NCBI GenBank assembly: GCA_902595815.1
Contig: CACJRL010000001.1
Location: 124,001 to 188,000 of the forward strand
Reading direction: 5' to 3'
Source: an uncultured Pelagibacteraceae bacterium
GTDB lineage: Bacteria > Pseudomonadota > Alphaproteobacteria > Pelagibacterales > Pelagibacteraceae
Length of the DNA stretch: 64,000 nucleotides
The translations under genes and the position numbers were made by a program. The notes beneath the pieces were generated by a model. The model worked only from the letters and a program-made list of their open reading frames with translations. It was not told where the DNA came from and made no database searches. Positions 1-64,000 of the stretch are shown here, in pieces (the stretch's first letter is position 1; each line of letters begins with the position of its first letter).

Positions 1-525
1 TCAGGAAATAACATGTTTACTTACAGTTACTCACATGATTCAGGTGTAACATTAACAGCAGCTTACATTAATGCATCTGCTGCAGTATCTGATGTTTCAT
101 ACTCAGACTTCGGTATCGAGTACACTGGTATGGAAGGTTTAACAATTGGTTATGCACAAGGTGATGTAGAAGCTACTACAAATACTAAAAGTGATGAAAA
201 CACAATGTATGCTAAGTATGCAATGGGTGGAATCACTGTAGGTATACAGGTTTCAGAAGCTGATTTTGAAACTGGAACTGACTATGAGTCAACTAGCATG
301 GGTATATCATACCAAGTTAATGATGACTTATCAGTTTCTTATGGTGCACAAGACATGGAAGCAGTTGGATCATCAAACCCAGATCAAGAAACATCTGCGG
401 TTTCTGTTTCTTACACAATGGGATCATTAAGCATTGGAGCATCAGTGCATAATGGTGATAGCATTGGTAACACTGCAGGAAATGACAGAGAAGCATACAA
501 CCTATCATTAGGTTTTGCATTCTAA
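1..525 (+). CDS. outer-membrane porin, C-terminal part (5' truncated by window edge)
   Basis: The reading frame is already open at base 1, so the gene begins upstream of the window and the ATG at base 13 is internal. About 174 codons are visible. They show alternating polar and hydrophobic residues with many Ser, Thr, Gly and Tyr and short amphipathic strands ending in Gly-Phe-Ala-Phe. A terminal aromatic residue is the usual outer-membrane assembly signal recognised by BamA. Strand segments such as MYAKYAMGGITVGIQVSEA and TSMGISYQVNDDLSVSYGAQ fit a general diffusion porin of the Gram-negative type. A strong terminator follows directly, as expected for a highly expressed envelope protein. The porin class is confident; substrate preference cannot be read. 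Confidence 0.82.
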   Translation, partial: SGNNMFTYSYSHDSGVTLTAAYINASAAVSDVSYSDFGIEYTGMEGLTIGYAQGDVEATTNTKSDENTMYAKYAMGGITVGIQVSEADFETGTDYESTSMGISYQVNDDLSVSYGAQDMEAVGSSNPDQETSAVSVSYTMGSLSIGASVHNGDSIGNTAGNDREAYNLSLGFAF

Positions 526-545
526 GTTATTTTAATAAAGAATAT

Positions 546-577
546 AAAAAGGGCCCCTTTTTTGGGGCCTTTTTTTT
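546..577. terminator. bidirectional Rho-independent terminator between porin and thiE-like gene
   Basis: The stem is GGCCCC (552-557) paired with GGGGCC (564-569) around a six-T loop. It is extended by an A-run (546-550) facing a T-run (570-577). The T-run serves the porin, and the complementary A-run gives a U-tract for the opposite strand. The stop codon of the minus-strand gene (576-578) lies inside this T-run. Confidence 0.9.
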
Positions 578-1103
578 ACTCAAAATAACTAATTCCACTA
601 AAACCAAAGCTGTTTGTTAGCATTATTTTTTTCAAGTTTTTCTTTGATATTCCACCAAGGCAAACAATTTTTTTTTTTGTTAAATAACTTAAACTATTAA
701 ATCTATACAGTCCTAAATAGTTTTTATTCTTCTTAAATAACGAAGATAAAAATAATATATCTACCTTTTGAAGTTCTTTAATATTTATTTGTTTTTTATT
801 ATGTGCAGATCCTAAAATTTTGAATTTTTTAGGTATCTTGTAAGAAAGGTGTCTAAAATTAATATTAAAAGATGGAATATAGGCACCGTCCAGGCCCAAT
901 TTTAGAGCTAACTTAAAATTATTTGATAAAAAGAATTTTATTTTTTTATTTCTACAATAATATCTGATTTTGATTATCTCATTTATATTATTTTTATTTT
1001 CATAATTTCTATAAATAATGGCTGTATTATTTGGTATTTTATCAATATTATTTTTTTTAAATTTATTTATAAAATAAAATTTACTAAGATAATTTATATG
1101 CAT
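576..1103 (-). CDS. thiamine-phosphate synthase/TenI superfamily protein (ThiE-like)
   Basis: A 175-residue protein. The pattern KFFLSNNFKLALKLGLDGAY, then GSAHN, then KVDILFLSSLF, then VCLGGIS and a final GFSGISYF follows the alternating strands and phosphate-binding Gly turns of the ThiE/TenI TIM barrel. It is shorter than typical ThiE (about 200-210) and the usual pyrimidine-binding Gln and Lys motifs are not obvious, so it may be a TenI-like or degenerate member rather than an active thiamine-phosphate synthase. The start is set at the ATG whose first codons read Met-His; another ATG lies four codons upstream (1115) but runs deeper into the divergent yggS gene. It stands alone on the minus strand behind the porin terminator. 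Confidence 0.6.
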   Translation of the reverse strand: MHINYLSKFYFINKFKKNNIDKIPNNTAIIYRNYENKNNINEIIKIRYYCRNKKIKFFLSNNFKLALKLGLDGAYIPSFNINFRHLSYKIPKKFKILGSAHNKKQINIKELQKVDILFLSSLFKKNKNYLGLYRFNSLSYLTKKKIVCLGGISKKNLKKIMLTNSFGFSGISYFE

Positions 1104-1751
1104 GAAACTGTTCAAAATCTAATTAACATACAAAATGAACTTAAGCAAAAATTGTCAAATGATAATCAAATTCCAAATATAATAGCCGTCTCAAAAACAT
1201 TTAAAATTAATCATATTAATCATTTAATCGAATTTGGACATTTGCATTATGGAGAAAACAAGGTTCAAGAAGCATTAGAAAAATGGTCAGAAATTAAAGA
1301 AAATAATGATCAGATTAAATTGCATTTAATTGGAAAATTACAATCAAATAAAGTTAAATTTGCTGTAAAACTTTTTGATTACATACATTCTTTAGACAGT
1401 GAAAAATTAGCAAAAAAAATATCAGATATCCAAAATCAAAATAATATTTCAACAAAAATTTTTATTCAGGTCAATATTGGAGATGAAAGTCAAAAATCTG
1501 GAATAAATAAGAAAAATTTAAATAGTTTTTTTAATTACTGCAAAGAATTAAATTTAAATATTATAGGGTTGATGTGTATACCTCCAATCGACAAAGATAG
1601 TAAATTTTTTTTTAGAGAAATGAATGAACTTAAAAACCAATTAAAACTTGAAGATTTAAGTATGGGAATGTCAGCAGATTATATTGAAGCTACTAATTTT
1701 GGATCTACATATTTAAGAATTGGATCTAATATATTTGGAAGCAGATATTAA
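1098..1751 (+). CDS. yggS: YggS/PLPBP family pyridoxal-phosphate homeostasis protein
   Basis: A 217-residue alanine-racemase-like TIM barrel without the second racemase domain. The PLP-lysine sits in IIAVSKTF (Lys33). It is followed by HYGENKVQEALEKW, HLIGKLQSNK, the VNIGDESQKSG segment and the C-terminal SMGMSADYIEA and RIGSNIFG phosphate-binding loops, all hallmarks of YggS/PROSC. The family binds PLP and balances vitamin B6 and amino-acid pools in the cytoplasm. Its first six bases (ATGCAT) are also the first six bases of the divergent thiE-like gene, and its stop overlaps the stop of the convergent L,D-transpeptidase gene by four bases. Confidence 0.92.
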   Translation: MHETVQNLINIQNELKQKLSNDNQIPNIIAVSKTFKINHINHLIEFGHLHYGENKVQEALEKWSEIKENNDQIKLHLIGKLQSNKVKFAVKLFDYIHSLDSEKLAKKISDIQNQNNISTKIFIQVNIGDESQKSGINKKNLNSFFNYCKELNLNIIGLMCIPPIDKDSKFFFREMNELKNQLKLEDLSMGMSADYIEATNFGSTYLRIGSNIFGSRY

Positions 1752-2242
1752 AGTATCTTTATCTTTGTTTTTCCATTTATTAATTTAATGAGTATTAGAA
1801 AGTCTTTCTTAGATAGCCCTATACATCCAGCTGTAGGCTTATAATTTTTAGTTAAATGAATAAAAATAGCACTGCCTTTTGGTATTTTTGGTTTATGCCA
1901 GTTATATTTTATTGGTATAAGAAAATCATATTTATAATCTTTTCGATATAACTTTTCGTGCTTAACTTTGTTTCTTATATTAACCAATTTATTATAATAT
2001 TTTTTATATTTTACATCATTACACCAGCCCATATATTTTTTTATTTCATTACAATTTAACTTAGTTTGAGGTTTAATATTCTTGTCCCTCCTATAATACA
2101 AATCTCCAATACCAAATAATCCTCTAGGGGTTTTTTTGTCTCCTTCTTTCTTGATTTTAGTAAAACCATTCAAACCAACACAACATTTAAAAGAGAAATC
2201 TTCATATAAAAGAGTATATTTATTTTTTATAACAATTGTCAT
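1748..2242 (-). CDS. L,D-transpeptidase (YkuD) family protein
   Basis: A 164-residue protein whose C-terminal half carries the YkuD catalytic signature: a His in AIFIHL (about residue 129), then PTAGCIGLS with the nucleophilic Cys at about residue 140. The family cross-links peptidoglycan through L,D bonds or attaches proteins to it in the periplasm. No clear signal peptide or membrane anchor is visible at the N-terminus (starts MTIVIKNKYTLLYEDF), so export is unproven; it resembles the compact single-domain YkuD proteins of Alphaproteobacteria. It ends in a four-base stop overlap with yggS and starts 13 bases from the divergent winged-helix gene. Confidence 0.8.
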   Translation of the reverse strand: MTIVIKNKYTLLYEDFSFKCCVGLNGFTKIKKEGDKKTPRGLFGIGDLYYRRDKNIKPQTKLNCNEIKKYMGWCNDVKYKKYYNKLVNIRNKVKHEKLYRKDYKYDFLIPIKYNWHKPKIPKGSAIFIHLTKNYKPTAGCIGLSKKDFLILIKLINGKTKIKIL

Positions 2243-2255
2243 ATTCTTAAGTCTT

Positions 2256-2810
2256 ATGAATAAACAAAATTTATTAGTTTATAATTATAATATTTTATAT
2301 GATATTTTATATGAGTTAAAGGATGTCTTAAATTTTGATATAAAAAAAATTTCAAAACAGGATTTAAATAATATTCCCAATAAAACAAACAATCTTGTAA
2401 TATCAAAATCCGATTTAAATATTCAAAATCAAATAAAAATAAGTCAAACGCCAATCGAGTTAAATAAACTATTAGATCAATTAAATATCAACTTTTTAAA
2501 AATAAAAATAGATTTACAAAAAAATATAAAAATAGGAAAATATATACTAAATCTTAATACTAGAAATATTTCTAGCAATGAAAAATCTCTGGCACTTACT
2601 GAAAAAGAAACAGCAATTATTTCTTTTTTAAATAAATCAAAAAAAGCAATTAAAATAGAGGAGTTGCAATCTGAAGTCTGGGGACATAAATCAAAATTAG
2701 AAACTCATACTGTTGAAACACATGTTTATAGATTGAGAAAAAAGATACTTAGACAATTTAAAGATAACAGTTTTATCGGTAGTTCAAAAAAAGGTTATTT
2801 TATATTTTGA
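2256..2810 (+). CDS. winged-helix (OmpR/PhoB-type) DNA-binding protein with degenerate N-terminal domain
   Basis: A 184-residue protein. The last 75 residues form a Trans_reg_C winged helix: LTEKETAIISFL, then IEELQSEVWG, THTVETHVYRLRKKI (recognition helix) and the wing FIGSSKKGYFIF. The first 100 residues are Asn- and Lys-rich and lack the acidic pocket and phospho-Asp of a receiver domain, so it is probably not controlled by phosphorylation. I chose the ATG at 2256 because the frame upstream runs antisense through the transpeptidase gene and looks non-genic. Only 13 bases separate it from that gene. Its TGA overlaps the TTG start of the ArfA-like gene, implying translational coupling. Targets are unknown. 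Confidence 0.75.
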   Translation: MNKQNLLVYNYNILYDILYELKDVLNFDIKKISKQDLNNIPNKTNNLVISKSDLNIQNQIKISQTPIELNKLLDQLNINFLKIKIDLQKNIKIGKYILNLNTRNISSNEKSLALTEKETAIISFLNKSKKAIKIEELQSEVWGHKSKLETHTVETHVYRLRKKILRQFKDNSFIGSSKKGYFIF

Positions 2811-2914
2811 AAAAAAAAAATTATATTGCAAAAGATCTCTTTTCAAAAAAATATAAACCAAAAGTAATCAAACCTAAGAAAGGAAAAGGAAGTTTTAAAA
2901 GAAAGAAAAGATAG
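2807..2914 (+). CDS. arfA: ArfA-like alternative ribosome-rescue factor (35 aa)
   Basis: A 35-codon frame starting at TTG, which overlaps the TGA stop of the winged-helix gene as TTGA. It encodes a strongly basic peptide: Lys-Lys-Lys-Asn-Tyr-Ile-Ala-Lys-Asp-Leu-Phe, then KKYKPKVIKP and KKGKGSFKRKKR at the C-terminus. The segment VIKPKKGKGSFKRK matches the conserved core of ArfA (E. coli: KKGKGSYMRK preceded by a similar RV-basic stretch). ArfA enters stalled ribosomes on non-stop mRNAs and recruits RF2. The hydrophobic tail of full-length E. coli ArfA is absent, so no self-limiting tail is encoded. A run of eleven A bases follows the start. The call rests on motif similarity in a very short peptide. 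Confidence 0.7.
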   Translation: MKKKNYIAKDLFSKKYKPKVIKPKKGKGSFKRKKR

Positions 2915-2915
2915 A

Positions 2916-3527
2916 TTATTTTAAAATATCTATATTAAAGCTTATTACAATTCGGTCTTTATCCGAAAGGTTCATCCCAACAGAATGAGGCAAGTAAGCT
3001 GGAAACAGTAATAAATCTCCTTCCTCTGGTTTTATGTGTACAATATTTTGGTTGAATTGAGTTTTATTATCACTTACTGGTATTCTTTCTCTTGCAACTG
3101 AATTAGGGTTTGTAACTATAAAAGATCCACAATTTTCGGGCGCCTTCACATAGTATGCTGCACTTAAATAATTATTTGGATGTGTATGTTCTAAATTAAA
3201 ATTGTTTTTTTTATTAATTATTGCCCACATCTCAGTTAAACTTACTTTACCCGGTGTATATCTCCATCCATATTCTTTAAATGTATCTGCTACATATGAT
3301 TGAATTTCCATAAAAAAATTAAATGGAGGTTTATCCTTTTCTTTTAAATTAAATGGTTTTGAGTGCCATCCTCCTCGGTTTGATCTTGCCAAACCCTCTT
3401 TATCATTCTCATAAAGATCATATATGTATTTTGATAAATCTTCGTTGTGAGTTTTATAGTTTTTAACTTTGTATTGAAAAATCGGTTGTGGAAAATATTT
3501 TAAGACTTTTTTTCCATCAAGGTTCAT
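2916..3527 (-). CDS. 2-oxoglutarate/Fe(II)-dependent dioxygenase superfamily protein
   Basis: A 203-residue protein with a double-stranded beta-helix iron site: His in LEHTHPNNYLSAAYYVKAP, a second His in LFPAYLPHSVGMN, and the 2-oxoglutarate-binding Arg in DRIVISFNI. GDLLLFPAYLPHSV and the overall layout match the conserved bacterial family often annotated as putative 2OG-Fe(II) oxygenase (TIGR02466 type). The substrate is not known. It is the last gene of the minus-strand run that begins at grpE, two bases after the pfkB-family stop. Its stop codon lies one base from the end of the ArfA-like gene. Confidence 0.8.
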   Translation of the reverse strand: MNLDGKKVLKYFPQPIFQYKVKNYKTHNEDLSKYIYDLYENDKEGLARSNRGGWHSKPFNLKEKDKPPFNFFMEIQSYVADTFKEYGWRYTPGKVSLTEMWAIINKKNNFNLEHTHPNNYLSAAYYVKAPENCGSFIVTNPNSVARERIPVSDNKTQFNQNIVHIKPEEGDLLLFPAYLPHSVGMNLSDKDRIVISFNIDILK

Positions 3528-3529
3528 AA

Positions 3530-4459
3530 TTATAATCTTGCTCCTATCTGTTGAATTATCTTTGATGACATTTCTCTTCCTTTATTAAGACTTTCTTGGG
3601 TACCCAAATTATTTAAATTTCCATGTAAAAAACCTGCAGCAAATAAATCTCCAGCACCCGTAAGATCTTTAATATTTAAATTTTTTTCAATTCCGTTCTC
3701 AATGACTTCATCCCCGTTAATTGATACAGCGCCTTTTTCTCCTCTAGTTATTATAAGTAGTTTTTTCAAATTTTTTCCAAAATTAATCACATCACTGAAA
3801 TCTTTAGCATCAATCAATGACATCATTTCTTGTTCATTCGCAAATGTAATATCTAACTTATTTTTGACTAGATCTAAAAAATGTGGTTTATGTCTATCCA
3901 CACAAAATTGATCTGACAGGGACATAGCAACTCTTTTTGAGTTTTTAATGGCTTTTTCAAATGCTTTTTTTGGATCACCTTCGTCCCACAGGTAACCCTC
4001 TAAAAATATCATCTCAGAGCTCTTAACAATGTTAGCATCTACATCGTTTTCATTAATTTTTCCTGCTGTTCCTAGAAATGTGCACATTGTTCTTTCTGAG
4101 TCTGGAGTTACTAAAATTAAACATGTTCCAGTTGGTAATTCTTCTTTCTTCTTCGTATAAAAGTATTCAACATTTTCTGATTTTAGACCATCTTCATATT
4201 TGCTACCTAGCTCATCATCACTCACTTTTCCAATAAAACCAGTCTTGTTTCCAAGTTGAGATAATCCAACAATTGAATTTGCTACCGAACCACCCGAAAT
4301 AGTTTTTTCAATTTTTAGATGTGACAACATTGATTTAAATTCCTTGTCATCAAAAATAAGCTTCATCGTGCCTTTTGTTAAGTTATTTTGATTTATGAAG
4401 TTTTCATCAACTTTACAAATTACATCTACGATTGCATTTCCTATTCCTAAAATTTTCAT
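3530..4459 (-). CDS. PfkB-family carbohydrate/nucleoside kinase (adenosine-kinase-like)
   Basis: A 309-residue ribokinase-fold protein. The N-terminus has KILGIGNAIVDVICKVDE, followed by the GGSVANSIVGLSQLG substrate-site motif and GFIGKVSDDELG. Near the C-terminus is LTGAGDLFAAGFLHG, with the catalytic Asp and anion hole. The GGSVAN-first arrangement and the PTGTCLILVTPDSERTM segment resemble adenosine-kinase-like members, but inosine or sugar specificity cannot be excluded. The ATG at 4459 gives the canonical N-terminus one base after the nth stop; upstream extension would run into nth. It is cytoplasmic and co-directional with dapB and nth. Confidence 0.85.
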   Translation of the reverse strand: MKILGIGNAIVDVICKVDENFINQNNLTKGTMKLIFDDKEFKSMLSHLKIEKTISGGSVANSIVGLSQLGNKTGFIGKVSDDELGSKYEDGLKSENVEYFYTKKKEELPTGTCLILVTPDSERTMCTFLGTAGKINENDVDANIVKSSEMIFLEGYLWDEGDPKKAFEKAIKNSKRVAMSLSDQFCVDRHKPHFLDLVKNKLDITFANEQEMMSLIDAKDFSDVINFGKNLKKLLIITRGEKGAVSINGDEVIENGIEKNLNIKDLTGAGDLFAAGFLHGNLNNLGTQESLNKGREMSSKIIQQIGARL

Positions 4460-4460
4460 G

Positions 4461-5114
4461 TTATGCTTTTTTTGTTTTAATTGGTTTTTTTCTTTTAGGA
4501 TAACAAGAAGTACAAATTTTACAAGAAATACCGTAACACTCTCTTGCTTTACAATATTCTCTACCATAATAAATTATTTGAAGATGGAGTTTATTCCAAT
4601 ATTTTTTTGGAAATAAACGCTTCAAATCTTCTTCTGTTTGAACAACATTTTTTCCATTAGTTAAACCCCATCTTTGAGCTAGTCTATGTATGTGTGTATC
4701 AATTGGAAATGCAGGATACCCAAAACCTTGAGACATAACTACACTAGCTGTTTTGTGTCCTACTCCAGGTAGTTCTTCTAACTCCTTAAAAGTTTTCGGA
4801 ACTCTACCATTATATTTTTCCACTAAAGTCTTTGAAAGATTATAAACACTCTTCGCTTTAATTCTAAAAATACCTATACTTCTAATCAGTTTTTCTATTT
4901 TTTTTCTCCCAAGCTTAACAAAATGCTCAGGTTTATTGTATTTGGGATAAATATTTTTTGTAACATTATTAACATTTACATCTGTACATTGAGCTGAAAG
5001 TAGTACTGATATTAAAAGTGTAAATATATTTCTATGCTTTAATGGTATAGGTGTTGTCGGATAAGTTTTATTAAGAATCTTTAAAACTATTTTGGCTCTC
5101 TGTACTTCATTCAT
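4461..5114 (-). CDS. nth: endonuclease III (DNA glycosylase/AP lyase)
   Basis: A 217-residue base-excision-repair enzyme that removes oxidised pyrimidines. The helix-hairpin-helix with catalytic Lys reads LPGVGHKTASVV, and the catalytic Asp lies in FPIDTHIHRLAQRWGL. A C-terminal Cys cluster is present (Cys188, 193, 198, 201, 204), but the spacing differs from the classical C-X6-C-X2-C-X5-C [4Fe-4S] loop: the second canonical position is Gly and two extra Cys appear. The start overlaps the dapB stop by one base (TAATG), so the two are probably translationally coupled. The basic tail PKRKKPIKTKKA is typical of nucleic-acid-binding proteins. Confidence 0.95.
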   Translation of the reverse strand: MNEVQRAKIVLKILNKTYPTTPIPLKHRNIFTLLISVLLSAQCTDVNVNNVTKNIYPKYNKPEHFVKLGRKKIEKLIRSIGIFRIKAKSVYNLSKTLVEKYNGRVPKTFKELEELPGVGHKTASVVMSQGFGYPAFPIDTHIHRLAQRWGLTNGKNVVQTEEDLKRLFPKKYWNKLHLQIIYYGREYCKARECYGISCKICTSCYPKRKKPIKTKKA

Positions 5115-5890
5115 TATTTGAAATTCAGAAGATTTCTCATTGAATAAAGGCCTGGTTTTTTATTTATTAGCCATTTAGCAGCAGTTATTGCTCCTTCTGA
5201 ATATAAAGCTCTATCGAAAGCCTCATGGTTTAGTTTTATAATTTCTTTACCGCTTGAAAAAGTTACTTCGTGTTCACCTATAATCTCACCTTTTCTAATT
5301 GAATTGAAATTAATTTTTTTTCCGTAAGGAAATTTTTTCTTATTTAAGTATTTTTTTCCCATCATTTTGTAAAAGTCTTTGTTTTTTCCAACAGCAATTC
5401 CCTTTCCAAGCATTAAAGCTGTTCCAGAAGGATGATCTTTCTTGTGTTTGTGATGAACTTCAAAAACTTTACTTAAATAATTACTGCCCAGTGATGCGGA
5501 TGTGATTTCAGTCAGGTACATAAGCAAATTAATACCAAGACTCATATTTCCAGCTTTTAAAATTGGAATTTTTTTCGAAAACTTCTTTATTAAATCCTCT
5601 TCTTTTTTTGTAAAACCTGTTGTTCCAATTACTACTTTTTTCTTTAATTTTGAGGCTATTTTTAAAACTTCGAATGTACATTTTGGTATTGTAAAATCTA
5701 TAATTACATTTGCTTTGCCAAGAGCTTTTTCAGTATTTAATTCAGGTCTAATCCCATTAATTTTTTTATTAATGGATCTATTTTCAGTAAGAGAAACCAA
5801 TTTAGTTGACTTGTCTTTAATAGCAGATTTTATGAGCTGTTGGCCCATTCTTCCCATGCAACCTGTTATGGCTATATTAATTTTACCCAT
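5114..5890 (-). CDS. dapB: 4-hydroxy-tetrahydrodipicolinate reductase
   Basis: A 258-residue enzyme of the diaminopimelate/lysine pathway, reducing hydroxy-tetrahydrodipicolinate with NAD(P)H. The Rossmann motif is ITGCMGRMGQQL at the N-terminus, the cofactor loop is VVIGTTGFTKKE, and the catalytic signature is EVHHKHKKDHPSGTALMLGKG with its His and Lys. The length is normal for the family (about 260-270). It lies 27 bases downstream of dnaJ and overlaps nth. lysA, the last enzyme of the same pathway, is elsewhere in this window (50605-51819). Confidence 0.97.
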   Translation of the reverse strand: MGKINIAITGCMGRMGQQLIKSAIKDKSTKLVSLTENRSINKKINGIRPELNTEKALGKANVIIDFTIPKCTFEVLKIASKLKKKVVIGTTGFTKKEEDLIKKFSKKIPILKAGNMSLGINLLMYLTEITSASLGSNYLSKVFEVHHKHKKDHPSGTALMLGKGIAVGKNKDFYKMMGKKYLNKKKFPYGKKINFNSIRKGEIIGEHEVTFSSGKEIIKLNHEAFDRALYSEGAITAAKWLINKKPGLYSMRNLLNFK

Positions 5891-5917
5891 TATAAGAATT
5901 TAGATTAGCACTATTGA

Positions 5918-7042
5918 TTAGTTTTTCCAGAAACTTTTAGCCTTTTGAAAGAACTTTTTAATACTTGGATTAGATTTTTCATTTTCAATTTCTCTAAATT
6001 TTTCTAGTAATTCTTTCTGCTCTTTATTTAGAGATATTGGTACTTCCGTTGTTACTTGAACATAAAGGTCTCCAAAATCATTACCCCTCATGTAAGGCAT
6101 TCCTTTTCCCCTCAATCTAAATTGTTTTCCACTTTGAGTTCCTGCTGGAATTTTTATTTTAGCTTTACCACCGTCAATTGTTGGAATTTCAATTGAGGTA
6201 CCAAGAGCAGCATCTGCGATAGAAACTGGACATTCAAAAAATAAGTTTTCATCGGACCTTTTAAATAAGTCATGCGAGTTAACATTAATGAATAAATACA
6301 AATCACCGCTACTGCCACCTCTTGACCCAGCTTCACCTTTACCTGAAAGTCTTATTCTTGTTCCATCATCAACACCTTTTGGAATAGTAACTGATAATCT
6401 TTTTGAAGACTGTTTTTTACCCTGTCCATTACAACTAGAGCAAGGATGAGTAATTTCCTCTCCCGCACCAGCACATTGAGGACATGTTTGTTGGACTGTA
6501 AAAAAGCCTTGGCTAGATCTTACTTGACCATGACCACCACACATCGAGCATGCTCCAGCTTGATGCCCAGGTTTTGATCCTGAACCACTACAAGTGTCAC
6601 ATTTTTCAGATGTAGAAAATTTTATGTCTTGTTTCTTTCCAGAAAAAGCCTCCTCCAAAGATATAGATAAATCATATCTTAAATCTGAACCTCTATTATT
6701 TGACCTTCTTGATCTACGGCCTCCACCAAAGCCTTCACCAAAAAAGTCTTCAAAAATATCAGAGAAATGATTAGAAAAGTCAAAATTTCCAAATCCACCT
6801 CTTCCACCACCTCCATTTTCAAAGGCAGCATGACCAAAGTTATCATAATTTTGTTTTCTCTCTGAATTAGATAGAACGTGGTAAGCTTCTGATGCTTCTT
6901 TAAACTTTTCCTCAGCTCCTTTATCACCCTTATTTTTATCAGGATGAAATTTAACTGCGAGTTTCCTGTAAGCTGATTTTATTTGGTCTGCTGAAGCGTT
7001 TTTATTTACACCTAAAACTTCGTAATAATCTCTTTTTGCCAT
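5918..7042 (-). CDS. dnaJ: chaperone DnaJ (Hsp40)
   Basis: A 374-residue class I J-protein, the DnaK co-chaperone. The J domain (residues 1-70) contains the HPD motif in [10 protein letters not shown]. It is followed by a Gly/Phe-rich linker ([17 protein letters not shown]), four CXXCXGXG zinc motifs ([32 protein letters not shown]) and the C-terminal substrate-binding domains, so it is complete. It starts 28 bases after dnaK, consistent with a grpE-dnaK-dnaJ heat-shock operon. Having grpE immediately before dnaK is not universal in Alphaproteobacteria. Confidence 0.98.
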
Positions 7043-7070
7043 AACATGTTATAGACAAACAGTTGTTTTG

Positions 7071-8993
7071 TTAGGCGCTTTTTTCTTTATTCTCGTCTTT
7101 TACTTCTTCAAAATCTGCATCAACAACGTTATCGTCTTTCGTATCTTCTTTCTTTGCGTCTTTTGGAGCATCTTCAGGTTTTGCACCTTGTTGTGATTTA
7201 TAGATTGCTTCACCTAATTTCATAGATGCCTGAACTAAATCTTGTGTTTTTTTCTTAATTTCTTCAACATCAGTTCCTTTAAGTGCATTTCTCAGATTTG
7301 CTGATGCGTCTTCTATAGCTTTTTTATCAGCATCAGAAACTTTGCTACCGTGTTCTTTTAAATTTTTTTCAGTTGAGTGTATTAACGTATCCGCTTGGTT
7401 TCTCGCATCTACAGCTTCTCTTTTCTTTTTATCTTCCTCTTTATTAGACTCTGCATCTTTTACCATTTGATTAATTTCTTCATCGCTTAATCCTCCGGAT
7501 GCTTGAATTTGAATTTTTTGTTCTTTACCTGTTCCTTTGTCTTTAGCTGATACATTAACTATACCATTTGCATCAATATCAAATGTTACCTCAATTTGTG
7601 GAACACCCCTTGGCGCTGGAGCTATGCCAACTAATTCAAAATTTCCTAAAACTTTGTTATCTGATGCCATTTCTCTTTCACCCTGAAGAACTCTGATTGA
7701 TACAGCAGGTTGATTGTCTTCAGCGGTTGAAAATACTTGGCTCTTTTTTGTTGGAATTGTTGTATTTTTATCAATTAATTTAGTAGATACACCACCTAAT
7801 GTTTCTATTCCCAAAGATAAAGGAGTTACATCCAATAGCAACACATCTTTTACATCACCTTGTAAAACTCCTGCTTGAATCGCTGCACCCATAGCAACAA
7901 CTTCATCAGGATTTACTGATTTGTTAGGATCTTTACCAAAGAAATTTTTTACTTCTTCTATAACTTTTGGCATTCTAGTCATACCACCAACTAGAACTAT
8001 TTCATCTACTTCGCTTGCAGATAGGCCCGCGTCTTTCAGAGCAGTTTTGCATGGTGGAATTGTTCTTGAAATCAGATCTTCAACTAATGCCTCTAATTTA
8101 GCTCTAGTCATTTTCAAGTTAATATGTTTTGGTCCAGTTTTATCAGCAGTTATAAATGGAAGATTTATTTCAGTTTGTGTTGCAGATGATAATTCTATTT
8201 TTGCTTTTTCTGCAGCTTCTTTTAATCTTTGTAAAGCTAATTTATCCGATTTTAAATCAATACCATTTTCTTTTTTGAATTCTGAGAGTAAGTAATCAAC
8301 TATTGCATTATCAAAATCTTCTCCACCTAAGAATGTATCACCATTAGTTGACTTAACTTCAAATACACCGTCACCTAATTCAAGAATTGAAACATCGAAT
8401 GTTCCTCCACCTAAATCATATACTGCTATTTTTTTATTTGCTTTTTTGTCTAAACCATAAGCTAGAGATGCTGCTGTAGGCTCATTTATAATTCTTAAAA
8501 CTTCAAGGCCGGCTATTTTACCCGCATCTTTAGTAGCTTGCCTCTGAGCATCATTAAAATATGCTGGAACAGTAATTACCGCTTGTTTTACCTCAGAACC
8601 TAAATATTTTTCCGCTGTTTCTTTCATTTTTTGAAGCGTGAAAGCTGAAATTTGTGATGGTGAATATTTTTGTCCTTTTGCCTCAATCCATGCGTCGCCT
8701 TTATCAGAATTAACTATTTTAAAAGGTGCAGTCTCTACATCTTTTTTAACTGTCGGATCATCAAAATTTCTTCCAATTAACCTTTTAACTGCAAATATTG
8801 TATTTTCAGGATTTGTAACAGCTTGTCTTTTAGCTGGTTGACCAATTAATTTTTCACCTTCATCTGTAAATGCAACAACTGATGGTGTCGTTCTTGCTCC
8901 TTCAGCATTTTCTAATACTTTTGCTTGTGTTCCCTCCATAACGGCTACACAAGAATTTGTTGTTCCTAAATCTATTCCTATAACTTTACTCAT
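7071..8993 (-). CDS. dnaK: chaperone DnaK (Hsp70)
   Basis: A 640-residue Hsp70. The ATPase domain opens with [17 protein letters not shown] and contains [20 protein letters not shown], the [13 protein letters not shown] signature and [13 protein letters not shown]. The substrate-binding domain begins near the [19 protein letters not shown] linker, and the acidic tail ends in a disordered Glu/Lys/Asp-rich stretch as in other bacterial DnaK. It sits 61 bases downstream of grpE and 28 bases upstream of dnaJ. The upstream gap contains a single TTAGCACTT half-site but no CIRCE inverted repeat. Confidence 0.99.
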
Positions 8994-9054
8994 AATTTAC
9001 CTTATTTGATCCTCATATAAGTGCTAATTTTACAACTACAACCATAATAAATAA

Positions 9055-9690
9055 TTAATTTTTAGCCTCTTTTTCCTCAATTTCCTTGTCTTTTTGGTTA
9101 TTTTGTTTCTCTTCAACTTTTTTTTTAGATACAGCTACTAACGAAGGTCTTAACAACCTATCCTTCATCATAAAACCTTTTTGAATTTCTTGAACTATTG
9201 TCCCTTGATCTTTTGTATCATCTTCAACTTCCATCATAGCCTGATGCAAATTTGGATCCAGTTTTTCGTTAATTGCTTTAATTGGCTCAATATTATTTTT
9301 TTTGAAAATAGAAATCATATCTTTATTAATAATATTAATATGTTCTATCAATTTATTTAGTGTGTGTTTATCTTTTATAGTTTCATCACTTTCCAGTGTT
9401 TGTTTTGATCTCTCCAAATTATCTAGAAGATTAAGAGTTTCCCTTGCAAATGAAAATCCACCATATTCAAAAGCTTCATCTTTCTCTTTTTCGAATCGTC
9501 TTCTCTGATTTTCCATTTCAGCAAATGTTCTAGCAACTTTATCTTTAAGATTTGCAATTTCATCTTCGGGTGAAAGTTGTTCCTCTTCTTTTTTTTCGGT
9601 TTCCTCTGAGGCCTGTTTATCAGTGCTAAGCCCTGAGTTTTCGTCTTTTAAATTTTGATTTTCTTTATTTTGTGATTCTTCTTTTTCCAT
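9055..9690 (-). CDS. grpE: nucleotide exchange factor GrpE
   Basis: A 211-residue protein: an acidic, Glu/Lys/Gln-rich N-terminal tail, a long coiled coil (DEIANLKDKVARTFAEMENQ and following), then the beta-domain with NEKLDPNLHQAMMEVED, IVQEIQKGFMMKDRLLRPS and AVSKK. It stimulates ADP release from DnaK. It is the first gene of the minus-strand chaperone run and is divergent from rdgB with 36 bases between the starts, so any promoter for both must fit in that gap or inside the opposite coding region. Confidence 0.95.
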   Translation of the reverse strand: MEKEESQNKENQNLKDENSGLSTDKQASEETEKKEEEQLSPEDEIANLKDKVARTFAEMENQRRRFEKEKDEAFEYGGFSFARETLNLLDNLERSKQTLESDETIKDKHTLNKLIEHINIINKDMISIFKKNNIEPIKAINEKLDPNLHQAMMEVEDDTKDQGTIVQEIQKGFMMKDRLLRPSLVAVSKKKVEEKQNNQKDKEIEEKEAKN

Positions 9691-9726
9691 TAAAGTCTAT
9701 ATGGTAAGAAATTCATGAAATTCTAG

Positions 9727-10329
9727 ATGTTAAAAAAAAAAATTAAAGAAATCGTAGTAGGGTCAAATAATGAAGGAAAAATAAAAGAAATTAAAGATTT
9801 ACTGCCTAAATACTACACTATTACTTCTCCAAAAGACTATGGTCTAAAAAGCCCTAAAGAAAATGGACATACTTTTCTAAAAAATTCTTTAATTAAAGCA
9901 AAGCATTTTTCAAAAAAAACAAAAAAAATTTGTATCGCGGATGACTCTGGGCTTGAAATTGACTTACTAAATAATCAACCAGGTATTTACTCAGCAAGAT
10001 GGGGTGGCAAAAGAGGAGATTTCAATGTAGCAATATCCAAAGTATATCAAAAGTTATCGAAGGTAGACAAAAACTGGAAGTCAAAAAAGATTAAAGCGAG
10101 ATTTATTTGTGCGTTAACTATTTATGGATTAAAAAAAAAACCGATCCAATCTTTAGGCATTATTAATGGTAGTATTTCCAAAAAAAAAATTGGAAATAAA
10201 GGTTTTGGCTATGATCCAATTTTCATTCCTGAAAATAAAAGGTTAACATTTGGTCAAATGAGTCAAAAATTAAAATTTAAAAATGATCATCGAGCAAAAG
10301 CTTTTAAAAAAATTAAAAAATTTCTTTAA
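9727..10329 (+). CDS. rdgB: RdgB/HAM1 family non-canonical purine NTP pyrophosphatase
   Basis: A 200-residue house-cleaning enzyme that hydrolyses dITP/XTP to monophosphates. The N-terminal motif is EIVVGSNNEGKIKEIKDLL, the catalytic region is CIADDSGLEIDLLNNQPGIY followed by SARWGG, and the C-terminal GFGYDPIFIPE and LTFGQMS are family signatures. It ends in a tail-to-tail overlap of 17 bases with the lpoA-like gene. In many Alphaproteobacteria rdgB lies near heat-shock genes (hrcA-grpE), consistent with its place here, although no hrcA or rph is seen alongside. Confidence 0.95.
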   Translation: MLKKKIKEIVVGSNNEGKIKEIKDLLPKYYTITSPKDYGLKSPKENGHTFLKNSLIKAKHFSKKTKKICIADDSGLEIDLLNNQPGIYSARWGGKRGDFNVAISKVYQKLSKVDKNWKSKKIKARFICALTIYGLKKKPIQSLGIINGSISKKKIGNKGFGYDPIFIPENKRLTFGQMSQKLKFKNDHRAKAFKKIKKFL

Positions 10330-11464
10330 AATTTTCCTCTTGTATCTCATAAAAGTTTAATTGATGGGTGATTGTTTTTTTATTTATTTCAAAGATACCT
10401 ATTTTTCCTTTAAATTTATTTTTCTTAATAAATAAATTTTCATTAGTCTTAAAATCATTACTTATTAACAAGTAATATACAAACCCTATAAGATCATAAC
10501 TTAAAAATGAAATTTGATTTGGTGTATTTTTGAAGTTTTGAATATATTCTTTTTGAAATATTTCAAAATTATTTTTATTTATTGATGGAAAATATATTGG
10601 ATGTAATGAAGTTTCTTTTAAAAGGCTTTCATCAAACCATTGGTTTAATGTAATGTATTTTATTCTTTTTGAAGATACATCTGTATATAATAAAGATGTA
10701 GCAACACTTTTTAAACTTTCACTAAAATCAGCAATTATTACAGAGTCAAAGTTAATAAAACCTAAAGTATCCTTTTTTTTTAATTCATTTATTTTTTTCT
10801 TTTTATTAAAAGTATTTGAATTCTCAATTCTTTTAATTTCGTCTTCTAAATTTTGTTTTCTCTGTTGATACCTTGTTAAATCTTCTATTTGCTTTGTTAG
10901 CAATGTCGGGTCTTTGCTATAAATAAACTTTTCTTTTAACATTAAATTAGATTTCTCAATAGCTTCTTCAATTTCTCTTTTATATTCTGTTTCTGGGACT
11001 AAAAAAATTGTATTTGTTAAATTATTTTCATTCAAATATTTTTTAATAGTGTTTATTTGTGATATTGCATTTACTCCTGCAGAAATTACATTTTTTGGAT
11101 TACTCCTAATTTTATTTGTAAAAGATAAGAATGTAACTTCGCTTAACTCATCTAAATATTGATTGCTTTCACTGAAGACTGGTCCAATAATTATTTTTAT
11201 ACCCTTGTTGTAAAGTTCTTTGGAAGCTTTTAGCGTATCTATAGGATTTGCTTTAGAATCTTTAGGTACAATCATAATTCTTTCATCATCAATCTTATTT
11301 AAAGCCATTCTTGTTGATTTAAGAATTGACTTACCAATAAATGAATATTCTCCTGATAAAGGAACAATTAAACCTATTTTAATTTTCTCTTCTGATATCG
11401 CTTTAAAACTACTAAAAACGATTATAAGAAAAACTTTTAAAAATATGATATAAATTTTTTTCAT
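10313..11464 (-). CDS. LpoA-like periplasmic-binding-fold protein (penicillin-binding-protein activator family)
   Basis: A 383-residue protein with an N-terminal membrane/signal segment (IYIIFLKVFLIIVFSSFKAI). A type-I periplasmic-binding fold follows: IKIGLIVPLSGEYSFIGKSI at the start, KIIIGPVFSESN in the middle and ISFLSYDLIGFVYYLL near the end. It resembles both branched-chain amino-acid binding proteins and the C-terminal domain of LpoA. Context favours the latter, because it is divergent from rsmI with nine bases between starts, the same rsmI/lpoA pairing as in E. coli (yraL/yraM), and a dolP-like lipoprotein gene follows rsmI. A role in activating peptidoglycan synthesis is inferred. 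No clear lipobox is visible. Confidence 0.65.
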   Translation of the reverse strand: MKKIYIIFLKVFLIIVFSSFKAISEEKIKIGLIVPLSGEYSFIGKSILKSTRMALNKIDDERIMIVPKDSKANPIDTLKASKELYNKGIKIIIGPVFSESNQYLDELSEVTFLSFTNKIRSNPKNVISAGVNAISQINTIKKYLNENNLTNTIFLVPETEYKREIEEAIEKSNLMLKEKFIYSKDPTLLTKQIEDLTRYQQRKQNLEDEIKRIENSNTFNKKKKINELKKKDTLGFINFDSVIIADFSESLKSVATSLLYTDVSSKRIKYITLNQWFDESLLKETSLHPIYFPSINKNNFEIFQKEYIQNFKNTPNQISFLSYDLIGFVYYLLISNDFKTNENLFIKKNKFKGKIGIFEINKKTITHQLNFYEIQEENFKEIF

Positions 11465-11473
11465 TATCTTTAA

Positions 11474-12331
11474 ATGTATAATTTTGAAATAAATGATAAT
11501 TTAAAACCTGGGCTATATTGTGTTGCAACACCGATTGGAAATTTAGGTGACATTACATTTAGAGCCATATATGTTTTAAATAAATCAGACCTTATTTTGT
11601 CAGAAGATACAAGGGTTTCAAGTAAACTATTATCAAAATTCAATATTAAAACAAAATTACTTTCCAATCATAAATTCAATGAAAAAAAAAATATAAAATA
11701 TATTTTAAATTTATTAAAACAGAAAAAAATAATTTCTGTTATTTCAGATGCAGGCACACCTACTATCTCAGACCCTGGTGGAATTTTGATAAATGAATGT
11801 ATTAAGAATAAAATTCAAGTATTTCCAGTACCAGGAGCATCCGCTGCAATAACCTCATTTTCCGTAAGTGGTTTTTCAAATAATTTCTTTTTTTGTGGTT
11901 TTTTACCGGAAAAAAAATTGCAAATAGAACAGCTTTTCCAAAGAATTTCTAAATTAAATTGTCCGATAATTTTTTTTATTTCTCCAAAAAAAATTAAAAA
12001 AATTACAAGTGAAATTCAAAGATATTTTAATGAAAGAAACATTTTAATAACAAGAGAAATGACTAAGCTGCACGAAGAATATATAAGAGATAAAGTCAAA
12101 AACCTTGATAATATTGATATATCACAAAAAGGAGAAATGACAGTAGTTATATCTGAAAATATAAATTTAGAAAATAGGTTACAAGTAATTGAAGAATCAG
12201 TTAAAAAAAAAATACTTAAGCTTTTAAAAAAAATGTCAGTAAAAGATATAACTTTAAAAATTAACAAAGAAAATAATATATCAAAAAAAATTGTATATGA
12301 TTTTTGTTTGAGTAAAAAAAATGAATTGTAA
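11474..12331 (+). CDS. rsmI: 16S rRNA 2'-O-ribose C1402 methyltransferase RsmI
   Basis: A 285-residue SAM-dependent tetrapyrrole-methylase-fold enzyme. Signatures are GLYCVATPIGNLGDITFRA, LILSEDTRVSSKLL, VISDAGTPTISDPGGILI and VFPVPGASAAITSFSVSGF, then the FCGFLPEKK segment and ITREMTKLHEEY. It modifies C1402 in the ribosomal decoding centre. It is divergent from the lpoA-like gene, and its end overlaps the next lipoprotein gene by 11 bases, implying coupled translation. The endonuclease-like YraN gene usually found in this neighbourhood is missing. Confidence 0.96.
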   Translation: MYNFEINDNLKPGLYCVATPIGNLGDITFRAIYVLNKSDLILSEDTRVSSKLLSKFNIKTKLLSNHKFNEKKNIKYILNLLKQKKIISVISDAGTPTISDPGGILINECIKNKIQVFPVPGASAAITSFSVSGFSNNFFFCGFLPEKKLQIEQLFQRISKLNCPIIFFISPKKIKKITSEIQRYFNERNILITREMTKLHEEYIRDKVKNLDNIDISQKGEMTVVISENINLENRLQVIEESVKKKILKLLKKMSVKDITLKINKENNISKKIVYDFCLSKKNEL

Positions 12332-12914
12332 AAGTATTTTATTATTAATAATGATTGTTACGATTTCAGGATGTGTTGGATATTCTTCAACTGGTGTTCT
12401 TGGAACTGGAGTTTCAGTAGCTATGGATCCAAGAACAATTGGCACTCAAATTGATGATTCTTTAATGCAAAAAAACTTAAGAGCAAAATTAATATTAATG
12501 GATAAAAGTTATTTACTAAATGTGAAATCTAAAGTTTTAGATGGTCGAATATTTATAACAGGAAAAGTAAATACAGTTGAGGAAAAATTAAAAATCACGA
12601 AACTAGGTTGGGAAATAAAAGGTGCAAGATCAGTAAAAAATGACATTAAAATTAAAGAAAAGTTTAACTTTAAACAAACTGCTAAAGATGTGCTTATAAC
12701 TTCTCAATTAAGAACTGCAATGATAGCGAATAAAAAAATAAAGTCTGCAAATTATGATATAGATACTTATAAGAAAATAATTTATGTTTATGGAATTTCA
12801 CAAAATGAAGAAGAAAGAGCTGAAGTTATAAACGAGGCTAAGGAAGTTCTTGATATGGAAGATGTAGTTACAAGTATTTTTTTAGTTGAGGACTTGAGAG
12901 TGATAAAAAACTAA
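12321..12914 (+). CDS. BON-domain lipoprotein (DolP/YraP-like)
   Basis: A 197-residue protein. The N-terminus is a lipoprotein signal with lipobox ISGC (lipidated Cys18). Two BON repeats follow: about residues 50-110 (LRAKLILM, VLDGRIFITGKVNTVEEKLK) and 120-190 (ITSQLRTAMI, KKIIYVYGISQNEEERAEVI). DolP proteins sit in the outer membrane at division sites and help envelope integrity. Its place directly after rsmI and across from an lpoA-like gene mirrors the E. coli rsmI-lpoA-yraN-diaA-dolP neighbourhood. It shares a four-base stop overlap with the convergent malic enzyme gene. Confidence 0.82.
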   Translation: MNCKSILLLIMIVTISGCVGYSSTGVLGTGVSVAMDPRTIGTQIDDSLMQKNLRAKLILMDKSYLLNVKSKVLDGRIFITGKVNTVEEKLKITKLGWEIKGARSVKNDIKIKEKFNFKQTAKDVLITSQLRTAMIANKKIKSANYDIDTYKKIIYVYGISQNEEERAEVINEAKEVLDMEDVVTSIFLVEDLRVIKN

Positions 12915-15199
12915 TTTGGTTTTTTGTAATTAATTACTCCTGCTGAATATGCTGCGACAGATGCTAAATTTAATATGTCAGATGTCGATGATCTTAATGG
13001 AGCAATTTCAATTGCCTGACCCAAACCGATTAAAAGTGGCCCGATTACTTTTGCACCACCTAAAGTTTTCATTATTTTATAAGTAATAGCAGCACTATGT
13101 TGTCCTGGCATAATTAATATATTTGCATTACCAACAATCTCAGAGAATGGATAAAGATCTTTATATTCATCACTTAAAGCTACATCAGGCTGCATGTCTC
13201 CATCAAACTTAAAGTCAACTTTTTTATTTTTTAAAATTTCTACAGCATCTCTTATATGTTTAGTTCTAGCTGTAATTGGTTGACCAAAGGTTGAGTGTGA
13301 AAGAAAAGCAACTTTTGGTTCAAAACCAAATAATTTTGCAACTCTAGATGCAGAAATAGCTATTTCTGAAAGTTGTTCAGATGTTGGATATTCATGTACA
13401 CTTGTATCTGCAATAAAAACCGTTTTGCCCTTATTTACAATCATGTTCAATCCAAACATAATCTCTCCCGGTCTAGCGTCTATGACCTTTTTTACTTTAT
13501 CAAGAGATTGTCCATACCTTCTAGAATTTCCAGTTACCATTGCATCAGCATCTCCACATGCAACCATGCAAGAACCCCATATAACTCTGTCATTTCTAAC
13601 CATTTTATCACAATCTCTTTCAAGCAAACCCTCTGTTCTTTGAAGTTTTTTAAATAAGTAATTCACATATTTTTTTCGCTTGTCGCTCAAAGTAGAATTC
13701 ACAATTTGAATATCAAAGTTTTCTCCGTAACCAATCTCTCTCAGTTTTTCTTTAACCACTTTTTCTTTAGCAACCAGAATAGGTGTGCCTAGGCCACTAT
13801 TTTTAAATGCTATAGCTGCTTTTAAAGTATTTTCATCTTCACCATCAGCAAATACAACTTTTTTGTTCGTTTTTTTAATTTGGTTATTTATTCCCTGCAT
13901 AATTGTTACAGATGGATCAAGCCTTTGTTTTAGCTGTTCAGAATATTGATCAAAATTTTCTATTTTTTTTCTAGCAACTCCAGATTTAATGGCTGCTTTT
14001 GCTACTGCTACTGGTATAACGCTTATTAACCGTGGGTCAAAAGTAGATGGAATGATATATTCTTTTCCATAATTAGGTCTTTCACCACCCATTGCAGCTG
14101 CGACCTCATCAGGCACAAATTCTCTTGCAAGTGAGGCGATAGCATTAGCTGCCGCAACTTTCATTTCTTCATTAATAGTTTTTGCTCTAACATCTAATGC
14201 TCCTCTAAATATGTAAGGAAACCCAATTAAATTATTTACTTGATTTGGATAATCGGATCTACCCGTTGCTATAATTGCATCATTTCTTACTTCTTCTATA
14301 TCTTCTGGTTTAATTTCAGGATCTGGATTTGCGCAAGCAAATATAATTGGATTTTTCGCCATTTTTTTTACCATACTCTTTTTAACAACACCTGCTGCCG
14401 ATAAGCCTAAAAATACATCTGCATTTTTCATCGCATCGTCTAAACTTTTATCCTTTGTTTCTACTGCAAATTCTTTTTTCCAAGAATTAATATCTTTTCT
14501 ATTTTTATTTATTACGCCCTTTGTATCCAACATCTTAATATTATTTTTTGGAATACCAGAGCTTCTAAATAATTTTGCGCATGCCATAGCTGCAGCACCT
14601 GCACCATTAATCACTATTTTAATTTTTTTTAATTTTTTTTTTGCAATATCAACTGCGTTAATTAGTGCGGCTGTTGTAATGATTGCAGTTCCATGTTGAT
14701 CATCATGAAACACAGGAATATCTAGAATTTTTTTTAATTCTTCTTCAATTATAAAACAGTTTGGAGCTGCAATGTCTTCAAGATTTATACCACCAAAACT
14801 TTTTGCGATATGCTTTATTGAATTAATTATTTCTTTTGTATCTTCTGTGTCTATTTCTAAATCTATAGAGTCTATATCTGCAAATCTTTTAAATAGAACA
14901 GCTTTTCCTTCCATCACTGGTTTTGATGCTATCGCACCCAAATTTCCTAGTCCTAATATTGCTGATCCATTACTAATTACTGCAACTAGGTTTCCTTTTG
15001 TAGTGTATTCATATGCTAATTCAGGATTGTCTGCTATTGCTTTCACGGGAGCAGCTACACCAGGAGAATAAGCCAGAGCCAAGTCTCTTTTTGTAGTTAC
15101 GGGTTTAGATGAAATGATCTCTATTTTGCCTGATTTATCATTAGTATGAAAATCTAAAGCTTCTTTATCAGAATAATGTTCAATTTTGTTTTTTTTCAT
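12911..15199 (-). CDS. maeB: NADP-dependent malic enzyme fused to phosphotransacetylase domain
   Basis: A 762-residue two-domain protein. Residues 1 to about 430 are malic enzyme: LALAYSPGVAAPVKAIADNP, VFHDDQHGTAIITTAALINA and the Rossmann loop IVINGAGAAAMACAKLF. Residues from about 440 are a phosphate acetyl/butyryltransferase-like domain ending in MPGQHSAAITYKIMKTLGG and GPLLIGLGQAIEIAPLRSS. The enzyme converts malate to pyruvate with NADP; in MaeB proteins the PTA domain is mostly allosteric, sensing acetyl-CoA. Full length for the family. It is divergent from murJ with 43 bases between starts. Confidence 0.96.
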   Translation of the reverse strand: MKKNKIEHYSDKEALDFHTNDKSGKIEIISSKPVTTKRDLALAYSPGVAAPVKAIADNPELAYEYTTKGNLVAVISNGSAILGLGNLGAIASKPVMEGKAVLFKRFADIDSIDLEIDTEDTKEIINSIKHIAKSFGGINLEDIAAPNCFIIEEELKKILDIPVFHDDQHGTAIITTAALINAVDIAKKKLKKIKIVINGAGAAAMACAKLFRSSGIPKNNIKMLDTKGVINKNRKDINSWKKEFAVETKDKSLDDAMKNADVFLGLSAAGVVKKSMVKKMAKNPIIFACANPDPEIKPEDIEEVRNDAIIATGRSDYPNQVNNLIGFPYIFRGALDVRAKTINEEMKVAAANAIASLAREFVPDEVAAAMGGERPNYGKEYIIPSTFDPRLISVIPVAVAKAAIKSGVARKKIENFDQYSEQLKQRLDPSVTIMQGINNQIKKTNKKVVFADGEDENTLKAAIAFKNSGLGTPILVAKEKVVKEKLREIGYGENFDIQIVNSTLSDKRKKYVNYLFKKLQRTEGLLERDCDKMVRNDRVIWGSCMVACGDADAMVTGNSRRYGQSLDKVKKVIDARPGEIMFGLNMIVNKGKTVFIADTSVHEYPTSEQLSEIAISASRVAKLFGFEPKVAFLSHSTFGQPITARTKHIRDAVEILKNKKVDFKFDGDMQPDVALSDEYKDLYPFSEIVGNANILIMPGQHSAAITYKIMKTLGGAKVIGPLLIGLGQAIEIAPLRSSTSDILNLASVAAYSAGVINYKKPN

Positions 15200-15242
15200 T
15201 ATTTGTTAGATATACAAAAGGATTAAGTTACTAATATGATTT

Positions 15243-16769
15243 ATGAATTTAATTAAGTCAACAGGCACGTTTAGTCTGTTTGTTATACTAAGCAGAATAT
15301 TAGGATACATTAGAGATTTTTTTATAGCTATTTATCTTGGTTCTGGACCAATTGCTGATGCATTTTTTGTGGCATTTAGAATACCAAACACCTTTAGAAG
15401 ATTGTTTGCAGAAGGTACTTTTAATGCAGCATTTGTTCCATCTTACACATCAGAACTTCTGTCTAGTAAAAAAAAAGCTCAAAAATTTGCAGACTCTGTA
15501 TTTAATTTATTGGTCCTAGCACTTTTAAGTCTAACAATACTTATCGAGATTTTTATGCCAACCTTTATAAAATTGATCGCTCCTGGTTTCTCAGATATAG
15601 ATGAAAAGTTCAAGTTAGCAGTTGATTTAACAAGAATTACTTTTCCATTCTTACTTTTTATAAGTTTAGCCTCTTTTTTTTCAGCAATTTTAAATTCTCA
15701 CAACAAATTTGCCGTCGCAGCCGCAGCCCCACTTTTTTTAAATATAATATTAATAATATGTTTCCTTTTTATAAAAAACGATACTGATCTAGTTTACTAT
15801 TTAAGTTATGCAATAACATTTGCGGGAATTATACAATTTATATTTTTAATTATTTTTACTAGAAAATATTTTTATCCAAGTTTTAAATTCAATTTTCAAA
15901 TTGATAATAAAATAAAATTTTTTTTTAGAAAACTCTTGCCCAGCATATTTTCGTCTGGCGTTACTCAGATTAATATATTAGTTGGTACAATAATTGCCTC
16001 TTTCCAAGCAAGTGCTGTTTCATATTTATATTATGCAGATAGGATATACCAGATAAACTTAGCTATAGCAGGGATTGCAATCGGTATAATTATTCTGCCC
16101 AACTTAAGTAGATATGTGAAGAGTAAAAACAAAGTAAAATTGGAAATTTTACAAAATAAGTCTTTGGAGTTGAGTTTATTTTTAAGTCTTCCAGCTACCC
16201 TTGCATTAATTATTGCTTCTGAAGAAATTGTTTCTGCACTTTTTGGTTATGGATCTTTTAATGAAGAAAGTGTTAAAAATTCAGCCCTTGCATTATTTTA
16301 TTTTGCATTAGGCCTACCTGCATTCTCAATGATAAAAATATTTTCAAGTTTTATATTTGCCAGAAATGATACAAAAACACCCTTTTACTTTTCATTGATT
16401 TCTGTAATTTTAAATATTGTTATTAGTGTATCTTTATTTAGTAAAATAGGTTTTATTATAATTCCTATAGCAACAACTATTTCTTCATGGTTGAATGGTT
16501 TCTTACTAATGGTATTTGCCCTAAATAAAAATTATTTTAATTTCAATAACTTGTTTTTTATACAACTTTTTAAAATATCAATTTCAAATTTAATTTGTTT
16601 GGGATTATTTAAAATATTAATAAATTATTTTGGAAATTATTTTATATTTTCAAATAGTTATAAATTTTTAGCAATTATATTATTAGTTCTTTTAACATTT
16701 GCTTTTTATTTGCTGATTTCAATACTCATTAAGGCCTTTAAAATATCTGATATTAAATTAAACTATTAA
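15243..16769 (+). CDS. murJ: lipid II flippase MurJ (MviN)
   Basis: A 508-residue polytopic membrane protein of the MOP superfamily with about 14 hydrophobic segments. The opening ILGYIRDFFIAIYLGSGPIADAFFVAFRIP and RRLFAEGTFNAAFVPSY are MurJ signatures. ASAVSYLYYADRIYQINLAIAG and ARNDTKTPFYFS follow later. It flips lipid II to the periplasmic face for peptidoglycan synthesis. trpS starts three bases after its stop, so the two are co-transcribed, as in other Alphaproteobacteria. Confidence 0.96.
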   Translation: MNLIKSTGTFSLFVILSRILGYIRDFFIAIYLGSGPIADAFFVAFRIPNTFRRLFAEGTFNAAFVPSYTSELLSSKKKAQKFADSVFNLLVLALLSLTILIEIFMPTFIKLIAPGFSDIDEKFKLAVDLTRITFPFLLFISLASFFSAILNSHNKFAVAAAAPLFLNIILIICFLFIKNDTDLVYYLSYAITFAGIIQFIFLIIFTRKYFYPSFKFNFQIDNKIKFFFRKLLPSIFSSGVTQINILVGTIIASFQASAVSYLYYADRIYQINLAIAGIAIGIIILPNLSRYVKSKNKVKLEILQNKSLELSLFLSLPATLALIIASEEIVSALFGYGSFNEESVKNSALALFYFALGLPAFSMIKIFSSFIFARNDTKTPFYFSLISVILNIVISVSLFSKIGFIIIPIATTISSWLNGFLLMVFALNKNYFNFNNLFFIQLFKISISNLICLGLFKILINYFGNYFIFSNSYKFLAIILLVLLTFAFYLLISILIKAFKISDIKLNY

Positions 16770-16772
16770 ATT

Positions 16773-17774
16773 ATGTCTAAAAAAATTTTCTCTGGAGTTC
16801 AACCAACGGGAAATTTGCATCTTGGTAATTATATAGGTGCTATAAAAAACTTTGTAGATTTACAAAATAGTCAAGAAAACAATTGTATCTTTTGTGTTGT
16901 TGATCTTCATGCCATCACTGTAATGCAAGATCCGATAGAGTTAAAAAATAATATTAGAGAGACAGCGGCAGCATTTATCGCAAGCGGTATTGATCCAAAA
17001 AATAGTATAATATTTAATCAATCTTTAGTTCCCGCACATTCCGAGGGCTCTTGGATTTTAGGATGTGTAGCCAGAATGGGATGGCTTAATAGAATGACAC
17101 AATTCAAAGAAAAAGCTGGAAAAGATAAGGAAAAAGCTAGTGTTGGTTTATATATTTATCCAGTTCTAATGGCCTCTGATATTCTTTTATACGACGCTAC
17201 TCATGTACCGGTTGGAGATGATCAAAAACAACATTTAGAACTCTGTAGAGATATAGCTCAAAAATTTAATAACGAATATAAATGCCCAGATTTTTTAAGA
17301 CCACCTGAGCCTCTTATACAAAAACATTTTTCAAGAATAATGAGTTTAAAAGATGGAACAAAAAAAATGAGCAAGTCAGATATTGCTGAAGGAAGTAGGA
17401 TCAACCTAACAGACACTGAGGATCAAATTATTAATAAAATAAAAAAAGCAAAAACCGATAATGATACTTTACCTGGAAATGAAAATGGGCTTAAGGGTAG
17501 ACCTGAAGCAGAAAATTTAATGGGTATTTACTCTAGCTTAAGCAATCAAAATATTACTGACACATTAAATGAATTTGAGGGAAAAAATTTCTCTGATTTA
17601 AAAAATAAATTATCTGAAATTATTATAACTAAGCTGTCACCCATATCAAAAGAAATAAAAAAATTGTTGTCAGATAAAAATTATATAGACCAAATTTTAA
17701 AGGATGGTGGCGCAAAAGCGCAAGATATTTCTTCTAACAAAGTTAAAAAGTTAAAAGAAATAGTGGGTTTTTAA
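16773..17774 (+). CDS. trpS: tryptophanyl-tRNA synthetase
   Basis: A 333-residue class I aminoacyl-tRNA synthetase. The HIGH-equivalent reads [18 protein letters not shown], a mid-protein core reads [20 protein letters not shown] with [13 protein letters not shown], and the KMSKS loop reads KKMSKSD. The length is standard for bacterial TrpS. It charges tRNA-Trp in the cytoplasm. Three bases separate it from murJ. Confidence 0.98.
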
Positions 17775-17811
17775 TCATTTAATATTTTGAAATAAACATT
17801 ATATAAAACTT

Positions 17812-18354
17812 ATGTTTATACAAACCGAAAATACACCAAACCCAAATTCATTAAAGTTTCTACCTGGTAGAAAGGTATCTAATGATGGTCCTTTAGAAGT
17901 TTTAAATCAAGAGGATACAAATAATTTATTGATAAAGAATCTATTGCAAATAAATGGAGTGACTGGAGTATTTTTAGGGGAAGACTTTTTTTCAATAAAT
18001 AAAGAAGAAAGTAAGAAATGGGAAGATATTCAGCATATTGTTATATCTTATGTTAATGAGCATTATGCAAATGGTAATACTTGCATTATAGATAAAACTA
18101 ATGAAGAAGAGCAGAACAAAAATTATTCAGAGATTGAAAAAAAAATAATTAGTATTTTAGATTCTAAAATCAGACCTGCTGTTGCAAGAGATGGAGGAGA
18201 CATAAAGTTTCAAGAATTCAAGGATGGAAAAGTCAAAGTTTTGTTAAAAGGTAGCTGTTCAGGCTGTCCATCTTCAACTCTTACTTTAAAAAAAGGTGTA
18301 GAAAACTTGCTTTGTCATTATATCCCTGAAGTTAAGGAAGTTTTAGCTGTATAA
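17812..18354 (+). CDS. NifU-like Fe-S cluster carrier (Nfu)
   Basis: A 180-residue protein in two parts. The Nfu N-terminal domain (1-90) opens with FIQTENTPNPNSLKFLPG; a NifU C-terminal domain (about 105-180) contains VARDGGDIKF and the cluster-binding Cys pair in GSCSGCPSSTLTLK. It delivers [4Fe-4S] clusters to client proteins. Clients encoded in this window include MiaB, Nth and the ferredoxin. It lies 37 bases after trpS on the same strand. Confidence 0.94.
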   Translation: MFIQTENTPNPNSLKFLPGRKVSNDGPLEVLNQEDTNNLLIKNLLQINGVTGVFLGEDFFSINKEESKKWEDIQHIVISYVNEHYANGNTCIIDKTNEEEQNKNYSEIEKKIISILDSKIRPAVARDGGDIKFQEFKDGKVKVLLKGSCSGCPSSTLTLKKGVENLLCHYIPEVKEVLAV

Positions 18355-18373
18355 TTAACGAATAATAATTATA

Positions 18374-19474
18374 TTGAAATTGATGGTTGTACGTACAAAA
18401 AATAAAAGTATCAAACTTAAGAAAAAGAAAAATAATATATTTAGATTTTCAGCAATTAGTATTTTTGTAATATTCTCATTCTTTTCATTGCCAACTGTTA
18501 TCAATTTTTTAGATAAAAATTTAAATTTCAAAAAATCTGTAATCTCAAATGCTGGTGTAAATTTTGATCAAGAATTAGAAAAAAGAAAAAAAATATTAAA
18601 TATCGAAACAGAAACCAAAACAAATAAACTGAGTCTAAAAAATATTTTTGCTGATATTGATTTTTTCAGTACAGATGACGAGGGACAAAATTCAATAAGA
18701 TTTGATGCAAGAACAATTGAGCAATTGTTTAAAGATACGAATTATAATCTCGAGAGGGTTAAAGAGACTAAGTTAGTAAATATAGGTAACAAAATTGACC
18801 ATCTTCCAAAAGAGATTAAAAGTATTGAGAGCTCAAAAAAGAGAAAAAGACTATTTATTCAAATAGTTTTACCATTAATCGTTGAAGAGAATGCTAAAAT
18901 TAGACTCGATAGAAAAGAATTATTTAGAATATTGGCTAAGAATATTAACACACAAAAAGAAAAAAATTGGCTAAAAGAAAAATTTAAACAATATGGTTTA
19001 AGAGATGGAGATTTTTATTCTCTTAAAGTTAGAATGGATGAAATACCTGTCTCTTTAGCACTTGCTCAAGCTGCTAAAGAAACTGGATGGGGGACATCGA
19101 GATTTGCACAAGAGGGTAATGCATTATTTGGACAATGGACTTGGAGTGGAGAAGGAATCAGACCAGCAGGTGTAGATAAAGATGCAAAACACAAAGTAGC
19201 AAAGTTTGCCGTTCTTAAAGCATCAGTGAGAGCATATCAACGAAATTTAAATACTCACAGCAGTTATATAGAATTTAGAAAAGAAAGAGCAATTCAAAGA
19301 GACAACGATGAAAAATTAAACAGTTTAAAATTGGTAAATTATTTAGATAAATACGCGGAGACAGGGCAACAATATATCGATGTATTAAAAAAAATTATAA
19401 AGCAAAATTCACTTACAGATTTTGATGATGTGAATGTAATGCCTACAAGCAATAAGACTAAAAAATTAATTTAA
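18374..19474 (+). CDS. Bax-like glucosaminidase-domain membrane/periplasmic protein
   Basis: About 363-366 residues. A basic N-terminus is followed by one hydrophobic helix (ISIFVIFSFFSLPTVINFL) that anchors or exports the protein. The C-terminal half carries a mannosyl-glycoprotein endo-beta-N-acetylglucosaminidase fold with the catalytic Glu in LALAQAAKETGWGTSRFAQEG and NALFGQWTWSGEGI, as in the E. coli Bax family. It probably cleaves the glycan strands of peptidoglycan. The start could be TTG at 18374 or ATG at 18383. It meets the convergent deacetylase gene in a four-base shared stop. Confidence 0.82.
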   Translation: MKLMVVRTKNKSIKLKKKKNNIFRFSAISIFVIFSFFSLPTVINFLDKNLNFKKSVISNAGVNFDQELEKRKKILNIETETKTNKLSLKNIFADIDFFSTDDEGQNSIRFDARTIEQLFKDTNYNLERVKETKLVNIGNKIDHLPKEIKSIESSKKRKRLFIQIVLPLIVEENAKIRLDRKELFRILAKNINTQKEKNWLKEKFKQYGLRDGDFYSLKVRMDEIPVSLALAQAAKETGWGTSRFAQEGNALFGQWTWSGEGIRPAGVDKDAKHKVAKFAVLKASVRAYQRNLNTHSSYIEFRKERAIQRDNDEKLNSLKLVNYLDKYAETGQQYIDVLKKIIKQNSLTDFDDVNVMPTSNKTKKLI

Positions 19475-20523
19475 TTTTGAACAAATTGGAAACCCGAAAA
19501 TCTCCACCCATTTTCATCTTTTAAAGAACAGTTAATCCTACCTCTTCTTTCAATAAATTTTTCTGCAAAATTAATATTTAATATATTGTCTATTAAGACA
19601 ATTTTCGTTTTTCTCCATTTTGATCCTTCATTTGAAAAGCAATTAATATTTTCTAAATTTTTTTGATCTTCGAAAAATTCTATCACCATTTTAGGTGGGT
19701 TTTCTCCATCATTCATAAATTTGTTTTCAGGTTTAATAATTTTATACTGAAGTGGCAAATAAGAAATTACTTCTTTAAATCTTTTTATTTCTCCATATTT
19801 TTCGTTTATAGGGAATCTTGGTAGTTCATATCTATCTTTGTTTAAATCAATAACACCTGAATGTTGACCAAATGCAAATTCAAAATTGTTTGAAATATAA
19901 TTTTTCTGCTCTAAACTATACTCACCAAAAGGATAAGAAAAATAAATTGGATTATAACCTAATTTCTTTTTAAAAATTTTAATTGATTCCTCAATATCTT
20001 CTACAAACTTTTGAAAAGTAAATTTAGTTAAATAATCGTGTGAATGTGAATGGTTACCAATGTATGCAAAGTTCTCTTTTTCTATTTCTTTTATTTGGTC
20101 CCAACTCATATATCCTTTATTTCCAACCGCCTCTGTTGAGACAAATAGAATAAAAGGAATTTTTTCCTCTTTTAAGATTGGCCATGCATTTTCATAAAAA
20201 GACGTAAATGCATCATCAATAGTTAATAAGATTTTTTTTTGTTTCTTAACCTTTTTAAAACTTATTGAAAGTTCACCAGGATTATAAAAATTTAAATTAT
20301 TTTCTTTTATTAAATCAATATGTTTTTTAAATATATCTAATCTTATATTTGTTGATGGATACTTATTTTCTTCAAATCTATGATACATAATTGCCAAAAC
20401 ACCTTGTTCATCTTTAAAATATTTTTTATTTACTACTTCAGCTTTAACGTTTAAAAAAATAATAAAAAAAATGAATACTTTAGTTATTAATGCTGCAGAT
20501 GATAAAATTTTATTTTCTCTCAT
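19471..20523 (-). CDS. polysaccharide deacetylase (NodB-homology) family protein
   Basis: About 350 residues. A hydrophobic N-terminal signal (KVFIFFIIFLNVKAEV) is followed by a carbohydrate esterase 4 domain: LAIMYHRFEEN, the Asp pair in KKILLTIDDAFTSFYENAWP, IGNHSHSHDYL with metal-binding His residues, and SYPFGEYS. The C-terminal 110 residues form an extra domain without a recognised motif. Substrates may be peptidoglycan or another envelope glycan. The start is uncertain (TTG 20529 or ATG 20523); either makes the 5' end overlap the divergent tsaB-like gene by about 53-59 bases, so a later non-AUG start is possible. Confidence 0.78.
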   Translation of the reverse strand: MRENKILSSAALITKVFIFFIIFLNVKAEVVNKKYFKDEQGVLAIMYHRFEENKYPSTNIRLDIFKKHIDLIKENNLNFYNPGELSISFKKVKKQKKILLTIDDAFTSFYENAWPILKEEKIPFILFVSTEAVGNKGYMSWDQIKEIEKENFAYIGNHSHSHDYLTKFTFQKFVEDIEESIKIFKKKLGYNPIYFSYPFGEYSLEQKNYISNNFEFAFGQHSGVIDLNKDRYELPRFPINEKYGEIKRFKEVISYLPLQYKIIKPENKFMNDGENPPKMVIEFFEDQKNLENINCFSNEGSKWRKTKIVLIDNILNINFAEKFIERRGRINCSLKDENGWRFSGFQFVQN

Positions 20524-20848
20524 AACCAACCTAGAATCTTATACTACCACCTATATAAACAGTAGAGAAAATTTTGATAAAATAATGATATTAATTTTGA
20601 ATTTTCTTAAAGAACATGATTCAAATTTAGATAAAATAAGTGAAATATTTGTAAATCAAGGTCCAGGCAAAATCTCAAGTATTAGAAATTCGATAGCAAT
20701 TGCTAAAGGCATTGCTTTTGCAAAAAATATTGATTTATATGGATTTTTGAGTGAACAATTAACAGATAAAGATGTAGATCAGTTAGTAAAAATTGATAAA
20801 AAAAATTTTACAAATATTAATTTGATTAAACCCCTTTACTCGAGTTAA
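20471..20848 (+). CDS. tsaB: shortened TsaB-like protein (tRNA t6A synthesis)
   Basis: Only 125 residues against about 220-230 for typical TsaB. The first half follows the TsaB fold (TLVINAADDKILFSLI, the NQGPGKISSIRNSIAIAKGIAFAKN motif). The usual C-terminal domain is missing, and the protein ends in LIKPLYSS, which resembles the very last strand of TsaB. TsaB is the scaffold that activates TsaD when threonylcarbamoyl is added to A37 of ANN-decoding tRNAs. Shortening keeps the dimerising first domain. It lies eight bases before fur; rimI, a common companion, is absent. Confidence 0.68.
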   Translation: MNTLVINAADDKILFSLITNLESYTTTYINSRENFDKIMILILNFLKEHDSNLDKISEIFVNQGPGKISSIRNSIAIAKGIAFAKNIDLYGFLSEQLTDKDVDQLVKIDKKNFTNINLIKPLYSS

Positions 20849-20856
20849 AATAAATT

Positions 20857-21276
20857 ATGTTGGAAACTATTGAAGAAAAATGTCAAAAAAATGGAGTCAA
20901 ACTCACAGATCAAAGAAGGATAATTGCTAGAGTAATATCTGAATCTAAAAAAACGTATGGAGAGTCTGACCACCCGGATGTTGATGAATTATATAATAGA
21001 GTTTCTCAAATAGATTCTAAAATTAGCATTGCTACAGTTTATAGAACCGTTAAGCTTTTTGAAGAAGCGGGTATATTAACAAAGCATGATTTTAAATCTG
21101 GAAAGGCGAGATATGAATTAAATGATGATCATAATCATTTAATTGATATAAAAACTGGAGAAATAATAGAATTTGTTGACGAAGAGATTGAAGAATTACA
21201 AAAAAAAATCGCTGATAAGTACGGCTATAAGCTCGTTGATCATAAATTAGAGCTATACGGAATCAAAAAAAAGTAA
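20857..21276 (+). CDS. fur: Fur family transcriptional regulator
   Basis: A 139-residue protein. The winged helix includes KLTDQRRIIARVI, ISIATVYRTVKLFEEAGIL (recognition helix) and KARYEL. The regulatory part has DDHNHLIDIKTGEIIEF with His ligands, but none of the CXXC pairs of a structural zinc site, a pattern common in alphaproteobacterial Fur/Mur. It senses Fe2+ or Mn2+ and represses uptake genes. Fur-box-like sites elsewhere in the window (40467-40485 and 40528-40575) are candidate targets. miaB begins four bases after its stop. Confidence 0.93.
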   Translation: MLETIEEKCQKNGVKLTDQRRIIARVISESKKTYGESDHPDVDELYNRVSQIDSKISIATVYRTVKLFEEAGILTKHDFKSGKARYELNDDHNHLIDIKTGEIIEFVDEEIEELQKKIADKYGYKLVDHKLELYGIKKK

Positions 21277-21279
21277 TTA

Positions 21280-22611
21280 ATGTATAAAAAGGTTTTTATA
21301 AAGACATTTGGTTGTCAAATGAATGAGTATGACTCCAACAGGATATACGATGCTGTTAGGGCTATAGGTTATAATAAAACTGAAAATCAGGATGAAGCTG
21401 ATTGTTATATTTTAAACACTTGTCATATAAGAGATAAAGCTAAAGATAAAGTTTATCATGAGATTGGAAGAGTTAAGAAATTATACAAAGATAAAAAAAA
21501 ACCAATAATGGTAGTTGCAGGTTGTGTAGCTCAAGCCGAAAATACAGAGATGCTAAATAGAGAAAAATATGTAGATCTAGTTATAGGTCCGCAAGCTTAC
21601 CAAAAAATAAATAATCTTTTAAAGAATTTTGAGGAAAAAAATAAAGTTGAAGAAACAGAGTTTGATTCAGTTTCTAAGTTTAGGTATTTTGATAATATTA
21701 AAAACGATAATACTGATGTTTCATCTTTCTTAACGATACAAGAGGGTTGTGATAAGTTCTGTCACTTTTGTGTTGTTCCTTATACAAGGGGACCAGAGTA
21801 TTCAAGACCATTCAAAAGCATTATTGATGAAGCTGAGAGATTGATAAAGAACGGATCTAGAGAAATTACCTTTCTTGGCCAAAATGTAAATGCATATTCT
21901 TATATAGATGGATCTAAAGAGTACCGACTGTCAGATCTTATTAACACACTCAGCAAATATGACGAAATAAGTAGAATTAGATATACCACATCTCATCCAA
22001 GAGATATGACAGATGATCTTATTGAATGTTACAAGAATTCAAAAAAATTAATGCCTTTTGTTCATTTACCAATTCAAAGTGGTTCTGACAGAATATTAAA
22101 AATGATGAACAGAAAGCATACTGTAAATTATTATTTAAATATTTATGAAAAATTAATCAAAATTAATCCTGATATAAAATTTTCAAGCGACTTTATTATT
22201 GGATACCCTGGAGAAACAGAGACTGATTTTAAAGAAACTTTAAATTTAGTTAATAAAATTAAATTTATAAATTCATTCTCTTTTATTTTTAGTCCTAGAC
22301 CAGGAACAAAGGCTGCCGAATTAGAGATTACTGATAAGGATAAACTTAAAAATAGGCTTATAACCATTCAAGACAAATTATTTAGTAATCAAATAGAATT
22401 GAATAAATCTTTTGAAGGCAAAACGTTAGAGGTACTTGTGGAAAATAAACTTAAAAATCAAAACAAATATTTTGGACGAAATAAATTTTTAAATTCAGTA
22501 ATTTTCGATGGTAATGAAAGTCATATTGGTAAAATAATTAAAGTTAATGTCGAAAAAAGTAATCAAAATTCTTTATTTGGTAAAATAATAGATAAAATGA
22601 AAGCAGCATAA
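21280..22611 (+). CDS. miaB: tRNA-2-methylthio-N6-dimethylallyladenosine synthase MiaB
   Basis: A 443-residue radical-SAM methylthiotransferase. The N-terminal domain has three cluster Cys (FGCQMNEYDSNR, LNTCHIRDKA, VAGCVAQAE). The radical-SAM triad reads EGCDKFCHFCVVPYTRG. A TRAM domain lies in the last 65 residues (LEVLVENKLKNQNKYFGRN). It thiolates position 37 of tRNAs reading U-starting codons. It lies between fur and the phoH-ybeY-lnt run, which is usual gene order in Alphaproteobacteria. Confidence 0.98.
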   Translation: MYKKVFIKTFGCQMNEYDSNRIYDAVRAIGYNKTENQDEADCYILNTCHIRDKAKDKVYHEIGRVKKLYKDKKKPIMVVAGCVAQAENTEMLNREKYVDLVIGPQAYQKINNLLKNFEEKNKVEETEFDSVSKFRYFDNIKNDNTDVSSFLTIQEGCDKFCHFCVVPYTRGPEYSRPFKSIIDEAERLIKNGSREITFLGQNVNAYSYIDGSKEYRLSDLINTLSKYDEISRIRYTTSHPRDMTDDLIECYKNSKKLMPFVHLPIQSGSDRILKMMNRKHTVNYYLNIYEKLIKINPDIKFSSDFIIGYPGETETDFKETLNLVNKIKFINSFSFIFSPRPGTKAAELEITDKDKLKNRLITIQDKLFSNQIELNKSFEGKTLEVLVENKLKNQNKYFGRNKFLNSVIFDGNESHIGKIIKVNVEKSNQNSLFGKIIDKMKAA

Positions 22612-22612
22612 T

Positions 22613-23620
22613 TTGAAAAATTTTGCAAAATCAAAAATTAATCCTGATTTAAAATACGTATATTCAGAAAACAATGCCTTAAGTATTGTATTTCAAAGTA
22701 ATGAATTACTTTTAGGTGTATTAGGAGAATTTAATAATAACTTAAAAGAATTAGAAAAAATTACAAATACTAGCATTTACTCTAGAGGAAACTCAATTTT
22801 ATTGAAAAATACTCCTGAAAAAAATGAAATAGTAAAGAATGCAATTCAATTTCTTGTAGATCAATTTTTAAATAATGGAACATTAGAAAAAAAGGATATA
22901 GAGTCATCGGTAAACAAATTTATGATTGATGAAAAAGTTACAAATAAAAGCGGAAATGTTGAATACATAATAAAAACTCCAAAAAAATCTGTAATACCTA
23001 GATCAGAGAAACAAAAAAATTATATAAGGGCATTAAAAGAATCTGATATTGTTATTTCTGCAGGACCAGCGGGAACTGGTAAAACTTTTTTAGCTGTAGC
23101 AGTTGCTTTAACCATGTTACTGGATAAAAGAATAGAGCGAATAATTTTATCTAGACCAGCAGTAGAAGCAGGAGAGAGGTTAGGTTTTTTACCAGGTGAT
23201 ATGAGGGAAAAAGTTGATCCTTATTTAAGACCTCTTTACGATTCATTATATGACCTACTAGATTTTGAAAAAATTCAGAAAAAAATAGAAGTTGGAGATA
23301 TTGAAATTGCACCTCTAGCTTTTATGCGAGGAAGAACTCTAAAGAATTCTTTTGCAATACTTGATGAAGCACAAAATGCTACAGATACTCAAATAAAAAT
23401 GTTCTTAACAAGAATTGGTGAAAATTCCAAAATAGTCATTAACGGTGATCCTTCCCAAATAGACTTACCCAATAAAACAATGTCAGGTTTAGATAGATCA
23501 AAAAAATTACTCGGTCATTTAAAGGAGATATCCGTAGTAGATTTTGATCATACTGATGTAGTAAGACACCCACTAGTTTCCAAGATAGTAAAGGCTTATT
23601 CTGATAAAAATTCAGATTAA
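22613..23620 (+). CDS. ybeZ: PhoH-like NTPase (YbeZ)
   Basis: A 335-residue protein starting at TTG one base after the miaB stop. The Walker A motif is ISAGPAGTGKTFLAVAVAL, Walker B is SFAILDEAQNAT, and RPAVEAGERLGFLPGDM is a PhoH signature. An N-terminal KH-like segment lies ahead of the P-loop. YbeZ partners with YbeY in 16S rRNA maturation, and ybeY follows directly with a one-base TAATG overlap. No ATG lies close enough to serve as an alternative start without losing conserved sequence. Confidence 0.95.
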   Translation: MKNFAKSKINPDLKYVYSENNALSIVFQSNELLLGVLGEFNNNLKELEKITNTSIYSRGNSILLKNTPEKNEIVKNAIQFLVDQFLNNGTLEKKDIESSVNKFMIDEKVTNKSGNVEYIIKTPKKSVIPRSEKQKNYIRALKESDIVISAGPAGTGKTFLAVAVALTMLLDKRIERIILSRPAVEAGERLGFLPGDMREKVDPYLRPLYDSLYDLLDFEKIQKKIEVGDIEIAPLAFMRGRTLKNSFAILDEAQNATDTQIKMFLTRIGENSKIVINGDPSQIDLPNKTMSGLDRSKKLLGHLKEISVVDFDHTDVVRHPLVSKIVKAYSDKNSD

Positions 23621-24060
23621 TGATTAAAGCCAACATAGTTATAGATAAAAAAATTTGGGAAAAAAAATTAAAAAAACCGGAAATTTACTTCAAAAAGAAA
23701 TTAAACAAATTATCTAAATTCAGCTCTTTTAAAAATAAAAACCAAGAATTTACTGTCATGCTTACTAATAATAAAAAAATGAAAGATTTAAATTCAAAGT
23801 TTAGAAATAAAAATGTTTCAACAGATGTGCTTTCTTTTCCTTTAAAAATTAAATTAAAAAACAAATTATATTTAGGAGATATAGCAATTTCTTTTGAAAT
23901 TATTAATAGAAGAGCAAAATCATCCAGTTTTGATCATGAATTAGATAAAATGTGGGTACATGGTTATTTACATCTCTTAGGACATGATCATAAAAAAAAT
24001 AAAGATTATTTTTTAATGAATAAAAAAGAAAAATTAATACTAAAAAAATTAAATAAATAA
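23620..24060 (+). CDS. ybeY: endoribonuclease YbeY
   Basis: A 146-residue metalloprotein with the catalytic zinc motif H-X3-H-X5-H in WVHGYLHLLGHDHKK, preceded by STDVLSFPL and LGDIAISFE. It acts in 16S rRNA 3'-end maturation and ribosome quality control. Start and phoH stop overlap as TAATG. The N-terminus is very Lys-rich. A corC/hlyC gene usually follows in Alphaproteobacteria, but here lnt comes next, one base after the stop. Confidence 0.95.
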   Translation: MIKANIVIDKKIWEKKLKKPEIYFKKKLNKLSKFSSFKNKNQEFTVMLTNNKKMKDLNSKFRNKNVSTDVLSFPLKIKLKNKLYLGDIAISFEIINRRAKSSSFDHELDKMWVHGYLHLLGHDHKKNKDYFLMNKKEKLILKKLNK

Positions 24061-24061
24061 A

Positions 24062-25582
24062 TTGAACTCTATTCTAGAAAATAAAGCTTTCCTATTTTTA
24101 ATATGCTTACTTTTAGGTATACTAACTTCGTTTAGTTTACCCCCTTACAATTTATTTTTGATTAATTTTTTAACATTTCCACTATTACTTTACATATTAG
24201 TTAATTATGTAAATAAAAAAACTATTTCATTTTTTGTTGGTTGGATCTTTGGATTTGGATATTTTATTTCAAACCTTTATTGGATTGCAAATTCTTTAAC
24301 ATTTGATGTAAATTTCAAATTTTTCATTCCATTTGCATTAATATTAATCCCTTTATTTTTGGGAATATTTTATGGTTTAGTTACTTTTCTATGCAATTTA
24401 TTTAATTTAAAAAATAAAATCTCATCAATTTTAATCTTTTCAATTTTTTTTGGTGGAATTGAGTTTCTAAGAAGTTTTATTTTTGGTGGTTTTCCATGGA
24501 ATTTAGTGGTTTTTAGTTTTTCAAATAATTTACATTCTTTACAAATTTTGTCTTATATAGGCACTTATTCATTAAATTTATTATCAATAACTATATTTTT
24601 ATTACCAGTAATATTCTTTTTTAAATATAAAAGATTAACTAAGTTTTTAATATTTGGTCTTAGTTTAATCTTAGTGTTGATCAACTTTTTATATGGAAAT
24701 TTGATTATTAAAAATTTTGAAAAAAAAAAATATGATAATTTAAGTTCCATTATTCGAGTTGTCTCTCCAAACGTACCCATTGAAAGATTTTTATCAAACC
24801 AAGATACTGAAAAAAGTATTAATGAATTGATTAGTTTAAGTGATCCACATAACCTAAAAAAAACAATATTCATTTACCCAGAGGGAATTATTACAGGTAT
24901 ATACTTAAAAGATCTAAAATTATTCAAAGATATCTTCAAAGACAATTATAATACTAACCATAAGGTCATATTGGGTATAAATAGTATCAACCAAAATAAA
25001 ATTTATAATTCTTTAATAGTATTAAATAACGAGTCAGAATTATTATATAAGTATAATAAGAATAAACTTGTTCCATTTGGAGAATTTTTGCCTTTTGAAA
25101 ATTTCTTTAAAAGAATAGGTTTAAAAAAAATAACTCAAGGATATCAATCATTCTCAGCTGATGATAAAAGAGAAATTTTAGAAGTTGATAAATTAAAATT
25201 TATCCCACTTATTTGTTATGAAATTATATATTCAGGAAAAATCAATCCAAATAAAAATTATTATGATTTTATATTAAATATTTCTGAGGATGGTTGGTTT
25301 GGAAAAACCATTGGACCTCAACAACATTTGAGTCACTCAATATTCAGATCAATTGAAGAAGGTAAAAACGTTATAAGATCAACAAATAATGGAATATCTG
25401 CTTTTGTTAATCCCAAAGGTCAAATTATTAAACAAATTACAGAAAATGGATACTTTGATGTTAAAAAAATCAAACGTGTTAATAAAACTTATTTTGCTAA
25501 GCACGGTAATAAGATCTTCTTTTATTTTGTTCTAATTTATACTACTTTCATTGTGATTTTAAAAATTAGGGAGAATAAATGA
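24062..25582 (+). CDS. lnt: apolipoprotein N-acyltransferase
   Basis: A 506-residue membrane protein starting at TTG. Six or so hydrophobic segments fill the first 220 residues (including [15 protein letters not shown] and [12 protein letters not shown]), followed by a periplasmic nitrilase domain. The catalytic Glu lies in [13 protein letters not shown], Lys in [17 protein letters not shown] and Cys in [15 protein letters not shown], with NISEDGWFG downstream. It adds the third acyl chain to lipoproteins; clients in this window include the DolP-like and LptM-like proteins. The end overlaps metK by four bases. Confidence 0.96.
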
Positions 25583-26742
25583 AAAAAGATTACTTATTTA
25601 CTAGCGAGTCAGTATCCGAAGGTCATCCAGACAAAGTTTGCGATAGAATTTCAGATATGGTTGTAGATACATATTTGGCAGCTGAACCTCAATCAAGAGT
25701 TGCCTGTGAAACTTTAACAACAACAAACAAAGTTGTATTAGCTGGTGAAGTAAGAGGTCCAGAAATTAAAAAAGAAGATTTAATAGAAAAAGTAAGACAT
25801 TGCATTAAAGATATAGGTTATGATCAAAAGGGATTTACTTGGAAAGAGGCAACTTCAGTTGAAAGTCATTTACATGCTCAATCTTCTGATATTGCTATGG
25901 GTGTAGACTCTTCTGGAAATAAAGATGAAGGTGCTGGTGACCAAGGTATTATGTTTGGTTATGCATGCAATGAAACCGATGTTCTTATGCCAGCCCCAAT
26001 ACATTATTCTCATAAAATATTAAGACTTATGGCGGAGGATAGAAAATCAGGAAAGTTAAAAAATATAGAACCAGATTCAAAAAGCCAAATAACAATTGAA
26101 TATAAAGACGGAAAGCCATCATCAGTTAAATCTGTAGTTATATCAACTCAACACTCACCTGATGTAAATCAAGCTCAAGTAAGAGATCTAGTTAAACCTT
26201 ATATTGAAAGATCAATACCTAAAGATTTATTAAATTCATTGGATGAAAATGAAATTTATGTAAATCCGACAGGAAATTTTGTGATTGGGGGCCCGGACGG
26301 AGATAGTGGTTTAACAGGTAGAAAAATTATTGTTGATACATATGGTGGAGCTGCCCCACACGGTGGAGGAGCATTTTCAGGGAAAGATCCTACAAAGGTC
26401 GATAGATCAGCTGCTTACGCATCCAGATATTTGGCAAAAAATGTTGTAGCATCTAAAATTGCTGACAAATGTTTAATTCAACTTGCGTATGCTATAGGTG
26501 TATCAAAACCTCTATCTATTTATGTTGATTTATTTGATAATGATGATGAAAAAAATAAACACGTAGAAAAAATCATTCATGAAAATTTTGATTTAAGCCC
26601 CAGAGGTATAAGAGAGATGTTAGGCTTAAATAAACCAATATATGAAAAAACTGCAGCATATGGACACTTCGGAAGAATTCCAGATAAGCAAGGCTCATTT
26701 TCATGGGAAAAGACAGATAAATCAGACGTATTTAGTAAGTAA
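25579..26742 (+). CDS. metK: S-adenosylmethionine synthetase
   Basis: A 387-residue enzyme making SAM from ATP and methionine. Signatures: [56 protein letters not shown] and [19 protein letters not shown]. The start overlaps the lnt stop (ATGA), so it is translated from the same message, and no riboswitch fits upstream. It is followed by the promoter and hairpin described for nusA. Confidence 0.99.
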
Positions 26743-26748
26743 ATAAAG

Positions 26749-26776
26749 TTGAATATTAAAAAAAAATAAATATATT
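26749..26776 (+). promoter_or_regulatory. candidate sigma-70 promoter for the nusA-infB operon
   Basis: TTGAAT (26749-26754) and TATATT (26771-26776) are separated by 16 bases. Start of transcription would fall near 26783, giving a leader of about 55 bases that contains the UUCG hairpin. Inferred by eye from consensus only. Confidence 0.4.
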
Positions 26777-26798
26777 TCACTTACATTATTGAAATTTC

Positions 26799-26825
26799 AA
26801 AATGGGCTTCGGCCCATTTTTTTTT
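26799..26825 (+). terminator. Rho-independent terminator with UUCG tetraloop between metK and nusA
   Basis: AAAATGGGC (26799-26807) pairs perfectly with GCCCATTTT (26812-26820) around a TTCG loop, closing as C(UUCG)G, with a nine-T run ending at 26825. It ends 12 bases before the nusA start codon, so it either terminates metK read-through or works as an attenuator of the nusA transcript. Confidence 0.88.
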
Positions 26826-26837
26826 AGGATTAATTAA

Positions 26838-28391
26838 ATGTTAAATAGAAGAGCAGATAAACTAGAATTAATAAGAATAGCAGAAGCAGTAGCTTTAGAA
26901 AAATCCATTGATAAAGAGTTAATTATTGGATCAATGGAAAACGGTATTGCAAAAGCAGCTAAATCTAAGTTTGGATCTGAAAATGAAATCAAAGTTGAAA
27001 TTGACAGAGAAAATGGTGAAATTGGAATATTTAGAAAACTAGTAATTGTAGAAAAACCCGAAAATTCAAACTTAGAAATAACCCTTAATGATGCTATAAA
27101 ACTTAACGGAAGTAATGAGGGAAAACAAATTGGAGATGAAGTTCTTCAACCTTTGCCATCTTTTGACTTTGGCAGAATAGCAGCACAAACTGCAAAACAA
27201 GTAATTAGTTTTAACGTAAGGGAAGCAGAAAGAGAGAGACAATATAACGATTTTAAAGACAAAATTGATACCATCTTGAGTGGTATAGTTAAAAGACTAG
27301 AGTTTGGAAACGTAATTGTTGATCTTGGAAGAACCGAAGCAATAATTCAAAAAAATGAAATGATCCCAAGAGAAAATATAAAGGCAGGAGATAGAGTAAA
27401 AGCATATTGCTTAGACGTAAGAAGAGAACCAAGGGGACAACAAATTTTTCTTTCTCGAGCACATCCTAAATTCATGGAAAAACTTTTCATTCAAGAAGTT
27501 CCAGAAATATATGATGGACTTATTGAGATTAAATCATCCTCAAGAGACCCGGGTAGCAGAGCAAAAATATGTGTTAGAGCAATTGATACATCTTTAGATC
27601 CAGTGGGAGCATGTGTAGGTATGAGGGGAAGTAGAGTACAAGCAGTTGTAAACGAACTTCAAGGTGAGAAAATCGATATAGTTAACTGGTCAGAAGATCC
27701 AGCAGTTGTAGTAGCAAATGCACTTTCTCCAGCAGAGGTGCAAAGAGTTAATGTAGATGAACAGGGAAGAAAGTTAGATGTCATTTTAACCGAGGAGAAT
27801 TTGAGCAAGGCAATTGGAAGAAGGGGCCAAAATGTTAGATTGGCAACTAAATTAATGAATTATGAAATTAACATCATGACTGATCAAGAAGATTCGGAGA
27901 GAAGACAAATTGAATTCAAAGAGAAAACAGATAACTTTGTAAAAAATTTAGAACTAGATGAAACGTTAGGACAATTACTAGTAGCAGAAGGATTTTCATC
28001 AATAGACGACATTAAAGATAGTAATCCTGAAGCTTTAATGAAAATAGAAGGTATTGAAGAGGAGACAGCTAAAGAATTAATTGATAGAGCTAAAGAATTT
28101 TATGAAAAGGACCAAGAGGAAATATCTAAAAGAATTAAAGATTTAGGGTTAGAGAATGATTTAATCAATCACAAAGGTTTGACACCAGGAATGCTAGTTA
28201 CACTTGGAGAACAAAAAATATTAACACTAAACGATTTTGCAGATTTGGCATCTGATGAACTGACAGGTGGATACGATGTTGTCAAAGGTGAAAGAGTAAG
28301 AATTAAAGGGTATTTAGAAGATTTTGCTCTTTCAAAAAAAGAAGCTGATGATTTGATTATGTCAGCAAGAGACATTGTGTATCAAGATTGA
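26838..28391 (+). CDS. nusA: transcription termination/antitermination protein NusA
   Basis: A 517-residue protein. The N-terminal RNAP-binding domain is followed by an S1 domain (about 135-200, ILSGIVKRLEFGNVIVDLG) and KH domains (VGACVGMRGSRVQAVVNELQ, KAIGRRGQNVRLATKL). Two C-terminal helix-hairpin-helix acidic repeats lie after residue 360 (LMKIEGIEEETAKELIDRA). It modulates pausing, termination and antitermination. It opens the nusA-infB-rbfA-rpsO-pnp run. The usual upstream partner rimP is not present between metK and nusA. Confidence 0.98.
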   Translation: MLNRRADKLELIRIAEAVALEKSIDKELIIGSMENGIAKAAKSKFGSENEIKVEIDRENGEIGIFRKLVIVEKPENSNLEITLNDAIKLNGSNEGKQIGDEVLQPLPSFDFGRIAAQTAKQVISFNVREAERERQYNDFKDKIDTILSGIVKRLEFGNVIVDLGRTEAIIQKNEMIPRENIKAGDRVKAYCLDVRREPRGQQIFLSRAHPKFMEKLFIQEVPEIYDGLIEIKSSSRDPGSRAKICVRAIDTSLDPVGACVGMRGSRVQAVVNELQGEKIDIVNWSEDPAVVVANALSPAEVQRVNVDEQGRKLDVILTEENLSKAIGRRGQNVRLATKLMNYEINIMTDQEDSERRQIEFKEKTDNFVKNLELDETLGQLLVAEGFSSIDDIKDSNPEALMKIEGIEEETAKELIDRAKEFYEKDQEEISKRIKDLGLENDLINHKGLTPGMLVTLGEQKILTLNDFADLASDELTGGYDVVKGERVRIKGYLEDFALSKKEADDLIMSARDIVYQD

Positions 28392-28401
28392 GAGATGAAA
28401 A

Positions 28402-30621
28402 ATGGAAAAGAAAAAACTAAAGTTATCAATTTCTGGAGCGTCCAAGAAAACAATTAATAGTATTGAACAAGCAAAATCTCAATCAAAAAATACAGTTGTA
28501 ATTGAAAAAAGATCCCCAAGGTTTGGTGGCAAACCAAATTTTTCTAGAGGTGCCAAGTCAACTGAAAGTAAATTACAAAGTACATTTATCCCACAAAAAA
28601 CAAATTTTTCTAAACCTTCATCTCCAATAACATCTGATTTCGAAAAAAGAAAATTAGCAGAACAAAGAGCCACAAGAAGGTTAAAAGGTGAAAATTCCCA
28701 AAAAGAAAATAAATCTGTCAAATTAGGAGGTAAAAGAAGAGAATTAAAACTTACAGTATCTAGAGCCTTAAGTGGAGATGATATTGGCACAAGATCAAGA
28801 AGTCTTGCTTCTTTAAAAAGAGCAAAGCAAAAAGAAAACAGATTACTAAACAAAGTGGAGACAAAAGAGAGTTTTAAACCAATCAAAAGGGATATTAATA
28901 TACCTGAGGTAATTACTATAAGAGAATTGGCGAATAGAATGGCTGAGCAGTCGAGCAGCATAATAAAACATTTGATGGGTATGGGTGTAACAGTTACGAT
29001 CAATCATACAATTGATGCAGATACAGCAGAATATTTAGTCAAAGAATTTGGACATAATCCCGTTAAAGAGGAAAAAGCAGAAGAAATCTTAGAAAAAATT
29101 AAAGAAATTAAAACTCAAAATTTAAAAAGTAGAGCTCCAATCGTAACGGTTATGGGTCATGTGGATCATGGAAAAACATCTGTTTTAGATAGTTTAAGAA
29201 AAGCTAATGTTGTTTCTGGTGAATTTGGAGGTATTACACAACATATTGGAGCATATCAGATAACACATGAAAAAAATAAAATAACTTTTATCGATACTCC
29301 TGGGCACGCAGCATTTACCGAGATGCGAGCAAGAGGTTCAAAGTTAACCGATATAGTAATCTTAGTAGTTGCGGCTGATGATGGAGTAAAACCTCAAACA
29401 ATTGAGTCAATAAAACATGCAAAAGCCGCAAAAGTACCTATTGTTGTTGCAATTAACAAGTGTGATCTTCCAGAAGCTGACCCTCAAAAAGTTAAAAATC
29501 AACTTTTAGAGTATGAACTTATTGCTGAAGATTTATCAGGAGATACATTAGTGGTAGAAATATCAACTAAAACAAAACAAAATTTAGACAAATTAGTAGA
29601 GAGTGTTATTTTGCAAGCAGAAATATTAGACTTAAAAACTGATTTTGATACCAACGCAAAAGGTATTGTTTTAGAATCTAAAATTGATATTGGCAGAGGA
29701 CCAATAGCAAATGTAATCGTTACTGCAGGAACTCTTAAAAAAGGAAATTATTTTGTTAGTGGTTTAAAATGGGGAAAAGTAAGAGCTATAATTAATGACC
29801 AGGGAAAACAAATTGAAAAGGCTGAACCTGCCACACCAATTGAAATATTAGGAATTAATGGAGCTGCAAAATCAGGAGACGATTTTATTGTATTGAAAAG
29901 TGAAAAAGAGGCAAAATCTCTTTGTGATGCTAGAATACAAGAGTCAAAAGAGAGCAAAAATTCACTGTCATTTGTAACACAAGACTCAGCATTTAAAGAT
30001 ACATCATCAAAAGAACTTAATATTATTATAAAATCCGATGTCCATGGCTCTTCTGAAGCTATAAAAAATGCAATTAATCAAATTAAACATGATGAGGTTA
30101 AGCCAAAAATACTTTTGTCAGACATTGGTATGGTTACAGAAACTGATGTAACATTAGCAAAAGCATCTAACGCTGTGATCATAGCCTTTAATGTAAAACC
30201 TAGCAAAGAAGCTAAAAAAAGAGCTGAACAAGAAAAAATTTCTATATCTAACTTTAATATTATTTACGAAGTTTTGGATTTCATAAAAAATAAAATGTCT
30301 GGTTTATTAACACCAGAAGTAGATGAAAAGATTATCGGAACTGCTGAGATTCTGGAAATATTTAAAGTTTCAAAAGTGGGTAAGGTTGCAGGTTCAAAAG
30401 TAACTGACGGAGAAATTACCCAAGATTCTAACGCAAGGGTTATCAGAGATGGAGCTATAATTTTCAATGGAAAAATAGGTTCAATATTCAGAGAGAAAAA
30501 TCAAACTAAACAGGTATCTGCTGGTCTAGAGTGTGGAATAACACTCAAAGATTTTGTTGATTTTCAGAAAAATGACGTAATTGAGGTCTATAATTCTACA
30601 ATAACAGAGAGAACAATATAA
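28402..30621 (+). CDS. infB: translation initiation factor IF-2
   Basis: A 739-residue GTPase. A basic, low-complexity N-terminal region (1-160) is followed by the IF2_N domain ([20 protein letters not shown]) and the G domain: [18 protein letters not shown] (G1), [11 protein letters not shown] (G2), [17 protein letters not shown] (G3), VAINKCDLP (G4). Domains II-IV include the initiator-tRNA-binding C-terminus ([20 protein letters not shown]). It is shorter at the N-terminus than most alphaproteobacterial IF-2 (about 850-950), consistent with genome streamlining. A good GAGATG-type ribosome site precedes it, and its stop overlaps rbfA by one base. Confidence 0.98.
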
Positions 30622-30986
30622 TGACAAGTTTAGGAAAACCAGTTACCCAAAGACAACTAAGAGTTGGCGAAATGATCAAACAGGCTCTTGGCATATTATT
30701 TATAAGAGATGAAGCAAAATTACCAAACTTATCAACTAAAGAAATAACAGTAACTGAAGTAAGAATGTCCCCAGATTTAAAGACAGCAAAAATTTTTGTA
30801 ATGCCCTTGGGTGGAAAAGATGCTGAAGAGGTCGTTGCTAAATTAAAAGAATTTTCATTTGTAATAAGAAAAGTTTTATCAAAAAAGATAGTAATGAAAT
30901 TTTTACCAAAACTATTTTTTGTAAAAGATGATTCCTTCGATTATGCAGAAAAAATTGAAAATTTAATAAAACAAACAACTAAATAA
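30621..30986 (+). CDS. rbfA: 30S ribosome-binding factor RbfA
   Basis: A 121-residue KH-like protein: QRQLRVGEMIKQALGILF at the N-terminus, TVTEVRMSPDLKTAKIFVMPLGG in the middle, and VLSKKIVMKFLPKLFFVKDDSFDYAEKIENL at the end. It assists 30S maturation around the 16S 5' helix. It is coupled to infB through TAATG. truB, which normally follows rbfA, is absent, and rpsO comes next after ten bases. Confidence 0.96.
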   Translation: MTSLGKPVTQRQLRVGEMIKQALGILFIRDEAKLPNLSTKEITVTEVRMSPDLKTAKIFVMPLGGKDAEEVVAKLKEFSFVIRKVLSKKIVMKFLPKLFFVKDDSFDYAEKIENLIKQTTK

Positions 30987-30996
30987 GGAAAAGAAA

Positions 30997-31245
30997 ATGG
31001 AAAATAAAGCAAAAGAACTTTCAATTCATGATAAGGATACAGGTTCTTCAGAAGTTCAAGTTGCTCAATTAACAGATAAAATTGAGAACTTATCTAAACA
31101 TATTAAACAGTTCAAAAAAGACAAACACTCGTCTGTTGGACTTTTAAGGGCAGTAAACAGAAGAAAAAAATTATTAGACTATTTGAAGAAAAACAAAATG
31201 GAGTCTTATAAAGAAGTAATATCAAAATTAAATTTAAGGAAGTAA
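30997..31245 (+). CDS. rpsO: 30S ribosomal protein S15
   Basis: 82 residues, slightly shorter than the usual 89. Signatures: IHDKDTGSSEVQVAQLTDKI, KKDKHSSVGLLRAVNRRKKLLDYLK and the basic end VISKLNLRK. It binds the 16S rRNA central domain. The pnp start follows its stop immediately (TAAATG), the conserved rpsO-pnp pair. A GGAAAAG ribosome site lies ahead of the ATG. Confidence 0.97.
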   Translation: MENKAKELSIHDKDTGSSEVQVAQLTDKIENLSKHIKQFKKDKHSSVGLLRAVNRRKKLLDYLKKNKMESYKEVISKLNLRK

Positions 31246-33318
31246 ATGTTTAAAGTTGTAAAGAAAGAAATAGAAGTAGCAGGGAAAAAGATAAGTTTAG
31301 AAACAGGTAAGATTGCAAGACAAGCAGATGGAGCAATTATAGCTCAATGTGGAGAAACAGTAGTTTTAGCAACAGCAGTTGGAGCTAAAAAAGTTAATCC
31401 AGATATGGATTACTTTCCTTTGTCAGTAAATTATCAAGAAAAATATTACGCAGCTGGTAAAATTCCTGGCGGATACTTTAAAAGAGAAGCGAGACCAACA
31501 GATAGTGAAACATTAATTTCAAGATTAATTGATAGACCTATTAGACCATTATTCCCAGATGAATTTAAAAACGAAGTTCAGGTACTGCCAACCGTGATAT
31601 CTTATGACAAAGAGAACGAAGCAGATATTTTATCAATAATTGCTTCATCAGCAGCTTTGGCAATTTCAGGAATGCCATTTTTGGGTCCAGTAGGTGCGTC
31701 TAGAGTTGGCTTTATTAAAGGAGAATACGTTCTTAACCCTACCAAAGCACAACTTAAAGATTCTAAATTAGATCTTGTGGTGGCTGGAACAAAAGACGCG
31801 GTTTTAATGGTTGAGTCCGAAGCAAGTGGTTTAACTGAAGAGGAAATGTTAAATGCTGTTAAGTTTGGTCACGAAGGGTTTGTTCCTGTAATCGAGATGA
31901 TCGAGGATCTAGCCAAAGAATGCAAAAAACCTGATTGGGTAGTAGAGAAAAAAGATCTTTCAGAAGTAAAAAATAAATTAGAAAGCGAATTTACTGAGGA
32001 ACTTAAAAAAGCATTTTCAATAAAAGATAAACAAGAAAGATCGAATTTAATTTCAGAAATAACTGATAAAGCAAAAAAGCTTTATGAAGAAGATGAGAAT
32101 TATACTGATCTTGACGTAAATTCTGAGCTTAAAAATTTAGAGAAAAGGATTGTCAGAACAGATATTCTAAAAAATAAAAATAGAATTGATGGTAGAGGTC
32201 TTGCAGATGTTAGGCCAATTATGTGTGAAGTTGGAATTCTTCCAAGAGTTCATGGTTCTGCTTTGTTTACTCGAGGAGAAACTCAAGCAATAGTTACAAC
32301 TACACTTGGTACATCTGATGATGAGCAAAAAATAGAAAGTCTTGAAGGATTACAAAAAGAAAGGTTTATGCTTCACTATAATTTTCCACCTTTCTCTGTT
32401 GGAGAAACTGGTAGAATAGGTACCGGAAGAAGAGAAATAGGTCATGGAAAATTAGCTTGGAGAGCAATAAATTCTTCTTTGCCTTCTAAAGAGAGTTTTC
32501 CCTACACATTTAGAATTGTATCAGAGATAACTGAGTCAAACGGTTCTTCTTCTATGGCGACTGTTTGTGGTTCATCGTTAGCTTTGATGGATGCAGGCGT
32601 GCCAATAAAAGAACCAGTTGCTGGTATTGCAATGGGATTAATTAAAGAAGGAGATGACTTCAGCGTACTTTCAGATATTCTTGGAGATGAAGATCACCTA
32701 GGTGATATGGACTTTAAAGTTGCTGGAACTAAAGATGGAATAACATCTCTTCAAATGGATATTAAAATTACAGGAATAACATTTGAAATTATGGAGCAAG
32801 CCTTAAAACAAGCAAAAGATGGAAGAATTCACATTCTAGGTGAAATGAATAAAGCGTTATCTAAATCAAGGGAAGATGTTGGAAAACATACTCCTAAGAT
32901 GGAGAAAATTACTGTAGATAAGAAAGATATTGCTACAGTCATTGGAAAAGGTGGAGCAACTATAAGAGAAATAGTTGAGATATCTGGTGCCAAAGTTGAC
33001 ATCAATGACGAAGGTGAAGTTACAGTAGCTGCTCCAGATGAGGAATCAAGAAACAAAGCTATGCAAATGATTAAAGACTTAACTGCTAAAGCTGAACTCA
33101 ATAAAATTTACAATGGAAAAGTAATGAAAATTATGGAGTTTGGCGCGTTTGTTAATTTCCTAGGAAAACAAGATGGCCTTGTTCACATATCAGAGCTTGC
33201 TGATAAAAGAGTCGGCAAAGTAACTGATGTAGTAAAAGAAGGTGATGAAGTTAAAGTTAAAGTAATAGGCTTTGATAGAGGAAAAGTTAAGTTATCAATT
33301 AAACAAGCTGCAATATAA
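31246..33318 (+). CDS. pnp: polyribonucleotide nucleotidyltransferase (PNPase)
   Basis: A 690-residue phosphorolytic 3'-5' exoribonuclease. First RNase PH domain: [44 protein letters not shown]. Second RNase PH domain: [42 protein letters not shown] domain ([20 protein letters not shown]) and S1 domain ([19 protein letters not shown]) close the protein. It degrades mRNA and can add tails. Preceded immediately by rpsO. Confidence 0.99.
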
Positions 33319-33333
33319 ATTTATAGGAGAAAT

Positions 33334-33696
33334 ATGAAAAAATTTGATGATTTAATGAGCGTAAGTACTGAAATTGAAAATATCAGCGCTAGTGATGCAA
33401 AAGAAAAGCTAAATGACCCAAATGTTCAATTTATCGATGTTAGGGATAAAGAGAGTTTTTCAAAAGGCACGATCGGTAATGCAATTCACTTGGACAGAGG
33501 TTTATTAGAATTTTATTTAGCAGAAGGCAGTCCTCTAGAAAATGATATGTTTAAAAATAATCCAGATAAAGAATATGTAGTTTTTTGTGGTGTTGGAGGA
33601 CAAGGAACATTAGCAACCAAAACTATGAGGGATATGGGGGTTAAAAATGTCAAAAATATCACTGGTGGTATGAAAGAGTGGGAAAAGATCAAGTAA
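33334..33696 (+). CDS. rhodanese-like domain protein
   Basis: A 120-residue single rhodanese domain: ISASDAKEKLNDPNVQFIDVRDKESFSKGTIGNAIHL, then the active loop VVFCGVGGQGTLATKTMRDMG with the catalytic Cys, and ITGGMKEW at the end. Such domains carry persulfide sulfur. The specific sulfur acceptor is not known. It is 15 bases after pnp with an AGGAG ribosome site and probably belongs to the same operon. Confidence 0.9.
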   Translation: MKKFDDLMSVSTEIENISASDAKEKLNDPNVQFIDVRDKESFSKGTIGNAIHLDRGLLEFYLAEGSPLENDMFKNNPDKEYVVFCGVGGQGTLATKTMRDMGVKNVKNITGGMKEWEKIK

Positions 33697-33723
33697 AAAA
33701 TAATTGTAATAAATTATAATAGA

Positions 33724-33876
33724 ATGAAGCTTTTAAAAAACTTTAAGTTAGAACTACAGAAAAATAAATATGGAAGATATTTTTTACTTGGTAGTTTTGC
33801 TTTTTTTTTTATTAAAGGTTTAATTTGGTTAGGTATTTTTATTGCTGTTGGCTTAGGTATTACTAATTCTTTTTAA
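33724..33876 (+). CDS. small membrane protein, 50 aa
   Basis: A 50-codon frame starting ATG. A basic, cytoplasmic-looking N-terminus (MKLLKNFKLELQKNKYGRY) is followed by about 30 hydrophobic residues (FLLGSFAFFFIKG then LIWLGIFIAVGLGITNSF) that could form one long or two short transmembrane helices. It lies 27 bases after the rhodanese gene, and its stop shares a TTAA with the stop of the convergent DUF4149-like gene, supporting a real gene. No function is recognised. Confidence 0.62.
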   Translation: MKLLKNFKLELQKNKYGRYFLLGSFAFFFIKGLIWLGIFIAVGLGITNSF

Positions 33877-34262
33877 ATTAAGACAATTACCAACAAAATC
33901 ATTTGCACAAAATTTATCACCACAGAAACAAAGTGTGATTGTTTAAAATTTTTATCCTGCTTTTCATCTCTGAACTTATTTATCAGTGGCATTAGTACAA
34001 AATTTGATATAGCAAATAATACTGCAATACTTAAAATTAAATAAAAATCTAAGGAAAAAATTTTTAGAATTATAAATAAAATTAAAACTAATACACTAAT
34101 TGTTAAATTAACAGTGTAGTAGTAAGGAAATATTTTTCTTATAAATTTTCTAGCATTTTCCTCATCTAATGCAGTGAAAGTTACAGGTGCTACAACAAAA
34201 GAAAAGAAAAGCATAATTCCCAATATTATACTCGTTAGATAAATACTAATTTGTTCCATCAT
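33873..34262 (-). CDS. DUF4149/TMEM205-like integral membrane protein
   Basis: 129 residues with four hydrophobic segments: ISIYLTSIILGIMLFFSFVVAP, YYTVNLTISVLVLILFIIL, YLILSIAVLFAISNFVLMPL and VVINFVQMILLVIVLI. The FVVAPVTFTALDEENARKFIRKIFPYYY junction matches the DUF4149 family, in which the first helix is followed by a conserved APV and a short polar loop. The function is unknown. It is downstream of fabI on the same strand by 24 bases and may be read from the fab operon. Confidence 0.75.
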   Translation of the reverse strand: MMEQISIYLTSIILGIMLFFSFVVAPVTFTALDEENARKFIRKIFPYYYTVNLTISVLVLILFIILKIFSLDFYLILSIAVLFAISNFVLMPLINKFRDEKQDKNFKQSHFVSVVINFVQMILLVIVLI

Positions 34263-34286
34263 AATTTAACTAAATTTAACTAAATT

Positions 34287-35072
34287 TCAGGTAATGTTCT
34301 TAGGATCTGGCATTCCAACTTTATTGTAACCAGCATCCACATAATGAATTTCTCCAGTAACACCACCCGCCATATCGCTTAAAAGATATAATGCTGAATT
34401 TCCAACATCAAGATTATCAACATTTCTTTTTAAGAACGAATGATCAGCATTCCACTTGTAAAGAAATTTAGCATCGCCAATGGCAGATGCAGCTAGTGTT
34501 TTGATTGGACCCGCACTTATTGCATTAACTCTAATATTCTTTGCTCCTAGATCCCTCGCAAGATATTTAACACTAGACTCTAGTGCAGCTTTACATACTC
34601 CCATTACATTATAATTAGGTATAGCTTTATTTGCTTCATAACTCAAAGTAATCATACTGCCACCTTGCTTCATTATTTTAGATGCCTCTCTAGCAACTTC
34701 AGTAAATGAAAAACAAGATATTAACATACTTCTTAAAAAGTTTTCTCTAGTTGTATTTAAATATTCTCCTGATAACTCGGACTTATCTGAAAATGCAATT
34801 GCATGCACAATAAAATCAATTTCTCCCCATTGACTTTTTACGTCTTCAAAAAGTTTTACAACTTCTTCTTTTTTTTCTACATCACAGCTAAATGTTGCGT
34901 TTGAATTTAGTTTTTCCGCAAGTGGAACAACTCTTTTTTTTAAAGCATCACCTAAATATGTAAAAGCTAACTCTGCTCCAGCTTCTGCTAGTTTTTGCGA
35001 TATACCCCATGCAATTGACCTCTCATTAGCAACGCCCATGATAAGACCTTTTTTTCCTTTCATTAAACTCAT
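34287..35072 (-). CDS. fabI: enoyl-[acyl-carrier-protein] reductase (NADH)
   Basis: About 261 residues of the short-chain dehydrogenase fold: KGLIMGVANERSIAWGISQK at the N-terminus, then AFTYLGD, VHAIAFSDKSELSG and YNVMGVCKAALESSVKYLARDLG carrying the Tyr-X6-Lys pair typical of FabI. ISAGPIKTLAASAI follows. It performs the last reduction of fatty-acid elongation. The ATG at 35072 lies four bases after the fabB stop; an upstream frame extension would overlap fabB. Third gene of fabA-fabB-fabI. Confidence 0.96.
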   Translation of the reverse strand: MSLMKGKKGLIMGVANERSIAWGISQKLAEAGAELAFTYLGDALKKRVVPLAEKLNSNATFSCDVEKKEEVVKLFEDVKSQWGEIDFIVHAIAFSDKSELSGEYLNTTRENFLRSMLISCFSFTEVAREASKIMKQGGSMITLSYEANKAIPNYNVMGVCKAALESSVKYLARDLGAKNIRVNAISAGPIKTLAASAIGDAKFLYKWNADHSFLKRNVDNLDVGNSALYLLSDMAGGVTGEIHYVDAGYNKVGMPDPKNIT

Positions 35073-35076
35073 AGAT

Positions 35077-36288
35077 CTAAACTTTCTCAAACACTAATGT
35101 TGCATTAGTTCCACCAAAACCAAAGCTGTTAGACATAATTGCATTTAGTTTTACGTTTTTTTCAACTTGTGTAACAATTGGATAGTTCTTAGCTTCATCA
35201 TCCATTTCTGAAATATTTGCTGATGCTGAAATAAAATTGTTTTTCATCATTATCAAACTGTAAATTGCTTCGTGAACTGAAGTTGCGCCTAATGAATGGC
35301 CCGACAAAGATTTTGTTGAACTTATCTTAGGTTTATATTCTGGGAAAGCTTCACCAACTGCTTTTAATTCTGTAATATCTCCCACAGGTGTTGATGTCCC
35401 GTGAGTATTAATATAGTCAATTTTATTTTTTGAGGTTGCTAGAGCCATTTTCATACATCTCACCGCTCCCTCACCAGATGGTGCAACCATATCATAGCCA
35501 TCTGATGTTGCTCCATATCCAGTTAATTCTGCATATATTTTAGCACCTCTTGCTTTGGCATGTTCGTACTCTTCTAAGACAAGAACTCCACCTCCACCAG
35601 CAATTACAAAACCATCTCTTGTTTTATCATATGGTCTTGAGGCTTTTTCAGGGGTATCGTTATATTTTGATGATAGCGCAGTCATTGCATCAAACATTGC
35701 AGTCATTGCAAAATGAACCTCATCACTACCACCTGCAAAAATAATATTTTGTTTTCCTAATTGAATAAGCTCCATTGCATTACCAATACAATGACCACTC
35801 GTTGCGCATGCAGAACTTATTGTGTAATTAGTGCCTTTTATTTTAAATGGAACTGCTAGAGTGGCAGAAGCAGTACTTGCCATTGTTCTTGGAACTATAA
35901 ATGGACCCATTTTTTTTGGATTTTTTTCTCTAGTCTTATCTGATGCTAATATCACATTTTCAATTGATGGTCCTCCTGATCCCATTACCATCCCAGTTGA
36001 AATATTACTAACTTCATTCTCCTCTAATCCGGAGTCTTTAACTGCCTCACTCATAGCAACATAATTATATGCTGATCCAGCACCCATAAATCGAATAACT
36101 TTTCTATCAATGTAATCCTCTAACTTGATATTAGGTTTACCATGAACATGACTCTTTAAATTATGTTCTTTGTATTCCTCAGAAAATGTTATTCCTGATT
36201 TTGTATTAACTAACGATTGATAAACTTCATCTTGATTATTTCCCAAACATGAAACTACACCAAGTCCTGTTACAACTACTCTTTTCAT
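35077..36288 (-). CDS. fabB: 3-oxoacyl-[acyl-carrier-protein] synthase I
   Basis: A 403-residue thiolase-fold condensing enzyme with the Cys-His-His triad: nucleophile in [11 protein letters not shown], His in [12 protein letters not shown] and His in [11 protein letters not shown]. The end [15 protein letters not shown] is characteristic. It elongates unsaturated acyl chains made by FabA. The start overlaps the fabA stop by one base. Confidence 0.97.
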
Positions 36289-36788
36289 TATTTAAATAAT
36301 CCTACCTTAAGATTTTCTGCACTATAAATCTTTTTTCCATCAGCAAGCAATATTCCATTTGCAAGACCTACAGTTGTTTCTCCTTTAACAAGAATTCTTT
36401 TCATATCTATTTCATATGTTGCCATTTTGACATTTTTAAGAACTTCCCCAGTGAATTTTACTGTGCTTACACCTAATGCCCTACCTCTTCCTGGATTCCC
36501 AAGCCAACCAAGAAAAAAGCCGACTAGTTGCCACATAGCATCTAAACCAAGACAACCTGGCATTACTGGATCTTCTCTAAAATGACAATCAAAGAACCAT
36601 AAATTATCTTTAATATCAAGTTCGGCTTTCATAGATCCTTTTTTATAAAAACCCTCACTCTCAGTTATTTCTGTAATTCTATCAAACATTAGCATTGGTG
36701 GAGAAGGTAATTTTGCATTCCCTGGACCAAATAACTTACCATTAGCGCAATCAATTAGTTCGTTGTAATTAAAGGAACTTTTTTTCAT
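36288..36788 (-). CDS. fabA: 3-hydroxydecanoyl-[acyl-carrier-protein] dehydratase/isomerase
   Basis: A 166-residue hot-dog-fold enzyme. The active-site His lies in [24 protein letters not shown], with [16 protein letters not shown] downstream. FabA makes the cis-3-decenoyl branch point for unsaturated fatty acids in the anaerobic pathway. It leads the fabA-fabB-fabI run and is divergent from the irr-like gene with 73 bases between starts. This irr/fabA neighbourhood recurs in Alphaproteobacteria. Confidence 0.97.
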
Positions 36789-36822
36789 AGTTTTGTAATC
36801 TTATTACTTGATTTAGGTACAT

Positions 36823-36855
36823 TATAATATACAAATAGTTTAGAATAGTTTTAAA
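36823..36855 (+). promoter_or_regulatory. irr-like gene promoter -10 and ICE-like (Irr box) operator
   Basis: A perfect -10 TATAAT lies at 36823-36828. Eleven bases on is TTTAGAATAGTTTTAAA (36839-36855), which differs in one base from the inverted repeat TTTAGAA-N3-TTCTAAA known as the iron control element bound by Irr. It sits around the expected transcription start, six bases before the ATG, so it fits autoregulation by repression. The -35 is weak. Confidence 0.6.
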
Positions 36856-36861
36856 TTGCTA

Positions 36862-37272
36862 ATGACTAGTAAACAAGAATTTATTGAAAAACTAAGGAAC
36901 TCTAGCTTAAGACCAACTAAACAAAGAATAAATATATGTGAGGTTTTATTCAATAGAGATAAAACTTTCCACTTCACAATAAACGACTTATTCAACTTAA
37001 TTAAAGATAAAACGGGTGAAAAAGTTTCTTTAGCAACTGTTTACAATACAGTCCATGCATTTCTTAAAAAAGGATATCTAAAAGAGATACCAATTAATTC
37101 TAATCAAACTTACTTTGATACAAATGTCACAGATCATCACCATTTCTTCGATGTTAAAGAAGAAAAGCTTATTGATATTAAAAATGAGGATGTAGGACCG
37201 ATAGAGATTCAAAAATCTATACCTGGAAAAAAAATTAAATCAGTCGAAGTTTTAGTAAAATTAGAAGACTAG
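36862..37272 (+). CDS. irr: Fur-superfamily regulator, Irr/PerR type
   Basis: 136 residues. Winged helix: LRNSSLRPTKQRINICEVLF, then VSLATVYNTVHAFLKKGYL. The metal/haem region has FDTNVTDHHHFFDVKEEKL, containing the His cluster (DHHHFF) typical of Irr, and no CXXC zinc pairs. Irr proteins in Alphaproteobacteria repress iron-dependent genes when iron and haem are low; the group is related to PerR. I chose the ATG at 36862; a TTG six bases upstream is possible. It lies directly upstream of katG (107 bases) and its operator matches those of katG. Confidence 0.88.
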   Translation: MTSKQEFIEKLRNSSLRPTKQRINICEVLFNRDKTFHFTINDLFNLIKDKTGEKVSLATVYNTVHAFLKKGYLKEIPINSNQTYFDTNVTDHHHFFDVKEEKLIDIKNEDVGPIEIQKSIPGKKIKSVEVLVKLED

Positions 37273-37306
37273 GTTTTCAAAATTACATCATAAATATTCT
37301 GACTTA

Positions 37307-37335
37307 TTGACAATCTTCTTTAGAATAATTATAAA
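37307..37335 (+). promoter_or_regulatory. strong katG promoter
   Basis: TTGACA (37307-37312) and TATAAA (37330-37335) are separated by exactly 17 bases, the best promoter match seen in this window. A second TATAAT occurs at 37353-37358. An AAGGAG ribosome site (37363-37368) lies ten bases before the katG ATG. Confidence 0.7.
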
Positions 37336-37358
37336 CAAGGAATTAGAATAATTATAAT
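37319..37358 (+). promoter_or_regulatory. tandem Irr/PerR-box-like operators at katG
   Basis: Two 17-base boxes: TTTAGAATAATTATAAA (37319-37335) and ATTAGAATAATTATAAT (37342-37358). They share the 15-mer TTAGAATAATTATAA and start 23 bases apart. The 15-mer matches the 7-1-7 PerR box TTATAAT-N-ATTATAA at 14 of 15 positions, and the first box matches the Irr iron control element at all but one defined base. The first overlaps the promoter -10, the second the likely start site, as expected for repression. Confidence 0.65.
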
Positions 37359-37378
37359 ATTAAAGGAGATAAATAATA

Positions 37379-39616
37379 ATGAGTGCGGAATTTCATAAAA
37401 GTAAATCATTTAAATCAGCAGAATTAAGTAAGTGCCCATTTACAGGTGCAGGTACACCGGCAAAATTTAGTGCTGGAAGAGGACAAACAAACAGAGATTT
37501 TTGGCCAAACAGTTTGAATTTGAAAATTTTAAGTCAGCACTCGAATTTATCAAATCCAATGGAGAAAAAATTTAATTATTCTAAAGAATTTAAAAAACTA
37601 AATTACAAAGCACTCAAAAAAGATTTAAACAAATTAATGACAGACTCACAAGATTGGTGGCCAGCAGATTACGGTCATTATGGTCCTTTATTTATTAGAT
37701 TAGCATGGCACGCAGCAGGCACATATAGAACTGGTGATGGTAGAGGGGGAGCCGGAACAGGCAATCAAAGGTTTGCACCGTTAAATGCCTGGCCTGATAA
37801 TGTTAATCTAGATAAAGCTAGATTACTTTTGTGGCCAATAAAACAGAAATATGGAAAAAGAATTTCTTGGGCAGATTTATTTATACTAGTCGGAAATGTA
37901 GCATTAGAGTCAATGGGCTTTAAAACTTTCGGTTTCGGAGCGGGAAGAACTGATATCTGGGAACCAGAAGACGATATTTACTGGGGTTCAGAAAAAGAAA
38001 TGTTAGGTGTAAAGAGATACAGCGGAAAAAGAGATCTTGAGCAACCATTGGGGGCTTCTCACATGGGATTAATTTATGTAAATCCACAAGGTCCAGATTT
38101 TAATCCAGACCCATTGAAAGCAGCTCATGATATTAGAGAAACATTTGGACGAATGGCAATGAATGATTATGAAACAGTTGCATTAGTTGCTGGTGGTCAT
38201 ACTTTTGGAAAATCTCATGGTGCTGCACCTGAATCGCATAAAGGACCTGATCCAGAAGCATCAAGAATTCAAGATCAGGCAACCGGTTGGAATAGTAATT
38301 ACAAATCAGGAAAAGGTGTACATGCAATTAGTAGTGGTATTGAAGGAGCATGGACACAAACACCAACACAATGGGATATGGGTTATTTTGATTGTTTATT
38401 TAACCATGAATGGGAATTGACAAAAGGACCTGCTGGGGCATTTCAATGGACTCCAAAAAAGAATGGTCAGAGAATTAAAATGGTTCCTGATGCTCATGAT
38501 AAAAGTAAAATGCATCCTCCAATGATGCAAACAACTGATTTATCTTTGAGAATGGATAAAAGTTATGGACCAATTTCAAAACATTTTTATCAAAATCCAG
38601 ATGAATTTGCTGATGCATTTGCAAGAGCTTGGTTTAAGCTTACTCATAGAGACATGGGACCAAGAGCATGTTATTTGGGTAGCGAAGTACCAAAAGAACA
38701 ATTAATTTGGCAAGATCCTATAGATAAACCAAAATATAAACTTAAATCAAAAGATATAAGAGATTTAAAATCAAAGCTTTCAAAATCAAAAATCTCTGTT
38801 TCTGATTTAGTTTCTACGGCTTGGGCTTCTGCTTCTACATATAGAGGTTCTGACAAAAGAGGTGGAGCAAACGGAGCAAGAATTATGCTTGAGCCTCAAA
38901 GAAGTTGGAAAGTCAATAATCCTAAAAAACTTTCAAAGGTTATTAAAGCTTTACAAAAAATTAAGAAAAAATTTGATACAAATAAAAAATCAGTCTCAAT
39001 GGCGGATCTTATAGTATTAGGTGGAAATGTAGGAATAGAGATGGCAGCAAAAAAAGCTGGTCATAAAATTCAGGTTCCATTTACTGCTGGAAGAGGAGAT
39101 GCAAGACAAGACCAAACAGATGTAAATTCATTTGGATTACTTGAGCCGCAAGCAGATGGTTTTAGAAACTACATGAAAAAAGGTAAATCTAATGTTTCAG
39201 CTGAGGAAAAATTAATTGATAAGGCACAATTAATGGGATTAACGGCACCAGAGATGACAGTTCTTGTAGGAGGAATGAGAGTTTTAGATACAAACTATGA
39301 CAGTTCTAAAAATGGAGTTTTCACAAAAAAACCTGGAACGCTATCAACAGATTATTTTGTAAATCTTCTCGATATGAGCACTACTTGGAAAGAAACTGAT
39401 AAATCTGAACAATATTTTGTTGGTAAAGATAGAAAGTCAAAAAAAGCCAAGTGGAAAGGTTCAAGAGTTGACCTTATTTTTGGCTCTAATTCTCAATTAA
39501 GAGCATTAGCCGAAGTCTATGCTTGCAAAGATTCATCAGACAAATTTATCAAAGACTTTGTATCCGCATGGGTCAAAGTGATGAATGCAGATAGATTTGA
39601 TTTAAGATTAAACTAG
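37379..39616 (+). CDS. katG: bifunctional catalase-peroxidase
   Basis: A 745-residue haem enzyme with two peroxidase-like halves. The distal pocket reads [20 protein letters not shown] (Arg, Trp, His), the Tyr of the Met-Tyr-Trp adduct lies in [14 protein letters not shown] and its Met in [10 protein letters not shown]. The proximal haem His is in [15 protein letters not shown]. The inactive C-terminal half contains [20 protein letters not shown]. It removes hydrogen peroxide in the cytoplasm. A strong promoter overlaps two operator-like repeats just downstream of an Irr/PerR-type gene, pointing to peroxide or iron control. Confidence 0.99.
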
Positions 39617-39635
39617 TATTAAGGAAAGCGGAAAA

Positions 39636-40232
39636 ATGACATCACTATCGTTCGAAGACTTTTATAAAGTTCCTGAAATTAAGTTTGATATAAATAGATT
39701 GCGAAATGATTTAAATCTAATTTTAGAGAAAAAGAAATTTAATTCGCCAGGTGTTACGCACTTTGGTGCAATTCCTTTAAATCAAATTCCAAATAACAAA
39801 GACTCTATAGAAGGTAACAATATCAGAGGTAGATATTGGACTATTGCAGATGAGACAGGTAAAGAAGTCTCAAGAGATATTGATATTGATGAATCGAAAT
39901 ATACTCAGTTGTTACCAGAGTTCGATAAAACTTATTTTAAAGAGGTTTATGAAATTCTTAGTAAAAAATTTAAACTAGGAAGAGTAAGGCTTTTATTAAA
40001 AGAGCCAAGATCAACGCTAAGCTGGCACAAAGATCCAGAGTGTAGATTGCATATTCCGATAGTAACTAATGCAGGCTGTTCAATGGTCATTGAAAATGTT
40101 GCAAAACATTTGCCTGCAGATGGACATGTATGGATTACTAACAATACAAAGTATCATAACTTTTTTAATGGAGGAGAACAGGCTAGAGTTCACTTAGTTG
40201 CTTGTGTTCTTGAAAGCCCGTTTAAAGAATAA
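39636..40232 (+). CDS. aspartyl/asparaginyl beta-hydroxylase-like 2-oxoglutarate oxygenase
   Basis: A 198-residue double-stranded beta-helix protein. The iron ligands appear as LSWHKDPECRLHIPIVTN (His-X-Asp) and YHNFFNGGEQARVHLVACV (distal His with the 2-oxoglutarate Arg). These match the aspartyl/asparaginyl hydroxylase family. The target protein or small molecule is unknown. It begins 20 bases after katG with an AAGGAAAG site, so it is probably part of the katG transcript and may share its iron or peroxide control. Confidence 0.78.
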   Translation: MTSLSFEDFYKVPEIKFDINRLRNDLNLILEKKKFNSPGVTHFGAIPLNQIPNNKDSIEGNNIRGRYWTIADETGKEVSRDIDIDESKYTQLLPEFDKTYFKEVYEILSKKFKLGRVRLLLKEPRSTLSWHKDPECRLHIPIVTNAGCSMVIENVAKHLPADGHVWITNNTKYHNFFNGGEQARVHLVACVLESPFKE

Positions 40233-40474
40233 TGGAAGTTACCAACGGTATTTTTAAAGCTGCCGGTCAGATTTATTCCAATAACAGAGGCTCTATTTTA
40301 AGAACAATTGTCTATACAGTTGGTCATTTTGCAATTGCTATAACTGTTTTGATGTTAGTTGCTGATGTATCTTTTATGATAGCTTTGACCGATGCAATTG
40401 TAGAACCAATTGCTAATTCTATTTGGTATTTCATTTTAGATAAGTGGTGGGCAAGTAGATCAAAAAGTAAATAA
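40232..40474 (+). CDS. DUF2061-family small membrane protein
   Basis: 80 residues with two transmembrane helices (ILRTIVYTVGHFAIAITVLMLV and IALTDAIVEPIANSIWYFIL) ending in a basic WWASRSKSK tail. The pattern RTIVYTVGHF followed by DAIVEPIANSIWYFILDKWW resembles DUF2061 proteins, in which helix two ends with a similar aromatic-basic motif. The function is unknown. The start overlaps the preceding hydroxylase stop (TAATG), so the two are coupled. Confidence 0.72.
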   Translation: MEVTNGIFKAAGQIYSNNRGSILRTIVYTVGHFAIAITVLMLVADVSFMIALTDAIVEPIANSIWYFILDKWWASRSKSK

Positions 40475-40485
40475 TAATCATTATC
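40467..40485. promoter_or_regulatory. Fur-box-like site
   Basis: GTAAATAATAATCATTATC matches the classical 19-base Fur box (GATAATGATAATCATTATC) at 16 of 19 positions, with the right half perfect. It straddles the end of the DUF2061 gene, about 130 bases upstream of the Cys-rich gene. In such AT-rich DNA chance matches occur, so this is supportive only in combination with the repeats that follow. Confidence 0.45.
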
Positions 40486-40527
40486 AATAAGTATTTAAGA
40501 AAAATTTAATAAGGATAATTTGTAGTA

Positions 40528-40575
40528 ATAATAATTATTCGCAAAAAAAATGTGTAAATAATAATTATTCGCAAG
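40528..40575. repeat. tandem 18-bp direct repeat with palindromic core, period 30 bp
   Basis: AATAATAATTATTCGCAA occurs at 40528-40545 and again, identically, at 40558-40575. Each contains the perfect palindrome AATAATTATT, and each matches a Fur 7-1-7 box at about 12 of 15 positions. The 30-base period is close to three helical turns. The two copies end 42 bases before the Cys-rich gene, so they look like operators for it. Confidence 0.6.
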
Positions 40576-40617
40576 GATATTTGTTGAAAATAATTTTTTC
40601 ATATTTAATTCTAAAGT

Positions 40618-40797
40618 ATGCAAATAGAAAATTACAATTGTAAAAAATGTGGATTAACAATTTCTTCAACTTGTTCTAAGTGTGATAAAATAGTTGATGT
40701 TGAAGTCCTTGATGATGGATGTATTGTTCAAAAGACTAAATGTGTTGATTGTGCGAATGCTCCAGTGATCAAAGACGTATGTGTCCAACAAAAATAA
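40618..40797 (+). CDS. Cys-rich putative metal-binding microprotein, 59 aa
   Basis: A 59-codon frame starting ATG. It contains eight Cys: a CKKCG knuckle (8, 11), TCSKC (19, 22), Cys34, CVDC (42, 45) and Cys54. The first two pairs are spaced like a zinc ribbon; the second half could hold another site. No homologue is recognised. Its upstream region carries a Fur-box-like site and tandem repeats, suggesting metal-dependent control. It follows the katG-hydroxylase-DUF2061 genes on the same strand and converges on the SH3-like gene. Confidence 0.72.
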   Translation: MQIENYNCKKCGLTISSTCSKCDKIVDVEVLDDGCIVQKTKCVDCANAPVIKDVCVQQK

Positions 40798-40823
40798 TTA
40801 GTTAATATATATAACTTAAAGGG

Positions 40824-41276
40824 TTAGTTGATTTTTCCCCAAAGATCTTCTTCATCAACCCACCCTTTAAAACTTTTTGTTTCTACTAAACACCAATTTC
40901 TCTCACATTTTTTTACTAACAATAATCTTCCAGTTTCTATTTTAGCTAAGGGTTTGGAAAATTTAGTTGGTTTTTTGAAAAGAATTTTATTTGACACAGT
41001 TATAAAGGATTTTGATTGCTTCAATTGAGATATATGTATCCACCCACCATTTTTTTTATTATCAATTATTCTTCTAAAATTTTCTTTTTTATCAATCACT
41101 TTTACTGGCAAGTTTATTTTTTTGTAAATATACTTTATTGGATAATCAAAACTTGGTCCATATCTTACGTTTACCTTATCATTTTTAAGCATTAAAAATT
41201 TTTCATTATCGTCCGAAATGGCATTCGAGGTAAAAAATATTATGATTAAAATCTTGAAGATTAATTGCACAAGCAA
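40824..41276 (-). CDS. exported SH3-like domain protein
   Basis: About 150 residues. An N-terminal signal (LIFKILIIIFFTSNAISDD) is followed by two bacterial SH3-like repeats: KVNVRYGPSFDYPIKYIY with GGWIHISQL, and KIETGRLLLVKKCERNWCLVE with GWVDEEDLWG. Proteins of this type (SH3_3/DUF1058) bind cell-wall or envelope targets and are common in Alphaproteobacteria. The start is TTG at 41276 or GTG at 41270, both overlapping the end of the ThiF/MoeB-like gene. The Trp-Gly end is typical. Confidence 0.8.
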   Translation of the reverse strand: MLVQLIFKILIIIFFTSNAISDDNEKFLMLKNDKVNVRYGPSFDYPIKYIYKKINLPVKVIDKKENFRRIIDNKKNGGWIHISQLKQSKSFITVSNKILFKKPTKFSKPLAKIETGRLLLVKKCERNWCLVETKSFKGWVDEEDLWGKIN

Positions 41277-42013
41277 CCTTTTTTTTTAGTAAATTTTATT
41301 TTTCTAAATTCTAGTTTTTTTAGATTAACCACCAGAATTGATGAGTGAAGACTTTTATCAGATGAAATTATGTTTTTTAAAACTTCATTTGCTTGCATAC
41401 TCCCAATTATATTTGATGTGGTACCCAGTATTCCTTCACTTTCACAATTTAAAACTTCATCAGAAGGTTCTGACTGGTAAAAACATTTTAAACATGGGCT
41501 TGATTTATTATTAAAATCGAATGAAAAAATATGTCCATCAAATTTGCTAATAGCACCAACTATTAATTTTCTTTTATATTTTAATGAAAATTTATTTATT
41601 AAAAATTTAGTTTTAAAATTATCTGTTCCATCTACAATTATATCGAAATCTTTTATAATTTTATTTAAATTTTTTTCTGATGCTTTTTCTTTTAAAATTT
41701 TGACTTTTACATCTCTGTTAATTAATTTTATTCTTCTTTTAAAGATATCAACCTTAAATTTTCCAACATCTTTTGAAGTATACAAAATTTGTCTTTGAAG
41801 ATTTGAAATATCTACTTTATCGTGATCAATAGCACCTATATACCCTACACCGCATCTAGCCAACAAATCTGCAACTGGACTACCTAATCCACCAATTCCT
41901 ACAATTAAAACTTTTGAATTAATTATTTTCTTTTGTCCTAATATACCAATATCCTTAAGTATTATTTGTCTTGAGTATCTTTCAAGCTTTCGTTTTGATA
42001 ATGAATTTTTCAC
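41261..42013 (-). CDS. ThiF/MoeB/HesA-family adenylyltransferase
   Basis: A 250-residue E1-like enzyme: ERYSRQIILKDIGILGQKKI, the nucleotide loop VLIVGIGGLGSPVADLLARCG, DHDKVDISNLQRQILY, and IIVDGTDNFKTKFLIN. Zinc-site Cys appear as PCLKCFY and the terminal GCLC. These enzymes adenylate the C-terminal Gly of ThiS or MoaD sulfur carriers for thiamin or molybdopterin synthesis. Which partner is used cannot be read, as no thiS or moaD lies nearby. It overlaps dut by four bases (ATGA). Confidence 0.88.
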   Translation of the reverse strand: MKNSLSKRKLERYSRQIILKDIGILGQKKIINSKVLIVGIGGLGSPVADLLARCGVGYIGAIDHDKVDISNLQRQILYTSKDVGKFKVDIFKRRIKLINRDVKVKILKEKASEKNLNKIIKDFDIIVDGTDNFKTKFLINKFSLKYKRKLIVGAISKFDGHIFSFDFNNKSSPCLKCFYQSEPSDEVLNCESEGILGTTSNIIGSMQANEVLKNIISSDKSLHSSILVVNLKKLEFRKIKFTKKKGCLCN

Positions 42014-42447
42014 TTACCTGTTGATCCAAATCCACCCGAACCTCTAATTGTCTCAGGCAAAGTTTCTACAGTTTCAAAATCTACTTTCAAAATTGGCATT
42101 AATATCATTTGAGCAATTCTATCATCGTTATTTACTGTAAACTCTTTATCTCCATGATTAAATAAAATTACTTTTATTTCTCCTCTATAGTCACTATCAA
42201 TAGTTCCAGGAGTATTTAAAACACTTATATTGTTTTTGGCTGCTAAACCCGATCTTGGTCTTATTTGAACCTCGGTATCTTCAGGTATTGCAATCGATAT
42301 ACCTGTTGGCACTAAAGCGTTTTCGCCTGGTTTAATTACTATTTTCTTTTCAATGAATGCAGTCAAATCTAGTCCAGATGAACCTGTCGTTTTATATTCT
42401 GGTAGTTTAACTTTTTTGTCTAATTTTTTAATTAAGACCCTTACCAT
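42010..42447 (-). CDS. dut: deoxyuridine 5'-triphosphate nucleotidohydrolase
   Basis: A 145-residue trimeric dUTPase. Motifs: GSSGLDLTAFI (1), RPRSGLAAKNNISVLN (2), GTIDSDYRGEIKVILFN (3), DRIAQMILMPI (4) and the C-terminal P-loop-like RGSGGFGSTG (5). All five are intact. It removes dUTP and supplies dUMP. It lies four bases after coaBC, the widespread coaBC-dut pair. Confidence 0.98.
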   Translation of the reverse strand: MVRVLIKKLDKKVKLPEYKTTGSSGLDLTAFIEKKIVIKPGENALVPTGISIAIPEDTEVQIRPRSGLAAKNNISVLNTPGTIDSDYRGEIKVILFNHGDKEFTVNNDDRIAQMILMPILKVDFETVETLPETIRGSGGFGSTGK

Positions 42448-42451
42448 TAAG

Positions 42452-43651
42452 TTAATTAATCTGTTGAATTACTCTTTTGACTATTTCTTCAGCGACCAAT
42501 GATTTACTCATCTTTTCAAAATTTTCTTCAGGTTTATCTTTGTAAAATATTGAAATTTTATTAAAATCTGATCCAAATCCTATAGTTTTATCTGAGACAT
42601 CATTTGCAATTACCCAGTCACAATTTTTTTCATTCAACTTCTTCTTTGCATTTATTGAAACATTGTTTGTTTCTGCTGCAAAACCAATCGTTATTTTTGG
42701 TCTTAATGAATTATGATTTGATATATGATTTAAAATATCAATATTTTTTTCTAGCTCTAAGTTAAATTCTTCATTCTTTTTAATCTTTGTACTTTTATAA
42801 TTTTTCACTTTAAAATCAGAAACAGCTGCAGAAAAAATAGCCACATCTGTTGGCAGATTATTTAAACTTTCTTTGAACATCTCTTCAGCCGTTTCAACAC
42901 TTACAAAATTAACACCATCCAAAGGTTTAATGCTTGTCTTTCCAGAAATAAGTGTTGTATCAAATCCATTGTCTCTAAGACATTTTGCTATTTCATATCC
43001 TTGTTTACCACTGGATTTATTTGTAATAAATCTTACAGGATCAATATATTCATTAGTTGGTCCTGCAGTAACTAAAGCTTTTAATTTTTTATTTTTATCT
43101 AAATTAGAAAAATAATTTTTAAGCGTATTAACTATTTCATTTGGTTCTGTCATTTTTCCTTCACCGTATTCACCACATGCCATATCCCCTATCTCTGGCC
43201 CAATAATTTTGTATCCAAAGCTTTTTAATTTTAATATGTTTTCTTTAGTAGAAGGATGCTCCCACATTCTTACATTCATTGCCGGTGCTAAAAATATTTG
43301 TTTATTAGAAGCTAATAAAACAGTAGACGCCAAATCTTCTGCATTTCCTGAGGCTACTTTCGATATTGTATTAGCTGTAATTGGTGCAACTAATACTGCA
43401 TCAGCCCATCTTGATAAAGATATATGGTCCATCTCAGCTTCGTTTTCTGCACTAAATATATCGTCATAAACTTTTTCTTGGGAAAGAGACGAAACAGATA
43501 GTGGAGTTACAAATTCTTTTGCATTTTTTGTTAATATAGTTTTTACACAAGCACCATTTTTCTTAAATAATCTTATTAACTCAAGACTTTTGTAAGCAGA
43601 AATTCCACCACATATAATCAACAGTATTTTTTTATTCTCAAAATAATTCAT
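42452..43651 (-). CDS. coaBC: bifunctional phosphopantothenoylcysteine decarboxylase/synthetase
   Basis: 399 residues. The CoaC half has ILLIICGGISAYKSLELIRL, ITANTISKVASGNAEDLAS, the conserved LAPAMNVRMWEHP and MACGEYGEGKM. The CoaB half has ALVTAGPTNEYIDPVRFITN, SSGKQGYEIAKCLRD and AAVSDFKV, ending with KITIGFAAET and ANDV. It makes 4'-phosphopantetheine for coenzyme A. Nine bases separate it from ubiB. Confidence 0.97.
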   Translation of the reverse strand: MNYFENKKILLIICGGISAYKSLELIRLFKKNGACVKTILTKNAKEFVTPLSVSSLSQEKVYDDIFSAENEAEMDHISLSRWADAVLVAPITANTISKVASGNAEDLASTVLLASNKQIFLAPAMNVRMWEHPSTKENILKLKSFGYKIIGPEIGDMACGEYGEGKMTEPNEIVNTLKNYFSNLDKNKKLKALVTAGPTNEYIDPVRFITNKSSGKQGYEIAKCLRDNGFDTTLISGKTSIKPLDGVNFVSVETAEEMFKESLNNLPTDVAIFSAAVSDFKVKNYKSTKIKKNEEFNLELEKNIDILNHISNHNSLRPKITIGFAAETNNVSINAKKKLNEKNCDWVIANDVSDKTIGFGSDFNKISIFYKDKPEENFEKMSKSLVAEEIVKRVIQQIN

Positions 43652-43659
43652 CGTCGAGA

Positions 43660-45228
43660 TTAAAATACTACTAATCCTAAAATTACAAGTAATAATAAAC
43701 CAATGATTGATTGATTTCTGAAAGCTACCATTTCATTTTTTTTTGTATTTAGATCATTATACGTATTAGTATTTTGTGGAATTTGTCCGCTTGCAAGAAA
43801 TGTTAATGCTTGGTTTGCTTTATCCATTATTTGCGGCATTTCTGGTAATCTTTTTATAACTTCTGCAGAATTTTTTAGAGTTTCATTTAATGTTGTTATA
43901 GGATCTTTTGTTTCTTTAAGCCATTTTTCAAGAACAGGTCTTGACGTTTCCCAAATGTTTGTCTCTGGATTTAATCTTCTTGCAACACCTTCAACTACTA
44001 CCATGGTTTTCTGTAGCATGAGCAACTGTGGTTGAGTTTGCATATTAAATTTTTCTGTCACATCAAAAAGTTGTTTGAGTAGTTTACCACCAGATATGTC
44101 TTTAATTGACTGACCAAATATTGGCTCTCCTATTGATCTTAGTGCTTGGGCGAGATCATCAACAGGCACTTCTTTTGGAACTAAACCTGCAGCTAAATGA
44201 ACTTCAGCTACTTTTTTATAATCTCTTTTTATAAATCCATATAAAATCTCGGCAAGAAATTTTTTACTTAAATCATCTAACCTTCCCATTATACCAAAAT
44301 CGATAGGTACAATTTGACCACTATTATTTATAAAAATATTACCTTGATGCATATCTGCGTGAAAAAAACCATCTCTGACAGCATGCCTTAAAAAATGTTG
44401 AATAATATCTGATGCAATTTTTTTGGTATCTATATTTCTTTTTTCCAGCTCTTCAGTTTCTCTTATAGAAACACCCTCGACCCAGTCTAAAGTCATTACG
44501 TTTTCACTTGTAAAATTCCAATAAATTCTAGGAACTTGAAATCCACTATCATTTTTAGTGTTTTCTGAATATTCATTAGCTGCAGCTGCTTCAAATCTTA
44601 AATCCATTTCTAAGTTAGTTATTTCTTTTAGTAAATAAACAACCTCAACTAATTTAAGTCTTTTTGTCTTTTTGATTATTGACTCCGTTAAAAAAGCAAA
44701 AAGCATTAAAGCATCAATTTCTTCGTTGAATATTTTTTTTATATTTGGTCGTAAAATTTTTATAGCCACATCCTTAATTGTGCCATTATCATTTATTTGC
44801 GCTTTATGAACTTGAGCTATAGATGCTGCTGCCACTGGTTCAGATAGATTTATAATTGAATTAAAATTATCTTCTCCTAGATCTTTTTTGATTATTTCTT
44901 TAGCTTTAGATAATTCAAAGGGAGGCAAACGATCTTGTAAACTCTCTAGTTGCTTTGATAACTTTTCTCCAATTATATCTGGTCTAGTTGCTAGAAATTG
45001 ACCTAATTTAATGAATGTTGTGCCCATAGATTGCAAGGAGTTTGACAATCTTTCACCTTCGGTTTCATTTACAAAAGAATTATCTTTTTTTGAAAATGAT
45101 AAAGACAACAAATAGAATAAAATTTTTATTCCAATTGGTGGATTATGAAACTTTGTGAATATATTTAAAGCGTCAGATTTTGCTAATTTCCTTCCAAGCT
45201 TAAAAAGTATGTATAATTTTTTAATCAT
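43660..45228 (-). CDS. ubiB: ubiquinone biosynthesis kinase-like protein UbiB
   Basis: About 522 residues of the ABC1/UbiB family. Signatures: the extended KxGQ motif in TTFIKLGQFLATRPDIIGE, the Ala-rich loop EPVAAASIAQVHKAQI, LDWVEGVSIRE, and the HADMHQGNIF and PIDFGIMGRL catalytic motifs. The C-terminal hydrophobic segment (SIIGLLLLVILGLVVF) anchors it. It supports ubiquinone synthesis in aerobic respiration. The ATG at 45228 overlaps the ubiE stop as ATGA; a TTG three codons upstream is less likely. Confidence 0.96.
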   Translation of the reverse strand: MIKKLYILFKLGRKLAKSDALNIFTKFHNPPIGIKILFYLLSLSFSKKDNSFVNETEGERLSNSLQSMGTTFIKLGQFLATRPDIIGEKLSKQLESLQDRLPPFELSKAKEIIKKDLGEDNFNSIINLSEPVAAASIAQVHKAQINDNGTIKDVAIKILRPNIKKIFNEEIDALMLFAFLTESIIKKTKRLKLVEVVYLLKEITNLEMDLRFEAAAANEYSENTKNDSGFQVPRIYWNFTSENVMTLDWVEGVSIRETEELEKRNIDTKKIASDIIQHFLRHAVRDGFFHADMHQGNIFINNSGQIVPIDFGIMGRLDDLSKKFLAEILYGFIKRDYKKVAEVHLAAGLVPKEVPVDDLAQALRSIGEPIFGQSIKDISGGKLLKQLFDVTEKFNMQTQPQLLMLQKTMVVVEGVARRLNPETNIWETSRPVLEKWLKETKDPITTLNETLKNSAEVIKRLPEMPQIMDKANQALTFLASGQIPQNTNTYNDLNTKKNEMVAFRNQSIIGLLLLVILGLVVF

Positions 45229-45932
45229 ATTTTCCAACCTGAATGAATAGCTACTATTCCACCAGAAAAGTTTCTATACTCACATTTAATAAAATTATTT
45301 TTCTCCATTAAGCTCTTTAATTCCTCTTGATTAACAAATTCTTGGATACTTTTTATTAGATATTCATAAGGCTCTTTTTCACCAACCACAAATTTTCCTA
45401 TTTCTGGAATTAATTTAGAGTATCTTTTATATACTAAATCTAAGTTTAAATTTTGAATTTTTGAAAATTCTAAACAAAAAAATCTACCTCCTGGCTTTAA
45501 AACTCTGTACGCTTCACTTAAGGATTTATTAATATTTTTTGTATTTCTTAAACCAAAACTGATTGTGTAATAATCACATAAATTAGATTTTAAAGGCAAT
45601 TTCTCTGCCGACCCCTTAATCCACTTGATATTTTTGTAATTTGATAGTCTATTTTTTCCCTTTTTCATCATTCCTTCATTGGGGTCAATACAAAATAATT
45701 CTATATTTTTATTTGAACTATTATCGATAAAAAGTTTTGCTATATCACCTGTGCCACATGCAACATCTGCTAGAATTTTATTTTTACCTGGGTTCATCCA
45801 ATTTATTAAATTTCTTTTCCAGATTCTATGTACTCCAAGTGACATCAAATCATTCATGATGTCGTATTTATCATAAACTTTATCAAAGACACCTTGGACT
45901 AGACCTTTTTTATTTTGAAGATATTGTTGCAT
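45225..45932 (-). CDS. ubiE: ubiquinone/menaquinone C-methyltransferase UbiE
   Basis: A 235-residue class I SAM methyltransferase: VFDKVYDKYDIMNDLMSLGVHRIWK, the SAM loop ILADVACGTGDIAKLFI, YTISFGLRNTKNINKSLSEAYRVLKPGGRF and the end GGIVAIHSGWKI. It methylates the quinone ring. It overlaps ubiB and is divergent from mutM with 32 bases between starts. Coq7, another ubiquinone step, lies about 10 kb away in this window. Confidence 0.98.
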   Translation of the reverse strand: MQQYLQNKKGLVQGVFDKVYDKYDIMNDLMSLGVHRIWKRNLINWMNPGKNKILADVACGTGDIAKLFIDNSSNKNIELFCIDPNEGMMKKGKNRLSNYKNIKWIKGSAEKLPLKSNLCDYYTISFGLRNTKNINKSLSEAYRVLKPGGRFFCLEFSKIQNLNLDLVYKRYSKLIPEIGKFVVGEKEPYEYLIKSIQEFVNQEELKSLMEKNNFIKCEYRNFSGGIVAIHSGWKI

Positions 45933-45964
45933 AAAATAAATAATATTAATTAATATAATAATAA

Positions 45965-46828
45965 ATGCCAGAATTGCCAGAAGTAGAAGTTGTTAAAGAG
46001 TCACTAAGTAGAACAATAACAGGAAAAAAAATAAAAAAAGTAAGTATAAAGAATAGGAATTTAAGGTACAAAATAAAAAAAGGTTTTGAAACAAGACTTC
46101 AATCAAAATCAATAAAAAAAGTTAAGAGGTTTTCAAAATATATCATACTAGTTTTAAATGATGAAAAATTTTGCCTAATTCATCTTGGAATGTCTGGTAC
46201 TATACATCTTTTAAGAAAAAATATTTTAAATCAAAAAACAAATGCAAGTTTTTATCATAGTCCTTATTTGCCAAAAAAACATAACCATGTGTTTTTGGAA
46301 TTTGATAAAATAAAAATTATATATAATGATCCCAGAAGATTTGGTTATTTCAAATTATTTGAAAATAAGAATAATTTAGAAAATTTTATAAATAACTATG
46401 GTCCTGAGCCTTTTTCTTCAAAATTTAATCTCAACTACTTAAAAAAATATTTTTATAAAAAGAAAAAGAATATAAAAAATTTTCTTTTAGATCAAAAGTT
46501 TGTTTCAGGTTTGGGGAATATTTATGCGAGTGAAATTTTATTCAGCTCTAAAATAAATCCAAAAAAAAAAGCAAAATCTTTAAGTGAAAATGATTGTATT
46601 AATATCATTAAATATTCAAGAAAAATTTTAAATTTAGCGATAAAAAAAGGTGGGTCTAGTATTAGAGATTTTAAAAATATAGTTGGTAAAAATGGATCTT
46701 TTCAAGATAACTTTAAAGTATACAATAGAGAAAATAAGAGTTGTCTTTCACCAGGATGCAAAGGGACAATAAAAAAAAAATTTATCACTAATAGATCAAC
46801 ATTTTTTTGTAATATTTGTCAAAAATAA
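45965..46828 (+). CDS. mutM: formamidopyrimidine-DNA glycosylase (Fpg)
   Basis: A 287-residue glycosylase/AP lyase for 8-oxoguanine. The N-terminal catalytic Pro2-Glu3 is in MPELPEVEVVKESL; LIHLGMSGTIHL, DPRRFGYFKLF and FVSGLGNIYASEILF follow. The zinc finger lies in KSCLSPGCKGTIKKK and FFCNICQK. It is very Lys-rich, like other proteins here, but complete. It precedes rpsT by 50 bases on the same strand. Confidence 0.98.
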   Translation: MPELPEVEVVKESLSRTITGKKIKKVSIKNRNLRYKIKKGFETRLQSKSIKKVKRFSKYIILVLNDEKFCLIHLGMSGTIHLLRKNILNQKTNASFYHSPYLPKKHNHVFLEFDKIKIIYNDPRRFGYFKLFENKNNLENFINNYGPEPFSSKFNLNYLKKYFYKKKKNIKNFLLDQKFVSGLGNIYASEILFSSKINPKKKAKSLSENDCINIIKYSRKILNLAIKKGGSSIRDFKNIVGKNGSFQDNFKVYNRENKSCLSPGCKGTIKKKFITNRSTFFCNICQK

Positions 46829-46878
46829 AAAATTATTATATTGACCGTATAAATTTCTCGTTATATACAATCGCGCTT

Positions 46879-47139
46879 ATGGCAAACACTAAATCAGCTA
46901 TTAAACGAATAAGACGTATATCACGTCAAACAATGGTAAATAAGTCTAGAAAAAGCAGGTTTAGATCTGCAATAAAAAAAATGAATCTAATTCTTGATAA
47001 AAAGAACAAAAAAGAAGCTTTAGCTTTCTTGCCAAAATTAAACTCTGAATTGATGAAAATAGCAAAGACAGGGGTGATAAAAAAGCAAAATGCGTCAAGA
47101 AATATTTCTAGAATAACAAAAAAAATAAATTCCTTATAA
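46879..47139 (+). CDS. rpsT: 30S ribosomal protein S20
   Basis: 86 residues, the normal length: MANTKSAIKRIRRISRQTM at the start, SRKSRFRSAIKKMN, and KTGVIKKQNASRNISRITKKI at the end. It binds 16S rRNA. I chose the ATG at 46879 because MANTKSA is the conserved start; the longer upstream frame overlaps mutM and has no family match. rpsT next to dnaA is a frequent alphaproteobacterial arrangement. Confidence 0.97.
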   Translation: MANTKSAIKRIRRISRQTMVNKSRKSRFRSAIKKMNLILDKKNKKEALAFLPKLNSELMKIAKTGVIKKQNASRNISRITKKINSL

Positions 47140-47384
47140 CAACTTTTAGTTTACTTAGAGAAATTACAACCCTAGAGATTACTTTTTCAATTAAAAAAAG
47201 AATTTTTTAATCTTTTAGTCCCAAGAAAAAAAAAAATATAAAAAAAGTAAATTTAAGATTACTAATTTTAACTCCCTAAAAGGAGATTCAATTATTAATT
47301 TATACAATTGTAAATTTTATTTTTTTTTGAGAATAAAAATAAATCTATTGCATTGAATTATGAATAGGAGTTTAACAGACTCTC
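47140..47384 (+). other. 245-bp region between rpsT and dnaA, no gene seen
   Basis: Very AT-rich, with long A and T runs. A weak all-AT hairpin lies around 47192-47212 and an AGGAG site at 47366-47370 upstream of dnaA. I see no TTATCCACA-type DnaA box cluster, so I do not call a replication origin here. It probably holds the rpsT 3' end and the dnaA promoter. Confidence 0.4.
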
Positions 47385-48794
47385 ATGAAAAATAATCTCA
47401 CTAACATTAAATCAGACAATATTAATAAGATTGATTGGAAATTATTACAAAATGAAATGAAAAATAAGTTTGGTTCTGAGATTTATGATAGTTGGTTAAA
47501 AAAAATTGATTTAGTTGATGAGTTTAAAAATTATGTTTTATTATCCGTTTCGACAAGATTTATCAGAGACTGGATAACCTCAAGATATTTAGATCAAATA
47601 CTACAAATAATTAAATCATATAAAAAAGATATTTCCAGAATAGAATTTGTGATTAACGAGAATATAAAGAACAAAAATAGTGATGAAATAAAACCAGATA
47701 ATTCATCTGATAATGAAAAGGTTTCATTTATTAAAGATTCATATCTTCAATATAATCGAATTGATCCAAATAAAAACTTTGAGAATTTCTTGCTAGGGAA
47801 AAGTAATAAACTAGCTTTTGAGGCTGCAAAAAAAGTCTCTGAACAAATAGCTCATTATAATCCTCTATATATTTATAGTGGAGTTGGAATGGGTAAGACA
47901 CATTTGTTAAATGCAATTGGATTAAGTTTGAAAGAAAAAAATAAAGTAATGTTTATTTCAGCCGAAAGATTTATGTATCAATTTGTAAAATCGATAAAAT
48001 CCAATGATATGGTAAAGTTTAAAGAGTATTTTAGAAATACTGACATATTTTTGATTGATGATATTCAATTTATGAATGGAAAAGAAGCTATGCAAGAAGA
48101 GTTTTTCCACACATTTAATGTTTTGCTAGAGAAAGGATCACAAATTATTGTATCAGCAGATAGACCACCAAACAAATTGACTAGAATTCAGGAGAGAATT
48201 AAATCTAGATTTTCAGGAGGACTAGTAGTTGACATTCAAAATGCTGATTTTGAATTAAGATACAATATAATAAAATCCAAAAATGAAGATCTTGGAATTC
48301 GTGATCCAAATAATATTAAAATCAGTGACGAGATCATAAAATTTATTAGTACTGAAGTTAACACTAGTATAAGAGAACTTGTAGGTGCATTTAATAGAAT
48401 AGTATCTTTCTCAAGAATTTATGGAAAAACACCTTCAATGTCAGAGGTAAAAGTAATATTAAAAGATCTATTAAATTTAACTGAAAATAAAGTTGATATA
48501 GACAATATTCAAACAATAGTCTGTAAATATTTTAAAATAAGTAAAAACGAAATGTTGTCACCAAGAAGGTCAAGATACCTTGTAAGACCAAGACAAACTG
48601 CTATTTATTTAGCAAAAATGCTGACATCTAAATCTTTACCAGAGATAGGTCGATCATTTGCTAATAGAGATCACACAACTGTTATTCATTCAGTTAAAAC
48701 AATAGAAAAATTGAGAAAAGACGATAATGAATTAAATTTAAGCATTGATAGCCTAAAGAATAAAATATTATACAAACAAGAAAATGAAATTTAG
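47385..48794 (+). CDS. dnaA: chromosomal replication initiator protein DnaA
   Basis: 469 residues. Domain I (1-80, WLKKIDLVDEFKNYVLLSV), a short Asn-rich linker, then the AAA+ domain: Walker A LYIYSGVGMGKTHLLNAIG, Walker B DIFLIDDIQFMNG, sensor region ERIKSRFSGGLVVDI. Domain IV ends with the DNA-binding helix SFANRDHTTVIHSVKTIEKL. It opens the origin and regulates initiation. It overlaps dnaN by 11 bases, so the two are co-expressed as in many bacteria. Confidence 0.98.
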   Translation: MKNNLTNIKSDNINKIDWKLLQNEMKNKFGSEIYDSWLKKIDLVDEFKNYVLLSVSTRFIRDWITSRYLDQILQIIKSYKKDISRIEFVINENIKNKNSDEIKPDNSSDNEKVSFIKDSYLQYNRIDPNKNFENFLLGKSNKLAFEAAKKVSEQIAHYNPLYIYSGVGMGKTHLLNAIGLSLKEKNKVMFISAERFMYQFVKSIKSNDMVKFKEYFRNTDIFLIDDIQFMNGKEAMQEEFFHTFNVLLEKGSQIIVSADRPPNKLTRIQERIKSRFSGGLVVDIQNADFELRYNIIKSKNEDLGIRDPNNIKISDEIIKFISTEVNTSIRELVGAFNRIVSFSRIYGKTPSMSEVKVILKDLLNLTENKVDIDNIQTIVCKYFKISKNEMLSPRRSRYLVRPRQTAIYLAKMLTSKSLPEIGRSFANRDHTTVIHSVKTIEKLRKDDNELNLSIDSLKNKILYKQENEI

Positions 48795-49896
48795 TGTTAA
48801 TCAACAGGATTTGCAAAAATCTTTAGGTTACTGTCAGGGTGTAATAGAAAAAAGAAGCACTTTACCTATACTTTCAAATATTTTGATAGAGGCAGCAAAT
48901 TCAAAGTTAAAAATTACAGCAACAGATTTGGATTTAATATTTGTAAATGAAATTTCAAATATTAAAATTTTTGATGAAGGCAAAACAACCACTTCTTCAT
49001 CAATTATGTTTGATATTGTAAGAAAAATACCCTCTGGTAGTCAGATAAATTTTGAAAACACTGGAGAAAGTAAACTACAATTAGAATCAAATAAATCTCT
49101 ATTCAATTTAAATTCAATTAATGCATCTGAATTTCCAATTACAGATGAAAATTTCAATGAAAATGAATTTACTATAAATTCAAAAGATTTATTAAAACTT
49201 TTAAATAAATGTAAATTTTCGATTTCGAATGATGAAACAAGGCATTATCTTAGTGGAATTTTTTTCCATCAGACCCAAACAGATGATAAGAATTTTTTAA
49301 CTGCAGCCGCAACAGATAGCCATAGAATGTCTATCTCAAAAATAAGACTAAAAAATAAAATTGAATTTGAACCAATAATACTTCCAAAAAAAACTATATT
49401 TCAATTATGCTCTCTTTTAGAAGATTATGATGGCGAGGTTAAAGTTTCAAATATTAAATCTAAAATTAAATTTGAACTTAACAATAGTATTTTGATATCA
49501 AAATTAATTGATGGAAAATTTCCTAATTATATACAAGTTATCCCTAGAGAAAATCAAAAAAAATTAGAGATTGATTTAAAATCATTTTTAAATTCTGTAG
49601 ATAGAGTAGCATCAGTCTCTCTAGATAAAAAAGATGGTGTAAAATTTAATTTGACTAAGGATAATTTAGATTTATCCGTCAATAACACTAACAGTGGCGA
49701 TGGTAAAGAAAGCCTATCTGTAAAATTTGAGACAGATTTAGATATAAGTTTTAATTCTAGATATTTGCTTGATATAGCATCCCAACTAAATGGTGATAAC
49801 ATTGAAATATATTTGAAAGATACTGGATCTCCAGCTTTAATAAAAGATCCTGCAGACTTTGATAGTATTTATGTTGTAATGCCTATGAAAGGTTAG
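48784..49896 (+). CDS. dnaN: DNA polymerase III beta subunit (sliding clamp)
   Basis: A 370-residue protein with three clamp domains: LQKSLGYCQGVIEKRSTLPILSNIL at the start, DETRHYLSGIFFHQT in domain II, and DSHRMSISKIRLKN. The C-terminal hydrophobic-pocket strand ends in YVVMPMKG, where partners dock. It tethers polymerase to DNA. The end shares a TTAG overlap with plsC. Confidence 0.98.
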   Translation: MKFSVNQQDLQKSLGYCQGVIEKRSTLPILSNILIEAANSKLKITATDLDLIFVNEISNIKIFDEGKTTTSSSIMFDIVRKIPSGSQINFENTGESKLQLESNKSLFNLNSINASEFPITDENFNENEFTINSKDLLKLLNKCKFSISNDETRHYLSGIFFHQTQTDDKNFLTAAATDSHRMSISKIRLKNKIEFEPIILPKKTIFQLCSLLEDYDGEVKVSNIKSKIKFELNNSILISKLIDGKFPNYIQVIPRENQKKLEIDLKSFLNSVDRVASVSLDKKDGVKFNLTKDNLDLSVNNTNSGDGKESLSVKFETDLDISFNSRYLLDIASQLNGDNIEIYLKDTGSPALIKDPADFDSIYVVMPMKG

Positions 49897-50591
49897 TTAG
49901 CAAGACCAAGCTCGGAATATATTTCTTTTTGCAATATTTTTACAAATTCTGTTTCCTCGATACCAGTATTAATTGGTTTTAAAATGGAAATAGTAATTGT
50001 TTTGTTGGGCATCATCTTTCCAGATTTTGGCCATACTCTTCCAGAGTCAATAGCGACGGGTTGACATTTTACATTTAATTCTCTGTAAATTCTTCCAACT
50101 CCCTTTTTAAAGGGAATAATTTCATCTGGTAGAACTCTAGTAGCTTGTGGAAAAATAATTACAGGTCTTTTTGTTCTCTCCATAACTTCTTTGATTTTTT
50201 CAGTAAAATTAAGGTTTTCTTTAGAAATTTTATTTCTATTCACAGAAATAGAATCTATCTTTCTTAAATACCAACCAAATATCGGAATATTTAATAGTTC
50301 TTTTTTAAGAATAAATATTGGTGAATTAAATATTGTTTGTAAAAAAAAAGTTTCAAACATCGATTGATGAGAGCATGCGATAAAGTAGTTCTCTTTATTA
50401 ATTATGTTTTCTTGACCTTTTATTACTATGGTGGTTGAGTAAAAAATTTTCAAACAGAATGAGGACCAGTATCCAAAAAGTTTACCTCCAAAAAGAGTGA
50501 TTTGCTTTGGCAGTAATAAAGATGGAAGAAAAATAATACATATTAAAATTAATCCAGAAAAAAATATACTTTTAAAGAGGATATTTCTCAT
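49893..50591 (-). CDS. plsC: 1-acyl-sn-glycerol-3-phosphate acyltransferase
   Basis: 232 residues with an N-terminal membrane helix (IFFSGLILICIIFLPSLLLP). The acyltransferase motif appears as ACSHQSMFETFFL, an H-X4-E variant instead of H-X4-D. Motif III appears as VIIFPQATRVLPDE in place of FPEGTR. These variants are known in alphaproteobacterial PlsC, so activity is expected. It makes phosphatidic acid at the inner membrane. It lies downstream of lysA by 13 bases. Confidence 0.88.
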   Translation of the reverse strand: MRNILFKSIFFSGLILICIIFLPSLLLPKQITLFGGKLFGYWSSFCLKIFYSTTIVIKGQENIINKENYFIACSHQSMFETFFLQTIFNSPIFILKKELLNIPIFGWYLRKIDSISVNRNKISKENLNFTEKIKEVMERTKRPVIIFPQATRVLPDEIIPFKKGVGRIYRELNVKCQPVAIDSGRVWPKSGKMMPNKTITISILKPINTGIEETEFVKILQKEIYSELGLAN

Positions 50592-50604
50592 TATAAGTTT
50601 TAAG

Positions 50605-51819
50605 TTAGATTATATCTGTTATTTTTTGTCTTTTTCTAATAATCTTTACTTTATTTCCTTTAATCAAAATTTCAGCAGGCCTTAATCTAAGATTATAATT
50701 AGATGATAATGAATAACCATATGCACCGGTATCGCAAATAATCATAATATCATTTTCTTTTATATTCTGAAATTTTTTTACTGTTAAAAATTTATCAGTT
50801 GTTTCACATACTGGACCTACAAATTCTAATATTTCCTTTGATCGTGACTTATTTCTTTGGGATGGAACTATCCTATGTTTTGCATTATACAAAGCTGGCC
50901 TTATCAAATCATTCATTGCTGTATCCAATATCACAAATGTTTTTGTTTTGTTATGTTTTAAATAAATTACTTTAGTTGCAAGTATACCAACATTTCCAAT
51001 TATAGATCTTCCTGGTTCAAAAATTATTTTACAATTGTGTTTATTTTTAAATTTAATTATTGATTTTTTATATTTTGTATAATTAAGTTTTTTCGTCTTA
51101 TTGTCATAATTTATCCCCATCCCACCACCTAAATCAATAAACTCAAATTTATAATCTAAACTTCTTAAAAGTTTATCAAGAACATTTAGCATTTTTTCGT
51201 AGGGTTTGTGGTTTAAGATTTGACTACCGATATGAACACTTAAGCATTTAATATTTATAAATTTTGATTGTTTCATCAAATTAATAATTTTTACAAAAGT
51301 CTTTTTATCTACACCAAATTTGTTTTCACTTTTACCTGTTGAAATTTGTTTCAATGTCTCAGCATCAGTATCTGGATTTAATCTTAGTCCTATATCAACA
51401 ACTTTATTAAATTTTTTTGCAACTTTTTCAATTTCTAAAACTTCACTTAATGATTCAGAATTTATTAATAATATTTTTTGCTTAATTGCATACTCAATTT
51501 CATCTTTTGTTTTACCAACTCCAGAGAAAACTATTTTGTTTTTATTAATACCAGCCTTAAGTGATGCATATAATTCACCTTTTGAAACCACATCTGCTCC
51601 AAGGCCAAGTTTTTTTATTTCTTTTAATAGTGAAATATTAGAATTAGATTTTACAGAAAAACAAATTAATGGTCTTATTTCCTTAAAAGCTCTTTTAAAA
51701 TTCTCTACATTTTCTCTTAAATTTTTATATGAGTAGCAGTATAGAGGTGTATTAAATTTTTTTGTTAGACTCTCAATGTTTTTTCCTTCAATAAAAAATT
51801 TATTGTTTATATATCTCAT
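50605..51819 (-). CDS. lysA: diaminopimelate decarboxylase
   Basis: A 404-residue PLP enzyme of the fold III type. FNTPLYCYSYKNLRENV precedes the PLP-Lys in PLICFSVKSNSNISLLK. HIGSQILNH, FIDLGGGMGINY, FEPGRSIIGN, and CETTDKF (substrate-binding Cys) with DTGAYGYSLSSNYN at the end are all present. It makes lysine from meso-diaminopimelate. The ATG overlaps the stop of the small lipoprotein gene (ATGA). Confidence 0.98.
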   Translation of the reverse strand: MRYINNKFFIEGKNIESLTKKFNTPLYCYSYKNLRENVENFKRAFKEIRPLICFSVKSNSNISLLKEIKKLGLGADVVSKGELYASLKAGINKNKIVFSGVGKTKDEIEYAIKQKILLINSESLSEVLEIEKVAKKFNKVVDIGLRLNPDTDAETLKQISTGKSENKFGVDKKTFVKIINLMKQSKFINIKCLSVHIGSQILNHKPYEKMLNVLDKLLRSLDYKFEFIDLGGGMGINYDNKTKKLNYTKYKKSIIKFKNKHNCKIIFEPGRSIIGNVGILATKVIYLKHNKTKTFVILDTAMNDLIRPALYNAKHRIVPSQRNKSRSKEILEFVGPVCETTDKFLTVKKFQNIKENDIMIICDTGAYGYSLSSNYNLRLRPAEILIKGNKVKIIRKRQKITDII

Positions 51820-51932
51820 AATACTTTTTGAATATTCTTACTTAATTCAGATTTATATTCTGGATCACCTTTACGCCCACAAGCAACTACAAAATATAAA
51901 CAAAGTATAATAACTAAAATTTTTTTACTCAT
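51816..51932 (-). CDS. LptM-like small lipoprotein, 38 aa
   Basis: A 38-codon frame between argH and lysA. Basic start MSKKI, a hydrophobic run LVIILCLYFV, then the lipobox VACG (Cys18) followed by RKGDPEYKSEL. The short lipoprotein with C-G-X-K-G-(D/P)-P just after the lipid Cys matches LptM/YifL-type proteins, which in E. coli assist LptD oxidative folding. A small lipoprotein between argH and lysA recurs in Alphaproteobacteria. It overlaps argH by eight bases and lysA by four, so it is translationally embedded. Confidence 0.75.
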   Translation of the reverse strand: MSKKILVIILCLYFVVACGRKGDPEYKSELSKNIQKVL

Positions 51933-53313
51933 TTTTTGCTTTTTTTATCATTTTCTTAACGTTCTCAAAAGAAGTTCCGCCATATGATTTTTTTGAATTA
52001 ATTGAATTCTCTAGATTTAGTATTTTATAAACATTTAATGTAAGTTTTGGTTCAATTTGATTTATTTCTTTCAATTCTAGCTCATGAAGTTTTTTATTTT
52101 TTTTTTCTGCTAAATTAATTATTTTTGCTGTTTGTAGGTATGCCTTTCTAAATGGGTATCCAAGCTCTCTTACAATATAATCAGATAAATCTGTAGCTGT
52201 AGTAAAACCTTTCCCTGCAAGGGTTAGCATACTTTTTTTATTTATTACTAAATTTTTTACTACTTCATTTAACAAAGATAGTGATATTTTTAATTGATCA
52301 TTCGTTTTAAAAACAATTTCTTTGTCATCCTGTAAATCTTTAAAATATGATAAAGGCAAACCTTTTAATATTGAAACCATAGAATTGATGTTTCCTATAA
52401 ATATTCCAGTTTTACCTCTCAAATATTCCAATGGGTCAGGATTCTTTTTTTGTGGCATTATCGAAGAACCGGTTACTAATTTATCATTCAAAGTTATCAT
52501 GTTGAATGCATCAGAATTCCAAATTATGAGTTCTTCAGCAATTCTAGAAATGTGTAAAGAACAAGCTAAAGAAGAATATAAAAAGTCTAAAACAAAATCT
52601 CTATCAGATACAGTATCTACAGAATTATTTGTTGGTTTTTTAAATTTAAGTTTTTTTGTTGTGTAGTTTCTGTCAATTTTAAAAGAAGTACCAGATAAAG
52701 CTCCAACACCTAGAGGATTTTCATCTAAAAACTCTAAATTATTCTTAAATTTTTTCTTATCTCTCTTAAACATTTCAACATATGCTAGTAGATAATGCGC
52801 TAAAGATAATGGTTGTGCATTTTTTAAGTGTGTAAATCCAGGCATTATTGTTCTGACATTTTTTTGTGCAACATTTAGAATATTTGAATTTGTATTATCT
52901 AATAAAATTATTATTTTTTTTGTCGCTTCTTTTAACCATAATTTAAGGTCAGTAATTACCTGATCATTTCTAGATCTAGCAGTATGAACGTATCCAGCAT
53001 CATCACCAATAAGCTCAAATAATCTGTTTTCTATGTTCATATGAATATCCTCTAAATCATAATTAAAATTGAATTTTTTTTTTACAATTTCATTTTTAAT
53101 TCTTTTTAATCCCCAAATTATTTTATTTTTTATCCTGAAATTTATAATTTTCTGCTTGTGAAGCATTTCGACATGAGCAATTGATCCTTCAATATCTTCT
53201 TTAAATAGTCTTTTATCTACTGGTAATGAACCACCAACTTTTTTAAATAAAGTTGAGGCATTTTTCTTAATTCTTGTACCCCAAATTGGTTTATTGTTTT
53301 TATTTTTACTCAT
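51925..53313 (-). CDS. argH: argininosuccinate lyase
   Basis: About 462 residues of the fumarase/aspartase superfamily. Signatures: IWGTRIKKNASTLFKKV, YVHTARSRNDQVITDLKLWL, PGFTHLKNAQPLSLAHYLLA, and the signature loop GSSIMPQKKNPDPLEYLRGKTG. It releases arginine and fumarate. The ATG at 53313 gives a canonical start (MSKNKNNKPIWG); a TTG three codons upstream is possible. It starts 19 bases from the divergent tlpA gene. Confidence 0.97.
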   Translation of the reverse strand: MSKNKNNKPIWGTRIKKNASTLFKKVGGSLPVDKRLFKEDIEGSIAHVEMLHKQKIINFRIKNKIIWGLKRIKNEIVKKKFNFNYDLEDIHMNIENRLFELIGDDAGYVHTARSRNDQVITDLKLWLKEATKKIIILLDNTNSNILNVAQKNVRTIMPGFTHLKNAQPLSLAHYLLAYVEMFKRDKKKFKNNLEFLDENPLGVGALSGTSFKIDRNYTTKKLKFKKPTNNSVDTVSDRDFVLDFLYSSLACSLHISRIAEELIIWNSDAFNMITLNDKLVTGSSIMPQKKNPDPLEYLRGKTGIFIGNINSMVSILKGLPLSYFKDLQDDKEIVFKTNDQLKISLSLLNEVVKNLVINKKSMLTLAGKGFTTATDLSDYIVRELGYPFRKAYLQTAKIINLAEKKNKKLHELELKEINQIEPKLTLNVYKILNLENSINSKKSYGGTSFENVKKMIKKAKNE

Positions 53314-53332
53314 GTTATTCAATTACAAATCT

Positions 53333-53863
53333 ATGAAATTTATATTTATATCCATTAAAATCATATTTCTTTACTTCATATCATTTAGCTCTTCATATTC
53401 AATAGAAGCACCAGATATAAAAAATCTAATAATTTATGAGGAAAAACAAAAAATTAAGTTTTTTGACTTTTTAAATGAGGCAGGAAATAAAGTTAATTTG
53501 AAAGATTTTAAATCTGAATTAATTATTTTAAATTTTTGGGCAACATGGTGTGCCCCTTGTAGAGATGAAATGCCATCACTAAACAACCTTCAAAAACTTA
53601 AGGGTGAAAAAAAAATAATGATTATCCCAATAAATATCGGTGGAGAGAATATTAGTAAATCTAAGAGGTTTTTTGATGACCTGCAAATAGATGAATTACA
53701 AGTATTTGTCGGTGATGGTGCTGGAATTGCAAAAAATTTAAAATTAAGAGGAATACCTACAACACTATTTATTGACAAAGATGGTTATGAGTTTGCAAGA
53801 ATTGTTGGCTCAATAGATTTTAACAGTGATGAATTTTTAAATTGGTTAAATGAATTTAATTAA
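53333..53863 (+). CDS. TlpA-family thiol-disulfide oxidoreductase
   Basis: A 176-residue exported thioredoxin. The N-terminal signal helix is KFIFISIKIIFLYFISFSSSYS. The redox site reads LNFWATWCAPCRDEMPSLNN (CAPC), and the cis-Pro is in KLRGIPTTLFIDKDG. TlpA proteins reduce periplasmic Cys, often for cytochrome oxidase copper sites. It is convergent with the HIG1-domain gene and divergent from argH, a recurring alphaproteobacterial arrangement (argH/lysA opposite tlpA). Confidence 0.9.
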   Translation: MKFIFISIKIIFLYFISFSSSYSIEAPDIKNLIIYEEKQKIKFFDFLNEAGNKVNLKDFKSELIILNFWATWCAPCRDEMPSLNNLQKLKGEKKIMIIPINIGGENISKSKRFFDDLQIDELQVFVGDGAGIAKNLKLRGIPTTLFIDKDGYEFARIVGSIDFNSDEFLNWLNEFN

Positions 53864-54060
53864 TTCTTATAAAAGTAAGCTAATGCTACAAGCACAATTA
53901 TAGCAACAAATTGTAGCAAAACTCTAAGCTGCATTAATTTGTTAGATGTTTTTTTATCTCCATCTCCTTTAAAAAGAGTTCTAATTCCAAGAATTAAGAC
54001 TACAGCTACAGCTGCAAGCAAAACAATAGCTGCAATTTTAACAAATATTTCAGAAATCAT
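53860..54060 (-). CDS. HIG1-domain small membrane protein
   Basis: 66 residues: two helices (IAAIVLLAAVAVVLILGIRTLF and LLQFVAIIVLVALAYF) joined by a polar loop with SNKLMQLRVLLQF, the HIG1 (hypoxia-induced) motif of alphaproteobacterial and mitochondrial proteins. HIG1 proteins associate with respiratory cytochrome c oxidase. The two-helix length and motif are typical. Confidence 0.85.
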   Translation of the reverse strand: MISEIFVKIAAIVLLAAVAVVLILGIRTLFKGDGDKKTSNKLMQLRVLLQFVAIIVLVALAYFYKN

Positions 54061-54109
54061 ACTTTGATTTTAGTTTCTTTTTAAAATAAAAAAACATAAT
54101 TACTTATCT

Positions 54110-54766
54110 ATGACATTTTGCCTTGAATCAACAATTATAAAACCTGAAAATGGGTCTAACATCAAAAATGCAGTAATTTTACTTCATGGATACGGTGGAG
54201 ATGGAAAAGATATAAGTATGTTAACTCTGAATTGGAAAAGGTTTTTAACCAATACAGTATTCTTATGTCCGAATGGACATGAACCATGTAAAATTAATCC
54301 AATTGGTTATCAATGGTTTGATTTAGAAACAAATGATAAAAACTATATTTTAAATGAAGTAAAAAAAGCTGAAGATAAATTAAGAAAATATATTGAAGAA
54401 GTTAAAGCAGAATATAATTTGGAAAATTCAAAGATATGTTTATCTGGATTTAGTCAGGGTTGCATGATGTCAATAAACTTGGGCCTAACTTCTAAAGATC
54501 CTTATAATTGTATTGTTGGATTTTCTGGAAAGATTATAGATAAAGAGGATCTTAGTTTAAGATTAATTTCTAAAACAAAAACTTTATTAATTCATGGTGA
54601 AAAAGATGAAATAGTTCCACCCTATAATTTATTAGAGTCAAAAGATTTTTTTACACGCAATAATATTAGTATAGAAACTTTAATGATCAAAGACTGCGAC
54701 CATCATATACCAGTTGAAGCTTCAAGTAATGCATTAAAATTTATCAAAGATAATTTTGATATTTAA
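54110..54766 (+). CDS. phospholipase/carboxylesterase-family alpha/beta hydrolase
   Basis: A 218-residue serine hydrolase. The oxyanion region is NAVILLHGYGGDGKDISMLT, the nucleophile lies in CLSGFSQGCMMSINLGL (GFSQG), and the acid and His lie in LLIHGEKDEIVPPYN and IKDCDHHIPVEA. The order Ser-Asp-His matches the YpfH/acyl-protein thioesterase group. The substrate is not known. It is divergent from the HIG1 gene with 49 bases between starts. Confidence 0.88.
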   Translation: MTFCLESTIIKPENGSNIKNAVILLHGYGGDGKDISMLTLNWKRFLTNTVFLCPNGHEPCKINPIGYQWFDLETNDKNYILNEVKKAEDKLRKYIEEVKAEYNLENSKICLSGFSQGCMMSINLGLTSKDPYNCIVGFSGKIIDKEDLSLRLISKTKTLLIHGEKDEIVPPYNLLESKDFFTRNNISIETLMIKDCDHHIPVEASSNALKFIKDNFDI

Positions 54767-54824
54767 AGAGAATTAACTTTTTTGTTACATTGATTAATAA
54801 TAATATATAATATATTAAATAATT

Positions 54825-55397
54825 ATGACTCTGATGATTAATGAAAACCTTTCACTCGAAAAGTGTCCAGCCCTAGTTCTTAACGCAGATTATAGACCAT
54901 TAAGTTATTATCCTTTATCATTATGGTCATGGCAAGACGCAATTAAATCTGTATTTTTAGATAGAGTCTCAATTGTAAGTCATTATGATAGAATGATAAG
55001 AAGCCCATCATTCTCCATGCAGTTACCAAGTGTTATTGCATTAAAATCTTTTATAAAGCCTCGTTCAAATCCAAACTTCACAAGATTTAATGTTTTTCTA
55101 CGAGATAAGTTTAGTTGTCAATATTGTGGAAGTAATGATGAACTAACTTTTGACCATCTTCTTCCAAGATCAAAAGGTGGGAAAACTGATTGGGAAAACG
55201 TTGTTACTGCTTGCTCAGCATGTAATGTAAAAAAAGGTGGAAGATTGCTAAAAAATTCTGGAATGAAGTTAAATCAATGGCCTTTTCAACCAACAACAGA
55301 GGATCTTCATAGAAATGGGAAGAATTTTCCTCCTAATTTTCTACACAGCAGTTGGATGGATTATTTATATTGGGATGTGGAATTAGATCCTAGTTAA
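54825..55397 (+). CDS. HNH endonuclease-family protein
   Basis: 190 residues. The N-terminal part (ALVLNADYRPLSYYPLSLWSWQDAIK) and a central HNH site with a Cys4 zinc cage (FSCQYCGSNDELTFDHLLPRSKGG, then TACSACNVKKG) define a conserved, chromosomally encoded HNH protein of Proteobacteria, usually a non-mobile single-domain gene. The nuclease role is inferred. It does not look like a homing nuclease: no intron or repeat surrounds it. It shares a TTAA stop overlap with coq7. Confidence 0.85.
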   Translation: MTLMINENLSLEKCPALVLNADYRPLSYYPLSLWSWQDAIKSVFLDRVSIVSHYDRMIRSPSFSMQLPSVIALKSFIKPRSNPNFTRFNVFLRDKFSCQYCGSNDELTFDHLLPRSKGGKTDWENVVTACSACNVKKGGRLLKNSGMKLNQWPFQPTTEDLHRNGKNFPPNFLHSSWMDYLYWDVELDPS

Positions 55398-55927
55398 ATT
55401 TTTTCAGAGATATTTATAGCAATTTTTGAACCAGTTTTAATAATTTTATCCATTACTGAATATAATCCTTTTTTTGTTGCACCGTGCTCATATGCAATAT
55501 CTTTATGTTCCAATTCATCAGCTCTAAATTTTTTAATTTTTTCTCTAAGTTTTTTCTCATCATCTTGTAATTGATCTATTTGACTTTGGTAATGCTTATC
55601 AATTACTTCCTCAACAGAGGCTGTGCACAGCATTGCTGCCTTTTTTCCTAATATTGTTGAACTGAAACCTAAACCTACTCCTAATAAATCCCATAGTGGT
55701 AAAAATTTAGTTGGTTTTATTTTTCTTTCTCTAATTTCATTTTCAAAAAAATCGCTATGTTCCTGTTCATGCTCTCTCATTTCCTCTACTAATTTTAATA
55801 GTTCAGGATCTTTTTTGAACGTTTTAAGAGCCAAAAGTTGACCTTCATAAATTTTAATTGCGCCTCTTTCTCCAGCGTGATCAACTCTAATAAATTCTTC
55901 CAATTTTCTTTTGTTAGTTTTTTTCAT
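55394..55927 (-). CDS. coq7: demethoxyubiquinone hydroxylase Coq7
   Basis: A 177-residue ferritin-like di-iron monooxygenase. Iron-binding Glu and His lie in EEFIRVDHAGERGAIKIYEGQL, EMREHEQEHSDFFENEI, CTASVEEVIDKHYQSQI and ADELEHKDIAYEHGA. It hydroxylates the ring in the last stage of ubiquinone synthesis. The Coq7 form (rather than UbiF) is typical of Alphaproteobacteria. The ATG at 55927 overlaps the end of the dsbB-like gene by 14 bases. Confidence 0.95.
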   Translation of the reverse strand: MKKTNKRKLEEFIRVDHAGERGAIKIYEGQLLALKTFKKDPELLKLVEEMREHEQEHSDFFENEIRERKIKPTKFLPLWDLLGVGLGFSSTILGKKAAMLCTASVEEVIDKHYQSQIDQLQDDEKKLREKIKKFRADELEHKDIAYEHGATKKGLYSVMDKIIKTGSKIAINISEKI

Positions 55928-56387
55928 AAACAAGAGCTCTTAACGAAAATAACACAATTAGTAAAGATGTTAAAAAATTCAATCCAGATAAAGAGATGCC
56001 TAAAATAGTGAACTCTACATCTTTACAATTTTTAACCATTTCTAGACTTTCGATTATCTTTTCTTTATTTGTGATATCTATATTTGTGTTTGTACAACCA
56101 GCATATTCATCAAAAATTCCATTTTCTATACCAAAATGATATCCTGCAAGAGCAGTGCTTAGTGTGAATGTAATGATTAAAGCAATTAATATTCTATCAG
56201 ATTTAAAATAGCTATATCCCAAAAAACAAATGAAGATCGCTACTAAAAAAGGAATTCTTTGATAAATACATAATTTACATGGCAAATACCCCAAAACTTT
56301 TTCAATATAGATCGCAGATAATATGGCAATAATTGAGTATATAAAAATTAATAAATAAATATTTTTTCTTTTTAAAATAAAATTCAT
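55914..56387 (-). CDS. dsbB: disulfide bond formation protein B (DsbB family)
   Basis: 157 residues with four membrane helices. The first periplasmic redox pair is GYLPCKLCIYQRIPFL (CKLC). The second pair in the longer loop comes from GCTNTN and NCKDVEFTI. It reoxidises DsbA using quinone. It is tightly packed with coq7 downstream and the DedA-like gene upstream (one base). Periplasmic disulfide genes in this window also include tlpA. Confidence 0.88.
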   Translation of the reverse strand: MNFILKRKNIYLLIFIYSIIAILSAIYIEKVLGYLPCKLCIYQRIPFLVAIFICFLGYSYFKSDRILIALIITFTLSTALAGYHFGIENGIFDEYAGCTNTNIDITNKEKIIESLEMVKNCKDVEFTILGISLSGLNFLTSLLIVLFSLRALVYEKN

Positions 56388-56388
56388 T

Positions 56389-56997
56389 TTAGTTCATAAA
56401 GTTTTGTAAAAATTTATAAATTAAAAAAGCAAAAACTATCAATATAATTGAGATTACAATTGAAACTTTAAGCAGTTTTTTTTCAATTATTGTTTTCATA
56501 GCTGGACCAAAATTTCCAACTAAAAAAGCTATAATAAAAAATCTAGATCCTCTTGTTAGTAAGGAGACAATTATAAAATAAACAATATTAAATTGAACAA
56601 AACCACTAGTTATTGTTAGTAATTTAAATGGGATAGGTGTAAAACCTGCTATAGCCAGCAAAGTTGCCCATGCAAAAACTCCTCCATCTGATGAAATTTT
56701 ATCTTTTAAAAATGAAGTATTATCTACACCGTAAAGCTCAAAAATCTTAATTCCAATTTCATTGAAAAAAACATATCCTATGAAATATCCCAAACATGCA
56801 CCTAAGACGGATCCTGTCGTAGCAATAATTGCTATCTTCATCCATCTTTGTCTGTCGGCAATAGTCATTGGAATAATAAGAACATCTGGTGGAATAGGAA
56901 ATATGAAACTTTCAATAAAAGAAATAAAACCTAAAATTTTTTTTGAATTTTTATGTCCTGCAAGTTTAATTGTTTTATTAAATAGTTCCTTAAACAT
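56389..56997 (-). CDS. DedA/YqaA-family membrane protein
   Basis: A 202-residue protein with about five hydrophobic segments. The motif SFIFPIPPDVLIIPMTIADR and the amphipathic re-entrant loop (AIAGFTPIPFKLLTITSGFV) match the SNARE-associated/VTT (DedA, YqaA subgroup) family, proposed to move lipid carriers such as undecaprenyl phosphate across the membrane. The specific cargo is unknown. It lies 65 bases from the tRNA-Leu gene, divergently. Confidence 0.85.
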   Translation of the reverse strand: MFKELFNKTIKLAGHKNSKKILGFISFIESFIFPIPPDVLIIPMTIADRQRWMKIAIIATTGSVLGACLGYFIGYVFFNEIGIKIFELYGVDNTSFLKDKISSDGGVFAWATLLAIAGFTPIPFKLLTITSGFVQFNIVYFIIVSLLTRGSRFFIIAFLVGNFGPAMKTIIEKKLLKVSIVISIILIVFAFLIYKFLQNFMN

Positions 56998-57062
56998 ATT
57001 TTCTTTTAATATAAATAGTGTTTTAATACTATTATTTATATTCTATGAAACTAAAAATAAAT

Positions 57063-57149
57063 GGGCGAATGGCGGAACTGGTAGACGCGTTGGACTCAAA
57101 ATCCAATAGTAGCAATACTGTGAGAGTTCGATTCTCTCTTTGCCCACCA
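57063..57149 (+). tRNA. tRNA-Leu (anticodon CAA)
   Basis: An 87-base tRNA with the 3' CCA encoded. The acceptor stem pairs GGGCGAA with TTTGCCC; the D-arm contains GGCGGAACTGGTAGACGC; the anticodon stem-loop TTGGA-CTCAAAA-TCCAA gives anticodon CAA (reads UUG). A long variable arm (about 14 bases, TAGTAGCAATACTGTG) and the T-loop GTTCGATTC complete the class II leucine tRNA. It is followed after eight bases by the acyl-CoA synthetase start. Confidence 0.95.
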
Positions 57150-57157
57150 AAAAATAT

Positions 57158-58864
57158 ATGAACCTAAAAGAAATAAATAATTTAACTGAATTGTTTTTTG
57201 ATCAATTTAATCAACAAACTAACAAAGACAAAATATTATTGTCAACTTTAGGTGATAAAAGAAAAAATTATTCGTGGCAAGAAACATATGATTTTATTAG
57301 TTTAGTTTCTAATGAATTAAGAAAAGTAATATCAAAAGGTGATAGGTGTTTATTAATTTCTGAAAATAGACCTGAATGGTTTATCACAGACTTATCTATA
57401 ATGTTATCAGATGGGATAACTGTTCCAGCTTACACAACTTATGCAGAAAATGACTATAATTATATTCTTAATGATTGCACTCCAAGTGTAATTTTTGTTT
57501 CAAATGACGAACAATTTAATAAATTGAAAAATATTATTAAAGACAAAAAATTTATAAAAAAAATATTTTCCTTTGAAAAATTAACAAATATAGAAATTGA
57601 ATATATTAATTTAAAAGATTTAATTCAAAATAATAAAAAAAATATACCAATTCATAAATCATTGGCCTCAAGAAAAGATCCGTCTTGCATAATTTATACA
57701 TCAGGTACTCAAGGAAATCCTAAAGGAGTAATTTTAAGTCATGGAGGCATCTTAAATAATTGTGAGGGCGCAATAGATATTTTAAAACCGTTATTGTCTA
57801 AAGAACAGCCCAGGTTCCTTACATGGCTTCCACTTTCACATTCTTATGAGCACACTGTTCAATTTGTACAAATCACAGTGGCAGCTAGAATTTTTTACGC
57901 AGAGAGCATCGATAAATTGGTTAAAAATATGGGTGATTGCTCGCCAGAAATTATGACAGCTGTACCAAGATTTTATCAAAATCTTTATCAAAAAATTAAT
58001 GCAAATTTTAAAAAAGCTAAAGGGTTGAAAAAAAAATTAATATTTAAAATGTTAGAATTAGGTCTAAAAAAAATAAAAAAAGAAAATTTAACCTTTTTTG
58101 AAAAAATACAAGATAGTATCCTAGAGAAATTGGTAAGAAAAAAAATAAAGTCCCAATTTGGCGGATCTCTCAAAACATTTGTTTCTGGAGGTGGTGCCTT
58201 AGATAAAGAAGTTGGATATTTTCTGAATGCTATTGGTTTACCTACTTTGCAAGGTTATGGCTTAACCGAAACTTCACCAGTTGTAAGCTGTAATCCAATA
58301 GATGATATTAGAATAGATACTGTTGGACCACCATTTAAGGGAAATACAGTAAAATTAGCTGAGGATGGTGAAATTTTAGTAAAAGGTGAAAATGTAATGT
58401 TGGGCTATTGGAATAATAAAGAAGAGACTGAAAAAGTCTTAAAAGATGGCTGGCTTCACACAGGTGATATAGGAGAATTTGAAAATAATTTTTTAAAAAT
58501 TACTGATAGAAAAAAAGATATTCTCATTACTCCAGGAGGGGACAATATTTCTCCACTAAAAATAGAAAATGAATTAGTAAATCTAGAATTTATAGATCAA
58601 GCAGTTGTATATGGAGATAATAAACCTTATTTGGTAGCATTATTAGTTTTAAATGATGAATTTACTAATATTACGAATGTAGAAATTAATAATGCAATAA
58701 ATAATTTAAATAATAATCTTTCAAAAATTGAAAATATTAAAAAGTTTTTTTTAATAAATGAAAAATTTTCAATTGAAAATGGAATGTTAACTCCAACATT
58801 GAAGTTAAAAAGATATAAAATTATAAATAAATATAAAAATAATTTTGAAAATCTTTATAATTAG
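57158..58864 (+). CDS. AMP-forming long-chain acyl-CoA synthetase
   Basis: A 568-residue ANL-superfamily enzyme. Phosphate loop: CIIYTSGTQGNPKGVILSHGG. Later core motifs: GGALDKEVGYFLNAIGLPTLQGYGLTETSPVVS, then GWLHTGDIGEF and KITDRKKDILITPGGDNISP. It activates fatty acids as acyl-CoA and resembles FadD15-type synthetases of bacteria. The start is ATG at 57158, eight bases after the tRNA CCA; a longer frame begins inside the tRNA and is rejected. It probably is co-transcribed with the tRNA. Confidence 0.93.
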   Translation: MNLKEINNLTELFFDQFNQQTNKDKILLSTLGDKRKNYSWQETYDFISLVSNELRKVISKGDRCLLISENRPEWFITDLSIMLSDGITVPAYTTYAENDYNYILNDCTPSVIFVSNDEQFNKLKNIIKDKKFIKKIFSFEKLTNIEIEYINLKDLIQNNKKNIPIHKSLASRKDPSCIIYTSGTQGNPKGVILSHGGILNNCEGAIDILKPLLSKEQPRFLTWLPLSHSYEHTVQFVQITVAARIFYAESIDKLVKNMGDCSPEIMTAVPRFYQNLYQKINANFKKAKGLKKKLIFKMLELGLKKIKKENLTFFEKIQDSILEKLVRKKIKSQFGGSLKTFVSGGGALDKEVGYFLNAIGLPTLQGYGLTETSPVVSCNPIDDIRIDTVGPPFKGNTVKLAEDGEILVKGENVMLGYWNNKEETEKVLKDGWLHTGDIGEFENNFLKITDRKKDILITPGGDNISPLKIENELVNLEFIDQAVVYGDNKPYLVALLVLNDEFTNITNVEINNAINNLNNNLSKIENIKKFFLINEKFSIENGMLTPTLKLKRYKIINKYKNNFENLYN

Positions 58865-58967
58865 CTGAAAAAATTTGTTTAATTATCCTTGTTTTACTTA
58901 ACTTTTTTTAATTATTTATTTTTTATTTTTTTCAAAAAAAAATAAAAAAATACAAAAAATTATGTAT

Positions 58968-58996
58968 TTGACATAACTAATCAAAAAAATTACAAA
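58968..58996 (+). promoter_or_regulatory. candidate strong promoter for the Lys/Arg-rich peptide
   Basis: TTGACA (58968-58973) and TACAAA (58991-58996) are 17 bases apart. The 60 bases upstream are almost pure A and T, including a self-complementary block near 58915-58951 that could act as an UP element, bent DNA or a weak terminator of the preceding gene. Confidence 0.6.
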
Positions 58997-59047
58997 AAGG
59001 TAATTAAACGAATCAAAAAGATTCGTAATAAAAAAAGGGAGCTAAAG

Positions 59048-59131
59048 ATGGCTAAAAGAAGAAAAAAAGCTGCTAAAAAGAAAACTAAGAAAAAAGCTAA
59101 GAAAAAAGCTAAGAAGAAAAGAAGAAAATAG
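59048..59131 (+). CDS. Lys/Arg-rich H1-like microprotein, 27 aa
   Basis: A 27-codon frame: 16 Lys, 4 Arg, 5 Ala, one Thr and the start Met. It reads as MAKRRKK, then repeats of Ala-Lys-Lys-Lys or Lys-Lys-Lys-Ala, ending KKKRRK. The composition is like a histone-H1 tail and AlgP-type DNA-binding repeats. A good GGGAG ribosome site (59037-59041) lies six bases upstream, a consensus-like promoter precedes it, and a terminator follows, so it is a free-standing transcription unit. Nucleic-acid binding is inferred from charge alone. Confidence 0.75.
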   Translation: MAKRRKKAAKKKTKKKAKKKAKKKRRK

Positions 59132-59153
59132 TTTAGTATTCTTTTTATTAAAT

Positions 59154-59192
59154 AACGCTTCTCATGGCGCTTGCGTGGGGAGCGTTTTTTTT
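59154..59192. terminator. Rho-independent terminator after the Lys/Arg-rich peptide
   Basis: AACGCTTCTC (59154-59163) pairs with GGGGAGCGTT (59177-59186), allowing G-U pairs, around a 13-base loop, followed by a T-run to 59192. The T-run touches the stop of the convergent carD gene. Confidence 0.8.
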
Positions 59193-60069
59193 ATTTAACT
59201 ATCTCCTCTGAGATTTCCTCCTCAGGAGGCTTTGCTTCAATTTTTTGAACTTGTTTTTCTAAATTTCTTTTTAAAGCTTTATCAAGTTTTTTTTGAGTAT
59301 CTTCTAAACTTATATTCAATATGATTTGGAATTCAGTTAAAATTCTGTCATATGCTTTTTCAAATAATTGTCTTTCACTATAAGATTGGTCAACCATGAG
59401 ATCATCTCCTTTATTAAGGTCTCTTACTACTTCTGCCAACTCATATATTTTACCAGATGAAATTTTAGATTCATATTCCTGAGCTCTCCTGCTCCACATA
59501 CTTCTTTTAATTTTTGGTTTACTTTTTAAAATACTAATACATTTATTTACCTGATTTATTGTTGCTAAGGGCCTTAAATGTGATTGTTTATTTACAGGCA
59601 CCATTCCATTAGCTTTATCTTTTTCAAATTTAAGAATATACGTTTCTATATCAATTCCTCCAATATTCATTTTCTTAAATTCAGTAATTTGTCCTACACC
59701 ATGCTTTGGATACACAACATAGTCTTTTATTTTATATTCTTTTTTCTCAGTATCCTGTTTTTTAACTTTTTTTATCTCAGGTTTTTGTTCGTTATTTTTT
59801 GGAATTCGAAGTAAATTATTACTAGCCTCTGAATTATTCTTCTTTTCTATTTTTACTGATTTCGATTTAAGGTTTTCTTTGATTATTTTTTTTTTAGTCT
59901 TATTTTTTTTTACTTTAATGACAGCCTTGATTTTTTTTGTTTTATTAATAATTTTTGGCTTCTTTGGCTTCTTTGGCTTAGCCTCTTTATTTGAAACTTT
60001 TTTTTTTCTAACTACTTTTTTTGATTTAAATGTTTTCTTCAAAGTACTTATCAAATTTATTTTCTTCAT
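59191..60069 (-). CDS. carD: CarD-family transcription regulator with long Lys-rich N-terminal tail
   Basis: About 292 residues in two parts. The first 110 hold about 42 Lys ([17 protein letters not shown] and similar) with no fold. A CarD domain then begins near residue 111: [20 protein letters not shown], then [18 protein letters not shown], and a C-terminal helical DNA-binding part ([25 protein letters not shown]). Typical alphaproteobacterial CarD is about 170 residues without this tail. CarD binds RNA polymerase and stabilises promoter opening at rRNA and other promoters. The ATG at 60069 overlaps the ferredoxin gene by 44 bases; the true start could be non-AUG and slightly later. Confidence 0.9.
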
Positions 60070-60352
60070 CTTTATATTTCTCGTGATCCTGTAGAGCCTC
60101 CTTAGATTCTGTAATATTTGGCCATATCTCAGAATACTTTTTGTTAACTTCCAGCCATTTACCGCTATTATCTTCTGTATCAGAAACAATCGCGTCTATT
60201 GGACACTCAGGTTCACAAACGCCACAATCTATACACTCATCCGGTTTAATTACAAGCATATTTTTGCCTTCATAAAAGCAATCCACCGGACAAACATCTA
60301 CACAAGTAGTATGTTTACATTTTATACACTTATCATTAACTAAATATGTCAC
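60026..60352 (-). CDS. fdxA: 7Fe ferredoxin (FdxA type)
   Basis: A 108-residue ferredoxin starting at GTG. The clusters are visible as [23 protein letters not shown] ([3Fe-4S]/[4Fe-4S] sets) and [17 protein letters not shown]. The C-terminal extension ([17 protein letters not shown]) is characteristic of FdxA. It is the electron carrier between helicase/TerB genes and carD; in Alphaproteobacteria fdxA and carD are neighbours. Its GTG overlaps the TerB stop as GTGA. Confidence 0.95.
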
Positions 60353-60774
60353 CGCTTAAATTTTATTTTTTCTTTAATGTCACCAACAATTTTTGGATCA
60401 AGGTATAGTAAACCTGATAATCTTCTCATTAAGTTCGTTTCATACATATCAGCATTTTCGTCTGAGTAGATAACATTCCATAATGCCTCAATGACTATCT
60501 TTTTTTCTTCGATATTTTTATTTTTTACCTCTTTAGTAAATTCTAATATTTGATTTGAGTCCCTTTCTCTTTTTTCTGCATCATTAAGTATTTCATTTAA
60601 GTCTTTTTCATCAGCTCCCATTTCTCTTAATGCATTTTTTATTATAGATTTTTCTTTTTCAGTAAAATTTTCGTCTATTTTTGCTGAGTGAATTAGTAAT
60701 GCAGCTACACTAATTAAAGACAAATGATCTTTATCATTTATTTTGTCATTTTCTCTTTTAAATAAGTTAAACAT
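60349..60774 (-). CDS. TerB-like protein
   Basis: A 141-residue, mostly helical protein. [34 protein letters not shown], then a second helical repeat [32 protein letters not shown], fit the TerB (tellurite resistance protein B, DUF533-like) family with acidic metal-binding loops. The function outside tellurite operons is unknown. Here it lies between the Suv3-like helicase and FdxA, where many Alphaproteobacteria have an S4-domain RNA-binding protein instead. It is coupled to both neighbours by overlaps. Confidence 0.8.
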
Positions 60775-63254
60775 TATTTTAAATTTAATTGATTTAATAT
60801 GCTGAATGGATTATTGGAATAGTCTTTTTTGTCATCTTTTTTCCGAACTTTCTTTTTTAATGGAAGATATTTAATAAAAAAATCCTTTTCCTTATCGTAT
60901 ATTTTATAATCCATCTTTTTTAACAATTTTTTGAAATTTTCTTTAGAACAGCCTAGTAAGTTTAACATTTCTGGAACAACTTTCACTTCTTCTTTGTCGT
61001 CTTTTTCAGAATTGAATATTAATAAAAATAACCTTTCAAGAATATCTATTCTTACAAACATATTGTCAAATTTTTCAAAACCACAAAGTAACATAAAATC
61101 TTTATTTGCTGATTTCATATTGTCTAAAAAATTTAAACCAAAAGTTGGTGGCGATAAATCTAAAAATTTATTATTGTAATTTTTCCACAATGTTGTTCGA
61201 AGTGAAACTGAGCTAGGTTTAAATAACTTAAATAAAAAAATGTGATATCTACCAAATTTAACTCCAAGTTTCCTTAATTTTTTCCTATCATCTTGATTTA
61301 TTTTTTTTAAATAATCAGAAATATTTGATCTTTTTATAACTCCATTGCTTTCGTAAAGCCTGTATGCCAAAGCTCTAAGTTGAGGACTTTCATCTTTTAT
61401 ATTTTTTAATTCAATAAGACTATTAAGTTCAATAGTAATTTTTTTAATAATCCATTTATTTAGGTATTCATTTAATTTATTTCTCTCATCATTTTCAATC
61501 ATTTCATCAATGATTAAATTTATTTTTGGATTTAGATAATCTGAGCCAGCCACAAGTTTCGCTATAGGATCTTCATTCCAATATATTTTAAAATCATCTT
61601 TTAATTCTATTAGACCTGTATCTATAATTTGTTTCATTCTACTTATTATTTCAGGTCCAACATTTTGTCTCGCAGCCTTTTTTAATGATTTGATATCCGC
61701 ATCTAAAGCATCAATTTTCAAATCTAATTGCAGTTTTAATCCTTTTAAAATTCCTATGTACTGTCCATTAATCAATACTTTTTCCTTATCAAGAATTTCA
61801 GTTTTTAATTCAATGTCTTGCTTTAGACCTTTTGCTAAAACGCTTGCTCTCTTGTCAATAAATGTTTTAGTTAATTCGTCATGAAGTCGATCTGATAACT
61901 TGTCTTCTAAGCTTTTAGTTCTTTCAATCCAGTAATCTTGGTTTTCAACCCAATTGGACTTATTTGAAACATAAGACCAAGTTCTAACATTTGATATCCT
62001 GTTTGAAATAGAATCTACATTTCCTTCAAGTTTATCAAGCATAGAAAGTTGTTTTTTCATGTAATGGTTGGGTACCTTTTGTTCTCTACTTGTTAAAAAG
62101 TTAAAAACTTTATTTACAACCTCTAAATGGTGACCATAAGTCTTTTTTACGAAATCGGGAATTTGACAACATTCCCAGAGTGTTTTTAGAACATCTGAAT
62201 TGTCTTCTACATTAATATTATTTTCTTTTAAAAAATATTTTAAAACTTTTTCATCCTCACATTCTCCGATTCTTCTTAACCAATCTTTGTTTGGCCTTTC
62301 GTCCAATGATTTAAGCAAATTTTCTTTACTATTAAAATTTAGATTTGAATTCCGCCAAAATATATTTTGTATTTCAGGAAAATTATGATTTTCTAAAAAT
62401 TCAATTTCATCTGGATTAATTTCATCACAATCTCCTGTAATACCAAAACTACCATCATTTAAATACCGACCAGCTCTTCCTGAAATTTGTCCAATTTCAG
62501 AGATTTTCAACTTTCTTATTTTTTTTCCATCAAATTTTTTTAAATTCGAGAAATAAACATGATCTAAATCCATATTTATTCCCATTCCAATAGCATCAGT
62601 TGCAACAAGATAATCAACATCTCCTGATTGATATAAACTTACTTGAGCATTTCTAGTTTTAGGACTGAGTGATCCCATAACAATTGCTGCGCCACCTTTC
62701 TGTCTTCTTATAAGTTCGGCAATTGCATATACTTCTTCCGTAGAAAAAGCGATTACCGCACTTTTTCTTTCAATTCTTGAAATTTTTTTGTGTCCACCAA
62801 ATGAAAGTTTTGACAACCTTTGTTTATTTATAAACTCAATATCATCATCAAGTTTTTTAATAATACTTTTTGTAGTATTGGAACCCATTAACATTGTTAA
62901 TTTATCACCTCTAAGATTTAACAATCTATCTGTAAAAATATGACCTCGTTCGTGATCTGAACACATTTGAATTTCATCTATACCCACAAAATCTAAAACC
63001 TTATCTACAGGCATTGACTCTACAGTACATAAAAAATACTTAGCATCTAACGGTATTATCTTTTCTTCACCAGTGATAAGAGCTACCTTGGAAGAATCTA
63101 CTTTTTGTATTATTTTGTCGTAAACTTCCCTTGCTAAAAGTCTAAGAGGAAATCCTATCATTCCCGTATCGAATGAAAGCATTGTTTCTATAGCTAAAAA
63201 AGTTTTACCAGTATTTGTAGGCCCAAGAACTGCGGTGATCTTATTTTTTGACAT
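60774..63254 (-). CDS. Suv3-like DEAD/DEAH-type (SF2) ATP-dependent RNA helicase
   Basis: An 826-residue helicase. Motif I: ITAVLGPTNTGKTFLAIETML; motif II: DFVGIDEIQMCSDHERGHIF (DEIQ); motif III/V: ATDAIGMGINMDLDHVYFS; motif VI: EIGQISGRAGRYLNDG. A C-terminal extension of 400 residues includes the SUV3 C-terminal region and basic segments. It resembles mitochondrial SUPV3L1 and alphaproteobacterial MgpS-like helicases that unwind RNA for the degradosome. It lies upstream of terB, fdxA and carD. PNPase, a possible partner, is encoded at 31246-33318. Confidence 0.92.
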   Translation of the reverse strand: MSKNKITAVLGPTNTGKTFLAIETMLSFDTGMIGFPLRLLAREVYDKIIQKVDSSKVALITGEEKIIPLDAKYFLCTVESMPVDKVLDFVGIDEIQMCSDHERGHIFTDRLLNLRGDKLTMLMGSNTTKSIIKKLDDDIEFINKQRLSKLSFGGHKKISRIERKSAVIAFSTEEVYAIAELIRRQKGGAAIVMGSLSPKTRNAQVSLYQSGDVDYLVATDAIGMGINMDLDHVYFSNLKKFDGKKIRKLKISEIGQISGRAGRYLNDGSFGITGDCDEINPDEIEFLENHNFPEIQNIFWRNSNLNFNSKENLLKSLDERPNKDWLRRIGECEDEKVLKYFLKENNINVEDNSDVLKTLWECCQIPDFVKKTYGHHLEVVNKVFNFLTSREQKVPNHYMKKQLSMLDKLEGNVDSISNRISNVRTWSYVSNKSNWVENQDYWIERTKSLEDKLSDRLHDELTKTFIDKRASVLAKGLKQDIELKTEILDKEKVLINGQYIGILKGLKLQLDLKIDALDADIKSLKKAARQNVGPEIISRMKQIIDTGLIELKDDFKIYWNEDPIAKLVAGSDYLNPKINLIIDEMIENDERNKLNEYLNKWIIKKITIELNSLIELKNIKDESPQLRALAYRLYESNGVIKRSNISDYLKKINQDDRKKLRKLGVKFGRYHIFLFKLFKPSSVSLRTTLWKNYNNKFLDLSPPTFGLNFLDNMKSANKDFMLLCGFEKFDNMFVRIDILERLFLLIFNSEKDDKEEVKVVPEMLNLLGCSKENFKKLLKKMDYKIYDKEKDFFIKYLPLKKKVRKKDDKKDYSNNPFSILNQLNLK

Positions 63255-63416
63255 ATCAACTTTTAGTATGATCTTTTTTAAGCCTACTATATTTTGTTAC
63301 TCAAAAAGAACAAAAATAGACTAAAACTAGTCCGAATCAGATAGGAAAAAGTTCTCATTTTCAATTTTTATCATCTAAGGTTAGCATAAATTTTACAATA
63401 TAAATATAAATATTTA

Positions 63417-64000
63417 ATGCCAAAAAAACTTTGGGAACCGTCTAAAGCACTCATAAAAAATTCGAATTTATTTGCATATGAGAAATTTATTTCAAAATAT
63501 TATAAATATAATCTTTCCAGAAATTATACAAAGTTATTAAAATGGAGTGTAAACAATCCCAAAGATTTTTGGAACTCCATCTGGAAATATTTTGAAGTAA
63601 TAGGAATTAAAACTAACAAATTCAAACTAACCAAGGATCTTATTAATAGTAAGTTTTTTGTTAATTCAAAATTAAATTTTACAGAAAATCTTTTAGTTAA
63701 AAATTCTAATCAAAAAGCTATAACATTTGTTAGTGAAAATGGTTACAGAGAACTAAAATCCTGGAAAGAACTTAATATTGATGTAAAAAAAATAATTACA
63801 TTTTATAAAAAAATAAATATTTCGGAAAAAGATAGGATAGCGGCATATACTCCAAATCAGATAGAAACAGTTGAGTGTTTTTTAAGCGCGAGCGCTATAG
63901 GATCAATCTGGAGCTCCTGCTCACCTGATTTTGGCGTACCTGGTGTTATAGAACGTTTTTCGCAAATTAAACCCAAATTATTAATTATTACTGATAAATA
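63417..64000 (+). CDS. acetoacetyl-CoA synthetase (3' truncated by window edge)
   Basis: An open frame from ATG at 63417 to the window end (194 complete codons). The start PKKLWEPSKALIKNSNLFAYEKFI, the DFWNSIWKYFEVIG segment and IWSSCSPDFGVPGVIERFSQIKPKLLII match the N-terminal half of acetoacetyl-CoA synthetase (AacS), which ligates acetoacetate to CoA for ketone-body or PHB turnover. The catalytic P-loop lies downstream, outside the window. The 162-base gap from the helicase gene contains no gene I can see. It is divergent from the helicase. Confidence 0.88.
   Translation, partial: MPKKLWEPSKALIKNSNLFAYEKFISKYYKYNLSRNYTKLLKWSVNNPKDFWNSIWKYFEVIGIKTNKFKLTKDLINSKFFVNSKLNFTENLLVKNSNQKAITFVSENGYRELKSWKELNIDVKKIITFYKKINISEKDRIAAYTPNQIETVECFLSASAIGSIWSSCSPDFGVPGVIERFSQIKPKLLIITDK

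Follow-up and report, generated by a model that had tools for sequence, protein, structure and literature searches.

Organization of the irr-katG locus

The window analysed here is a stretch of 64,000 nucleotides (64 kb) from an uncultured SAR11 bacterium of the family Pelagibacteraceae, in which a gene for a Fur-superfamily protein lies between fabA and the catalase-peroxidase gene katG. The genes and the candidate promoter and operator elements around them are as follows.

36288-36788, minus strand: fabA, divergent neighbour of irr, given as context and no proposed target
36823-36828, plus strand: putative irr promoter -10, TATAAT; TATAATATA retained, by eye, in most aligned upstream gaps
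36839-36855, plus strand: Irr box at irr, TTTAGAATAGTTTTAAA, just past the -10; proposed autoregulatory operator, read directly and conserved in SAR11
36862-37272, plus strand: irr-like gene (Fur superfamily, Irr type), probable regulator (Pfam FUR, E=1.5e-19; NCBIfam IrrA, 9e-38)
37287-37303, minus strand: possible degenerate remnant of an upstream box (match at 37288-37302 with 3 mismatches, which is chance level)
37307-37312, plus strand: putative katG promoter -35, TTGACA; TTGAC at the same place in most relatives
37319-37335, plus strand: katG Irr box 1, TTTAGAATAATTATAAA, which includes the -10 TATAAA (37330-37335); read directly and conserved
37342-37358, plus strand: katG Irr box 2, ATTAGAATAATTATAAT, a tandem copy on the predicted transcription start; read directly
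37379-39616, plus strand: katG (catalase-peroxidase), proposed target (Pfam peroxidase, E=6.1e-70; TIGR00198, 1137.6 bits, above cut-off)

A sequence-only reading of this DNA had described three near-identical boxes at irr and katG, two of them sharing a 15-mer, and had placed them over the -10 and start regions. Direct inspection agrees on each point. The three boxes stand at the same coordinates, the 15-mer TTAGAATAATTATAA occurs exactly at both katG boxes and nowhere else in the 64 kb, the TATAAA of katG lies inside box 1 at the end of a 17-base spacer from the -35, box 2 falls on the predicted start, and the irr box follows TATAAT. The reported distances of one base from the iron control element (ICE) of Irr and from the PerR 7-1-7 consensus are right.

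The window by itself is weak evidence for an operator, because loose matches to the 15-mer occur in it at chance frequency (35 matches with ≤3 mismatches in this AT-rich sequence against a mean of 34 in shuffles, without enrichment), and it is conservation that decides. Placement of the irr and katG promoters likewise follows from conservation rather than from an automatic promoter scan of the window. The scan, whose rule needs a final T in the -10, listed neither of them, and the three other promoters that it did list compare with 4.2 in shuffles.

Past katG come an Asp/Arg-hydroxylase-like gene and a DUF2061 gene (window 39636-40474). Farther on, by eye, two copies of AATAATAATTATTCGCAA lie 30 bases apart (40527-40544 and 40557-40574), preceded by a Fur-like AATCATTATCAATAA (~40476) and followed by a small cysteine-rich ORF (~40618-40797).

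The probable regulator beside katG

The protein encoded next to katG had been read as an Irr-type regulator, and its NCBIfam ranking bears this out: IrrA (129.3 bits) and Irr (120.1) come first and PerRB next (64.3), with both Irr scores below the curated cut-offs (150 and 170), so that the protein is of Irr type by rank and not by cut-off. Fur models reach at most 35 bits on it against 129 for IrrA, and so are not the closest to its sequence. Its predicted structure is a Fur fold (pLDDT 79) with the Leptospira PerR 5nl9 as top match (Z 12.6, 127 residues aligned, rmsd 5.0) and several Fur structures within 1 Z of 5nl9, and its best PDB sequence matches are PerR of Leptospira (5nl9) and of B. 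subtilis (2fe3).

The protein has an HHH motif, and the HxH residues H92 and H94 are present in every SAR11 Irr row (112 rows, 107 of them distinct and some sharing a genome). HxH is described in a review as the haem-binding motif of Irr (PMC7762939). The Cys-Pro haem regulatory motif of the B. japonicum kind occurs in 0/112 SAR11 rows and 0/27 other Irr rows of the class; according to the review, only some Irr have one (PMC7762939), and the motif is not defining. A structural Zn Cys4 site (CxxC) was likewise found in 0/112 and 0/27 rows. Alignment to 2fe3 sets H37, D86, H92, H94 and D105 of the SAR11 protein opposite the regulatory ligands of PerR, His37, Asp85, His91, His93 and Asp104. All five are invariant in the 112 SAR11 rows and in the 27 other Irr rows, and in the Fur paralogue of the window genome (Fur/Mur type, window 20857-21276) both position 86 and position 105 are occupied by Glu. 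In PerR itself, H37 and H91 are reported to undergo oxidation (PMC8115020).

Conservation and promoter architecture of the box in SAR11

Conservation was scored as the best match to TTTAGAATNATTATAA on either strand of a gap, with shuffled gaps as control, at the best 80 of 595 relatives, all of them SAR11 close to the query and not a random sample. The fabA and irr genes were both found at 79 of the 80 loci; L299, where fabA is absent, was dropped from both counts, and L293 and L316, in which no next gene was identified, were left out of the downstream count. A box with ≤2 mismatches lies upstream of irr in 74/79 loci, against 2.1% of shuffled gaps, and between irr and the next gene in 75/77, against 1.9%. 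Inspection of L270 and L290 found the downstream box there as well, which brings that count to 77/77. Boxes without a mismatch occur in 47 irr-upstream and 49 downstream gaps, whereas no shuffled gap has one (1580 and 1540 shuffles, respectively). The sequence-only reading had named as the result that would speak against it a box no commoner than expected ahead of the irr and katG orthologues of further SAR11 genomes; these counts show strong enrichment.

The gene after irr is katG in 43 of the 79 loci and rubrerythrin (rbr) in 34, and in the other 2 no next gene was identified. Five loci (L270, L285, L287, L290 and L293) have lost the irr box or have a poor one; all of them retain the box after irr, and control of the neighbour appears to be more strongly kept than autoregulation. 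An initial set comprised 30 irr loci. In 29 of them, all but L022, fabA adjoins irr, and 23 have the irr box with ≤2 mismatches; it is absent from L023-L025 and from four loci of a second SAR11 family, L027-L030.

Position within the promoter differs between the two neighbours. Box 1 of katG spans the spacer and the -10 (consensus TTTAGAATNATTATAAA, 43 sites from 44 loci), and 20 of the 43 katG promoters with box 1 have an additional box immediately 5' of the -35. Each of the 34 rbr promoters has its best-kept box at the upstream position on the -35 side and reversed, ATTATAaTaATTCTAAA, and 9 of the 34 have a -10 box too (thresholds of ≤3 mismatches at the -10 and ≤4 upstream). The lineage of the window has at most a degenerate upstream copy (37287-37303), in a position that holds an inverted box in other SAR11 such as L271 and L307, and a second copy at the start point, which is also present in L238 and L282.

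The SAR11 box is asymmetrical, with TTATAA as its right half-site, and this half-site includes the -10 at katG. It could be argued that the boxes are plain AT-rich promoter sequence, that is, -10 elements and no operator, as would also fit the lack of enrichment at ≤3 mismatches in the window. The simple form of this argument, in which TTATAA is merely the -10, was partly rejected, since the half-site recurs in boxes that lie off the -10, both at irr and 5' of the -35. Moreover, the box after irr is kept in 77/77 loci against ~2% in shuffles, and its symmetrical form (see below) is conspicuous in genomes of 50-70% GC. We give this explanation next to no chance of being correct.

The box outside SAR11

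A search of the class for Irr gave matches in 228/288 genomes, many of which may be Fur paralogues. Among the 27 best-scoring non-SAR11 matches (L320-L346, not a random sample of the 228 genomes), rubrerythrin adjoins irr in 21 and katG in one (L338). Of these 22 irr-rbr or irr-katG gaps, 19 contain the sequence TTTAGAANNNTTCTAAA, of the symmetrical form TTTAGAA-N3-TTCTAAA, with ≤3 mismatches, and only 0-2 of 200 shuffles are equally good. A count by eye finds TTGAC no more than a few bases past the best box in 11 of the 19. The ICE is absent from L321, L323 and L346, in which rbr adjoins irr. Loci without a rbr or katG neighbour have the symmetrical form beyond chance in 0/5 cases; L341 reaches 3 mismatches, as do 52 of 200 shuffles. 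The split between 19/22 with such a neighbour and 0/5 without one identifies the box as the Irr box or ICE, and the irr-rbr pair is probably ancestral. The asymmetrical SAR11 form reads as a variant of the ICE. Upstream of irr itself, a convincing box was not seen in the non-SAR11 loci (at least 3 mismatches at best, within 150 bases), and for this reason the self-control of irr seems to be derived. Taken together, the results suggest that Irr has long been linked with peroxide scavenging in the class.

Exchange of katG and rubrerythrin beside irr

Among 61 SAR11 genomes, rbr is present in 29 and KatG in 19, and never both in one genome. The rbr gene adjoins irr in 28 of the 29, with the contig ending at this point in the other (G060), and katG adjoins irr in 18 of the 19, with irr a broken fragment in G025; the katG that lies apart is that of G050. 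A tree of Irr, which has few columns and excludes rows with stops, rows <110 residues and identical rows, gives a minimum of 6 changes between katG and rbr in the slot, 3 of them forced by well-supported branches. We infer that the exchange ran from rbr to katG: the irr-rbr pair is probably ancestral, and katG probably replaced rbr in the same slot several times. In a single case (G050, L064), a katG gene that lies apart from irr keeps the box ~57 bases before its start.

Neither gene is found in 13 of the 61 genomes. A search for fabA in 12 of these (all except G019) gave only a fragment for G013, a weak match for G017 and nothing for the other 10. Since fabA is also missing in 10/12, the irr locus is probably unassembled there, and these genomes do not make up a series of joint losses.

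The complete, single-contig genome G148 has no Irr-grade match, its sole match (E 9e-14) being of Fur-paralogue strength, and looks truly Irr-less, alone among the genomes checked; no rubrerythrin was found in it. By eye, irr, katG and the two genes that follow katG (the Asp/Arg-hydroxylase-like and DUF2061 genes) are missing between fabA and the SH3-moeB-dut-like genes. The katG gene of G148 (L353) is elsewhere, behind an iron-permease-like gene (FTR1-type by eye), and has no box directly upstream. Ahead of the permease-like gene are TTAAGAATAATTCTTAA, 2 mismatches from the symmetrical ICE, and the Fur-like TTGAGAATCATTCTCAT. This one case backs the Irr reading only if TTAAGAATAATTCTTAA is no ICE, and does so more weakly if the permease-like gene and katG are co-transcribed.

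Two observations concern the same genes elsewhere. G039 and G045 each have a second, weak rubrerythrin-family match at another place in the genome. In G038, irr-katG is on a different contig from the main fabA region, which retains a palindromic ICE, TTTAGAATTATTCTAAA, ~213 bases before fabA (L070 1497-1513).

Boxes at other genes

The local irr-katG regulon that had been proposed is supported, but the regulon is wider: rbr takes the place of katG, and boxes at peroxiredoxin genes and sfuC are seen in some relatives, though not in the window genome. Of 24 loci with the gene for a 1-Cys-type peroxiredoxin (L148-L171), 11 have a box with ≤2 mismatches ahead of it. The upstream regions of this gene in the window genome (G000, L154) and in four relatives (L151-L153 and L155) have no box (5 mismatches at best), and the peroxiredoxin was rejected as a target in the window genome. 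A second peroxiredoxin is preceded by a box in G042 and G056 (L068 and L069), and some relatives have one ahead of sfuC, which encodes an iron-binding protein. At sfuC of the second family (L208-L212), a Fur-type TTGATAATCATTCTCAATAA and an Irr-type TTATAATCATTCTAAA, or nearly so, stand in tandem, with apparent dual control by Fur and Irr.

The sfuC promoters bear on whether the boxes are instead bound by the other Fur-family protein of the window genome, the Fur/Mur-type paralogue at 20857-21276. The family binds related AT-rich palindromes, Magnetospirillum Fur is reported to regulate katG (PMC5459824), and G148 has Fur-like boxes before the gene ahead of katG. However, the Irr box differs by eye from the Fur-type boxes at sfuC, where a distinct Fur-type box is present with or without an Irr box, and across the class the box adjoins irr. 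We think it unlikely that the paralogue is the binding protein.

A pattern scan of the 61 genomes gave 102 matches against 31 for a reversed control, with palindromic sites counted twice. Most off-locus sites were inspected, and many lie within genes or ahead of unrelated genes. An exact box at G000:C10:30952 (L061) is within an open reading frame; it was read as chance and rejected as an operator. Another exact box, in G050 (L062 1504), is 139 bases ahead of a gene that by eye is rhodopsin-like and is possibly due to chance.

A model for Irr control of peroxide scavenging

What is the role of the boxes at irr and katG? They are probably ICE operators through which the adjacent Irr (36862-37272) represses irr and katG, with the katG operator inherited from an irr-rbr pair. 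An operator on the -10 and start region points to repression. Irr dimers, bound over the start region at irr and over both the -10 and the start at katG, would keep RNA polymerase out; Irr would in this way restrict its own supply and keep katG low until a signal arrives; haem/iron plus peroxide would then remove Irr from the DNA and katG expression would rise. The source of the arrangement is probably the older alphaproteobacterial irr-rubrerythrin pair, in which katG took the slot of rbr and the operator was kept. A haem-requiring KatG under a haem/iron-aware repressor would suit the iron-poor ocean, and Irr appears, as the best reading, to be a self-limiting repressor of peroxide scavenging. 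An observation from Rhodobacter counts against it: Irr of R. sphaeroides is reported to leave the promoter of katE unbound (PMC3413700). So do the Irr model scores below cut-off and the irr boxes that are poor or missing in 5/79 and 7/30 loci.

The inducing signal would be either haem or a combination of iron and peroxide. One possibility, to which we assign somewhat less than an even chance, is that Irr acts in the classical manner: apo-Irr represses katG at low haem or iron, haem removes Irr, and peroxide has no direct role. Characterised Irr is described as binding DNA in the apo form and being removed or degraded with haem (review, PMC7762939), and KatG would thus be made when haem is available. 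The HHH motif, the Irr-type sequence and the identity of the box as an ICE agree with this mechanism, and KatG, as a haem enzyme, would be economical to switch off at low haem. The absence of a Cys-Pro motif from all 112 rows tells against it only so far, given that some Irr lack one (PMC7762939). Also against it is the 1.57-fold rise of rbr mRNA at low iron tabulated for Ca. P. ubique (Smith et al. 2010, PMC2864753), which counts against our best reading too because classical Irr represses at low iron. That rbr adjoins irr in Ca. P. ubique too we infer from the 28/29 genomes here. Under sulphur limitation, the values tabulated for rbr are 0.17 (mRNA) and 2.24 (protein) (PMC5069961), which favours neither mechanism.

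An alternative mechanism uses the same protein and operator in the manner of PerR. Fe2+ at H37, D86, H92, H94 and D105 would promote binding, H2O2 would oxidise a histidine ligand and release the repressor, and low iron would derepress, as the rbr transcript of Ca. P. ubique would have it (PMC2864753). Invariance of the five ligands makes such a peroxide response possible, and the Glu residues of the Fur paralogue at positions 86 and 105, the PerR structures that come first by sequence and by fold (5nl9 within 1 Z of several Fur), and the recurrent targets besides irr (katG, rbr, two peroxiredoxins and sfuC) are in keeping with it. The ligand set is, however, common to all Irr rows examined and does not single out SAR11, the structural Zn site is absent, and characterised Irr binds DNA as the apo-protein and leaves it or is degraded with haem (PMC7762939). 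We regard this mechanism as possible and hold it tentatively. Broader, and more speculative, is the idea that in SAR11 and the wider irr-rbr alphaproteobacteria Irr may be the PerR of OxyR-less organisms, an iron-loaded, peroxide-inactivated repressor of an exchangeable scavenger (rubrerythrin or KatG), joined in some lineages by peroxiredoxins and iron uptake.

Relation to known regulons

Irr, the ICE and a connection with oxidative stress have been described before (PMC3413700, PMC7762939, PMC5459824). The SAR11 system resembles the Irr/ICE regulons of rhizobia and Rhodobacter in having an Irr-type Fur protein with HHH, a palindrome on the promoter and peroxide-related targets, which in R. 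sphaeroides are listed as mbfA (rubrerythrin-like) and ccpA (PMC3413700). It differs in that the target, katG or a true rubrerythrin, directly adjoins irr, in that most irr genes of the window's family carry a box, and in the right half-site TTATAA; the proposed target is katG, whereas katE was the promoter left unbound by R. sphaeroides Irr (PMC3413700). IrrB of Magnetospirillum gryphiswaldense is another Irr protein tied to oxidative stress tolerance, yet katG of that organism is reported to be under Fur, with OxyR also named (PMC5459824, PMC12912731), unlike the Irr control proposed for SAR11. In titles and the beginnings of abstracts of the open-licence literature, we found no report of direct Irr control of katG or of katG/rubrerythrin exchange beside irr, and nothing that deals with Irr together with katG in SAR11. 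The earlier ICE reconstruction by Rodionov et al. 2006, which others cite, may already include rbr among the targets of Irr.

PerR controls itself and katA/Prx. The PerR regulons of Bacillus subtilis and Leptospira likewise have a Fur-family repressor of peroxide scavengers with the same five regulatory ligands, and an operator consensus one base from the SAR11 box. SAR11 Irr departs from PerR in lacking the Zn Cys4 site, in having Irr models as its nearest, and in an operator half, TTTAGAA, that is the ICE half.

SAR11 are the commonest bacteria of the ocean, living with few regulators in sunlit, peroxide-bearing, iron-poor water. Most offshore Pelagibacteraceae genera are reported to have katG (2025 ISME J, PMC12636525). 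With a probable regulator and its operator in hand, and katG or rubrerythrin as the exchangeable target, peroxide control in SAR11 becomes directly testable, and the box can be used in the interpretation of metatranscriptomes.

In other proteobacteria, katG and peroxiredoxin have a dedicated regulator in OxyR, a cysteine-based activator of the LysR type. No OxyR was seen among the SAR11 LysR-type proteins examined. The sole LysR-type gene found in the window genome (G000:C2:40655-42449, L234) is directly ahead of sfuC, and unlike OxyR its product is cysteine-free, as is the LysR protein of G029. The second family gave a LysR match in 0/24 genomes, and G010 and G012 possess a second LysR each.
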